Origin: Candidatus Poribacteria bacterium
Lineage (GTDB): Bacteria > Poribacteria > WGA-4E > WGA-3G
NCBI GenBank assembly: GCA_022821965.1
Contig: JAJECN010000030.1
Location: forward strand, 1-41,870
DNA length: 41,870 nt
Direction of reading: 5' to 3'
Below are positions 1-41,870 of this stretch, piece by piece. Position numbers and translations under genes: made by a program. Under the pieces are notes generated by a model. That model did not search any database. It saw only the letters and a list, made by a program, of their open reading frames with translations, and was not told where the DNA came from. How positions within the stretch are numbered: the first letter of the stretch is position 1; every line of letters begins with the position of its first letter.

Positions 1-2464
<2,464 letters not shown>

Positions 2465-2537
2465 AGTAATATCATTCTACCGATTTACCCTCTCTATACA
2501 ATTGTCAAAGAACAACGCCTATTCTTTATATAGGCGA

Positions 2538-2610
2538 TGGAGATGAGCGGAATTGAACCGCTGACCTTCTGGTTGCAAACCAGATGCTCTCCCAACTGAG
2601 CTACACCCCC
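2538..2610 (-). tRNA. tRNA-Ala (anticodon TGC)
   Basis: The minus strand folds as a standard cloverleaf of 73 nt. It has acceptor GGGGGTG pairing with CATCTCC (two G-T wobbles), D-arm GCTC...GAGC with a loop containing GG, anticodon arm CTGGT-TTTGCAA-ACCAG with anticodon TGC, and T-arm loop TTCAATT. Discriminator base A is at 2538, and no CCA is encoded (TCG follows). It lies 73 bases 5' of the 23S gene, the usual place for a spacer tRNA-Ala, so it is probably processed from the 23S precursor. Promoter P1 would start transcription only about ten bases before its 5' end. Confidence 0.95.
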
Positions 2611-2626
2611 ATGTGGCATGTTTTTA

Positions 2627-2656
2627 AGTATACCACAATCACGATATAAATGTCAA
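2627..2656 (-). promoter_or_regulatory. Promoter P1 (tRNA-Ala / 23S)
   Basis: On the minus strand, TTGACA (2656-2651), 18 bases, then TATACT (2632-2627). This is a perfect -35 and a five-of-six -10 sequence. It is preceded by the A/T-rich AAATAAAT that also precedes P2 and P3. The predicted start near 2620 lies about 10 bases upstream of the tRNA-Ala 5' end. Confidence 0.8.
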
Positions 2657-2672
2657 ATTTATTTTCAAAAAA

Positions 2673-2742
2673 TCGACCAGGGAGGAATCGCACCTCGCCT
2701 TCGGTTTTTCAAACCGAAACTCCTAATTTGAGCAACTGGTCC
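2673..2742 (-). tRNA. Degenerate tRNA-Phe(GAA)-like gene
   Basis: The minus strand folds as a 70-nt cloverleaf with a perfect anticodon arm (TCGGT-TTGAAAA-ACCGA, anticodon GAA, T33 and A37 present). It also has a 4-bp D-stem (GCTC/GAGT) and acceptor GGACCAG pairing with CTGGTCG except for a terminal G-G clash. Two canonical elbow features are missing together: the D-loop is only AAATTAG with no GG, and the T-loop is TGCGATT, so the T at position 55 is a G. The T-stem also has one C-C mismatch. It could be a decaying tRNA-Phe pseudogene, or an unusual tRNA that no longer makes the G18-psi55 contact. Promoter P2 sits directly upstream, about 8 bases from its 5' end to the predicted start. Confidence 0.55.
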
Positions 2743-2756
2743 AAAAGACGATATTA

Positions 2757-2785
2757 AGTATACTACAAAAACCAAAAAATGTCAA
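2757..2785 (-). promoter_or_regulatory. Promoter P2 (tRNA-Phe-like / rRNA)
   Basis: On the minus strand, TTGACA (2785-2780), 17 bases, TATACT (2762-2757), followed by TAAT. The flanks AAATAAAT upstream and TTAA-type downstream match P1 and P3, so the three are copies of one promoter cassette. The predicted start near 2750 is about 8 bases before the tRNA-Phe-like gene. Confidence 0.8.
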
Positions 2786-2851
2786 ATTTATTTCACAAAG
2801 ACTTGCCAAAAATGTGATTTCTGTCGAGTTTTAACTCACGCCGAGAAGTTA

Positions 2852-2880
2852 AGTATACCATAAAACTTTAAAAATGTCAA
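2852..2880 (-). promoter_or_regulatory. Promoter P3 (most distal rRNA promoter)
   Basis: On the minus strand, TTGACA (2880-2875), 17 bases, TATACT (2857-2852), with the same AAATAAAT upstream and TTAA downstream as P1 and P2. The 66 bases between P3 and P2 (2786-2851) hold a small GAGT-TAAA-ACTC hairpin but no tRNA that I can fold. It may be a promoter unit whose RNA gene has been lost. It also receives any read-through from the PD40 gene upstream, because no terminator is visible between them. Confidence 0.8.
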
Positions 2881-2911
2881 ATTTATTTTTCAACATCACA
2901 TATTAATCCGT

Positions 2912-3892
2912 TTATTGCGTCTTCAAATTCGCCCAAGTCGTCACCAGAGACGCATTAGGCTCAACAGGATAGGCTTCATCCATCCATTCAAACACCCACT
3001 CTGTCCCTTTAATTCCAAGCAAAATCGGTTCAGGCTCACCTCCTGTCGCTGGAATTATGAAGTTGCCCACCGCTTGGAATTGCTCAATGTTCTCGACATC
3101 CAAATTTGTATAGGAGGCATAAGCGATGTATCTCCCATCTGGTGACCAGACGGGATTTAAATAAAGGTAGTCTTTTCTAACACGTAGCATGTTGACATCT
3201 GCATTAGGGCGTGGAGTGGTAACAGCTAACCCCGTTGTCCAGAGTTGACCCTTTCGGACAACTGATGCACTAAAGGCTATCTGTTTGCCATTTGGTGAAA
3301 AAGCAGGATTATCCGCCCCCTCCTTGATTTGAAAAACTTCCTTGGTAACAATGTCAAAGAAATATAAATTGTTACCATGAGTAAAAACAATTTGTTGTCC
3401 ATTGGGTGCCCACTCAATAGCATCAGCCCATTCCCAATCCAAGAGTTTTTCTACTGCTGGCTCACGTTTTATCAACTCTTGACTCTTTATTAGATACAAT
3501 CCACCCTCATATCCGAAAGCAACATCCCCGTTTTTTGAAATATCTGCACCATCTATCCAATCAAACCTACCTTTTGTTAAGTTCTTTCGAGGGGCTCTCG
3601 GTTTGTGTAGGTCGAAAAGATAAATATCCCATTCCGCCCACGGTTCCTCGGCAACAACAAGAATGTACTTACCGCCCTTTTGGACCGAGAGTTTATGGAC
3701 TTCTTCAAAGGTTTGATGAAAGAGTTGACGAGCATTGGTCCCATCTACATTAGAAATCCATATCTCACCCCAATCCAGCGGATGCACAAAGACGATTTCG
3801 CCGCTCGGCACAGCATCCGCAGCGTTTGAAAAAAGGATGAGCAAGAAACATAAACAGCACACGCCATACCTGCTCTGAAAAAAACTATTCAT
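2912..3892 (-). CDS. Secreted PD40/TolB-like beta-propeller protein A
   Basis: The 326-residue product has an N-terminal signal peptide (hydrophobic core CCLCFLLILFSNA, likely cut after ADA around residue 27). The rest is made of WD40-like PD40 repeats, of which PNGQQIVFTHGNNLYFFDI, SPNGKQIAFSA and SPDGRYIAYASY are the clearest. These repeats fold as beta-propellers in TolB and related periplasmic proteins; no enzymatic motif is visible. It ends in VEPxxxLVTTWANLKTQ, a tail also seen on three other exported proteins here. The ATG overlaps the end of the upstream paralogue by eight bases and has GGAG eight bases ahead, so the two are probably translationally coupled. It is the last gene of the long train starting at arc. 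Its specific role is unknown. Confidence 0.85.
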   Translation of the reverse strand: MNSFFQSRYGVCCLCFLLILFSNAADAVPSGEIVFVHPLDWGEIWISNVDGTNARQLFHQTFEEVHKLSVQKGGKYILVVAEEPWAEWDIYLFDLHKPRAPRKNLTKGRFDWIDGADISKNGDVAFGYEGGLYLIKSQELIKREPAVEKLLDWEWADAIEWAPNGQQIVFTHGNNLYFFDIVTKEVFQIKEGADNPAFSPNGKQIAFSASVVRKGQLWTTGLAVTTPRPNADVNMLRVRKDYLYLNPVWSPDGRYIAYASYTNLDVENIEQFQAVGNFIIPATGGEPEPILLGIKGTEWVFEWMDEAYPVEPNASLVTTWANLKTQ

Positions 3893-4904
3893 ATCCGACT
3901 CCAGTTAAGCCACTCGCCCTCAGTTCCGCCCATGTTGTTGTAAGCACATTGGTAGGGAAATATTTCTTGCGTGTCCATTCAAACGTCCGTAATCCACCTT
4001 CAAACGCTCGAAAAATTGGTATATGTTGTTTGCCACCGTTGACTCGAACAGCGAAACAAGACAATCGATCCTGCGAATCATATAGGGCATAAGCGATGTA
4101 TCTCCCATCGGCTGACCATGTGATATATTGCGGAAAACTGCCTTTTTTAATCTTCAATTGCTTTACATCAGCAGGAGCATGAAGATCAACAATGCTAATT
4201 CCATAAGTACGTTTCAGTTGATTTTGCGAGAATTCCCTCGTAAAAAAGGCAAGGTGCTTTCCATCTGGTGAGAAAACAGGACGAAAGTTATCTCCCGCTA
4301 CTATCAGTGATACCTGTCTGGTAAAAATATTGAGCAGAAATATTCCATCACGATTGGAAAAAGCGATGTCGTCTCCGTTAGGTGCCCAATCTACATAACC
4401 CGCGGGTCCATCAAACAATTTCTCTACTTTTGGAATAGGCGTATGCACCTCCTGACTGGTAATGAGGTATATCCCATCTGGATGTGCTTGATTAATCATG
4501 TTTGAGAAGACAACATCCCCGTTGCGTGAGATGGCTGCATCGGAAATTTCATCGAATCGTCCCAATGTTAAATCTTTCCGACCGGCACGCGGATTCTGAG
4601 TATCCAAAAGATACGCATCAATTCCTGTTTCCGCGTCTCCAATTCTTTTGTTTTCCATTCCTTCAGCGACAACAAGGATGTACCGGTCTCCTTCTTGTAC
4701 TGAGAGCTCCATTGTAAATAGCGGTAGTTTGAAAAGCCCACGCGCATTGCGTCCATCCGCGCTGCTCATCCATATCTCGAGTGGTTCGGTCGAGTGCGAG
4801 AATATGATTTTCCCAGATGGCGCAGCGTTTGCGATGAAAGGGAAAAGTAAGAGAACGAGGCAAAAACTGAAAAGTTTAGCTCGGTTTTCAAATAATGTTT
4901 TCAT
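3885..4904 (-). CDS. Secreted PD40/TolB-like beta-propeller protein B
   Basis: The 339-residue paralogue of the next gene downstream shares its order of motifs: signal peptide (FCLVLLLFPFIANA), a PSGKIIFSHS opening, the phrase SVQEGDRYILVVAE, then PD40 repeats such as APNGDDIAFSNRDGIFLL, SPDGKHLAFF and SADGRYIAYALY. The two genes are clearly a tandem duplication. The C-terminal part reads VLTTTWAELRAS and is then extended by nine residues, whereas the sister protein ends just after the motif. The gene starts nine bases after the stop of the large PPC protein. No strong ribosome site is visible, so coupling to that upstream gene is likely. No catalytic residues are seen; a scaffold or binding role in the envelope is an inference. 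Confidence 0.85.
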   Translation of the reverse strand: MKTLFENRAKLFSFCLVLLLFPFIANAAPSGKIIFSHSTEPLEIWMSSADGRNARGLFKLPLFTMELSVQEGDRYILVVAEGMENKRIGDAETGIDAYLLDTQNPRAGRKDLTLGRFDEISDAAISRNGDVVFSNMINQAHPDGIYLITSQEVHTPIPKVEKLFDGPAGYVDWAPNGDDIAFSNRDGIFLLNIFTRQVSLIVAGDNFRPVFSPDGKHLAFFTREFSQNQLKRTYGISIVDLHAPADVKQLKIKKGSFPQYITWSADGRYIAYALYDSQDRLSCFAVRVNGGKQHIPIFRAFEGGLRTFEWTRKKYFPTNVLTTTWAELRASGLTGVGYE

Positions 4905-4913
4905 CGGTTGCTG

Positions 4914-7900
4914 TTAATTCCCGCCCAACTGCGCCTGCTCATCTGGATTCGCTGAGCCAAGCCAGAGTTTAATAGCAGGGCTGCTGGCAATACGTCGTTG
5001 ACCAACTGACGCATTGATGACAACGGTATATGGAACGGTTTGTTGTGTGCCAATGAAAGGATTGCGTCTTAACTGATTGGTGTTCCTGCCTGCGGTAATA
5101 ATATTCGGCACAAACGCTAAAGTGGCTTCGGTCTTATCCCTTTGGAGTAAGGTGTTCTGTCGTTGGAGTCGCACCCCGAAAGGTAAACCAACAGCAGTCA
5201 AATTCAGGTTTTGCCTATTGCCGCTTTGTCTCGCAACTTTGACGCTGACATCAATCCGGGAATCTGGAGTTACCACAATCTCCTTCAGTTCCGTTGATAG
5301 TATAATCGGTGCAGCTTCCCTAATGCTAACCACAACGTTCTTGCGCTGAACGGTCTGATCGTTGTTCTGAATACGATAGATCTCAACGGGTGTTGCGGCG
5401 CGATGGAATTCATCACCAGTGGCAGTGGTAACAGAGCCTACAACTTGAACCACAGAATTCTCTAAATCAGCATCTGGAGCAGCCGTGAGGGTTATGTACC
5501 CCTGTGTAATACCAGTACTGGAAAGAATCGCACTCTCGCTGGCGGTGATGTCCGATGGTAAGTTCTCAACGGAGAGGAGTATTGGTTCTGTAAAGCCGAC
5601 ACGACGCTGCAGCGTCACTTCCAATAGGACAGTTCCACCACGTCCGATATTCGGATTATCCGGTGTCACAGAGATAGCGAAATCCGGGGTCGTCGGACGG
5701 GCATCTAAGTGGTAAACGTACCCTGCTCCACCGTTGCCTGTAATGTCCTCGATGCGGACAGCATATACACCGGGTTCATCGAAACTGTAATCGATGATAG
5801 CATTGCGTCTTCCACCAATACCTGCATTATTTGCCAATACCTCACCACTTGCATTGAGCAGGGTAAGTGATGGACTCAGCGGTGAATTGAGACGTTCCGC
5901 GGAGACAGTCAAAGAGTAGCCTCCTATGTCTGCAAAAAATCCCCAGGGTCCGTATCCATTCGTAACCTTTACCAGAATCTTGTTTCTACCCTTAGAGACC
6001 GGCAGCTGGATGACATCATCTGCACGGCGTAGCGGACGATGGACGTATTTACTAAAGACGAGGCGGTCATTCACCCATATCTTGATAGTATCATCAGAAC
6101 CGAGCGATAAGAGATAATTCTGATCCCGATCAGCGTCGAGATAGGTTAAGGCATAGCCCGTTACATCGTCTTCAGGGACATTTGAGAAGACGTTTTCACC
6201 TCTACTCTCGGTTTTATACCATCCGATCTTTCGCCCGTCCTTGCCGACGTATTCCTTGTTAAAATCTATCTCCACTTCAGGGGGATAAACGGTATCAAAC
6301 CCCGTCTCATCAATGTTATCAAACGGGAAGATCACCCACCAAGGCCCGAGGCTTGTGCCTTCTGAAATGGTAAACCGGTAGTAGTCCGTCTCACCGGGTT
6401 CTGAAATGCGTCCACTGATCGCGCCAGGTGTTGCAATGTGTTGTGCGTGTTCAAGTTGACGGGCAATCAGTTCACCTAAACGTCGCGCCTCTTGGGCAAC
6501 AAAAGCGATGATCCGCTCACGTTCGGTCGTTGTAATGTCTGCGTTCTCTTTATTCGACATGCGTGTAATCGTGCTTTCCCACTCCTCGGCAGAGAGTGCG
6601 CGATTGCTCGGTGAACGGAGTTCATGGCACGCTGTACATTTCGCTTGAAAAAGGATTTCAGACTCGGCAAGCTGAGGAGCGATCTCTCTCACAACCGTTT
6701 CATTCTCAGTGGCTTGCGCTACGACATTTTCTTCGATAACTTCTGGGTGAGCGTTAACAATGAACGGAAAAATGCCGTAAGGCGTACGAATCTGCTTGAG
6801 TCCAGGCTGCTCAGCCCCCGTTAATTCGACCTGCCACTCGGTTTCAGGAAGATTTTCACCGCCAATAACACACTGAACAATATTGACTTCGGCAGGCGTA
6901 GACGGTCCATAAAAGCGTTTCGTCTCCGCTTCCAGCAAGCGATCTTCACCAGGGAGCGTTCCACCAGCAGGGAAAAGGTAGGTATTGTAAGGGAGAACAC
7001 CACCCGTTAATCGGTAAACGGAATCCGGATTGCCGCGATGTAATAAATCTCGGATGCGCAGTACATACGGGCCGTTGGCAGGGAGTGTAATATCAAGAAG
7101 CGGATCTAGACTGTAGAAGCCGTTACTCCGTGCCAACTCAATGCCTCTCTCATCGAAAAGAGACAGCGTCGGATTGAAGAATTGTTGACTAATGTTGTTG
7201 AGACGATACGCTTTGACACTGAACACGCACCGTTCTCCCTCAACTCCCTCGAAAACATAATAATCTTCATCTCCACCCGGATTAATAAGTCCATTGATGA
7301 GGGTCGGCAATTCAATCATAGTAGCGGATTCTGGGGTGTTATTCGACTCCGTCTCAAGGATGTCAGGCGTATCACTCACCTCAAAGGGCCATGCGGTCGA
7401 GGTCCCGTGTTTACCGACGACTCGAACTTCACGCAGTCCGATGGGCGCATCCGGTGCGATAGACAACGCTGCGGTTAAACCACCACTGGCTCTCGCTGCC
7501 GATGTCAGATAGGCGACAATTTGGGTCTCCGCTTCCGCACTGATTTCCGCGCCTTTTTCCGTAATCATCCGCTGAACAGTCGCCTTCCACTGCGCCGGGG
7601 TCATCGATCGATTGTTTGGAGAACGGAGTTCGTGACACTGCCCACAATTTGCCTCAAAAACAGGCTTATGCGTCTCATCAACCTCACCACCACTCGGGTG
7701 AAGTTGGGCAGTAATACCGGTTTCGCCCCCAATAATGAGGGTATGTGCCCCTTCTAAATCGGAGCCTTGAATGGCAACCTCTACAGTCGTGCCGGGTTGT
7801 CCGCCCGCCGGAAACAGCGAATTGAGCCGTGGGACTCCTTGAGCAAATGCAAGGACACTCATTAAAGAAGAAAGGAACAGAGCGAAAAGCATTTGGGTTA

Positions 7901-7952
7901 TGCTTGCAAGACGATAGCGTCTCACCAAAATGAACATCGTATTGGTACGCAT
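4914..7952 (-). CDS. Secreted PPC-domain protein with two CXXCH haem sites
   Basis: The 1012-residue exported protein has a signal peptide cut near AFAQG, residue 38. An N-terminal IPT/Ig-like segment (SLFPAGGQPGTTVEVAIQG) is followed by two short cytochrome-c-like modules. They share the pattern CxxCHELRSPxNR...W and have haem motifs CGQCH at 103-107 and CTACH at 439-443. Pre-peptidase C-terminal (PPC) domains follow, marked by DYYRF and DYYVF with GVYAVRIED-type strands, then further Ig-like domains. This architecture is known from planctomycete-type large secreted proteins found beside DUF1501 genes, as here. The haem sites suggest electron transfer or redox sensing outside the cytoplasm, but partner and substrate are unknown. 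GGAGG lies nine bases before the ATG. Confidence 0.85.
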   Translation of the reverse strand: MRTNTMFILVRRYRLASITQMLFALFLSSLMSVLAFAQGVPRLNSLFPAGGQPGTTVEVAIQGSDLEGAHTLIIGGETGITAQLHPSGGEVDETHKPVFEANCGQCHELRSPNNRSMTPAQWKATVQRMITEKGAEISAEAETQIVAYLTSAARASGGLTAALSIAPDAPIGLREVRVVGKHGTSTAWPFEVSDTPDILETESNNTPESATMIELPTLINGLINPGGDEDYYVFEGVEGERCVFSVKAYRLNNISQQFFNPTLSLFDERGIELARSNGFYSLDPLLDITLPANGPYVLRIRDLLHRGNPDSVYRLTGGVLPYNTYLFPAGGTLPGEDRLLEAETKRFYGPSTPAEVNIVQCVIGGENLPETEWQVELTGAEQPGLKQIRTPYGIFPFIVNAHPEVIEENVVAQATENETVVREIAPQLAESEILFQAKCTACHELRSPSNRALSAEEWESTITRMSNKENADITTTERERIIAFVAQEARRLGELIARQLEHAQHIATPGAISGRISEPGETDYYRFTISEGTSLGPWWVIFPFDNIDETGFDTVYPPEVEIDFNKEYVGKDGRKIGWYKTESRGENVFSNVPEDDVTGYALTYLDADRDQNYLLSLGSDDTIKIWVNDRLVFSKYVHRPLRRADDVIQLPVSKGRNKILVKVTNGYGPWGFFADIGGYSLTVSAERLNSPLSPSLTLLNASGEVLANNAGIGGRRNAIIDYSFDEPGVYAVRIEDITGNGGAGYVYHLDARPTTPDFAISVTPDNPNIGRGGTVLLEVTLQRRVGFTEPILLSVENLPSDITASESAILSSTGITQGYITLTAAPDADLENSVVQVVGSVTTATGDEFHRAATPVEIYRIQNNDQTVQRKNVVVSIREAAPIILSTELKEIVVTPDSRIDVSVKVARQSGNRQNLNLTAVGLPFGVRLQRQNTLLQRDKTEATLAFVPNIITAGRNTNQLRRNPFIGTQQTVPYTVVINASVGQRRIASSPAIKLWLGSANPDEQAQLGGN

Positions 7953-7974
7953 CGTGAAAGGTCCTCCAAAAAAG

Positions 7975-9063
7975 CTATTCCTCAGAATCCGTGAGTTCGT
8001 GAGTTAAGGCACGTGTACGGAGATTCCAGAGTCGGACTTTGCCATCACGACCACCCGCCGCAACAAACTCGCCATTCGGGCTGATCCGCACGGCGTAAAC
8101 GGCATCCGTCGGTTCATCAAAAGTTACATAGCGGTTGCCGGATCGGAGATTCCAGATAATTACGGAAGCATCTGCACTACCGGACGCGATCATCGCCACT
8201 CGATTATTCGCCTGCCGAGGTGATACAAGCCCAGAATCCACACTGTAGACTGGACCCTGATGTCCGTTGTATTCACGAACCAAAGCCCCTGTCATTTCCA
8301 ATGAGTCTCGTCCGACAGCAATTTCATCATCATCTCCGACTGGCACAACACGCCACGTCCGAACAGTATTATCAGCGGAACCAGAAACTATGACACCTTC
8401 TCTGGCTGAATAGGCGAGACTATACACCGCGTCATCGTTGGCATCGAAGTTCACTAAAACGGTAAAGGTCTCCGGATTCCAAACCTTTATAGTTTTATCT
8501 TCACTACCAGTGACAAAGTAGTTACCTGCTGGATGATACAAGGTGCAGAGGACTCTACCCACATGTTGGGTGAGCCATTTAGAAACCTGATCGTCTATGG
8601 AAAAATCGCTACTTTCCAGTGGCGTTAAGTCGATAACAGCACTATACTCATCCATGCTGGCAGTGAGTAAAGTTGTGTTACTTGGGCTGAGCGAGATGGA
8701 TTCAATGGTATCACCGTGAATCTCAAAACTGTTTATCAGTTCTTCAGAGATTACATTCCAAACGCGTATCTCACCGCTTTGGGAAGCTAAACCGCTGCTC
8801 GTATAGAGGGTTTTACCATCTGAGGAAAACGCGAGACTTCTCACCTCACCGACATGCGGTTCATAAGTGTAAATGACGCGTCGCGTCTCCAGATCCCAGA
8901 GTTCAACCCACTGATATTTTCCAACAGCGAGGGTCTTGCCATCCGGGCTAAATTCAAGTGACCAGATTGGAGATAAAGGTCCTGCCGCAAAACAGAGAGG
9001 GATCGTGAAGATAGCGCAGGACACGGCTATTAGTTTTGCGATGGTACGAAGTCTTCCACCCAT
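7975..9063 (-). CDS. Secreted WD40-repeat protein
   Basis: The 362-residue product carries an N-terminal signal peptide (LIAVSCAIFTIPLCFA, cut around residue 26). About seven WD40 repeats fill the rest, seen as SPDGKTLAVG, SSDGKTLYTSS, VSGSADNTVRTWRV, ASGSADASVIIWNL and AAGGRDGKVRLWNLRTR. That number suits a single closed beta-propeller. It stands 22 bases upstream of the PPC/cytochrome gene and downstream of the DUF1501 gene. This DUF1501-WD40-PPC/cytochrome trio is a recurring association in planctomycete-like genomes, so the three probably act together on the outside of the inner membrane. The propeller gives binding surfaces only, and no ligand can be inferred. Confidence 0.87.
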   Translation of the reverse strand: MGGRLRTIAKLIAVSCAIFTIPLCFAAGPLSPIWSLEFSPDGKTLAVGKYQWVELWDLETRRVIYTYEPHVGEVRSLAFSSDGKTLYTSSGLASQSGEIRVWNVISEELINSFEIHGDTIESISLSPSNTTLLTASMDEYSAVIDLTPLESSDFSIDDQVSKWLTQHVGRVLCTLYHPAGNYFVTGSEDKTIKVWNPETFTVLVNFDANDDAVYSLAYSAREGVIVSGSADNTVRTWRVVPVGDDDEIAVGRDSLEMTGALVREYNGHQGPVYSVDSGLVSPRQANNRVAMIASGSADASVIIWNLRSGNRYVTFDEPTDAVYAVRISPNGEFVAAGGRDGKVRLWNLRTRALTHELTDSEE

Positions 9064-9078
9064 AACCAGCCCCCTAAA

Positions 9079-9194
9079 TAGCCATCAGCAGTCGGAAACC
9101 ATCGGCTGTCAGAAGAAACCATCGGAAACCTTCAGCAAGAGAATCTCTGTGCTGATAGCTGACGGAAACCGACGGCTTCTTTGCTGATGGCTGA
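9079..9194. repeat. Dispersed palindromic repeat, copy R1
   Basis: An imperfect inverted repeat fills the 138-base gap between the DUF1501 and WD40 genes. Left arm TAGCCATCAGCAGTCGG... faces right arm ...TTGCTGATGGCTGA; both share GCTGATGGCT and CCGA-GG-TT blocks in inverse orientation. It resembles R3 most closely. It breaks what is otherwise a tightly packed gene train, so its transcript would form a long hairpin between two coding segments. Confidence 0.7.
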
Positions 9195-9201
9195 CCGCTA
9201 A

Positions 9202-10518
9202 TTACGCAAGAACGCCGCGAACAGGTCTACCACCTCGTGAGAGGACAATGCGGACACCATCCGGGGATTCCAGATGCTCATTATAATCAATACCGAGGGA
9301 CCGGTAGAGGGTTGCCGACAAGTCTTCGGGACGCACGGGCGTTTCTGCAGGCTCAATACCAAGTGGATCCGAAGCACCGATGACCTGTCCACCTTGGACA
9401 CCACCGCCTGCTAACATAATCGAAAAGACACGGGAGTGATGGTCGCGTCCAGCGTTGCGGTTAATGACAGGGGTCCTGCCAAATTCACCCATTGCAACGA
9501 CAAGCGTCGTCTCCAACAATCCACGGTCGCTCAGGTCTCCGATTAAGGTAGCCATCGTCCGGTCAAAGCCGTTGAGCTTCCCCGGCAATGATGAAAAGAT
9601 GTTGTTGTGGTTATCCCATCCACCATTACTGACAGTGACGAAGTTAACACCTGCCTCAACGAGCCTTCTGGCGAGAAGACAACTCTGTCCGAAGGTGTTG
9701 CGTTGATACGCATCGCGCGTTTTGTCCGACTCGTTGCTGAGGTCAAACGCAGCACGGGCATCGGTAGAACTCATTAGGTTGTAAGCGGAGGTATAGAACT
9801 TATCGACAGCTTCAGCAGCTGGATTGCCTGCCTCATACTTCTTGAAGGCAGAATCAACAGCCTCGCGTAATGAACGCCGTCGTTCGACGCGTTCATAAGA
9901 GACCCCTTTAGGCGGCTCTAAATCGCGCACTTTAAAGTTCTTACTCGCTGGGTTTCCACCGGGTGAGAAAGGGGCAAGCGACGCGCCTAAGAAGCCTCCG
10001 CCCCCATAAGCAACCGGCGCAGGCACAGCGATATAGGGTGGTAAAGCACTTCGCTGTTCTTTGAGTTTGGAGACAACAGCACCATATCCTGGAACAGCAA
10101 AACCGGGTAAAGGTTGATAGCCTGTCATCATATAGTGTGTTCCCCGCTCATGCGCTGCCTCTGGGGAAGTCATCGAACGGATGATGCAGAGTTTATCGGT
10201 CTGCTGTGCGAGTCGAGGGAGATGCTCGCTGATCTGGATACCACTGACGTTTGTCGGGATCGGTTTGAAAAGTCCACGAATCTCTTCAGGGGCATCCGGT
10301 TTGAGGTCCCACATATCAAGGTGGCTCGGACCGCCGCCTAACCAAACAAGAATAACAGAGGTAGCAGTTTCTTTCACCCGAGATGTAGTTCCGGCTTGCG
10401 CTTTAAGTCGGAATAGATCTGTGAGACTGAGACCAAATAAGCCGAGGGCACCAGCCTTGAGAAAATCTCGGCGGTAAAACCCTTCGCAATCCGTGTGTAT
10501 GCTTTTGTTTTCTGCCAT
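9202..10518 (-). CDS. DUF1501 protein with Tat signal
   Basis: The 438-residue protein opens with a twin-arginine signal (YRRDFLKAGALGLFGLSLTD). It continues with the DUF1501 hallmarks VILVWLGGGPSHLDMWDLKPD, the AHERGTHYMMTGYQP block and GGWDNHNN...LVVAMGEFGRTPVINRNAGRDHHS. The family belongs to the alkaline-phosphatase-like/sulfatase fold in broad terms, but its reaction is not established. I chose the ATG at 10518 because AGGAG lies seven bases before it. An in-frame upstream start at 10569 would overlap pafA and put 17 extra residues before the Tat motif. The gene begins only 11 bases after pafA, so it is co-transcribed with the proteasome genes. Tat export means the folded protein acts outside the cytoplasm. 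Confidence 0.88.
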   Translation of the reverse strand: MAENKSIHTDCEGFYRRDFLKAGALGLFGLSLTDLFRLKAQAGTTSRVKETATSVILVWLGGGPSHLDMWDLKPDAPEEIRGLFKPIPTNVSGIQISEHLPRLAQQTDKLCIIRSMTSPEAAHERGTHYMMTGYQPLPGFAVPGYGAVVSKLKEQRSALPPYIAVPAPVAYGGGGFLGASLAPFSPGGNPASKNFKVRDLEPPKGVSYERVERRRSLREAVDSAFKKYEAGNPAAEAVDKFYTSAYNLMSSTDARAAFDLSNESDKTRDAYQRNTFGQSCLLARRLVEAGVNFVTVSNGGWDNHNNIFSSLPGKLNGFDRTMATLIGDLSDRGLLETTLVVAMGEFGRTPVINRNAGRDHHSRVFSIMLAGGGVQGGQVIGASDPLGIEPAETPVRPEDLSATLYRSLGIDYNEHLESPDGVRIVLSRGGRPVRGVLA

Positions 10519-10529
10519 GGTTTTTCTCC

Positions 10530-11972
10530 TTAAGTTCGCGAGGGGCGTTTTCGTAACCTTTTTATCCACCTTTGCGCCTTCGCGATGTTAGTGTCAAAAG
10601 GCTCTTTCATCTCAAAATATTCTGTATGTCCTGCATATATTTGATGCCAATCAACGATGCATGGCATCCTGTTTTGAGTTAGGGTATGCATCAGAAATGC
10701 CCGAACTTTGGCACGGGTATCTTGCGGCGCATTGTCAATAGCATGCTGAATGTGTTCATCCGTAACAACCCGTTGCATCTGTCCTTGCTCCTGAAGCGCG
10801 TAATAGAGTCCACTTTCAGTATGGATATTATGATATTCTAAATCTTGACTTTTAATCCAAGCATCTTCCCAATCAAGTTCTTCTTCAGCAATGAAAGCTT
10901 CAAGCAACCATTTCTTGGCAGCCCAATCAACACGATCAATGACGTTTTGCCAATCATCTTCAAGGTCATCAAGGATAGATTCCCATGCCGAGAGGACCCA
11001 CTCGGTCTCTTCGTCATGTTCAGTAATGAACGCTTGAACGAAGTTCAGATATTCCCGCTGCAAATCAACAGCAGAGATCGTCTTTCCAGATTTCAGTTCA
11101 ACGCGCCACATGAAAGTATGATCACGTGAGATGTGCCGAATCGCGTACACCGGGTCGGCAAGTTCAAAACCGGGGAGCGGCAATTTTTCCCCATGCATCT
11201 CATGAAATATTTCAATAGCAGAGAGTAAGAGTGCTGTAGTCCCAACCTTCAACGCGGTCGCGTACTCCGACATATTGGAGTCCCCAACGAGGAGATGGAG
11301 GCGACGGTATTTCGTGTAATCGCTGAGCGGTTCGTCTCGCGTATTAATAATCGCCCGACTGAACTGGATCCATTCATAAATTTCGGTAACGATGTGATCT
11401 GCGCGTTGCGAAATTTGATAGTGCTGTTGCTCACCGAGTTCATCCTGAAAATCGCCGAACTCGATCATCTCATCATAAGCACCAACCCTGCCCGCGCCCG
11501 CGTAAATCTGACGGGTAACGAAGAACGGCATGAGCGTTGGAATAACGACGCGGTAAAAAGGAACATCTCGACTGATTTGGAAATTTTCGTGACATCCGAA
11601 GGTCGCACCCGTAAAATGGTCAATATTGTTTTTGAAGAAAGCTGTAGGCAATCCAGTATCCATGAGGATATTGTTGATGATACGTTCAATCGCTTTATCA
11701 TAAGCAATGAGGTCAAAAAGCGTAGCACATTCGGGCGTAGCGTACTCAAGATGACCCATATCAATATAGAGACGACCGCCATTAAAGAGGAAACCACCGT
11801 TACCGGGCGGTTCACCCCAATCTCGGTAGTGAATGTCACGCAGACCGAGTTCCAGAACATCAAAGACGTAGTCGCGAACACGGGCAGCGACACCCTCAGA
11901 AGTGCCACGAATCCGTTCGGCATCGGTCATACATCCAAATTCAGTTTCGATTCCAAAAATTCTTTTGTTCAC
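10530..11972 (-). CDS. pafA: PafA-type ligase for the ubiquitin-like modifier
   Basis: The 480-residue enzyme belongs to the Dop/PafA carboxylate-amine ligase family, which uses ATP to activate the C-terminal Glu of Pup-like proteins and join it to a lysine. Visible motifs are GIETEFG at 7-13 (metal-binding Glu residues), NGGRLYIDMGHLEYATPEC at 64-82 with the catalytic Asp at 71, FKNN, FGCHENF, QISQRADH, INTRDEPLSDYTKYRRLH and GDSNMSEY. I call it PafA rather than Dop for two reasons. It lacks the long N-terminal loop seen in the other family member here, and its end (VDWHQIY...KEPFDTNIAKAQRWIKRL) matches the PafA C-terminal domain. Start is GTG, because no in-frame ATG precedes the conserved N-terminus. 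It follows prcA by 15 bases. Confidence 0.9.
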   Translation of the reverse strand: MNKRIFGIETEFGCMTDAERIRGTSEGVAARVRDYVFDVLELGLRDIHYRDWGEPPGNGGFLFNGGRLYIDMGHLEYATPECATLFDLIAYDKAIERIINNILMDTGLPTAFFKNNIDHFTGATFGCHENFQISRDVPFYRVVIPTLMPFFVTRQIYAGAGRVGAYDEMIEFGDFQDELGEQQHYQISQRADHIVTEIYEWIQFSRAIINTRDEPLSDYTKYRRLHLLVGDSNMSEYATALKVGTTALLLSAIEIFHEMHGEKLPLPGFELADPVYAIRHISRDHTFMWRVELKSGKTISAVDLQREYLNFVQAFITEHDEETEWVLSAWESILDDLEDDWQNVIDRVDWAAKKWLLEAFIAEEELDWEDAWIKSQDLEYHNIHTESGLYYALQEQGQMQRVVTDEHIQHAIDNAPQDTRAKVRAFLMHTLTQNRMPCIVDWHQIYAGHTEYFEMKEPFDTNIAKAQRWIKRLRKRPSRT

Positions 11973-11987
11973 AATTTATGTCCGTTA

Positions 11988-12758
11988 TTATGGAAGTGCG
12001 GCTTCAATTTCCTCAGGAGCCAACAGCCGAAACTTGCTTGTCCCGCGTTGCGCGATTTCCAAAACGCCTGCCTCAATCTCGCCATCTTCGCGGGCAACGC
12101 CAATAATCTCATGCATCTGCGTGGTATCTATCTGTGTGTCCTCCGATTCGGCATCTTCCGGTTCCCGAGAACTTAATTCCCTACCGACTGCCCACGTTTC
12201 TAAACCCAACTGGAGCGCAGCAGTTAAATCTCTGTCGGTATCAGTAGACGCAGCAGCAAGGTAGTTTTGCATGCCTTCTTCAATCGCCCCTGTACCACCA
12301 ATAACAGTAGAGGTCGTGTCTGTCCGAACATTCCCGTCATAGTTGATACAGGTAAAACGGTTTTTCTCAGAGGTGCCGCCGAGTTCGGCAAGCAACATTT
12401 TAATAATATACGCCTCACCAACAATGGACTCAAACGCCTGTTTGAAGGTGTGCGCCAAGACAAAATTCGTGAGTCGATGTAGATTTACATCTTCGGTGGC
12501 GTTCTGAAAACCCTGAACGCTGGCAGTATCCGTAACAAGCATCCGAAGACGCTCAATATCGGCGGGGTGTCCGATTGCGGAGAGGGCAATCCGATCATGT
12601 ACCTCAAAAATTTTGCGTTGTCCTCTACCGATAGTGAGGAGCACCATGCCTTCATTATAGGTAAGTCCTACAACAGGACTCCCAACCCGGAGTTGGTCTT
12701 CAATGTAATCTCGTCTGTCTTGGATCGCTTCTATCCAGCGATACGGTTCATCTCGCAT
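11988..12758 (-). CDS. prcA: 20S proteasome alpha subunit
   Basis: The 256-residue protein forms the outer, non-catalytic rings of the bacterial 20S core. Recognisable elements are the N-terminal gate region followed by VGLTYNEGMVLLTIGRGQRKIFEVHDRIALSAIGHPADIE. This is the usual alpha-subunit order of first strands, the K-I-xEVHDRI loop and the H-P-A-D helix start. Length is within the normal range for PrcA. The C-terminal 40 residues after AVGREL are acidic, then EIAQRGTSKFRLL returns to the conserved terminal strand. It lies 44 bases after the Kelch gene instead of directly after prcB. The ATG is preceded only weakly by GAGGA about 13 bases ahead. Confidence 0.92.
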   Translation of the reverse strand: MRDEPYRWIEAIQDRRDYIEDQLRVGSPVVGLTYNEGMVLLTIGRGQRKIFEVHDRIALSAIGHPADIERLRMLVTDTASVQGFQNATEDVNLHRLTNFVLAHTFKQAFESIVGEAYIIKMLLAELGGTSEKNRFTCINYDGNVRTDTTSTVIGGTGAIEEGMQNYLAAASTDTDRDLTAALQLGLETWAVGRELSSREPEDAESEDTQIDTTQMHEIIGVAREDGEIEAGVLEIAQRGTSKFRLLAPEEIEAALP

Positions 12759-12802
12759 TTCTTAATTATGTTCCTCGCTACAGGTTATCTGTGTTTCATC
12801 TT

Positions 12803-13927
12803 TTATTGTGTCATTTTAATCGCTGCCCACGTTTTCAGAAGTTTTCCTATTGGCGTGATGAGCTCACGAACTATTGCCGTGTCATAAACCTCAACATTTA
12901 CAAGTGGATCTTCATCACCGCCGCTATTTCCACCAAGGATATAGATTTGCCTATTTATTGGCTGAGCCCCATGACCATCTTTACCGGTTGGCATGTCCGG
13001 TGCCTGAGTCCAGTGACCGGTTTCAGGATCAGAAATTTCAATCGTTGGTAAATACAAGTAGGGTCCCTTGTCTCTGAAACCACCACCTATTACATATATT
13101 TTTCCATCCACAACACTTGCCGTATGAGCTGATTTTGGGGTAGGCATCTCTGCTACATCTGTCCAACGATTTGTTTTCGGATCGAAGACCTCAACACTGG
13201 AAAGAAAAGGACCTGGATGATTTGGAATCTGGGGCCACCCTACCCCACCCATAGCGTAAATCTTTCCATCCACAACACTGACTGCAGCACCAGAGCGAAC
13301 ATGGTTCATACTTCTGGCTTTTGCCCATGTGTCAGTGACTGGGTCATATACCTCCACGGTTTTTAGCCGCGTCGGTTTCTTTTCCTTAAAATTAATGGTT
13401 GCTGTTCCACCGATGGCATATATTTTTCCATCTACAACACAGGTAACAGTCTGCCTGGATGTTGGCATATCCGCTTTCCGCGTCCACGTATCTGTAACTG
13501 GATCATACCTTTCCACGGTTGGAAGTTCTTTAGCATCCCATACTCTAACTTTTCTCCACTCATCCCTAACCTTATCAAAGACATCAATTTCAAATCTCTT
13601 CAGTTCCGTTCCACCAATAGCGTAGACTTTTCCGTCTACAACCGAAACAGATGCACCGGTGCGGGCTGTCGGCATATCCGCCTTTTGTTCCCATGTATCG
13701 GTTTTAGGGTCGTACATTTCGACCGTTGAGATGGACAAGTTTCCAAATCCCTCAACCTCGCCCCCGATTGCGTATATCTTTCCATTTACAATACATGTAC
13801 CAAAACCGGAGCGTTGTGTCGGCATATCTGCTTTCCGGACCCAATTTTCTTCAGCGGCAAGATTGACAACGTTGATAACCAACAGTGCACACAAACTAAG
13901 AATTCCGAAGGTCAGATGAGTTTTCAC
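12803..13927 (-). CDS. Secreted Kelch-repeat protein inside the proteasome operon
   Basis: The 374-residue product has a signal peptide (LTFGILSLCALLVINVVNLAA, cut near residue 25). It then has six Kelch repeats, each with the pattern VExYDPxTDTWxxKADMPTxR...VVDGKIYAIGG, enough for one beta-propeller. It ends in TPIGKLLKTWAAIKMTQ, the tail shared with three other exported proteins in the window. It is tightly embedded: 14 bases after prcB, 44 bases before prcA, same strand. Start is GTG with GAGG seven bases ahead. The proteasome is cytoplasmic while this protein is exported, so a direct part in proteolysis is doubtful. It may be a passenger inserted between two genes usually adjacent. No catalytic motif is seen. 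Confidence 0.88.
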   Translation of the reverse strand: MKTHLTFGILSLCALLVINVVNLAAEENWVRKADMPTQRSGFGTCIVNGKIYAIGGEVEGFGNLSISTVEMYDPKTDTWEQKADMPTARTGASVSVVDGKVYAIGGTELKRFEIDVFDKVRDEWRKVRVWDAKELPTVERYDPVTDTWTRKADMPTSRQTVTCVVDGKIYAIGGTATINFKEKKPTRLKTVEVYDPVTDTWAKARSMNHVRSGAAVSVVDGKIYAMGGVGWPQIPNHPGPFLSSVEVFDPKTNRWTDVAEMPTPKSAHTASVVDGKIYVIGGGFRDKGPYLYLPTIEISDPETGHWTQAPDMPTGKDGHGAQPINRQIYILGGNSGGDEDPLVNVEVYDTAIVRELITPIGKLLKTWAAIKMTQ

Positions 13928-13941
13928 GGTTTACCTCTATT

Positions 13942-14802
13942 TTAAGATTGTGCCTCAGCGTAACGCGCTTCCAATTCATCATCGGAAATATCTTCAACGC
14001 CAATGCGTGTCACAGTCTTTACATTTGGAAATATTTGCGCTCTGGCGTTGTAACCGCTCGTCGCTGCATCGTACTCACTTGCTGTGTCCAAAAGTCGCAA
14101 GATCGTGATAGTTGCTTGTTGTTCATCCATCTCCTGCAAGGGTGTATCCCCGAACCGAGAGAGGTAACGTAACACACCCCGGATCCAGATGGAACCGGAA
14201 CCAGTGGTGGCAAAATTGACGTTCTCAAAGTGCGCACCGAGTGCATCATAAAAGAAAATCTTTCCGCCATTCTCTTCATCGGCGGCACCTAAATCATACA
14301 ACGCAAAGATCGGGATAACACCCCCGATACCTTGGAGTGCCATCGGCAGATTGTCTCGAATGAGCCGGGACAACATTCGGAGTTTACCTTCAAGGCTCAA
14401 CTCCTGAAGTTGACTGCGGCGAAAGTATTGGAAAGAATGCTCCAATACTCTGGCAATCTCATAAGCAATTGCAGGCGAACCTGAAATGGCAAGCACAGAA
14501 TGCTTATCAATCTGCAAGACCTTTTCTGCTCGGTCATAAATAACAGAGGTACCAGCAGTCGCTCGCCGGTCACCTGCGATCATGACACCCTCCGCGTAAC
14601 GAACAGCCACAACAGTAGTACTATGCGCTATCTCAACATCGACACCGTGTTGTGCGGTGTCCGATGGCAAGTCTATCTTCAAGGAGTAGTTGGCGTGTTT
14701 CAAGAGGTTGAGGAAGTCGCCCTTATGGTTCATGACTTCCTTTAGCGCAAACTCTTCATGCTCCACGCCCATTCGATTCAGGAAATTGCCCTTACCGTTC
14801 AT
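13942..14802 (-). CDS. prcB: 20S proteasome beta subunit (catalytic)
   Basis: The protein has 286 residues from the ATG at 14802. A roughly 61-residue propeptide is removed autocatalytically at AHS|TTVVAV to expose Thr62 as the N-terminal nucleophile. The other catalytic residues line up: Asp78 in AGDRRAT (Asp17 of the mature chain) and Lys94 in RAEKV (Lys33). Later beta-subunit features ATTGSGSIW and DTASEYDAATSGYN are present. TGATG overlaps the UBact stop and this ATG by one base, a classic translational coupling; an in-frame GTG three bases earlier is equally possible. The cleavage site has Ser instead of the usual Gly before Thr (HSTT rather than HGTT), which is a mild variation. Confidence 0.93.
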   Translation of the reverse strand: MNGKGNFLNRMGVEHEEFALKEVMNHKGDFLNLLKHANYSLKIDLPSDTAQHGVDVEIAHSTTVVAVRYAEGVMIAGDRRATAGTSVIYDRAEKVLQIDKHSVLAISGSPAIAYEIARVLEHSFQYFRRSQLQELSLEGKLRMLSRLIRDNLPMALQGIGGVIPIFALYDLGAADEENGGKIFFYDALGAHFENVNFATTGSGSIWIRGVLRYLSRFGDTPLQEMDEQQATITILRLLDTASEYDAATSGYNARAQIFPNVKTVTRIGVEDISDDELEARYAEAQS

Positions 14803-14999
14803 CACTCCCCCGTTCTTTGGCGGTAGCGTCGGGACTGGTCTTTGTCAACACGCCGCATGCGCTTAAGCAGTTCTTGCGTGTCGGGCCGACTGACTTTCTG
14901 CCGCTTTGGTCCTTCATTATCACCATCGCCATCATCCGGTCCAATGGGTTTCGTATCTCTCTGTTTGCGTTCAAGCTGAGCAATTATTTCGGATGCCAT
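14802..14999 (-). CDS. ubact: UBact, Pup-like protein modifier
   Basis: The 65-residue, highly charged and probably disordered protein has the position, size and composition of Pup. It ends in RQRTGE, the R[TS]GE signature described for UBact from Gram-negative bacteria, rather than the GGQ of actinobacterial Pup. The terminal Glu is therefore encoded and no deamidation is needed before PafA can use it. The middle segment (VSRPDTQELLKRMRRVDKDQ) is the likely helix that docks into the ARC coiled coil. A D/G-rich stretch precedes it (residues 20-30). AGGAG lies seven bases before the ATG. The gene sits between dop and prcB, as pup does in mycobacteria. A frame-shifted open frame at the same place is a shadow. 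Confidence 0.92.
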   Translation of the reverse strand: MASEIIAQLERKQRDTKPIGPDDGDGDNEGPKRQKVSRPDTQELLKRMRRVDKDQSRRYRQRTGE

Positions 15000-15017
15000 T
15001 CTGTTTCTCCTTTTCAG

Positions 15018-15158
15018 TAGTTATCAGTTGTCAGTTACCAGTTGAATGGTTACCAGTTCAGAGAACGTTGTGGCAGTTGCAAACGATTGCAATCACCACA
15101 CACTTTAACTGAAAACCGAAAGGGTTGCGTAGCAACCCGAACTAATAACTGACGGCTA
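15018..15158. repeat. Dispersed palindromic repeat, copy R2
   Basis: This inverted-repeat element fills the gap between dop and UBact. The left arm TAGTTATCAGTTGTCAGTTACC mirrors the right arm TTTAACTGAAAACCGAAAGG...AATAACTGACGGCTA. Inside it are two smaller palindromes: TTGCAA-ACGA-TTGCAA at 15077-15092 and GGGTTGC-GTA-GCAACCC near 15122-15138. The second could act as a terminator-like or processing hairpin between the two coding regions on either strand. Confidence 0.7.
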
Positions 15159-15161
15159 TTC

Positions 15162-16676
15162 TCATAGACGTAATTTTTCAATAAGGGTTTCAACATCCGG
15201 CGATTGATCTAATGCCTCGTTATACTGATGGGCAATTTCCGCATCGGCGAGAGCATTCAGATTAACTTCGCGCGTGCGTCCGTTTACAGTGAAGGTGATA
15301 CTATCCCATTGAATCGCTTTTATACAGCTGCTGAATCGATCAACAGCGCGTCCACGGAAGTACGCCCGCGTGCCAGCAGGCGGGTTATGAAGTGCAGCGT
15401 CAATCTGTTCATCCGTAACAACACGCCGCATCGGAATCCCATAGTATAGCCCTTCGTCTAAGTCAATGTTATGGTATTCCAAATCCAAACTTTGGAGCCA
15501 CACGTCATCCCACGCAATTCCTTCTTCTTCAATAAAGGTTTCAAGCAACCACTTCTTCGCAACCCAATCAAGTCGGTCAATAAGGGACATCGGATCCGTC
15601 TCAAGCGCGTTAAGAGTATCCTCCCATTCGGTGAGCACCCAGTCAGTTTCAAATCCTCCATCTTCGCTGAGATATTTCTGTGCGAGCGCAAGGTACTCAC
15701 GTTGATGGTCAATGGCGGACATCGTTTTCCCTTCTTCCGTCATCACCATCCATCGATACGTCTGGTCATGCGATACAGTCTTAATGGTATCAATCGGGTT
15801 GACAAGTGCTAAACTCGCTGGAATCCTCCGTTGTTCAATCAAAGTAATAACGAGCGCGGTCGTACCGACTTTAAGTGCCGTTGCGTACTCGGACATATTC
15901 GCATCACCTGCGATGCCGTGCAACCTACGGTATTTAGACGCATCCGCGTGCGGTTCATCTCGTGTGTTGACGATGGGACGATTGTGCATCGTATCCACGC
16001 TCGCCTCCACGTGAAAGAAATCGGAGCGCTGCGATAGTTGGTAATGTCCCGGTGTAGCGAGTCCTGCTTCTGTTTCAATACCGAGTTTTCCCGCCCCCGC
16101 AAAGATTTGGCGCGTGATAAAGAACGGCATAATGCCCTGTTTGAGCGTCTCAAACGGAACTTCGCGTGCCATCAGGTAGTTATCGTGACAACCGTAACTA
16201 TGCCCATGAAAATCGGTATTATTCTTGTATAAAAGCACCCGCTTCCCGAGTTTTTCGCTTCGGGTTTCGGCGCACCGCTGAAGGATACGTTCCCCTGCCT
16301 TATCATGCGCGACAAGATCAAACAGACGACTGCACTCAGGTGTAGAATACTCCGGATGTGCATGGTCGTTGTAAAGCCTCGCACCGTTGGCAAGGATGTG
16401 ATCACTCTTGATTTCAGCAAAAGAGAGCCGCTCTTTAGTATTACGTTTCCGGTCGCGTTCCTCTTCCTTTTTTTCATCAGGATGATTTGAAAGTGAATTC
16501 GCGCGAAAGCCGCGTTCATCTCGAAATGGGTCTTCGCCGCTGTAGTCCCAGACCGGACGAAAATCCTCCTGGCGATAACTTTTTATTAGCTCAATCGACT
16601 GCTTGACGGCATCAATGTGCGCTTCATTTTCGAGCGTTATTCCGTATTCAGTTTCGATCCCAAAAAGTCTTTCCAT
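15162..16676 (-). CDS. dop: Dop-type deconjugase of the ubiquitin-like modifier
   Basis: The 504-residue member of the Dop/PafA family matches mycobacterial Dop in length. Motifs include GIETEYG (6-12), VWDYSGEDPFRDERGF (42-57), NGARLYNDHAHPEYSTPEC with the key Asp at 104, LYKNN, YGCHDNYLMAR, NTRDEPHADASKYRRLHGIAGDAN, and the Dop-like end PPAGTRAYFRG...IQWDSITF. The long, charged 58-90 segment corresponds to the Dop loop absent from PafA. Dop normally deamidates Pup-Gln and removes Pup from substrates; since UBact already ends in Glu, only the removal reaction should be needed. The start codon abuts repeat R3 with no purine-rich ribosome site, so translation may depend on arc upstream. Confidence 0.92.
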   Translation of the reverse strand: MERLFGIETEYGITLENEAHIDAVKQSIELIKSYRQEDFRPVWDYSGEDPFRDERGFRANSLSNHPDEKKEEERDRKRNTKERLSFAEIKSDHILANGARLYNDHAHPEYSTPECSRLFDLVAHDKAGERILQRCAETRSEKLGKRVLLYKNNTDFHGHSYGCHDNYLMAREVPFETLKQGIMPFFITRQIFAGAGKLGIETEAGLATPGHYQLSQRSDFFHVEASVDTMHNRPIVNTRDEPHADASKYRRLHGIAGDANMSEYATALKVGTTALVITLIEQRRIPASLALVNPIDTIKTVSHDQTYRWMVMTEEGKTMSAIDHQREYLALAQKYLSEDGGFETDWVLTEWEDTLNALETDPMSLIDRLDWVAKKWLLETFIEEEGIAWDDVWLQSLDLEYHNIDLDEGLYYGIPMRRVVTDEQIDAALHNPPAGTRAYFRGRAVDRFSSCIKAIQWDSITFTVNGRTREVNLNALADAEIAHQYNEALDQSPDVETLIEKLRL

Positions 16677-16678
16677 TT

Positions 16679-16816
16679 GGCTATCAGCAGTCGGCAGTCA
16701 GTAGTCAGTAGTAGTTTGTGTGGGTTGCACATTACTGTGTACCTGCCACAAACCGCTCTTAACTGATAACCGAAGGTTTCCGAAAGCCGACGGCTACTTC
16801 TCTGACGACTGATAAC
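16679..16816. repeat. Dispersed palindromic repeat, copy R3
   Basis: This element lies between arc and dop. The left arm GGCTATCAGCAGTCGGCAGTCAG is mirrored by the right arm CTTAACTGATAACCGAAGG...GACGACTGATAAC. A second internal pair, GTAGTTTGTG and CCACAAACCGC, extends the hairpin. It reaches to within three bases of the dop start codon and five bases of the arc stop codon, so it occupies the whole intergenic gap. Confidence 0.7.
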
Positions 16817-16821
16817 ATCTC

Positions 16822-18648
16822 CTAAATGACACGCGAGCTAGACGCTTTACGCCGTTCCCGCTTTTCAGTTTTGATAGGCGTAACTTTAACAACATTCGCC
16901 GGATCGTAATCAAGGAGCTTGAGCCAATCCTCTGTTGCTTCAGTTGGTGGGAAAATTTCGCTTTCTTGATACTCCGCGGCAAGCGCATTCAATAGGTCTG
17001 TGCGCGAGATGCCACTCTCTTTCTCCGGATTCTCAATCGCACGCTTGAGCGCGGACTCCTTCGCACGCTGGACAATCGACTCAATGATAGCACCGCTGCA
17101 CAGATGTCCTCGATAGAGGATATCCCGTCTTCCACTCCTGAGAGAAACCTCAAGGAAACGGTTGTCCTCGTCCTCACGGAACATTTCATCAACCACCTGT
17201 TCGATTAAATCAGTCACCGCCTTCTCAGTAGGGATAACTTCCGGCGGCGTTTCACCCTCCACCGGCACCGCTTTGCTCTCTCCATCAAGTAATAATTCTG
17301 AAGCAATAGGCAGCTCAGGCGTGAAATAGATGCGGAAGATGTCTTTCGCAGCGTCTGCATCTGGACGCGTCACTTTAATTTTCCTATCAATGCGACCCGG
17401 ACGCAAGATAGCAGGGTCAATCAGGTCCGGACGGTTCGTCGCGAGAATGATAACAACATCCTGTAAAGATTCAATACCGTCCATCTCTGCGCAGAACATC
17501 GGGACGAGCGTATTGGAGATGCTATGGGACCGGAGCGCACGCCGCGTCCCTAATATCGACTCCGCTTCATCTATAAAGACAAATGCGAGCTTGCCATCTT
17601 CTTTTTTCTCACGGGCAATCTGAAAAATCTCGCGTACCTTCCGCTCAGATTCACCGAGCCACATATTAAGAATCTCAGGTCCCTTAATGTGTAGGAAACA
17701 CCCCTCAACATCTTCTCCGCTCTCCTTTTGGAGCCGCTGGGTTAAGTTGTAAGCGGTCGCCTTGCCGATGAGCGTTTTGCCACATCCCGGAGGACCGTGA
17801 AGGAGGAAACCCTTCGGTGCGCTATATTGGAACTGTTCAAAAAGTTTAGGATGTAAGATCGGGAGTTCAATCGTATCTTTAATGCGTTGGATGGTATCGT
17901 CAAGTCCTCCTACCTTCGACCACGGTATGTTCGGTACCGCCTCAAGGGCGTAGACATCTGTCTCTGTGACAGGGAGATGTTCGACCGCGACCCGGAAGTT
18001 CGAGTCAATCCGAACTTCATCACCGGACTTTAGTTTCGCATCTTCAAGGTCTGCGGAGCGTTCGAGGATGACTGATTGTGCGTTCGGTTCTTGACCGATA
18101 CGCAGCCGTCCATCTGGCAGAAGATCGGCTATCTTTGCAATAGGACCGGCATCGTTGTATCCGAGTTCACCAACAACGACAAAAGCATCATTCAACAGCA
18201 CACTGAACCCCTTTTTAAGGTCAGCCGTTTTTAATTCTGGATCAATGTTAGCGTAGTATTCGGATCCACCAACGATAACGCGGGCGATGTCCTCCTTGGG
18301 CAATCCGAGCAAAGTTCCGATGCGATTCGCAGGGGCGGTCAATTTTTCAATCTGCGCCTCCATTTCTGCGTGGATACGGAGTGCTTCTTGCTGAATCGCG
18401 TGGATCCTTTCCTGAAATTCACCTTCATCACTGAGGATAGAGCGACGAAGCTCAAGGAGCCAGCGACGGCGACGATCATCTACCGGGGTCTCAGCAATAA
18501 TATGGTGAATCAGTTGCAACGAATAGCCAGAACTCGTTTCCTCCTCTTCAGGAGCAAGTTCTTCTTCGAGTTCCTCGTCATCTTCAATAAACAGGTCATT
18601 CCCATCAGGGGCTGCGCCAATATCTCTACGATTCTTCTTATCGTACAT
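16822..18648 (-). CDS. arc: Proteasome-associated AAA ATPase (ARC/Mpa)
   Basis: The 608-residue hexameric unfoldase recognises the modifier and threads substrates into the 20S core. Domains run from an acidic N-terminus (20-40), through a coiled coil (about 60-105) that in this family binds Pup, two OB-like beta domains (110-225), to one AAA module. The AAA module has Walker A GPPGCGKT at 285-292, Walker B AFVFIDE with Asp360/Glu361, sensor TNRPD near 404-408, and arginine finger region RPGRIDRKI. The chain ends in KRERRKASSSRVI. The GQYL-type or hydrophobic-Tyr-X tail by which Mpa and other activators dock on the proteasome is absent, and the stop shows no sign of a frameshift. It is the first gene of the train and probably carries its promoter. 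Confidence 0.92.
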   Translation of the reverse strand: MYDKKNRRDIGAAPDGNDLFIEDDEELEEELAPEEEETSSGYSLQLIHHIIAETPVDDRRRRWLLELRRSILSDEGEFQERIHAIQQEALRIHAEMEAQIEKLTAPANRIGTLLGLPKEDIARVIVGGSEYYANIDPELKTADLKKGFSVLLNDAFVVVGELGYNDAGPIAKIADLLPDGRLRIGQEPNAQSVILERSADLEDAKLKSGDEVRIDSNFRVAVEHLPVTETDVYALEAVPNIPWSKVGGLDDTIQRIKDTIELPILHPKLFEQFQYSAPKGFLLHGPPGCGKTLIGKATAYNLTQRLQKESGEDVEGCFLHIKGPEILNMWLGESERKVREIFQIAREKKEDGKLAFVFIDEAESILGTRRALRSHSISNTLVPMFCAEMDGIESLQDVVIILATNRPDLIDPAILRPGRIDRKIKVTRPDADAAKDIFRIYFTPELPIASELLLDGESKAVPVEGETPPEVIPTEKAVTDLIEQVVDEMFREDEDNRFLEVSLRSGRRDILYRGHLCSGAIIESIVQRAKESALKRAIENPEKESGISRTDLLNALAAEYQESEIFPPTEATEDWLKLLDYDPANVVKVTPIKTEKRERRKASSSRVI

Positions 18649-18689
18649 TTGAACGTCTCCTCACACAGAAGCGGATGACTTTACGATAG

Positions 18690-18719
18690 AGTTTACCACA
18701 CTTCCCACAATTTTTCCAA
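18690..18719 (-). promoter_or_regulatory. Candidate proximal promoter of the arc operon
   Basis: On the minus strand, TTGGAA (18719-18714), 18 bases, TAAACT (18695-18690). The -10 fits four of six consensus bases and the -35 three to four. It would start transcription about 40 bases before the arc ATG. This is a by-eye call in an A/T-rich intergenic region. Confidence 0.4.
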
Positions 18720-18769
18720 TAATTATTTAGATTCTACCTAAATTGAGGAAGACTGCGATAATTTTCAAT

Positions 18770-18799
18770 AGTTTAGCATAACTTGCCACACAAATGCAA
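18770..18799 (-). promoter_or_regulatory. Candidate distal promoter of the arc operon
   Basis: On the minus strand, TTGCAT (18799-18794), 18 bases, TAAACT (18775-18770), preceded by TATGC, which makes an extended TGn -10. The same TGC-TAAA(A/C)T shape recurs upstream of the subtilisin gene and the LamG gene. The rest of 18649-19057 holds nothing further except the divergent promoter listed next. Confidence 0.45.
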
Positions 18800-18985
18800 C
18801 AAAAAAACAAGTTCGTGCGGAATTTATAATGAATTCTCTAATTACTTATACACCTCCGACCAACACCCAACCCCCGATCCTCCTTATCAGGAGGGATTTG
18901 GAGACGCTGTGAAAGGCATCGCATCCGTAAATTCCACATATCTTGATAACTCACCATAGCTGTAGAGATGAGACAAACGATTAAT

Positions 18986-19014
18986 TTGACTTTCATCAGC
19001 CAGTATGTTAGGAT
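18986..19014 (+). promoter_or_regulatory. Candidate promoter of the acyl-CoA synthetase
   Basis: Plus strand TTGACT (18986-18991), 17 bases, TAGGAT (19009-19014). The start would fall near 19021, about 37 bases before the ATG. The spacing is optimal and both boxes are close to the sigma-70 consensus. Confidence 0.5.
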
Positions 19015-19057
19015 AGCGACAAACTTCCACTGCGAGGCAAGCAGGAGAACTCTTACC

Positions 19058-20824
19058 ATGACACTGATATCTTTATTAGAACATTCAATCGAGCACTACG
19101 GCAGTAAACCCGCATTGGCACATAAACCGAAAGGTGGCACCTATCAGGACATCTCCTACGCCGAACTCGGCGAATCGGTGCACGCTTTCAGTAAAGGACT
19201 CAATGCCTTAGGCGTGCAAAAGGATGATCGGGTCGCAATCCTATCCGAGAATCGTCCGGAATGGGCAATCATGGATTTTGGCACGCTCAAAGCCGGTGCA
19301 GTAACTGTCCCGATGTTTTCAACGCTAACAGCGGCGCAGGTCGGCTATATCCTAAAAGATTCCGGATCAAAAATTATCTGTGTCTCTACGGAAGCGCAAT
19401 TGAAGAAAGTCCTCTCTATTCGAGACGAGGTAACAACGCTTGAACAGATAATATGCTTTGATCTGATTGAAGGTGAAACGCCAGAAGGTGTTATTCAATT
19501 TGAGGCAGTGTGTGAACTGGAAGGCGAGGAAACAGACCCCTCTGCCAGCGAAGACGACATCGCAACAATTATCTACACTTCGGGGACAACAGGAGATCCG
19601 AAGGGAGTTATGCTGACGCACGCGAATTTCATTTTCAATTTACAGGCGTGCAAATCGCTTATTGATGTCAGCGATGCAGATGTGTTGTTATCGTTCCTGC
19701 CGTTATCGCACGTGTTTGAACGGCTCGGTGGGCATTATGTGCCGCTTTTCTCCGGCGCAAAGATAGCTTATGCGGAGAGTACGTTCACGGTCGCGCAGAA
19801 CATGGGAGAGGTCGCCCCGACGGTGATGCTCAGTGTACCGAGACTTTACGAAACAATGCACGATAGAATCCTGCGGGCTGTGCAAGAGGGATCACCCCTC
19901 AAACAGAAAATTTTCCATTGGGGTGTTTCAGTCGGTTCCGCAGTCAGTTCAGCAATTCAGCAAGGAAAAAAGCCATCTGCGATTTTACAATTACAACAGA
20001 ACATCGCCGACAAATTGGTCTTTGCGAAATTGAAAGCAGCGACGGGCGGAAGGCTACGCTTTTTCGTCTCGGGCGGTGCAGCGTTACCACAAGCAATTGC
20101 CGAGTTTTTCCACGCGGCGGGGATCCTGATTTTGGAAGGCTATGGACTAACGGAGACCTCACCTGTTATTAGCATGAACCACCCAGCACAATGGAAGTTC
20201 GGCACTGTTGGAGCACCTGTCCCCGGTGTTGAGGTGCAAATCGCCGAAGACGGTGAGATTTTAACTCGCGGTCCGCATGTTATGAAGGGCTATTTCAATA
20301 ACGAATCCGCAACAGCAGAGGTTATCGACGGAGAGAATTGGTTTCACACCGGCGACATCGGCATCATTGATGAGGATGGATTCGTCAAGATTACTGACAG
20401 AAAGAAAAACATCATTGTGCTCTCCAACGGCAAGAACGTTGCACCGCAACCGATAGAGAGTGAATTGGTGCAAAGTCCTTTCATTAACCAGATTCTGTTG
20501 GTGGGAAACGAACGCAAGAATCTCGCTGCGCTGATTGTCCCCAATTTTGACACACTCAAGGCGTGGGCAGCGGAAAACGGTGTTGCCACGGATGACCTCC
20601 CAACGATGCTCAAAACACGAGAGGTACAACAGCTGATTCAAAGCGAAATCCGGAGTCGTTTGACCGATTTCGCTGACTTTGAACAGGTGCGACGATTCAT
20701 TTTGCTTGAAAAGGAATTTTCTCAAGAAGCAGATGAGATGACACCGACACTAAAGTTGAAGCGAAATGTTATCATAGAGCGATACGGGGATGCTATTGAG
20801 GAGATGTATCCAGAGGATTCCTAA
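19058..20824 (+). CDS. Long-chain acyl-CoA synthetase (AMP-forming)
   Basis: The 588-residue adenylate-forming enzyme activates a fatty acid with ATP and joins it to coenzyme A. The AMP-binding signature IIYTSGTTGDPKGVMLTH starts near residue 170. GYGLTETSPVIS is near 361, and WFHTGDIGIIDEDGFVKITDRKKNIIVLSNGKNV marks the hinge into the mobile C-terminal domain with its catalytic-lysine region. Length and motif order fit the FadD/long-chain group; chain-length preference cannot be read from sequence. I start at 19058 because GCAGGAG lies ten bases ahead and MTLISLLEHSIEHYG is the normal family N-terminus. An in-frame codon at 18968 lies within the promoter. It converges on the lipid-kinase gene with 18 bases between stops. 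Confidence 0.92.
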   Translation: MTLISLLEHSIEHYGSKPALAHKPKGGTYQDISYAELGESVHAFSKGLNALGVQKDDRVAILSENRPEWAIMDFGTLKAGAVTVPMFSTLTAAQVGYILKDSGSKIICVSTEAQLKKVLSIRDEVTTLEQIICFDLIEGETPEGVIQFEAVCELEGEETDPSASEDDIATIIYTSGTTGDPKGVMLTHANFIFNLQACKSLIDVSDADVLLSFLPLSHVFERLGGHYVPLFSGAKIAYAESTFTVAQNMGEVAPTVMLSVPRLYETMHDRILRAVQEGSPLKQKIFHWGVSVGSAVSSAIQQGKKPSAILQLQQNIADKLVFAKLKAATGGRLRFFVSGGAALPQAIAEFFHAAGILILEGYGLTETSPVISMNHPAQWKFGTVGAPVPGVEVQIAEDGEILTRGPHVMKGYFNNESATAEVIDGENWFHTGDIGIIDEDGFVKITDRKKNIIVLSNGKNVAPQPIESELVQSPFINQILLVGNERKNLAALIVPNFDTLKAWAAENGVATDDLPTMLKTREVQQLIQSEIRSRLTDFADFEQVRRFILLEKEFSQEADEMTPTLKLKRNVIIERYGDAIEEMYPEDS

Positions 20825-20842
20825 GTAAAAAAGCGAAGGGAA

Positions 20843-21865
20843 TCAACGCGGTGCCATTACAACGAGTCCCGCTTTAATTATCTCAATCGTGGCTGGGGTT
20901 TCGCACATCGGTTCGCCGTCCGCATACAGTAGCATCGGCGTGTCAGTCTCAATTGTTAAAGTACGGGTTTGGTGCATAGAGACAGCCGGATGTGATACAT
21001 GCCCACCCCAAAAGAGTGTCACCATGAGTCGTAACACCGTTAGAGAAGAAACTGGTCGGATGATGCAGACATCGAAAAGCCCATCGTCGATTTGCGCATT
21101 CGGAACAATTTGAAATCCACCACCGTATCGATTCGTGATCCCGGTCGCGGCGAGTAGGAGCGGTCCTTCGTGGGTACCAAAATCCCCTTCAAGACGTACA
21201 AACGGCGGTTCGTAGTAGAATAATGTCTCCACAGCCGCGTAAGCGTAGGAAGCAGTGCCTGCAAACAGCGGTGTTCCCTTCGACGCGCGGCGACTCACCT
21301 CCGTATCGTAACCGCAGGTAGCAATGGTGATAAAGTAATTGTCAGTTGTCAGTTGGCGGTTATCAGCGGAAAGAGTTGGCGGTTGTTGGTTGTCAGTTGG
21401 CGGTAACGGGTTTTCGTTTAACAAATCCCTCTTTAACTGATAACCGACAACCGAAGACCGATAACCATCTTGCTGACTGCTATTATAGCATCGTCCTAAA
21501 TCCACACGGATAGGGGTACCAGATAAGAGGGTTGCGATCGCAGCTTCAGGTTTCAGTGGGATACCAACCGCTGCAGCAAAATCGTTGCCGCGACCGCACG
21601 GAAGCACCCCTAACGTTACATCCGGCACCATCGCAATGCCATTGACGACTTCGTGGAGTGTACCATCACCACCGCAAGCAATCACCGACTGAATGCCATC
21701 GGAAACGGCTTCTCGCGCGAAACGCATCGCATCACCAGATGCCGAAGTGAACACCAATTGTCCTTGATATCCAGATTCAGTGAGGGCAGCATAAGCCTGT
21801 TCAGCAATATTTTTTGCGTGTCCCTTACCGGAAATTGGGTTTGCAATGAGAATAAAATTGTTCAT
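20843..21865 (-). CDS. YegS/DgkB-type lipid (diacylglycerol) kinase with repeat-derived insert
   Basis: The 340-residue member of the DAGK_cat/NAD-kinase-like family phosphorylates a lipid alcohol such as diacylglycerol. NPISGKGHA (9-17), GGDGTLHEVVNG (65-76) and LPCGRGNDFA (88-97) form the nucleotide-binding core. GYDTEVSRRASKG and TNRYGGGFQIVPNAQIDDGLFDV belong to the C-terminal beta domain. Family members usually have about 290-300 residues. The extra length is residues 127-176, a Gln/Asp/Asn/Pro-rich stretch encoded by palindromic repeat R4, between VDLGR and NYFITIATCGYD. In relatives these two blocks are nearly adjacent. The start overlaps the subtilisin stop as ATGA, indicating coupling. 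Whether the enzyme remains active is unknown, but the core motifs are intact. Confidence 0.88.
   Translation of the reverse strand: MNNFILIANPISGKGHAKNIAEQAYAALTESGYQGQLVFTSASGDAMRFAREAVSDGIQSVIACGGDGTLHEVVNGIAMVPDVTLGVLPCGRGNDFAAAVGIPLKPEAAIATLLSGTPIRVDLGRCYNSSQQDGYRSSVVGYQLKRDLLNENPLPPTDNQQPPTLSADNRQLTTDNYFITIATCGYDTEVSRRASKGTPLFAGTASYAYAAVETLFYYEPPFVRLEGDFGTHEGPLLLAATGITNRYGGGFQIVPNAQIDDGLFDVCIIRPVSSLTVLRLMVTLFWGGHVSHPAVSMHQTRTLTIETDTPMLLYADGEPMCETPATIEIIKAGLVVMAPR
21338..21487. repeat. Palindromic repeat R4 lying in frame inside the lipid-kinase gene
   Basis: The arms GTCAGTTGTCAGTTGGCGGTT (left) and AACTGATAACCGACAACCGA (right) are inverted copies of each other. They are built from the same AACTGATAACCGA unit as R3, R5 and R6. 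The element is about 150 bases, a multiple of three, and is open in the kinase reading frame, contributing residues 127-176. A second inner copy, GTTGGCGGTTGTTGG...TCAGTTGGCGGTAACGG, lengthens the left arm. Confidence 0.8.
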
Positions 21866-24800
21866 TTAATCACCGCGATTTTGCCGACCTTTTTCTCCGT
21901 ATCAAATTCAAGGACATAGATATAGACCCCCGTCGATACGTCCGCTGTGTTATTGCTCGTCAGCCACCACTCCTTGCGATTGTGGTCCTGATCGGTCACA
22001 TCCAACGTTTCAAGCAACTCACCTCTTGCAGTAAAGAGCCGAATGCGTGTCCCGACAGGCAGCCTGTCAAACGTGATTGCCCCCTTATCAGCCACATTCG
22101 GACGCACCGGATTTGGATAGACACGTACCTGTGTCAGATCCGACACTAATACCTCCATAATGCCGGAAGGGATTTCAAGAGGACGCGTTGAAGCACGGAT
22201 AGGGTTTTCATCGATATCGCTCACATTGGACACAGTAATTTCATATTGATCCGTTGCACCAATAAGCGATTGTCCGAAGTGTTCAAAGAGGTTTTCCGTA
22301 TCAAACGCCAAGAGGGCACGTCTGCCCATCCGATCGCGAATCGCAGATACCGGATTCACACCCCCAATCCGCTTCTCGGCTCGCAAGACATATCGGTTCT
22401 CGTCACCGATTCCGAGATCCATCCGTCGATCAAATGTAACGAGCACCCAGAAATTTCCTCGCATCGAAACCTCACTGGGTATGGCAATCTGAGATTCAGG
22501 TTGCACCTCCCCGGGACGGTGATAAGCTGCATGAATTAATTGGGGAGGTTCTCGCGGTGTAGCAGAAACAGCCTCGGTGCGTCGTGTTTCTTTTCCCGCC
22601 TCATTTTTTCCCGTGATGGTGTACCAGTAGGTATTATCTTTTGTTACCTGTCTGTCTAAGAACCTTGTGACGGTGAGGTTCTCTGCGACCTTTTCGTAAG
22701 CATTGTCTGCCGGTTCCTCCTCCTTTTCACCTTGCGCACGGTAGACAGTAAAATAGAGGGTACGCTGTAGTGGCGAGGCGACATCGCCACCACTCGTTTC
22801 GTCGTCCTGTTCAGCGTCCCATGTAACATGTACCGCCTTTTCCGTCAACGGCCTCGCTTCAAGGTTCCACGGCATGCGTGCATCAATAGAATCCGGATCT
22901 GTTGCGAAAATCGATTCAAAGCGATAAAGTCCATCCTCAAGATTCACATAAAACTCGTCAAACCCGTTTTGATTGAGATCCACCGTAAAGAGAGCAGGCG
23001 TTTCCTCCATTTTCCGATGCCAAAGTGGACGCAACGCCGCGCCATCCCACTGCATTACAAAGAGATTCGGATAGGTAGCAACAACCAATACATTAGAACC
23101 ATCACCATTCAGGTCTCCGATTGAGAGAGCGTTCCCTCTCAACCGGTGCGGCGCAATAGCGACAGTCGCAGCGCGTGTTCCAGCCGAGAGCATCGCGTAG
23201 CCACTCGGTGTGTGCGTAAAAACAAAGAACTTCCAGATAAGCGGTCCCGAAGGATTGTCCGGTAGCGATAGTAATCCACCAACGACAAACTCAGGAATAC
23301 CGTCCCCGGTGAGATCGCCTACAGTAAATTGCGTGATATCCTTAAGCGGAAGTTGTGTTTGCCACTCAAGACGGAAGGTGTTACGTGTAGAAGTAGATTC
23401 ATAAATGAAAAGATCGCCTTCGCTATCTGCCGCTACGAGTTCTACGCGCCCATCACTATCAAAATCGTCAATAGCGAAACGTTGTGCGAATACATTGGAG
23501 CCGGACGATTCGTTAACCAATACGGCACCCTCAAGATAGGTGTTTGTTAGACTGTCGTATTCAAAAATAAGGAGTCGGTCGTTGTTGTTATCGGCACCGA
23601 TAATCTCTTTTTGTTTATCCCGATCTAAGTCAGCAATGACACCACCGGAGAGAAAAGGAGTTTCCCAGATAATCTGGTGAGGGTACCCACCCGGCGTGGT
23701 GCTCTCAATGAGAAAGGTTCGCGCATCATCGGTAGCGAGTACTTCGAGCAAACCGTCACCATCGGTATCATCCACCGCCCATGTAACGAATCCTTCTAAA
23801 TTGGAAAGTCCATCTACAGTCTCAAGCGTATGTGCCAATTCATATCGATTGCTAGGAAGGCTTTCATAGATGGCGAGGATAGCAGACTGCAACTCGGTGC
23901 CAACCCCCTCAGATGCAGATGGGCTTCCGACGATTTCCAGCAAACCGTCTCTGTCGAAATCCGCAGTAACACTTGCGATGTGGAGCGGTGGGATACTTAG
24001 AGACTTTTCAGTGAACCCGCTCGGCGAAATATGTCCACCGACAACGTCAATCGTATAAAACACGCCGCCGTTATCCTGTCTTGTCTTGAGGTTCGTTGTA
24101 TTCTCCGCCTCAACAAAAAACTGGTAGGTTCCGCTGTCGAAACCTAAAGAAAGGAAATGCTCTACGCCGAGATCGGTTTTCTCAACAGGTGCGAAAGGCG
24201 AAAGACTGTCTTTTCGGCGGTAATAGAGTGTATTCCGGGTGACATCATCTGTTGCCCATGTGAAAATCGTAAGTCCGCGCTCACCGTAAAGGGTCTCTGT
24301 TGCAGTAAGAGAGATCACTTGAGGCGGGGTCCGGTCTATACTCAAAACAACTTGGTCGTGCGCCTGTTGTCCATCTGTGGCTGTCGTCGTTAAGCGGACG
24401 GTGTAGATGCCCTCTGGAACAGCTGTCGTATCCCAAACAATCAGGGTCTCACCGATTTTCTGTGTAACGTCGGATTCGGTGAAAGGCGTAAACGCAACAG
24501 GGACCGTAGATGCTCCATAACTCAGTTGCCAAGAGTGAAACTTATAGCCACCGGCGGTCCCGACGACGGTAATTGTATCTGCGCCACCGCTATTCGTTTC
24601 AGGTTCAAGGATACGCGCTTGCAATGCGCTGCTTGCGAGGAGCGCACGTTCGGCATTCACAGTGCCTGCCCCTACAAATTTTTCATCCAACACATCACTA
24701 TCCTCTTGGTAGACAGGGTCAGCGGTGTTAATGAGGATGTGTCGGACCTCTTCATGTGTCAACGCGGGACGTTTGGAAAGGATTAACGCTGCAACACCCG

Positions 24801-26010
24801 CAACATGCGGCGAAGCCATAGAAGTGCCTGTTAGGAGTCGATACTGGTTATTAATCTGAGTGCTGAGAATGACATTGCCCGGTGCCCCGATGTCCACAGA
24901 CGCACCGAAATTGGACTGGTAGAACCGTTGTTGATTCTGCTCAGTAGATGCGACAGCGATAACCTTTCGGTAGGCAGCAGGGAAAATCGCGGAAGCCTTC
25001 TGAGAATTGCCAGCAGCAGCGACCAACACAACACCCCGTGCATACGCATAATCAATCGCATCCTGAATGACGAAAGAGCGGTGTTCACTGCCCCAACTCA
25101 TGTTGATAACGCTCGCGCCGCTGTCGGCAGCATAGACAATCGCAGCGGCGGAATCATCGTCCTGCATTCGGGAACTTCCACCGAGGGAGAGACCAGCGCG
25201 GATCGCCATGAGCGGACAGTCCCACGCAACACCAGCGATGCCGATTCCATTATCAGGCAGCGCACCGGCAATACCTGCAACATGTGTACCGTGTCCGCTT
25301 TCATCAATAGGTTCATTATCACCTTCAATGTAATCACCCTCTGCTTGCAAATTAGGGGCATCGGTAAAATCCCAGCCATAGACATCGTCCACGTAACCGT
25401 TGCCATCGTCATCAAGATCGTTATCTGGAACCTCGCCCGGATTTATCCACGCTTTATGGACCAAATCATCGTGTCTGTAATCAATGCCAGAATCGATGAT
25501 AGCAATCACTACCTCTCGATCCCCCTTCTCGATCGCCCACGCCTGTGGTAATTTCATCAATGGCAGGTTCCACTGTTCGGGATACTTCGGATCATTAGGA
25601 ACGACCGCGTCCGCCAATGTTGGACGGAGGTAGTTATACGCAACCGCCTCAACGAGCGGACTCTGCTCATAAACACCGCTAAGCTCTTCCAGCGGTGCAT
25701 CAGGGGCGAATCGCAACAGATAGATGCGTTTCAGGTTTGGGTTCAGTGGGGCGCGCGCGAGGTATGGAAACAACTGATGTAAGGACTCAACCTTGTGCTT
25801 CGCGTGCAGAATGGAGATTGGCGCGTTCGCTTGCAGTCGTTGAACGTCCGCTGCTGCCTCTGGCGTCAAACGGATTAGCAACTCACCCGGAGTGATGTCC
25901 GGGACCATCTCCGCTAAAGGCGGCCTCTCTGCTTTAATTAACGAGAACTCGGAGCAGATTAAAATTATTAGAAGTAAGACACCTAATGGTAAAATCTTAG
26001 AGTATTTCAT
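21862..26010 (-). CDS. Secreted subtilisin-like protease with FG-GAP repeats and C-terminal sorting-type domain
   Basis: The 1382-residue exported S8 peptidase has a signal peptide (VLLLIILICSEFSLIKA). A propeptide-like region follows (about 38-130, PGELLIRLTPEAA). The catalytic domain has Asp173 (AIIDSGID), His243 (GHGTHVAG), Asn335 (AAGNS) and Ser397 (GTSMASPHVAG). Downstream are Ig-like domains, a FG-GAP/VCBS-like propeller with calcium-type loops (DFDRDGLLE, DTDGDGLLE, DLDRDKQKE, DFDSDGRVE, DLTGDGIPE, DLNGDGSN, DLNQNGFDE), and a fibronectin-type section (PWNLEARPLTEKAVHVTWDAE). The chain ends in a VYPNPVRP...GVYIYVLEF...KIAVIK domain resembling the FlgD/type-IX-secretion C-terminal domains. 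It probably acts at or beyond the cell surface. The stop overlaps the lipid-kinase start. Confidence 0.9.
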   Translation of the reverse strand: MKYSKILPLGVLLLIILICSEFSLIKAERPPLAEMVPDITPGELLIRLTPEAAADVQRLQANAPISILHAKHKVESLHQLFPYLARAPLNPNLKRIYLLRFAPDAPLEELSGVYEQSPLVEAVAYNYLRPTLADAVVPNDPKYPEQWNLPLMKLPQAWAIEKGDREVVIAIIDSGIDYRHDDLVHKAWINPGEVPDNDLDDDGNGYVDDVYGWDFTDAPNLQAEGDYIEGDNEPIDESGHGTHVAGIAGALPDNGIGIAGVAWDCPLMAIRAGLSLGGSSRMQDDDSAAAIVYAADSGASVINMSWGSEHRSFVIQDAIDYAYARGVVLVAAAGNSQKASAIFPAAYRKVIAVASTEQNQQRFYQSNFGASVDIGAPGNVILSTQINNQYRLLTGTSMASPHVAGVAALILSKRPALTHEEVRHILINTADPVYQEDSDVLDEKFVGAGTVNAERALLASSALQARILEPETNSGGADTITVVGTAGGYKFHSWQLSYGASTVPVAFTPFTESDVTQKIGETLIVWDTTAVPEGIYTVRLTTTATDGQQAHDQVVLSIDRTPPQVISLTATETLYGERGLTIFTWATDDVTRNTLYYRRKDSLSPFAPVEKTDLGVEHFLSLGFDSGTYQFFVEAENTTNLKTRQDNGGVFYTIDVVGGHISPSGFTEKSLSIPPLHIASVTADFDRDGLLEIVGSPSASEGVGTELQSAILAIYESLPSNRYELAHTLETVDGLSNLEGFVTWAVDDTDGDGLLEVLATDDARTFLIESTTPGGYPHQIIWETPFLSGGVIADLDRDKQKEIIGADNNNDRLLIFEYDSLTNTYLEGAVLVNESSGSNVFAQRFAIDDFDSDGRVELVAADSEGDLFIYESTSTRNTFRLEWQTQLPLKDITQFTVGDLTGDGIPEFVVGGLLSLPDNPSGPLIWKFFVFTHTPSGYAMLSAGTRAATVAIAPHRLRGNALSIGDLNGDGSNVLVVATYPNLFVMQWDGAALRPLWHRKMEETPALFTVDLNQNGFDEFYVNLEDGLYRFESIFATDPDSIDARMPWNLEARPLTEKAVHVTWDAEQDDETSGGDVASPLQRTLYFTVYRAQGEKEEEPADNAYEKVAENLTVTRFLDRQVTKDNTYWYTITGKNEAGKETRRTEAVSATPREPPQLIHAAYHRPGEVQPESQIAIPSEVSMRGNFWVLVTFDRRMDLGIGDENRYVLRAEKRIGGVNPVSAIRDRMGRRALLAFDTENLFEHFGQSLIGATDQYEITVSNVSDIDENPIRASTRPLEIPSGIMEVLVSDLTQVRVYPNPVRPNVADKGAITFDRLPVGTRIRLFTARGELLETLDVTDQDHNRKEWWLTSNNTADVSTGVYIYVLEFDTEKKVGKIAVIK

Positions 26011-26055
26011 AATGGCTACCGGTTATCAGCAAAAGAGTTTTGTAGTATCCAATAC

Positions 26056-26145
26056 CGCCAATGTCCAAGTAATTGTGGGCTTTACTATAATAAACATAAA
26101 AATAACGCATACATTGGCGTTAGCAAACTAAAGTATTTTAGCATA
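26056..26145 (-). promoter_or_regulatory. Candidate subtilisin promoter with nearby inverted repeats
   Basis: On the minus strand an extended -10, TATGC-TAAAAT (26145-26135), lies about 125 bases before the subtilisin ATG. No good -35 is seen, which is common for extended -10 promoters. Between it and the gene are TAACGC-ATACATTG-GCGTTA (26103-26122) and a 9-base pair of inverted arms, CGCCAATGT (26056-26064) and ACATTGGCG (26111-26119). These could be an operator or an untranslated-leader hairpin. Confidence 0.35.
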
Positions 26146-26230
26146 CCCTTAAAGAAAAAAATAGTAAAAGCGGAATCAGGACATCTGTTGGTCATCAATG
26201 TCTATACATCTTTTGGTTTTATAGAATGAT

Positions 26231-26279
26231 TAAACAAAAGCAAAAGCCTTGCCATCAGCGTGGAACCGATGACAAGGCT
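26231..26279 (-). terminator. Rho-independent terminator of the binding-protein gene
   Basis: Reading the minus strand, AGCCTTGTCATC and GATGGCAAGGCT pair over 11 of 12 positions around an 11-base loop (26279-26245). They are followed by TTTTGCTTTTGTTT. It sits about 27 bases after the stop of the tandem binding-protein gene and isolates it from the subtilisin operon. Confidence 0.85.
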
Positions 26280-26305
26280 CTGTTTATATTCATCCAATGG
26301 TGAGG

Positions 26306-28540
26306 TTATTCAAAAAGCTGTAGCTGCCCGTCCTTAACTATAAGTACGGTCGCATCATACACTGCTTCACCGTTCGGATCAAACGAGAAATTGCCCAAAA
26401 CGGTGGGGAAATTCATCGTTGGTGCCAGTGCGTCGCGAATCGCTGCGGAATCTGTCGATTGCGCATTCATAATCGCATTAGCGAGAATATAAAGCGTCGC
26501 ATACGACATCGCCGCCCACGGTTCGGGTTCAATACCGTATTTCGCCTGATAACTCTGCACAAAGGCTTGGCTTCTGGGTATATTAGACAGACCCGTCCAA
26601 CCTGTAAAAGCTATCGCACCCTCGGCAGCGTCGCCCACCTGTCGGAGTTCTGTTGCAGTCAAATCAGGAACAATAAGTTGAATCGTGTCCGGAATACCGA
26701 GTTCACCCGCTTGAATAACAATCTGCACCATGTCTGCTGACAGAGCAGCGACAAAGAGTGCGTCAGGCTGCGGATCCAAGTTCATTATATTCGTTAACTG
26801 CTCAGAAAAATCAGTCTCGCCCCTTTGGATGGTTTCCTCTGCCAGAATCTCGACCCCACTTGCCTCAAGTGCTTTCTTTGTCTCATCGTTGCTACTTGTG
26901 GAGTAGGTATCCGAGGCATCATATATCAGTGCCACTTTTGTATAGCCGAGTTTCTCATGAGTTGTCATTACACCACTCGGATTCATTATATCTACGGCAA
27001 GACCCGCGCGGAAGACATAGTCCCCAATCGAACTCAAACCTGCAGCGGTAGAAACCGAACTAAAAGCCACCACGCCATTCTCTTGCGCAATCGGAAATGC
27101 ATCTTCAAGGTAATCCGAGATAGCAATCCCAACGATAGCAGGTAAACCTTGATCCACTAATTGTTGGACAGCTGCAATCGCGCCCGCTTCACTACTCTGA
27201 TCGTCCGCGGGAACAAACGTGATGTTCACAGGGCTGAGCATATTGATCTCTTCTTGTGCCAGCTCAAAGCCGCGTTTCATCGGGAGTCCATACGGTTCGG
27301 CATCGTCCCCTGTCAGGGATACGACCATACCGATGGGAATCCCCGTATCAGTAGTCATCTCAGGTGCTACCGCTTCAAAGGGCTGAAGTTTCCCGTCTTT
27401 CACGATATGTACAACCCGTTCTCTAACCCGATCATACATTGCCTCTCCATTGGGGTCGAAAGAGAAATTGCCTAAAATCGTTGGGAAATCCTTCGTCTGT
27501 GCTAAGGCATCACGAATCGCAGCGGAATCTGCTGATTGGGCATTTGCGATGGCGTTGGCAAGAATATAGCCCGTCGCATACGCCTGTGCCGCCCACGGTC
27601 CAGGTTCATGACCGTATTTCGCTTGATAATTCTGGACGAAGGTTTGGTTTCCTGGTGCGTCAGACCCAACAGACCATCCAGAAAAAGTTATCACACCCTC
27701 GGCGGCAGCAGCGGCACCTTGGATTTCTGCTGCAGTCAAATCAGGAACAATAAGTGGAACGGAGATACCGATTTCTCGCGCCTGAATGATAATCTGCGTC
27801 ATCTCTGTTGACAGCGCAGCGACAAAGACCGCGTCAGGCGACATATCCATGATATTGGTTAACTGCGCAGAAAAATCCGTATCGTCGGTTTGGAAGGTTT
27901 CTTCAGTTAGAATCTCAATACCGCCCGCCTCAAGTCCTTTCGTTATTTCCTTGTTGCTACTTGTGGAGTAGGTATCCGCGGCATCATATATCGTCGCCAC
28001 TTTTGTATAACCGAGCCCCTCCTGCGTTGTCTTCAAACCAACCGGAGTCAGTATATCTACGGCGAGACCCGCGCGGAAGATATAATCCCCGAGTGCACTC
28101 AAACCCGCAGCGGAGGAAATAGGACTAAAAGCAACCACCCCATTCTCTTGCGCAATCGGAAAAGCCTGTTCGAGATGCGTTGAGATGCCAATCCCGACGA
28201 TGGCAGGGACACCTTGATCCACTAATTGCTGCACGGCTGCAACCCCACCTTCTACGGTACTCTGAGCATCCACAGGGACAAACATCAGGCTTCCAAGACC
28301 GAGTGCGTTAATCTCTTCTCCTGCCAACTCAAGACCACGTTTCATTGGAATTCCATACGGTTCGGCATTGTCCCCCGTCAGTGCTACAGCAACACCGATC
28401 GGAATCGTCCCATCAGTAGTCATCGGAGGGGTTTCAGCATCAGGCACTATCTTAGCAACCTTTTCACAACCGGAAAGCCCCATAACTAAAGCAACAATTG
28501 CGCATACAAACGCGAATGTTGCGATCTTTCTTACGTTCAT
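26306..28540 (-). CDS. Lipoprotein with two fused LivJ-type substrate-binding domains
   Basis: The 744-residue product has a lipoprotein signal with lipobox LSGC (Cys25). Two complete, closely similar Peripla_BP_6 / branched-chain-amino-acid-type binding domains follow, at about 40-390 and 394-744. Each repeats the same landmarks: PIGxxVxLTGDxAEPYGxPMKRG, AAVQQLVDQGxPAIVGI, AFPIAQENGVVAFS, YTKVAxIYDAxDTYSTSSN, QLTNIM, YQAKYG and ILGNFSFDPNGEA. Family members normally have one such domain. The internal similarity is high enough that the fusion is fairly recent. No permease or ATPase gene is adjacent, so the transport partner, or a sensory role, is unknown. GGAG lies six bases before the ATG, a Fur-like palindrome overlaps the promoter, and a clear terminator follows. 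Confidence 0.93.
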   Translation of the reverse strand: MNVRKIATFAFVCAIVALVMGLSGCEKVAKIVPDAETPPMTTDGTIPIGVAVALTGDNAEPYGIPMKRGLELAGEEINALGLGSLMFVPVDAQSTVEGGVAAVQQLVDQGVPAIVGIGISTHLEQAFPIAQENGVVAFSPISSAAGLSALGDYIFRAGLAVDILTPVGLKTTQEGLGYTKVATIYDAADTYSTSSNKEITKGLEAGGIEILTEETFQTDDTDFSAQLTNIMDMSPDAVFVAALSTEMTQIIIQAREIGISVPLIVPDLTAAEIQGAAAAAEGVITFSGWSVGSDAPGNQTFVQNYQAKYGHEPGPWAAQAYATGYILANAIANAQSADSAAIRDALAQTKDFPTILGNFSFDPNGEAMYDRVRERVVHIVKDGKLQPFEAVAPEMTTDTGIPIGMVVSLTGDDAEPYGLPMKRGFELAQEEINMLSPVNITFVPADDQSSEAGAIAAVQQLVDQGLPAIVGIAISDYLEDAFPIAQENGVVAFSSVSTAAGLSSIGDYVFRAGLAVDIMNPSGVMTTHEKLGYTKVALIYDASDTYSTSSNDETKKALEASGVEILAEETIQRGETDFSEQLTNIMNLDPQPDALFVAALSADMVQIVIQAGELGIPDTIQLIVPDLTATELRQVGDAAEGAIAFTGWTGLSNIPRSQAFVQSYQAKYGIEPEPWAAMSYATLYILANAIMNAQSTDSAAIRDALAPTMNFPTVLGNFSFDPNGEAVYDATVLIVKDGQLQLFE

Positions 28541-28572
28541 GTTAAATCTCCTTTATTTTTAAATGAAAAGTT

Positions 28573-28615
28573 CGGGCAGCGCAATTAAGACAAATAACAA
28601 AAACGCCGCTGCCCG
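28573..28615. other. Hairpin in the binding-protein leader
   Basis: CGGGCAGCG (28573-28581) and CGCTGCCCG (28607-28615) are perfect 9-base inverted arms around a 25-base A-rich loop. The structure lies within the untranslated leader predicted from the promoter at 28740-28768, about 32 bases before the ATG, so it could affect translation or RNA stability. No known riboswitch class is recognised. Confidence 0.55.
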
Positions 28616-28739
28616 CAACCAGGTTTGTTGTCGTCAGAAAGAACAAACGTTTTATTAAACCCCAATTAACACCCAAAAACCGCTTTGGGGTTAAACACAC
28701 TAAGACAACGTTGGGGTGTGAAAAATTAATTCAGCGTTT

Positions 28740-28768
28740 ATTGTTTCACAATTGAAAACGATTGTCAA
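28740..28768 (-). promoter_or_regulatory. Promoter of the binding-protein gene with Fur-like box
   Basis: On the minus strand, TTGACA (28768-28763), 17 bases, AACAAT (28745-28740). Overlapping the -35 and spacer, plus-strand AATTGAAAACGATTGTCAAT at 28750-28769 is most of a 10-1-10 palindrome. Its core TGAAAAC-G-ATTGTCA (28753-28767) matches the 7-1-7 Fur-family pattern TGAnAAT-n-ATTnTCA at all but one defined position. A repressor bound here would block the -35. The leader would be about 190 bases. Confidence 0.55.
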
Positions 28769-28773
28769 TTAAA

Positions 28774-28995
28774 AAGGTTTCAGTCATCAGAGGAATAGTT
28801 GTTAGTTGTCATCGGTCAACTAAACGGGGGCTGATTTAATAGTAAAGCCGGAAAATATGTAGACAGTTTTTCAGTAAAGGGAACTCTCACCACCGCTGGC
28901 GAGGATTGTATCCTCGCCTTCCTATAATGTTGAAATAATTGCGAACTTTACCATAAGTAAAATCTCTTTGCCGAAAGCCGATAGGTGTTAATTGT
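28774..28995. repeat. Possible degenerate copy of the palindromic repeat (R7) with a perfect hairpin
   Basis: The left part (TTTCAGTCATCAG...TTGTTAGTTGTCATCGG) and the right part (TTGCCGAAAGCCGATAGG...ATTGTCTGAAG) resemble the outer blocks of R3 in inverse orientation, but the match is poor. Between them, GGCGAGGAT-TGT-ATCCTCGCC (28898-28918) is a perfect 9-bp hairpin without a T-tract. No gene is seen in 28541-29274. The remainder, 28996-29147, shows nothing I can name. Confidence 0.35.
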
Positions 28996-29147
28996 CTGAA
29001 GCAGGATTTCAAGATTCACGGATGGACAGGATTGAAAAGAGGCGAGATTGGAAATCTTACCCTAACCTTCGGTGTCAAAGCCCAATCCTCGTAGGTTTGG
29101 GATGTAGACACCGCCCTCTTGGAAAGGACCAAAACGTTCATTTTTTC

Positions 29148-29177
29148 TTGACAGTTAATCCGAAATTATGATATAAT
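29148..29177 (+). promoter_or_regulatory. Strong promoter of tnpB
   Basis: Plus strand TTGACA (29148-29153), 18 bases, TATAAT (29172-29177). Both boxes are perfect. Transcription would start near 29184, at the first base of the folded leader that precedes tnpB. Whether the promoter belongs to the element or to host flanking DNA depends on the unknown left boundary. Confidence 0.7.
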
Positions 29178-29182
29178 TAACA

Positions 29183-29263
29183 TATCAAGTTGGCAGACAT
29201 AACGAGCGTCATCGCAAGGTGACGTGTCTGCCTACCCACTCGTTAGGGGTTAAAGGCTTGATA
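29183..29263 (+). other. Nested stem and possible pseudoknot in the tnpB leader / IS left end
   Basis: An outer stem TATCAAG (29183-29189)/CTTGATA (29257-29263) encloses GGCAGACA (29192-29199)/TGTCTGCC (29225-29232). That stem encloses GTCA (29208-29211)/TGAC (29220-29223). In addition TAACGAG (29200-29206), inside the second stem, is complementary to CTCGTTA (29239-29245) outside it, which gives an H-type pseudoknot. A second CTTGATA (29264-29270) offers an alternative outer pairing. As DNA it may serve as the subterminal hairpin of an IS200/IS605 left end. As RNA it is the leader ending 11 bases before the ATG. Confidence 0.6.
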
Positions 29264-29274
29264 CTTGATAGTCC

Positions 29275-30387
29275 ATGAAAACGTATAAATATGAGTTATA
29301 TCACCAGTTAAATATCATACAGATTGGCAATTTACTTGATGACTTGCATAGCGTGCATGTCCACTTGCTTTTATTGCAGAGACGCTATTATCGTATCTAT
29401 GGTAAGTATGCGTCCTTTGGGCGTATCTGCGCGCATATCACGAAGTTAAAGCGTCGCACAAAACCGCACTGGAATCAACTGCCGAGCCAAGTAATTCAAC
29501 AAGTCGCCAAACGTATCCATCTCGGTTATGAAAAGTTCTTTGACTACCTTGCGGATAAACAGAAAGGATTATCTCCTCGTAAAGTCGGCAAGCCGAAGAT
29601 AAAGCCACAGCACCGATATAACTCATTGACGTTCACGCAAGCCGGTTATGAGATAAAAGAAAATCGTATTCATATCAAATGCCTCAAAAAGTCCTTCACT
29701 TTTTGGAAACACCGTCCATGGACAGGCAGAGTCAAGCGTGTAACGATTAAGCGTGATAACGTAGGTGACTATTCTTTATATCTCGTCTGTGAGGATTCAG
29801 ACCCTATCGAAAAACACCCACTGACCCGTAATGAGGCAGGGGCGGATTTCGGTATGAAGACGTTTCTGACGCTTTCAGATGGTATCAAGATAGAATCTCC
29901 ACAGTTTTTCAAGCACATGTTGAATCAAATCCGCTCAGCGAACAAGGCACTTTCTCGCAAGCAAAAAGGATCAAACGCTTGGTATCGTGCGAAGCGACAC
30001 CCCGCCCGCCTCTATAAGAAAATCGCACAAAGAAGGCGTGATTGGTTCTTCAAGTTGTCCCTTCGGCTTGTGCGTAGATACGATAAGATTGCGATAGAGA
30101 CCCTCAATCTTGAAGGTATGAAACGCCTCTGGGGTCGTAAAGTTTCTGACCTTGCTTTTGGTGAGTTTGCTTTGATCCTTCAATGGACTTGCGCCAAATA
30201 CGGTAAAACCCTATTGAAAGCGGGGCGTTGGACGGCTACAACAAAACTTTGCTCTAATTGTGGCTATCACAACGACACTCTAACGCTAAACGATAGGGAG
30301 TGGACTTGTCCAGACTGTGGGTCTCACCATGATAGAGACGTAAACGCTGCAATAAACATTTTGCGGGTTGGGGTACCCTGGACCTAA
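29275..30387 (+). CDS. tnpB: TnpB RNA-guided nuclease of an IS200/IS605-type element
   Basis: The 370-residue TnpB is of normal length. The RuvC-like active site is complete: Asp191 in GADFGMKTFLTLSDG, Glu275 in AIETLNLEGM, and Asp355 in HHDRDVNAAINIL. The zinc ribbon has CSNC (326-329) and CPDC (345-348). TnpB proteins cut DNA next to a short TAM using the element-derived omega-RNA and help keep the element in place after excision. The ATG follows a promoter and a folded leader, with no clear ribosome site beyond TTGATAG. The gene runs opposite to everything around it except the acyl-CoA synthetase. It appears intact and so may be active. Confidence 0.93.
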   Translation: MKTYKYELYHQLNIIQIGNLLDDLHSVHVHLLLLQRRYYRIYGKYASFGRICAHITKLKRRTKPHWNQLPSQVIQQVAKRIHLGYEKFFDYLADKQKGLSPRKVGKPKIKPQHRYNSLTFTQAGYEIKENRIHIKCLKKSFTFWKHRPWTGRVKRVTIKRDNVGDYSLYLVCEDSDPIEKHPLTRNEAGADFGMKTFLTLSDGIKIESPQFFKHMLNQIRSANKALSRKQKGSNAWYRAKRHPARLYKKIAQRRRDWFFKLSLRLVRRYDKIAIETLNLEGMKRLWGRKVSDLAFGEFALILQWTCAKYGKTLLKAGRWTATTKLCSNCGYHNDTLTLNDREWTCPDCGSHHDRDVNAAINILRVGVPWT

Positions 30388-30514
30388 ACCAGATAAAACC
30401 GATCTGATTCGGAATAAGACCCCGCTGGTGGAGCGGCAGTAAGACGGTGGACTCTTAGAGAAAACCGCGGTTGCTATGAAACCGAAGCCCACGTCTTTAG
30501 GCGTTGGGTGGTAT
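30388..30514 (+). ncRNA. Omega-RNA (reRNA) scaffold at the IS right end
   Basis: Directly after the tnpB stop are successive hairpins: CCGA-TCTGAT-TCGG (30399-30412), CCGCT-GGTGG-AGCGG (30422-30436), and CGGT...ACCG (30445-30467) with an inner CTC-TTA-GAG. A terminal hairpin CCCACG...CG-T-TGGG (30488-30508) precedes GGTATCAC. This is the layout of TnpB guide RNAs, which overlap the 3' end of tnpB and finish at the right end, with the guide taken from the DNA that follows. Here the guide would begin near 30515-30518, inside the end of the neighbouring gene. The true 5' end probably lies within tnpB. Confidence 0.6.
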
Positions 30515-30521
30515 CACCTAC

Positions 30522-31439
30522 CTATTTCACTGAAGAAAATACAGCCAATATCTCCGATGTTTTTTCATCAACAATAACAGTTACGAGATTCCCACGACTG
30601 TGATTAGAAAAATTGACGATCCACGCAAATCCCTGAAACGATGGATATGCGTTAACACCATTCTGACCGGCTAAAGCCATTCTGACCCGCGTATCCACTC
30701 TTGCAATGTGAATGATTACGGCTGCTCTCTGTCCGGCGGGAAACTTCTGGGTCTTCAGTAAATCCAATATCCGCTTACCCTTATCTACCGCTCGCGGCAA
30801 CGCTTTTGGGTTTTGCCGTGCCAGATTTCGGAGTAGCAATGCATGTTGACGATATGTGTCGCTGTGCTTTTGATAGTTCTTGGGGCCATAGGCAATTGGA
30901 ATCTGTTCATATTGTGCTGCACACATCTCCGCTGCATCCGCTTCAAGGTGAAGCACCTTTACGTAATCGCCGCTCTGTTCCGCTAACTTCCGCTGTTCCC
31001 TAAAGAAGGTCGGATAGATACCATACTCGTAAAACCGACCTGGATAGCGCGGTAACCATACTGCGACAAACTTCGCGATATTTTCACGTTCGACATTCAG
31101 GCTATAGTCCGATGTCTCCGATTTCTGCCACGCAGTCTTGGCTCGCGAGCGATGATACTGGAGCTGTTTTTGAATCTCACGCGCCTCTTTTTTCGCGCGT
31201 GCTGCCCATTTCTTGTATCCGTGCCGTCTGTAGTAGTCATGCGCAATCTCGTTCATCGGAACAGAAATGCATATAAGACACTCTGCCGCGGCTTCGTGCC
31301 AGAGCGCGAGTTTTCCAAAGTCGCCAGACCGCTCATAGCGTTTGATAAAGACCTCAGCGGTGGCTGTACCTTCCCGGATTGCCACAGATGGCTGCACAGT
31401 GAGAAAGAGAATAAGAAAAAGTAATAAAGCACGAAGCAA
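30522..31439 (-). CDS. Secreted protein of unknown function, helix-rich
   Basis: I do not recognise this 305-residue protein. It has a clear signal peptide (LLLFLILFLTVQPSVA, cut near residue 20). The middle is helical and charged, rich in Lys, Arg, Ala, Gln and Tyr, with segments such as HEAAAECLICISVPMNEIAHDYYRRHG and LEADAAEMCAAQYEQIPIAYG. These look like irregular TPR-type helical pairs. The last 70 residues (AYPSFQGFAWIVNFSNHSRGNLVTVIVDEKTSEILAVF) read as a small beta domain similar in style to PepSY. Start is TTG with AAGGAG seven bases ahead. It lies 49 bases after the aldose-epimerase-like gene on the same strand, and the IS element ends at its stop codon. Confidence 0.75.
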   Translation of the reverse strand: MLRALLLFLILFLTVQPSVAIREGTATAEVFIKRYERSGDFGKLALWHEAAAECLICISVPMNEIAHDYYRRHGYKKWAARAKKEAREIQKQLQYHRSRAKTAWQKSETSDYSLNVERENIAKFVAVWLPRYPGRFYEYGIYPTFFREQRKLAEQSGDYVKVLHLEADAAEMCAAQYEQIPIAYGPKNYQKHSDTYRQHALLLRNLARQNPKALPRAVDKGKRILDLLKTQKFPAGQRAAVIIHIARVDTRVRMALAGQNGVNAYPSFQGFAWIVNFSNHSRGNLVTVIVDEKTSEILAVFSSVK

Positions 31440-31488
31440 AGGGCGTTCTCCTTAGCCGGTGGACGGAAACCGAACGGCGGGTTGTCCA

Positions 31489-32610
31489 CTACTTTAACAT
31501 AAAGCGGATAGTCCCGGAAAATGTTTCATCGGGTGCCAGCACAATCACACCCGCGGAAATCCCACGTGTCTCCAAGTTAATAGCATCTGTCGGGCAGGTG
31601 TAAGGCTCAAAACAGATGGCATCCCTGTCGGGCGGTGTATAGACAACAAGCTCCCGAAATTGCGCATCCGATTCCATCACCATACCGTATCCCGTATCCT
31701 TATTCTCAATAAGGCACCGACTTACACCGTCAACCAATTGAACGTCCGTGAAGACATGGTCAAGCTTCAGTTTCGCAAAGGGTTGCCCATTCTGTAGATC
31801 AAGTGTGTCAGCAACATCATGCTGGACACCCGTTGGCACGAGAACCTCGTTAAGTTCCCAATATTTAGCAGCGGGGACGGTAATCACTGCTTCCGATGCA
31901 TCCGCTTCGGTGCCGAGGTCTACACTGAAATAGGGGTGGATACCGAAACCCATCGGCATATTCCGATCACCTGTATTCTTGATAGCAATCCCCATCGTCA
32001 ACGCGGCATCCTTGAGTGTATAGGTAATCTCAATTTTAAAAGGGAACGGATACTGGCGACTAACATCCGGAAAATCCCGAGAATTGAGCGAGCATACCAA
32101 CGTTGCCCCGTTTTCATCGGCAACATGGCTTTCAACCTGATAAGGTTGATTTAACAACAACCCGTGGATCGTTGTTGGGGATTCCGGTGCCTTGTCAAAC
32201 TCATAGGTTTCTCCTTCAAATTGCCACGTGCCATTCCGAATTCGATTGGGGAAAGGGAACAGAATCGGATTACCGTAAGCGGTTGGACGCTCTTCCAAAG
32301 TGGCGAGATCCGGCGGTGCGTCTATCAGGTTCAACCAAGTGTCTCCATCTGCCACCCTGAACGCGTAGCAGTTATTGCCGAGTGCAGGCACAATCTCGGC
32401 GACGGCTCTTCCATCCTGTTGGATATAATAAACTTGAAAGCCGTCAATCGTCTTTACGGCTACTGAATACGTTGTACGCGCCATTTCTTTTACTCCATCT
32501 GCATTTACAAGTATCGTTGAAAGCAAGAAAAGGACACAACCGATTCCCATGCGTAACCTGTGTATCCAAGTCTTTCTGGATTGATGCGAAGAAAAAATGT
32601 GGATTTCCAT
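31489..32610 (-). CDS. Aldose-1-epimerase-like (GalM family) protein, exported
   Basis: The 373-residue product (from 32610) has a GalM-type beta-sandwich. FPFPNRIRNG (Asn122-Arg123), TTIHGLL (His149), FGIHPYF (His225) and CFEPYTCPTDA (Glu335) correspond to the sugar-binding and acid/base residues of mutarotases, which interconvert alpha and beta anomers. Unlike cytoplasmic GalM, it carries a membrane-spanning segment near the N-terminus (MGIGCVLFLLSTILVNADG), so it is probably periplasmic or anchored. I start at 32610 because the longer open frame runs back through the upstream ThuA-like gene, and a GAGGGTGG sequence lies just before this ATG. It follows that gene by 13 bases. Confidence 0.82.
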   Translation of the reverse strand: MEIHIFSSHQSRKTWIHRLRMGIGCVLFLLSTILVNADGVKEMARTTYSVAVKTIDGFQVYYIQQDGRAVAEIVPALGNNCYAFRVADGDTWLNLIDAPPDLATLEERPTAYGNPILFPFPNRIRNGTWQFEGETYEFDKAPESPTTIHGLLLNQPYQVESHVADENGATLVCSLNSRDFPDVSRQYPFPFKIEITYTLKDAALTMGIAIKNTGDRNMPMGFGIHPYFSVDLGTEADASEAVITVPAAKYWELNEVLVPTGVQHDVADTLDLQNGQPFAKLKLDHVFTDVQLVDGVSRCLIENKDTGYGMVMESDAQFRELVVYTPPDRDAICFEPYTCPTDAINLETRGISAGVIVLAPDETFSGTIRFMLK

Positions 32611-32623
32611 TGTCCACCCTCTA

Positions 32624-33238
32624 TTACACTTCGGCACACCAGTGGATGCCACGGCGCAGCACTTCTCGGAAGTTTGGATTAGAAAAAGTGACGTCGTCGT
32701 GGCCACTCTGGAAGCAAAAGACACGGGAGTTTCCATATTCACGCGACCACCCCAGCACATCCATGCTGTTCGGATGATCAACTGTCAGCAGGACCGAACT
32801 ATCATCGCCAGCCGATGCCATGGTATAGGTTTCGTCGCCCATCACCCATTCGGTGAGTCCTTCGGTAATTGGATGGCTTGCCTCAGCGATTTGCACCTGT
32901 AAGGTTTGACGAGGATAATATCCGAACTCGCCGCGATCCCCAATTCCACACATTTCGGAATAGGCATCCCATTCTGGAAATGCCAAGATGGCGTGATGCA
33001 GAATTACCATCCCTTGTCCACGCTCCGTCAAGCCCAGAATAGCCTCTGCTTGTGCATCTGTCGGATAGGGACGGTGAAAGTTGTAAAAGACAACAGTGTT
33101 GTAGTCCTTCTGATCGGGGTCGTCCACAAAATCGTCCAGATCTTCCCGGACAAATTGAACGCCTTCCATACTCTCAAACACCGCGTCAAACTGCTTTTCC
33201 TGAAACCCGTGTTCACCAGTTACAACCGCAATTTTCAT
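32624..33238 (-). CDS. ThuA-like (glutamine-amidotransferase-fold) protein
   Basis: The 204-residue protein shows the ThuA pattern KIAVVTGEHGFQEKQF at the N-terminus. YNTVVFYNF, GLTERGQGMVILHHAILAFPEWDAY, HPITEGL, GDETYTM and YGNSRVFCFQSGHDDVTFSNPNFREVLRRGIHW follow. ThuA domains share the class-I glutamine amidotransferase fold and occur in sugar-utilisation clusters, but the reaction is unknown. The GalM-like neighbour 13 bases downstream supports a carbohydrate role. Start at 33238 has GAGAGGAAAAAG ahead of it; an in-frame codon at 33256 lies upstream of that ribosome site. No signal peptide, so cytoplasmic. Confidence 0.85.
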   Translation of the reverse strand: MKIAVVTGEHGFQEKQFDAVFESMEGVQFVREDLDDFVDDPDQKDYNTVVFYNFHRPYPTDAQAEAILGLTERGQGMVILHHAILAFPEWDAYSEMCGIGDRGEFGYYPRQTLQVQIAEASHPITEGLTEWVMGDETYTMASAGDDSSVLLTVDHPNSMDVLGWSREYGNSRVFCFQSGHDDVTFSNPNFREVLRRGIHWCAEV

Positions 33239-33292
33239 AGTTCTTTTTCCTCTCAAAGTTTTATATTAACCATACACGGACAGGGTTAGAAA

Positions 33293-33309
33293 CCCCGCCA
33301 GCGACGGGG
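33293..33309 (-). terminator. Weak terminator-like hairpin after the ABC permease
   Basis: On the minus strand CCCCG-TCGCTGG-CGGGG is followed by TTTCT. The stem is only five base pairs and the T-tract is short. It lies in the 90-base gap between the permease stop and the ThuA-like start, so termination here is likely to be partial. Confidence 0.4.
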
Positions 33310-33328
33310 ATTCATAAGAAAGAAATCT

Positions 33329-34660
33329 TTAATATCGCGTCCACTGCCATAATTGCCCTAAGGTCGGGCGTTTGCCGTACATCAGAATCCCAACCCGATA
33401 GATTTTCCCGCTGATAAGTGTAACGAGTAGAACAGTGGCACACACCAATAAGATGTTCAGCAAAATTTCCCATAAAGGGGGCATTAGCACATTGATACGC
33501 ATGAACATAAGTATTGGCGAGAAAAACGGGACGTGGGAGAGTAGGATACTGAGGGTCGAATCGGGGATTCTAAACAATTGGAACATCAGGATAAACGGAA
33601 CAACAAGGAGCATCGTGAGCGGTACGCCTGTCTGCTGCGCCTCCTCTTCACTGCTGCAAATCGCACCGACAACGGCATAAAGCGTTGAATACATGAAGAA
33701 ACCGATAATAAAGTAGATGAAGAAATAGGTAAGCACCCCGGCACTACTCGCTTTGACAGTCCCAATTACTTGGATAAACTGTATCGGTAGGCTATCAATG
33801 CCAAAGATGCCGAGTAGTGGCTCTATGTTCATAACCAATAACACGCCAAATATCACCCAGATAGCAAACATTGTCAAACAGACGGAGCAAACACCGACGA
33901 GTTTGCCGAGTAGCAATTGATGCGGTTTTATTGAAGAAACAATCACCTCAACAATTCGGGTTGTTTTTTCTTCAAGCACACTTCGCATGATGGAGTTAGC
34001 GTAGATGATGACAAACAGGTAAAGCACAAAAACGAGGATATACCCAAGCCCAAGCCGTGCCCCTGTTTCTAAGGCACTCTCAACTTTAGCCCCTCCATCT
34101 TTTCCCTTACCACTTTTAACAGCATAAGCGTTGAATCCAACGGAGCGCATCAGTTGACTGACTTCGCGCCGAGAATAGCCACTTTCCGCAAACCGCTTGT
34201 CCCGGACGATGTCCGAAATGATGCGGCGGAGTGCGCTCTGTACATTAAAATTTGTTGCCGTTCTGGCGTAGAAGCGGACATTCCCGTTTGTAAAAACGTC
34301 TTTTGGGATTTCAAGATAGGCGTAGAGTTTTTTTGTCCTGACGCGTTCTTGGAAGGCAGCTCTTTCTTCTTCCGTGGTAGCGGTTTCTTCATGCAGCTGA
34401 TAGACGAGTTCCCCCTTATGCTGAAAGGTCCGATGTTTAGCGATAGCCCCCTGCATCCGATCAAAGATTTCACCCGTCTCATCAATGACCGCAAGTTTTC
34501 TCATCTCTTCGGTTTTGTCCTCCATAATTGCGAGAAAACTGGACAATAATACCATCCCACACATCAACACCGGCATGAGAAACAAGGAGGCAACAAACCC
34601 CTTAGATTTAACGCGCGTCATATATTCACGTTTGATAACGGCAACAATTTTATTCGGCAT
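33329..34660 (-). CDS. ABC-2 type export permease (NatB-like)
   Basis: The 443-residue membrane protein has one N-terminal helix (GFVASLFLMPVLMCGMVLLSSFLAI). A large extracytoplasmic domain follows (about 45-200), then around five helices, including YILVFVLYLFVIIYANSIM, VCLTMFAIWVIFGVLLVMNI, YFFIYFIIGFFMYSTLYAVVGAI and ILLNILLVCATVLLVTLI. The EEKTTRIVEVIVSSIKPHQLLLGK block between helices two and three is typical of NatB/YhaP-type ABC-2 permeases. The start at 34660 overlaps the 3' end of the ATPase gene by 11 bases, so both subunits are translated together. In this group substrates range from sodium ions to peptides, and nothing here decides between them. Confidence 0.88.
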   Translation of the reverse strand: MPNKIVAVIKREYMTRVKSKGFVASLFLMPVLMCGMVLLSSFLAIMEDKTEEMRKLAVIDETGEIFDRMQGAIAKHRTFQHKGELVYQLHEETATTEEERAAFQERVRTKKLYAYLEIPKDVFTNGNVRFYARTATNFNVQSALRRIISDIVRDKRFAESGYSRREVSQLMRSVGFNAYAVKSGKGKDGGAKVESALETGARLGLGYILVFVLYLFVIIYANSIMRSVLEEKTTRIVEVIVSSIKPHQLLLGKLVGVCSVCLTMFAIWVIFGVLLVMNIEPLLGIFGIDSLPIQFIQVIGTVKASSAGVLTYFFIYFIIGFFMYSTLYAVVGAICSSEEEAQQTGVPLTMLLVVPFILMFQLFRIPDSTLSILLSHVPFFSPILMFMRINVLMPPLWEILLNILLVCATVLLVTLISGKIYRVGILMYGKRPTLGQLWQWTRY

Positions 34661-35573
34661 TCTGCACCGTCCCTCCGTGTGCTTCAACACTCTCGACAAA
34701 AATCTCGTGTAATGTCGGTTCCATTAACTCAAACCGTGTGACATCAACCCCCTTCTCAACTAATTCTTGGAGAAATGGACGATAGTCCTCCGGTGTCTTC
34801 AACTTGATTTCAGCATACTGCCCGAAATCATTGATCCCTTGAATGCAAGCGGAATTGCGAATTGGTTCAAGACTCCCTATGTATTCAATCTCAACGGAAT
34901 TCTTGCCAAATCCACGCTTCACAGCGCGGAGTTCACCTTCAAGCAACACCTCGCCTTGATGAATGAGACAGATGCGGTCACAGAGTTTCTCTACCTGTTC
35001 CATCACATGGGTTGAGAAGATAATCGTACTGCCGTCCTCACGCAGTTCAAGCATCAAATCTTTGAGGAGTGTCATGTTAATCGGGTCCAGCCCGGAAAAA
35101 GGTTCATCAAGGATAATCAACTCCGGTTTGTGAATGACCGTCGTAATGAACTGAATTTTCTGTGCCATCCCCTTTGAGAGTTCATCAATCCGCTTGTTTC
35201 CCCATTCCGATAGCTGCATTTTCTCTAACCACTTCTCAATTTCACCGAGTGCTTGCTGCTTGTATAAGCCTTTCAATTCGGCAATAAAAAGGATAACATC
35301 CCGCACCTTCATTTTACGGTACAAGCCACGTTCCTCCGGCAGATATCCAATCTGGTCCAAAAAATCTTGGACGTGCCGATTACCACTAAACGTAATGCTG
35401 CCTGCATCCGGCGCAATAATGTCCATTATCATGCGGAGTGTGGTTGTTTTTCCGGCACCGTTGGGACCCAAGAGTCCGTATACATTCCCCTTTTCAATGC
35501 TGAAGGAGATATCCGACACCGCTGTAAAATCACCAAACTTTTTATGGACATTTTCGAGTTGAAGAAGATTCAT
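34650..35573 (-). CDS. ABC exporter ATPase (NatA-like)
   Basis: The 307-residue nucleotide-binding subunit has Walker A LLGPNGAGKTTT (near residues 34-45) and a Q-loop/ELKGLY region. The signature is LSKGMAQKIQF, in which the usual LSGGQ is replaced by LSKGM. This is a known variant in the NatA/CcmA-like group. Walker B is LIILDEPFSGLDP and the switch His is in FSTHVMEQ. A C-terminal 80-residue extension (GFGKNSVEIEYIG...EIFVESVEAHGG) is common in this group. AGGAT lies eight bases before the ATG. It pairs with the overlapping permease gene downstream to form a complete exporter. Confidence 0.9.
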   Translation of the reverse strand: MNLLQLENVHKKFGDFTAVSDISFSIEKGNVYGLLGPNGAGKTTTLRMIMDIIAPDAGSITFSGNRHVQDFLDQIGYLPEERGLYRKMKVRDVILFIAELKGLYKQQALGEIEKWLEKMQLSEWGNKRIDELSKGMAQKIQFITTVIHKPELIILDEPFSGLDPINMTLLKDLMLELREDGSTIIFSTHVMEQVEKLCDRICLIHQGEVLLEGELRAVKRGFGKNSVEIEYIGSLEPIRNSACIQGINDFGQYAEIKLKTPEDYRPFLQELVEKGVDVTRFELMEPTLHEIFVESVEAHGGTVQNAE

Positions 35574-35661
35574 CGTTTTTATCCTGAAACTTGATGGTTG
35601 TGTTGGATTTCACTCACGCTCAACCCAATCTATGAAATTATTCAAAGGTGTCGCGGGAAAT

Positions 35662-36840
35662 CTAATCAACAATTGACTGATAGGTGAGGACACGGAATTG
35701 GGCATGGAATGGAGAATCGCCAATCAATTGCGTCATCAAGATGCCGATTAAGTCTTCGACCGGATCAATCCAAAACGTAGTGCTTGCGAGTCCACCCCAA
35801 CTGTAGGTACCCAAAGAACCGAGCGTGTGTGTATCAGCCACATCGGTAACGACAGCGAACCCAAGCCCGAAACCGCATCCTGTCCTCTCAAGCGGTTGCC
35901 AATCGTCAGAGATATGATTCATCCGGATGAGTTCGACCGTTTTTCTTCCAAGCAGACGCACGCCATCAAGTTCCCCGTCATTCAGCAACATTTGGCAGAA
36001 ACGGAGGTAATCGGCGGCAGTCGATTGTAACCCGGCACCACCGGAGTGGAAGAAACTCAGCGGTCCACTTGAAACAGGCGCGTTCTCCATTACCTGAATG
36101 CCACCGTCTTCCGTGGGTTCATATAACGTCGCATATCGGTCAGCCTCGTCGTTTGGCACCGAAAAAGCAGTATCAACCATACCCAAAGGCTCAAAAATTT
36201 GGGTTCTCAAGAATTCCTCAAACGGCATTCCTGATACGACTTCCACAAGGTAGCCGAGCACATCGGTAGACATACCGTAATTCCACCCATCACCGGGGTG
36301 ATGAAGGAGAGGGATATTTCCAAGCTCTCGCGCCATGTGTGCGAGGTCCCCGCCGTAGAAATTCGCCTCTTTATACCGTTCATTAATCGGGTGCTCCCAA
36401 TCCCCGCCATAGATGAGTCCAGCAGTGTGTGTGAGCAGATGCTTTACCGTCATCTCGCGTTCGGCATCAACGATAGCACCGCCATCCGCAGTATAGACCT
36501 GCATATCCTTGAAAGCAGGAATAATTTCGGCTATCGGTGTACCGAGTTGAAAATGCCCTTCTTCATAGAGCATCATCACAGCAATGCTGGTAATCGGTTT
36601 CGTCATTGAATAGATGCGGAAGATGGTATCAAACGCCACGGGTTTCGCAGTAGCGACATCCTGCGTCCCAAACTTCTCAAAATGGACGAGCCTGCCTTCA
36701 CGCGCGATCATCGTCAACGCGCAGGGTATTTTATCATCGTCAACCCAGCGTTGCATGACTGGAGCGATGCGTTCCAAACGCGAGGTTGACATCCCCACAT
36801 CTTCAGGCACCGCTCGTGGTAATCCTTCATATATTGCCAT
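35662..36840 (-). CDS. Cytoplasmic serine hydrolase, class-C beta-lactamase/EstB fold (A1)
   Basis: The 392-residue penicilloyl-serine-transferase-like protein has catalytic SxxK as SMTK (Ser78-Lys81 from the ATG at 36840). The Tyr motif is WNYGMSTDVLG, and the third-motif region is YSWGGLASTTFWIDP, typical of family VIII esterases and beta-lactamase-related hydrolases. Substrates in this family are varied: esters, D-amino-acid peptides, lactams. No signal peptide, so cytoplasmic. AGGAG lies seven bases before the ATG; a TTG codon directly before it is not needed. It is nearly collinear with the paralogue at 38189-39373 and is last in the hydrolase operon. Confidence 0.9.
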   Translation of the reverse strand: MAIYEGLPRAVPEDVGMSTSRLERIAPVMQRWVDDDKIPCALTMIAREGRLVHFEKFGTQDVATAKPVAFDTIFRIYSMTKPITSIAVMMLYEEGHFQLGTPIAEIIPAFKDMQVYTADGGAIVDAEREMTVKHLLTHTAGLIYGGDWEHPINERYKEANFYGGDLAHMARELGNIPLLHHPGDGWNYGMSTDVLGYLVEVVSGMPFEEFLRTQIFEPLGMVDTAFSVPNDEADRYATLYEPTEDGGIQVMENAPVSSGPLSFFHSGGAGLQSTAADYLRFCQMLLNDGELDGVRLLGRKTVELIRMNHISDDWQPLERTGCGFGLGFAVVTDVADTHTLGSLGTYSWGGLASTTFWIDPVEDLIGILMTQLIGDSPFHAQFRVLTYQSIVD

Positions 36841-36856
36841 CAAAATCTCCTATAGA

Positions 36857-36943
36857 TTAGTTGTCAGTTATCAGATGCAAGAAGTGTTTGATTCATCAAA
36901 AACCTCTTGTAACCGATAACTGATAACCGACAACTGATAACCA
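36857..36943. repeat. Dispersed palindromic repeat, copy R5
   Basis: Left arm TTAGTTGTCAGTTATCAGA faces TAACCGATAACTGATAACCG plus ACAACTGATAACCA. The centre GCAAGAAGTGTTTGATTCAT followed by CAAAAA is almost identical to that of R6, so R5 and R6 were duplicated together with their flanking hydrolase genes. It fills the gap between hydrolases B1 and A1. Confidence 0.8.
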
Positions 36944-38155
36944 TTATTCCGTAAGCGTCTGATAGGTTAGTACCTTAAATCGTTGTTGGAAAGGATGAGG
37001 GTTATTGAGAAGTTGCGTCATGAGCAAGCCGATCAATTCCTCCTCGGGATCGATCCAGAAAGTGGTAGCCGCGGCACCACCCCAACTGAAATTCCCAACA
37101 GAATTCAGGATATTCGGCGGGTTTTTACGCGTAACAACCCTAAAACCGAGCCCAAACCAATCGTCGTGATGCGGATACCGCATCAATTCAACCGTCTTTT
37201 TGCCCAATATGCGGACACCGTCAAGTTCACCACCGTTGAGCAACATCTGAGAAAACCGCATGTAATCCGCAGCGGTTGAGACCAGACCTCCACCGCCCGA
37301 TGGGAAAAAACTGACTTCATCGTTTGCGAGGGGCGCATCTCCACCGACCCGTTTCATCTGTCCCTCACTTCTGTTATGTCGATAGAGTGCGGCAAACCTG
37401 TCTACCTTTTCCGGGGGCACTGAAAACGCTGTGTCTACCATACCAAGCGGTTTAAAGAGACGGATTTGGAGGAATTCCTCAAATGGCATCCCAGAAACCA
37501 CTTCCACAAGATAGCCGAGCACATCAACGGAAACTCCATAGGTCCACCTCTCACCCGGTTCGTGTACGAGCGGAATGTTACCGAGTTTTCCCACCATATC
37601 CGTCAAGGTTGAGCCGGGTTCAAAGATTTTCGCCTCCTTATAGCGTTCATCGACAGGTTTACTACCCCAGCCGTAAGTCAATCCTGCGGTATGCATGAGG
37701 AGATGCTTGATCGTTATCTCTTTCTCCGCATCCAAGATTTCGGTTTGGTCATCGTTGTAGACCTTCATGTTTTTAAATTCAGGGATAAATTTAGAAACGG
37801 GTGTGCCGAGTTGAAAACACCCCTCCTCATAGAGCATCATCACAGCAACGCTGGTAATCGGTTTCGACATTGAGTAAATGCGGAATATCGTGTCTGGCTC
37901 AACCGGTTTGCTATTCTCAACATCTCGCATGCCGATGGTTTCAAAATGGACAATCTTCCCGCGTCGCGCCACAACTGTTAGGAATCCCGGCAGGTGCCCT
38001 TTATCGACGTAACCTTGCATGACGGGACGGATACGCTTAAGTCGTTCGGCAGAGACACCGACCTCCTCTGGCACCGCCATCGGTAGTCCTTGTCCCAAAG
38101 CGAGTGTGGTAACACAGAAAAACAATAAATATGTGTAGGTCAATAATTTCCTCAA
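36944..38155 (-). CDS. Secreted serine hydrolase, class-C beta-lactamase/EstB fold (B1)
   Basis: The 403-residue exported relative has a signal peptide (YTYLLFFCVTTLALGQG, cut near residue 22), SMSK active site (Ser95-Lys98), WTYGVSVDVLG Tyr motif and FSWGGAAATTFWIDP third motif. It is the exported counterpart of A1. It shares the same sequence order, opens with LPMAVPEEVGVSAERL and ends with VLTYQTLTE. Alternating exported and cytoplasmic forms in one operon suggests that a related substrate is handled on both sides of the membrane. The reaction itself is not readable from sequence. It follows A2 by 33 bases. Confidence 0.9.
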   Translation of the reverse strand: MRKLLTYTYLLFFCVTTLALGQGLPMAVPEEVGVSAERLKRIRPVMQGYVDKGHLPGFLTVVARRGKIVHFETIGMRDVENSKPVEPDTIFRIYSMSKPITSVAVMMLYEEGCFQLGTPVSKFIPEFKNMKVYNDDQTEILDAEKEITIKHLLMHTAGLTYGWGSKPVDERYKEAKIFEPGSTLTDMVGKLGNIPLVHEPGERWTYGVSVDVLGYLVEVVSGMPFEEFLQIRLFKPLGMVDTAFSVPPEKVDRFAALYRHNRSEGQMKRVGGDAPLANDEVSFFPSGGGGLVSTAADYMRFSQMLLNGGELDGVRILGKKTVELMRYPHHDDWFGLGFRVVTRKNPPNILNSVGNFSWGGAAATTFWIDPEEELIGLLMTQLLNNPHPFQQRFKVLTYQTLTE

Positions 38156-38188
38156 TCCGTTCTCCTCCTTTTTTAGCCGATTCGTTCC

Positions 38189-39373
38189 TCAATCAACAAT
38201 TGATTGATAAGTTAGCATGCGAAATTGGGCGTGGAACGGAGAATCGGCACCGACCAATTGTGTCATAAAAACACCGATCAACTCTTCCACAGGATCAATC
38301 CAAAATGTGGTACTTGCCATGCCACCCCAACTGCAAGTGCCGACAGAACCGAGCGTGTGCGTTTCAGCGACATCTGTGACAACAGCGAACCCAAGCCCGA
38401 AACCCGTGCCCGTTCGCCCAGGTGCTAACCAATCCGCTGGAACATGGCTCATCTTGATGAGTTCAGCAGTTTTTCGTCCGAGGAGCCGCACGCCATCAAG
38501 TTCACCATCGTTGAGTACCATCTGGCAGAAGCGGAGGTAATCCGCTGCGGTCGATTGTAGCCCTCCGCCACCAGAGTGGAAAAAACTCAGCGGCCCAGTT
38601 GCAGCATGGATCTTTTCAATCGCTTGAAGTACACCGTCCTCCCCAAATTCATATACCTTTGAATATCGGTCCGCATTTTCAACCCGCACCGAAAAACCTG
38701 TGTCGTTCATACCTAATGGTTCAAAAATACGCGTCTTCAAAAACGTCTCAAACGGCATACCAGACACGATTTGTACAAGGTAGCCGAGCACATCGGTAGA
38801 CATACCGTACTTCCACGCCGTCCCTGGTTGATGAATGAGCGGAATACTTCCGAGCTTTCGTATCATGTTCGCGAGGTCGCCACCGTAGAGATCGGCATCT
38901 TCATATCGCTGATCAATTGGATGATCCTCCCTATCGCTTTCATAGATAAGTCCAGTCGTATGTGTCAGCAGATGTTTTATTGTCACCTCGCGTTCCGCAT
39001 CAACAACAGCGCTGCCATCTTCAGTGTAAACCTTCATGTCCTTGAAAGCCGGAACAAATTCGGAGACAGGTGTACCGAGTTGAAAATGCCCCTCCTCGTA
39101 GAGCATCATCACAGCGACACTCGTAATCGGCTTTGTCATCGAGTAGAGGCGGAAGATGCTGTCAAACTGTATTAGTTTCGCAGCGGCGATATCCTGCATA
39201 CCAAATTTTTCAAAATGGACGAGCCTGCCCCCACGTGCTATCATCGTCAATGCACAAGGGATTTTTCCGTTGTCAACATACCCTTGCATGACAGGCGCGA
39301 TACGCCCCAACCGAGAAGTTGACATGCCCATCTCTTCAGGCACTGCCCGCGGTAATCCTTCATATACTGCCAT
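38189..39373 (-). CDS. Cytoplasmic serine hydrolase, class-C beta-lactamase/EstB fold (A2)
   Basis: The 394-residue paralogue of A1 has the same opening (MAVYEGLPRAVPEEMGMSTSRL), catalytic SMTK (Ser78-Lys81), WKYGMSTDVLG and CSWGGMASTTFWIDP. It ends LTYQSIVD as A1 does. It has no signal peptide. GGGAG stands before the ATG at 39373. Relative to A1 most changes are conservative, and all three active-site blocks are kept, so both copies are probably functional. It lies between the two exported paralogues in the operon, with repeat R6 upstream and a 33-base gap downstream. Confidence 0.9.
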   Translation of the reverse strand: MAVYEGLPRAVPEEMGMSTSRLGRIAPVMQGYVDNGKIPCALTMIARGGRLVHFEKFGMQDIAAAKLIQFDSIFRLYSMTKPITSVAVMMLYEEGHFQLGTPVSEFVPAFKDMKVYTEDGSAVVDAEREVTIKHLLTHTTGLIYESDREDHPIDQRYEDADLYGGDLANMIRKLGSIPLIHQPGTAWKYGMSTDVLGYLVQIVSGMPFETFLKTRIFEPLGMNDTGFSVRVENADRYSKVYEFGEDGVLQAIEKIHAATGPLSFFHSGGGGLQSTAADYLRFCQMVLNDGELDGVRLLGRKTAELIKMSHVPADWLAPGRTGTGFGLGFAVVTDVAETHTLGSVGTCSWGGMASTTFWIDPVEELIGVFMTQLVGADSPFHAQFRMLTYQSIVD

Positions 39374-39390
39374 CAATGTCTCCCATAGAT

Positions 39391-39462
39391 TAGCTGTCAG
39401 TTATCAACTGCAAGAAGTGTTTGATTCATCAAAAATCTCTTGTAACCGATAACTGATAACCA
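39391..39462. repeat. Dispersed palindromic repeat, copy R6
   Basis: This shorter sister of R5 has left arm TAGCTGTCAGTTATCAACTG, the same GCAAGAAGTGTTTGATTCAT centre, and right arm TGTAACCGATAACTGATAAC. R5 has one extra CGACAACTGATAAC unit, so the two have changed in unit number since duplication. Confidence 0.8.
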
Positions 39463-40782
39463 TTATTCCGTGAGTGCCTGATAAGTTAGCACCTTAAATT
39501 GATCGTGGGAAGAGGACACATCACTGATCTGCGTCATGAGCAAACCGACCACTTCCTTTTCGGGGTCAATCCAGAAGATGGTACCGGCGGCACCGCCCCA
39601 ACTATAACTTCCTATCGACTCCGGCGTGTCTTTTGGTTCTTTATTATCGGTGTCTTCCGATTCCTTATCATTTACGACGGAAAAACCGAGTCCAAACCAA
39701 CCATCGTGATGGGGATAGCGCATCAGTTCAACCGTTTTTTTCTCCAATATACGGACACCATCGAGTTCGCCGCCGTTGAGCAACATCTGACAAAACCGCA
39801 TATAGTCTGAGGCAGTTGAGACGAGAGCACCACCGCCCCCTGGAAAGAAACGGATCTCACCACTGGCGAGTCGTGGATCTTTATCAACACGTTCCAACCT
39901 CATTTTTTCTTCTGTATCACCTTTTATTCCCTTTTCTTTCTCTTTATCATCATCCATTTTCTTTTTTTCGTCTTTATCACCTTTCATCTTGCCTTCTTTG
40001 TTAAGTTCATACAGTGCAGCAAACCTGTCCAACTTCTCTACAGGCACTGAAAATGCGGTATCTACCATACCGAGAGGTTCAAAGAGCCGCGTTTGAAGGA
40101 ATTTTTCAAATGGCATCCCCGAAACCACCTCTACGAGGTAGCCGAGCACGTCAGTGGAAACCCCATAGGTCCACCTTTCACCCGGTTCGTGAACGAGCGG
40201 AATCTCGCTAAGTTTCTTCACCGTATCGCTGAGTGGCGTGCCCGGCTGAAAAAGGTCCGCTTCCCTATAGTGTTTATCAACCGGTTCATTGCCCCAGCCG
40301 TAAGTTAGCCCCGCGGTGTGCGTAAGGAGATGTTTAATCGTCATTTCTCCCTTCGCATCCAAGATTTCGGTTTGCGCCTCGTTGTAGACCTTCAGGTTTT
40401 TAAATTCTGGGATGAAATCGGACACAAGTGTGTCGAGTTGAAAATGTCCGTCTTCATAGAGCATCATCACTGCAACGCTGGTAATCGGTTTCGACATCGA
40501 GTGGATACGAAATATTGTGTCTGCTTCCATAGGCTTGTTATTTTCAATATCTCCCATGCCGACGGTTTCAAAATGAACGATTTTGCCGCGTCTCGCTACG
40601 ACCGTCAGCAATCCCGCCATACGTCCGTCATCAACATAACCTTGCATCACAGGACGGATGTGTTCAAGCCGTTCGGCAGAGACACCGACTTCCTCCGGCG
40701 CTGCCATTGGAAGCCCCTGTCCAAAAGCAAGTGTAGTAACAGAAAAAAGCAGTAAAGTTGTGTAGGTTAATAATCTCCTCAA
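39463..40782 (-). CDS. Secreted serine hydrolase with charged insert, class-C beta-lactamase/EstB fold (B2)
   Basis: The 439-residue exported paralogue of B1 has a signal peptide (YTTLLLFSVTTLAFGQG), SMSK (Ser95-Lys98), WTYGVSTDVLG and YSWGGAAGTIFWIDP. It is about 36 residues longer than B1. The excess is mainly a Lys/Asp/Glu-only insert near residues 269-300 (KMKGDKDEKKKMDDDKEKEK and following), plus a second acidic patch, DKESEDTDNKEPKD, near 386-399. Both fall in loops away from the active-site motifs. The insert looks like low-complexity expansion of A-rich codons. It follows the LamG gene by 17 bases. Confidence 0.9.
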   Translation of the reverse strand: MRRLLTYTTLLLFSVTTLAFGQGLPMAAPEEVGVSAERLEHIRPVMQGYVDDGRMAGLLTVVARRGKIVHFETVGMGDIENNKPMEADTIFRIHSMSKPITSVAVMMLYEDGHFQLDTLVSDFIPEFKNLKVYNEAQTEILDAKGEMTIKHLLTHTAGLTYGWGNEPVDKHYREADLFQPGTPLSDTVKKLSEIPLVHEPGERWTYGVSTDVLGYLVEVVSGMPFEKFLQTRLFEPLGMVDTAFSVPVEKLDRFAALYELNKEGKMKGDKDEKKKMDDDKEKEKGIKGDTEEKMRLERVDKDPRLASGEIRFFPGGGGALVSTASDYMRFCQMLLNGGELDGVRILEKKTVELMRYPHHDGWFGLGFSVVNDKESEDTDNKEPKDTPESIGSYSWGGAAGTIFWIDPEKEVVGLLMTQISDVSSSHDQFKVLTYQALTE

Positions 40783-40799
40783 TCCATTCTCCTTTTTTA

Positions 40800-41612
40800 T
40801 TATGGTACACGTTTAAGGTATCCCCAACGTGTTGCAAGTTTTCCCCCGGGTTCAACACTGAGAATTTGCGCTAACCCGACCTCCATCGCTTCCTTAATCT
40901 CCTTTTCCGTTCGCTCGACATTGGAGATGCGTATCTCATCAATGATACCTTTCAATCCGTTTGCGTTATCGAGATTCGGAACGCCAATTGTAATCGGATC
41001 GGCACTCTGAAACGTCTGCGCGTTGGGAGCCTCGGTCTCCAATTCGCCATCAACGTAAACGCGTCCCATCTTGCCATCATAAGTAAAAGCGAGATGATGC
41101 CATTTGTTATCCGTGATGTCGGTTGTGCCATCTATACTGAACGCGCACCCGCCATTTGCACCGATCTGTGCGTGCAGAACGCTTTTATCTACATGGACCC
41201 AGATGCCGTAGTTTCGATTGGTGCATCCCGCCTGCTGTTTGCAGACCATTCCTTGCCACTTACCCGTAGCCTCTTCCACTTTAACCCACGCCTCAATACT
41301 GAGTGTTTCTAACTCCAGTTTTTTGGTAGAGTCAACCACGACATAACCACCAGCATCGCCGGGGAACTCCAATCCTGCCCCGAATTTCGCCTTGACCCAC
41401 TTCGGACTTCCTGCAAATTCGCCATCGTGTCCGTTACCGGAAGCGTCTTTCACTGTTTTCCCTGCTCCCTCTTCAAAAAGCCAGACAGCGACCGTATTTT
41501 CATCAACTGCTGCATTTGCGAGCATACCCCCCAGCAGTGCCAGAACCGTTACTGCGATAAAGAGACACTTGACGTTATAGAAAGACGCTGTATTCACAGT
41601 GTACATAGTCAT
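40800..41612 (-). CDS. Secreted LamG (concanavalin-like) domain protein
   Basis: The 270-residue product has a signal peptide (LFIAVTVLALLGGMLANA, cut near residue 34) and one LamG/jelly-roll domain. Recognisable elements are VAVWLFEEGAGKTVKDASGN at the opening, LEAWV-like SIEAWVKVEE, KWHHLAFTYDGKMGRVYVDG, and GIIDEIRISNVERTEKEI at the close. Such domains bind carbohydrate or protein surfaces. The C-terminus VEPGGKLATRWGYLKRVP carries the tail shared with the Kelch and PD40 proteins. GGAGGGA precedes the ATG. It is the first gene of the hydrolase operon, and may place the exported hydrolases near their substrate, which is an inference. Confidence 0.88.
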   Translation of the reverse strand: MTMYTVNTASFYNVKCLFIAVTVLALLGGMLANAAVDENTVAVWLFEEGAGKTVKDASGNGHDGEFAGSPKWVKAKFGAGLEFPGDAGGYVVVDSTKKLELETLSIEAWVKVEEATGKWQGMVCKQQAGCTNRNYGIWVHVDKSVLHAQIGANGGCAFSIDGTTDITDNKWHHLAFTYDGKMGRVYVDGELETEAPNAQTFQSADPITIGVPNLDNANGLKGIIDEIRISNVERTEKEIKEAMEVGLAQILSVEPGGKLATRWGYLKRVP

Positions 41613-41680
41613 TCCCTCCGCTTATTTTTCTTCTCAGAACTTGCGTAATTCAAATGCACTATCTCCGTGACTTAGGAAGT

Positions 41681-41689
41681 ATTTTAGCA
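41681..41689 (-). promoter_or_regulatory. Candidate extended -10 promoter of the LamG-hydrolase operon
   Basis: On the minus strand TGC-TAAAAT (41689-41681), about 70 bases before the LamG ATG. The wider context TGCTAAAATACTT is identical to that of the subtilisin promoter candidate. No convincing -35 is seen. The rest of 41690-41870 shows no gene. Confidence 0.35.
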
Positions 41690-41870
41690 GACTTTCAACC
41701 GATATTCCAGAAAAAAAATGGTCTCCATTGGGTGTGTAAATATTTTGTCATACTATTCACGCGGTTTTTGAGTGTTGATCCCAAAATACATCCCAGGCCC
41801 CATTCTTTAATAAACATCGCCAGAATAAAATGGCATTTATCCCGGGTGTGCTCCATTTCATAGCCGTTTG

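Follow-up and report, generated by a model that had tools for sequence, protein, structure and literature searches.

A UBact-proteasome operon and a separate Pup-proteasome operon in Candidatus Poribacteria

The description of UBact from Gram-negative bacteria dates from 2017 (Lehmann et al., BBRC 483:946, cited in PMC12751074), and the system has been little studied compared with Pup; in the literature searched, we found no biochemical study of it, and no solved relative of the tag turned up. For the Pup pathway, it has been proposed that the full set of genes arose in actinobacteria and then spread outward (PMC7947786). In a 2012 review (PMC3511204), the Nitrospirae member Leptospirillum ferrooxidans is reported to contain two entire pupylation systems with very different sequences, one of the two tags lacking the GGE end (Fig. 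2 legend). Dual systems therefore have a precedent.

The window analysed here is a stretch of 41,870 nucleotides, contig JAJECN010000030.1 of assembly GCA_022821965.1, from a sponge-associated Candidatus Poribacteria bacterium. It contains a genuine and intact UBact operon, a known kind of system. It draws its interest from a pairing: with a second tagging-proteasome system, also complete, it makes up a conserved pair.

The UBact operon of the window

The operon occupies positions 10530-18648 of the minus strand, with the genes transcribed in the order arc, dop, UBact, prcB, a Kelch gene, prcA and pafA (Table 1). A sequence-only reading of this DNA had recognised a UBact-proteasome operon in a non-actinobacterial genome, which agrees with the poribacterial host. 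It had listed six components on one strand; all six are present on the minus strand, but the Kelch gene makes them seven. The short gaps and coupled starts that it described hold for part of the operon. The prcB-Kelch, Kelch-prcA and prcA-pafA gaps measure 14, 44 and 15 bp, but arc and dop are 145 bp apart and dop and UBact 162 bp; the only plain coupling is that of UBact and prcB, where stop and start overlap by 4 bp (14802-14805).

Table 1. Genes of the UBact operon, in the order of transcription, with model scores and main features.
Gene	Product	Length (aa)	Position	Strand	Model scores and features
arc	UBact-type proteasomal AAA+ ATPase	608	16822..18648	-	TIGR03689 443 bits; PF17758/PF16450/PF00004
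dop	De-conjugase/deamidase	504	15162..16676	-	PF03136 (Pup_ligase) 550 bits, TIGR03688 482 bits; D104; Dop-loop WDYSGEDPF
UBact	Modifier	65	14802..14999	-	PF20513 65 bits, NF033388 69 bits; C-terminus RRYRQRTGE
prcB	20S beta subunit, propeptide then catalytic Thr		13942..14805	-	PF00227 (Proteasome) 80 bits, TIGR03690 166 bits
Kelch	Kelch-repeat beta-propeller with apparent signal peptide		12803..13927	-	PF01344 254 bits
prcA	20S alpha subunit	256	11988..12758	-	PF00227 31 bits, TIGR03691 70 bits
pafA	UBact ligase	480	10530..11972	-	PF03136 456 bits; D71; without Dop-loop; alpha-loop WIQFSR

The modifier, which the earlier reading had called UBact from its RTGE end, scores well above the cut-offs of both UBact models (65.4 against 27.8 bits for PF20513 and 68.7 against 35 bits for NF033388), and its end is of the G-E or G-Q type expected of UBact. 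The C-terminal half is basic. Neither the Pup models (PF05639/TIGR03687) nor the GGQ or GGE ending of Pup applies to it; it is matched by the UBact models only. Homologues of dop, pafA, prcA, prcB and arc are all linked to it in the window.

The ATPase has an acidic N-terminus followed by OB domains and an AAA module, with Walker A (GPPGCGKT) starting at residue 285 and Walker B (FVFIDE) at 356, and it terminates in -SRVI, in place of a GQYL-like docking tail. These Walker motifs and the catalytic aspartates of Dop and PafA were found in the translations just as previously named. The PrcB triad was likewise given correctly, as T62/D78/K94, if the protein starts with the ATG at 14802; with the GTG at 14805 as the start codon it becomes T63/D79/K95. 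PrcA is the weakest member of the operon by sequence score; its predicted structure (mean pLDDT 88) has the alpha subunits of M. tuberculosis and Rhodococcus as its best fold matches. The predicted PafA structure matches the fold of the Pup-PafA complex 4BJR, the model being of low confidence (pLDDT 68) and used for the fold match only.

The Kelch gene lies inside the operon on the same strand, only 14 bp from prcB and 44 bp from prcA, and eukaryotic ubiquitin ligases employ Kelch proteins as adaptors, both of which would suit a working part of the UBact system such as a substrate adaptor. Such a role is very improbable and was rejected: the gene is absent from the 77 other UBact loci compared, and seven additional matches to it, up to 63% identical, lie at other places in the same genome. 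In addition, the apparent signal peptide points to export, and in another poribacterial genome (G028) the same prcB-prcA gap is occupied by an unrelated open reading frame of 1022 aa (L056:1860-4928). The Kelch gene is probably an insertion tolerated by the operon and not part of the UBact system.

A second operon in the same genome and across the phylum

The genome that contains the window has four Pup_ligase genes, not two. The second pair lies on contig C39, in the arrangement recA-arc-dop-Pup-prcB-prcA-pafA-ppdk (locus L005:6182-13035), which is a complete Pup operon. Its tag has 65 residues, scores 59 bits with the Pup model PF05639, for which it is the only match in the genome, and ends in GGQ. 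The ATPase ends in GGTFL, a GQYL-like tail, and PrcA starts with MSTPYYVSPEQ, as in the actinobacterial protein; with Dop, PafA and PrcB linked, the locus has the features of an actinobacterial-type Pup system. Pup ends in GGQ in the family to which the window's genome belongs, but several other families of the phylum have GGE instead. A fifth Proteasome match of the genome, at C61, is probably HslV. The sequence-only reading was right about the identity of the window operon and incomplete in missing both the co-resident Pup operon and the inserted Kelch gene.

The gaps before dop and UBact in the window (16677-16821 and 15000-15161) and before Pup in the second operon (L005:9433-9584) contain similar-looking CAGTTATCAGT-rich sequence, possibly a small mobile repeat, the likeness having been judged by eye. 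That the 145-bp arc-dop gap is a high-copy dispersed repeat was rejected, as only short partial matches were found elsewhere.

Pup_ligase genes occur in 83 of the 85 genomes of the phylum, mostly four per genome. Of the 85, 76 encode UBact, 78 encode Pup and 71 encode both tags; neither tag was found in the two genomes of the phylum's other class. By contrast, 26 genomes outside Poribacteria that encode a UBact-type ligase carry just two Pup_ligase genes each, and Pup is absent from all of them. All 12 genes of both operons have dN/dS values of 0.02-0.09 against two relatives, indicating strong purifying selection; both systems are therefore under selection and presumably used.

The window's genome is a 62-contig bin with an estimated contamination of 3.88%, which might suggest that the UBact operon is alone in its host and the Pup operon on C39 a contaminant. 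This is highly improbable and is refuted at the level of the phylum, given the 71 genomes with both tags and six single-contig genomes (G080, G082, G083, G084, G023 and G047) that have both operons on one contig. Both operons being on single-contig chromosomes, binning artefacts are excluded. The G+C contents of the two operons are also similar (0.48 and 0.47), and the within-phylum distances of the UBact-type (A) and Pup-type (B) versions match: pairwise distances correlate with r 0.94-0.96 among 13-17 genomes (Mantel p 0.0005), as expected of two operons inherited jointly and vertically within Poribacteria, which is how we read them.

Departures from the common arrangement were seen in several genomes. 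In some genomes of family f7 (loci L064, L066, L068 and L163-L166), arc-dop is on one contig and UBact-prcB-prcA-pafA on another, and in one genome (G006:C3, L162) the UBact-type dop and pafA are broken into several frames, either through assembly errors or through decay of the UBact system there. Because of these split and frame-broken loci, the UBact system may not be indispensable everywhere in the phylum. A genome of family f5 (G004:C215, L170) contains an extra, divergent Pup_ligase homologue, 48% identical to PafA-B, as a 658-aa open reading frame on a contig of its own, and G005 (C812) has an additional partial Pup_ligase match.

Relationships of the two sets of proteins

The closest named relatives of the window's ligase are all from Candidatus Poribacteria; the next are from genomes labelled Latescibacterota or Gemmatimonadetes, at 52-56% identity, in whose loci the genes follow the same order and UBact ends in TGE or TGQ. 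One Latescibacterota locus (L135:7110-7588) has two tandem UBact-like genes, the second of which runs into ...RQRDGGVN and lacks the terminal GE. No relatives of the UBact ligase were found in IMG/VR. Dop-A, PafA-A, Dop-B and PafA-B each form one clade, with the window enzymes joining those of the Latescibacterota UBact systems. In the PrcB, PrcA and ARC trees, the UBact-type proteins are split from the Pup-type proteins plus those of the actinobacterium Nonomuraea, with a support of 100 in each. Both the enzymes and the proteasome of the window thus group with those of other UBact genomes.

The sequence-only reading had named a phylogeny placing the genes inside an actinobacterial clade by recent transfer as one outcome that would refute it. 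Pup-proteasome genes are typical of actinobacteria, and spread to other phyla has been proposed (PMC7947786), so a recent horizontal transfer from that source might be considered. It is rejected on the sequences sampled, and we regard it as highly unlikely: Dop, PafA, PrcA, PrcB and ARC of the UBact type all group with the Latescibacterota UBact systems, apart from actinobacteria and not nested among them, and the operon has been co-inherited within Poribacteria.

Dop-A is 48% identical to PafA-A and 42% identical to Dop-B, and the best tree pairs Dop-A with PafA-A rather than with Dop-B (support 85/77). Both results hint that ligase and depupylase may have split separately in the UBact lineage, but a single classical Dop/PafA duplication is not rejected by the AU test (p 0.42); we therefore make no claim of an independent origin of the ligase.

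Proposed working and comparison with known systems

We estimate a probability of about 0.8 that the window holds a functional UBact conjugation-proteasome operon running parallel to a separate Pup operon in the same poribacterial cell. For both gene sets, the data show completeness, intact genes, selection and shared inheritance; the mechanism proposed is modelled on the homologous Pup system, whose biochemistry is known (PMC7947786, PMC8599861, PMC8755798). By analogy with characterised homologues, UBact would be made with its C-terminal glutamate already in place, so deamidation would not be needed; the resident Pup, ending in glutamine, would have to be deamidated first. PafA-A would phosphorylate the terminal glutamate of UBact with ATP and join UBact to substrate lysines, and Dop-A, in which the Dop-loop is retained, would take it off again. 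The acidic N-terminal region of ARC-A may bind the basic UBact helix, after which the ATPase would unfold the tagged substrate and feed it to the PrcA-A/PrcB-A 20S particle, docking by its conserved -VI tail instead of GQYL. The least certain step is the separation of the two pathways, which might be ensured by the opposite charges of the tags and their binding surfaces, and by the different ATPase tails and alpha-ring N-termini.

Judged from their sequences, the two ubiquitin-like systems that Poribacteria seem to maintain in parallel have tags of opposite charge. The last 30 residues have a net charge of +5 in UBact and -11 in Pup (ranges +4 to +7 and -10 to -12). For the ARC region before the OB domains, the mean charge is -11 among UBact-type proteins, against -1.6 among those of the Pup type. 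Where Dop and PafA both differ in charge between the two systems and do so in the same sense, the UBact enzymes are the more acidic ones at 21 alignment columns and the more basic ones at 6 (p 0.006); the test counts every column as an independent case, although each clade represents a single lineage, and concordance between Dop and PafA across columns is not significant by itself (27 versus 14, p 0.06; Fisher p 0.15). Charge-based insulation of the two pathways is a hypothesis with which these data, from tests that ignore shared ancestry, are consistent.

The ATPase tails and the ligases offer further candidates for separation. In Mpa, the GQYL tail, with tyrosine as its penultimate residue, docks into the alpha ring (PMC8755798). 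ARC-B proteins end in GGTFL, GGAYL, GQYL and the like, and ARC-A proteins of two phyla end in VI, VV, IV, II or IL. The alpha-loop of PafA-A reads WIQFSR, in contrast to the TT and R of Pup ligases; in M. smegmatis PafA, that arginine is required and the threonines help. That the pathways are mutually insulated, made orthogonal by charge reversal of tags and receptors and by a -VI tail replacing HbYX/GQYL, has in our estimate an even chance of being correct. If true, it would offer a natural two-channel system for studying how tag-proteasome specificity evolves.

The two operons share gene order and overall architecture, and their alpha and beta subunits are still 31-34% identical. This would allow for crosstalk, in which specificity stops at the ligases and depupylases while ATPases and 20S subunits mix, so that the input is duplicated and the pathway shared. 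We consider this unlikely, since all five proteins diverged together as an A and a B set, between which no exchange is apparent, and since alpha N-termini and ATPase C-termini differ systematically between the sets. Under the preferred reading of two parallel systems, the ligase, depupylase, ATPase and 20S particle of one system would each have a counterpart in the same cell that serves as an internal control. Exchanging parts between the two in vitro could therefore directly probe tag specificity, ATPase docking and the way in which labour is divided. The suggestion that this locus could serve as a model for the UBact system was optimistic, as the organism is known from metagenome-assembled genomes only.

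What is striking here is the phylum-wide pairing of whole UBact and Pup pathways, the UBact operon itself being of a known kind; in the literature searched, we found no account of Poribacteria with UBact, Pup or both, although such an account may exist. The pairing bears on the proposal of an actinobacterial origin, because a phylum far from actinobacteria inherits two versions that are deep and separate.

Compared with the described UBact system (PF20513, NF033388), the window has the same modifier family, the order arc-dop-UBact-prcB-prcA-pafA and the GE/GQ end, and the Latescibacterota UBact loci share its gene set and order; it differs in the Kelch gene between prcB and prcA and in a genome that also has a full Pup system. 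With the actinobacterial Pup system of Mycobacterium, Corynebacterium and Nonomuraea, the operon shares homologous enzymes and 20S subunits and the same logic, but its tag is basic, not acidic, and unmatched by Pup models, its enzymes score below the NCBIfam cut-offs for Pup enzymes, its ATPase lacks GQYL, its alpha N-terminus differs and its ligase alpha-loop has WIQ, not TT. Leptospirillum ferrooxidans, as described in the review, resembles Poribacteria in being one bacterium with two complete, very different systems; there, the pairing is reported for one species, whereas in Poribacteria it is phylum-wide and resolved as one UBact-type and one Pup-type system.
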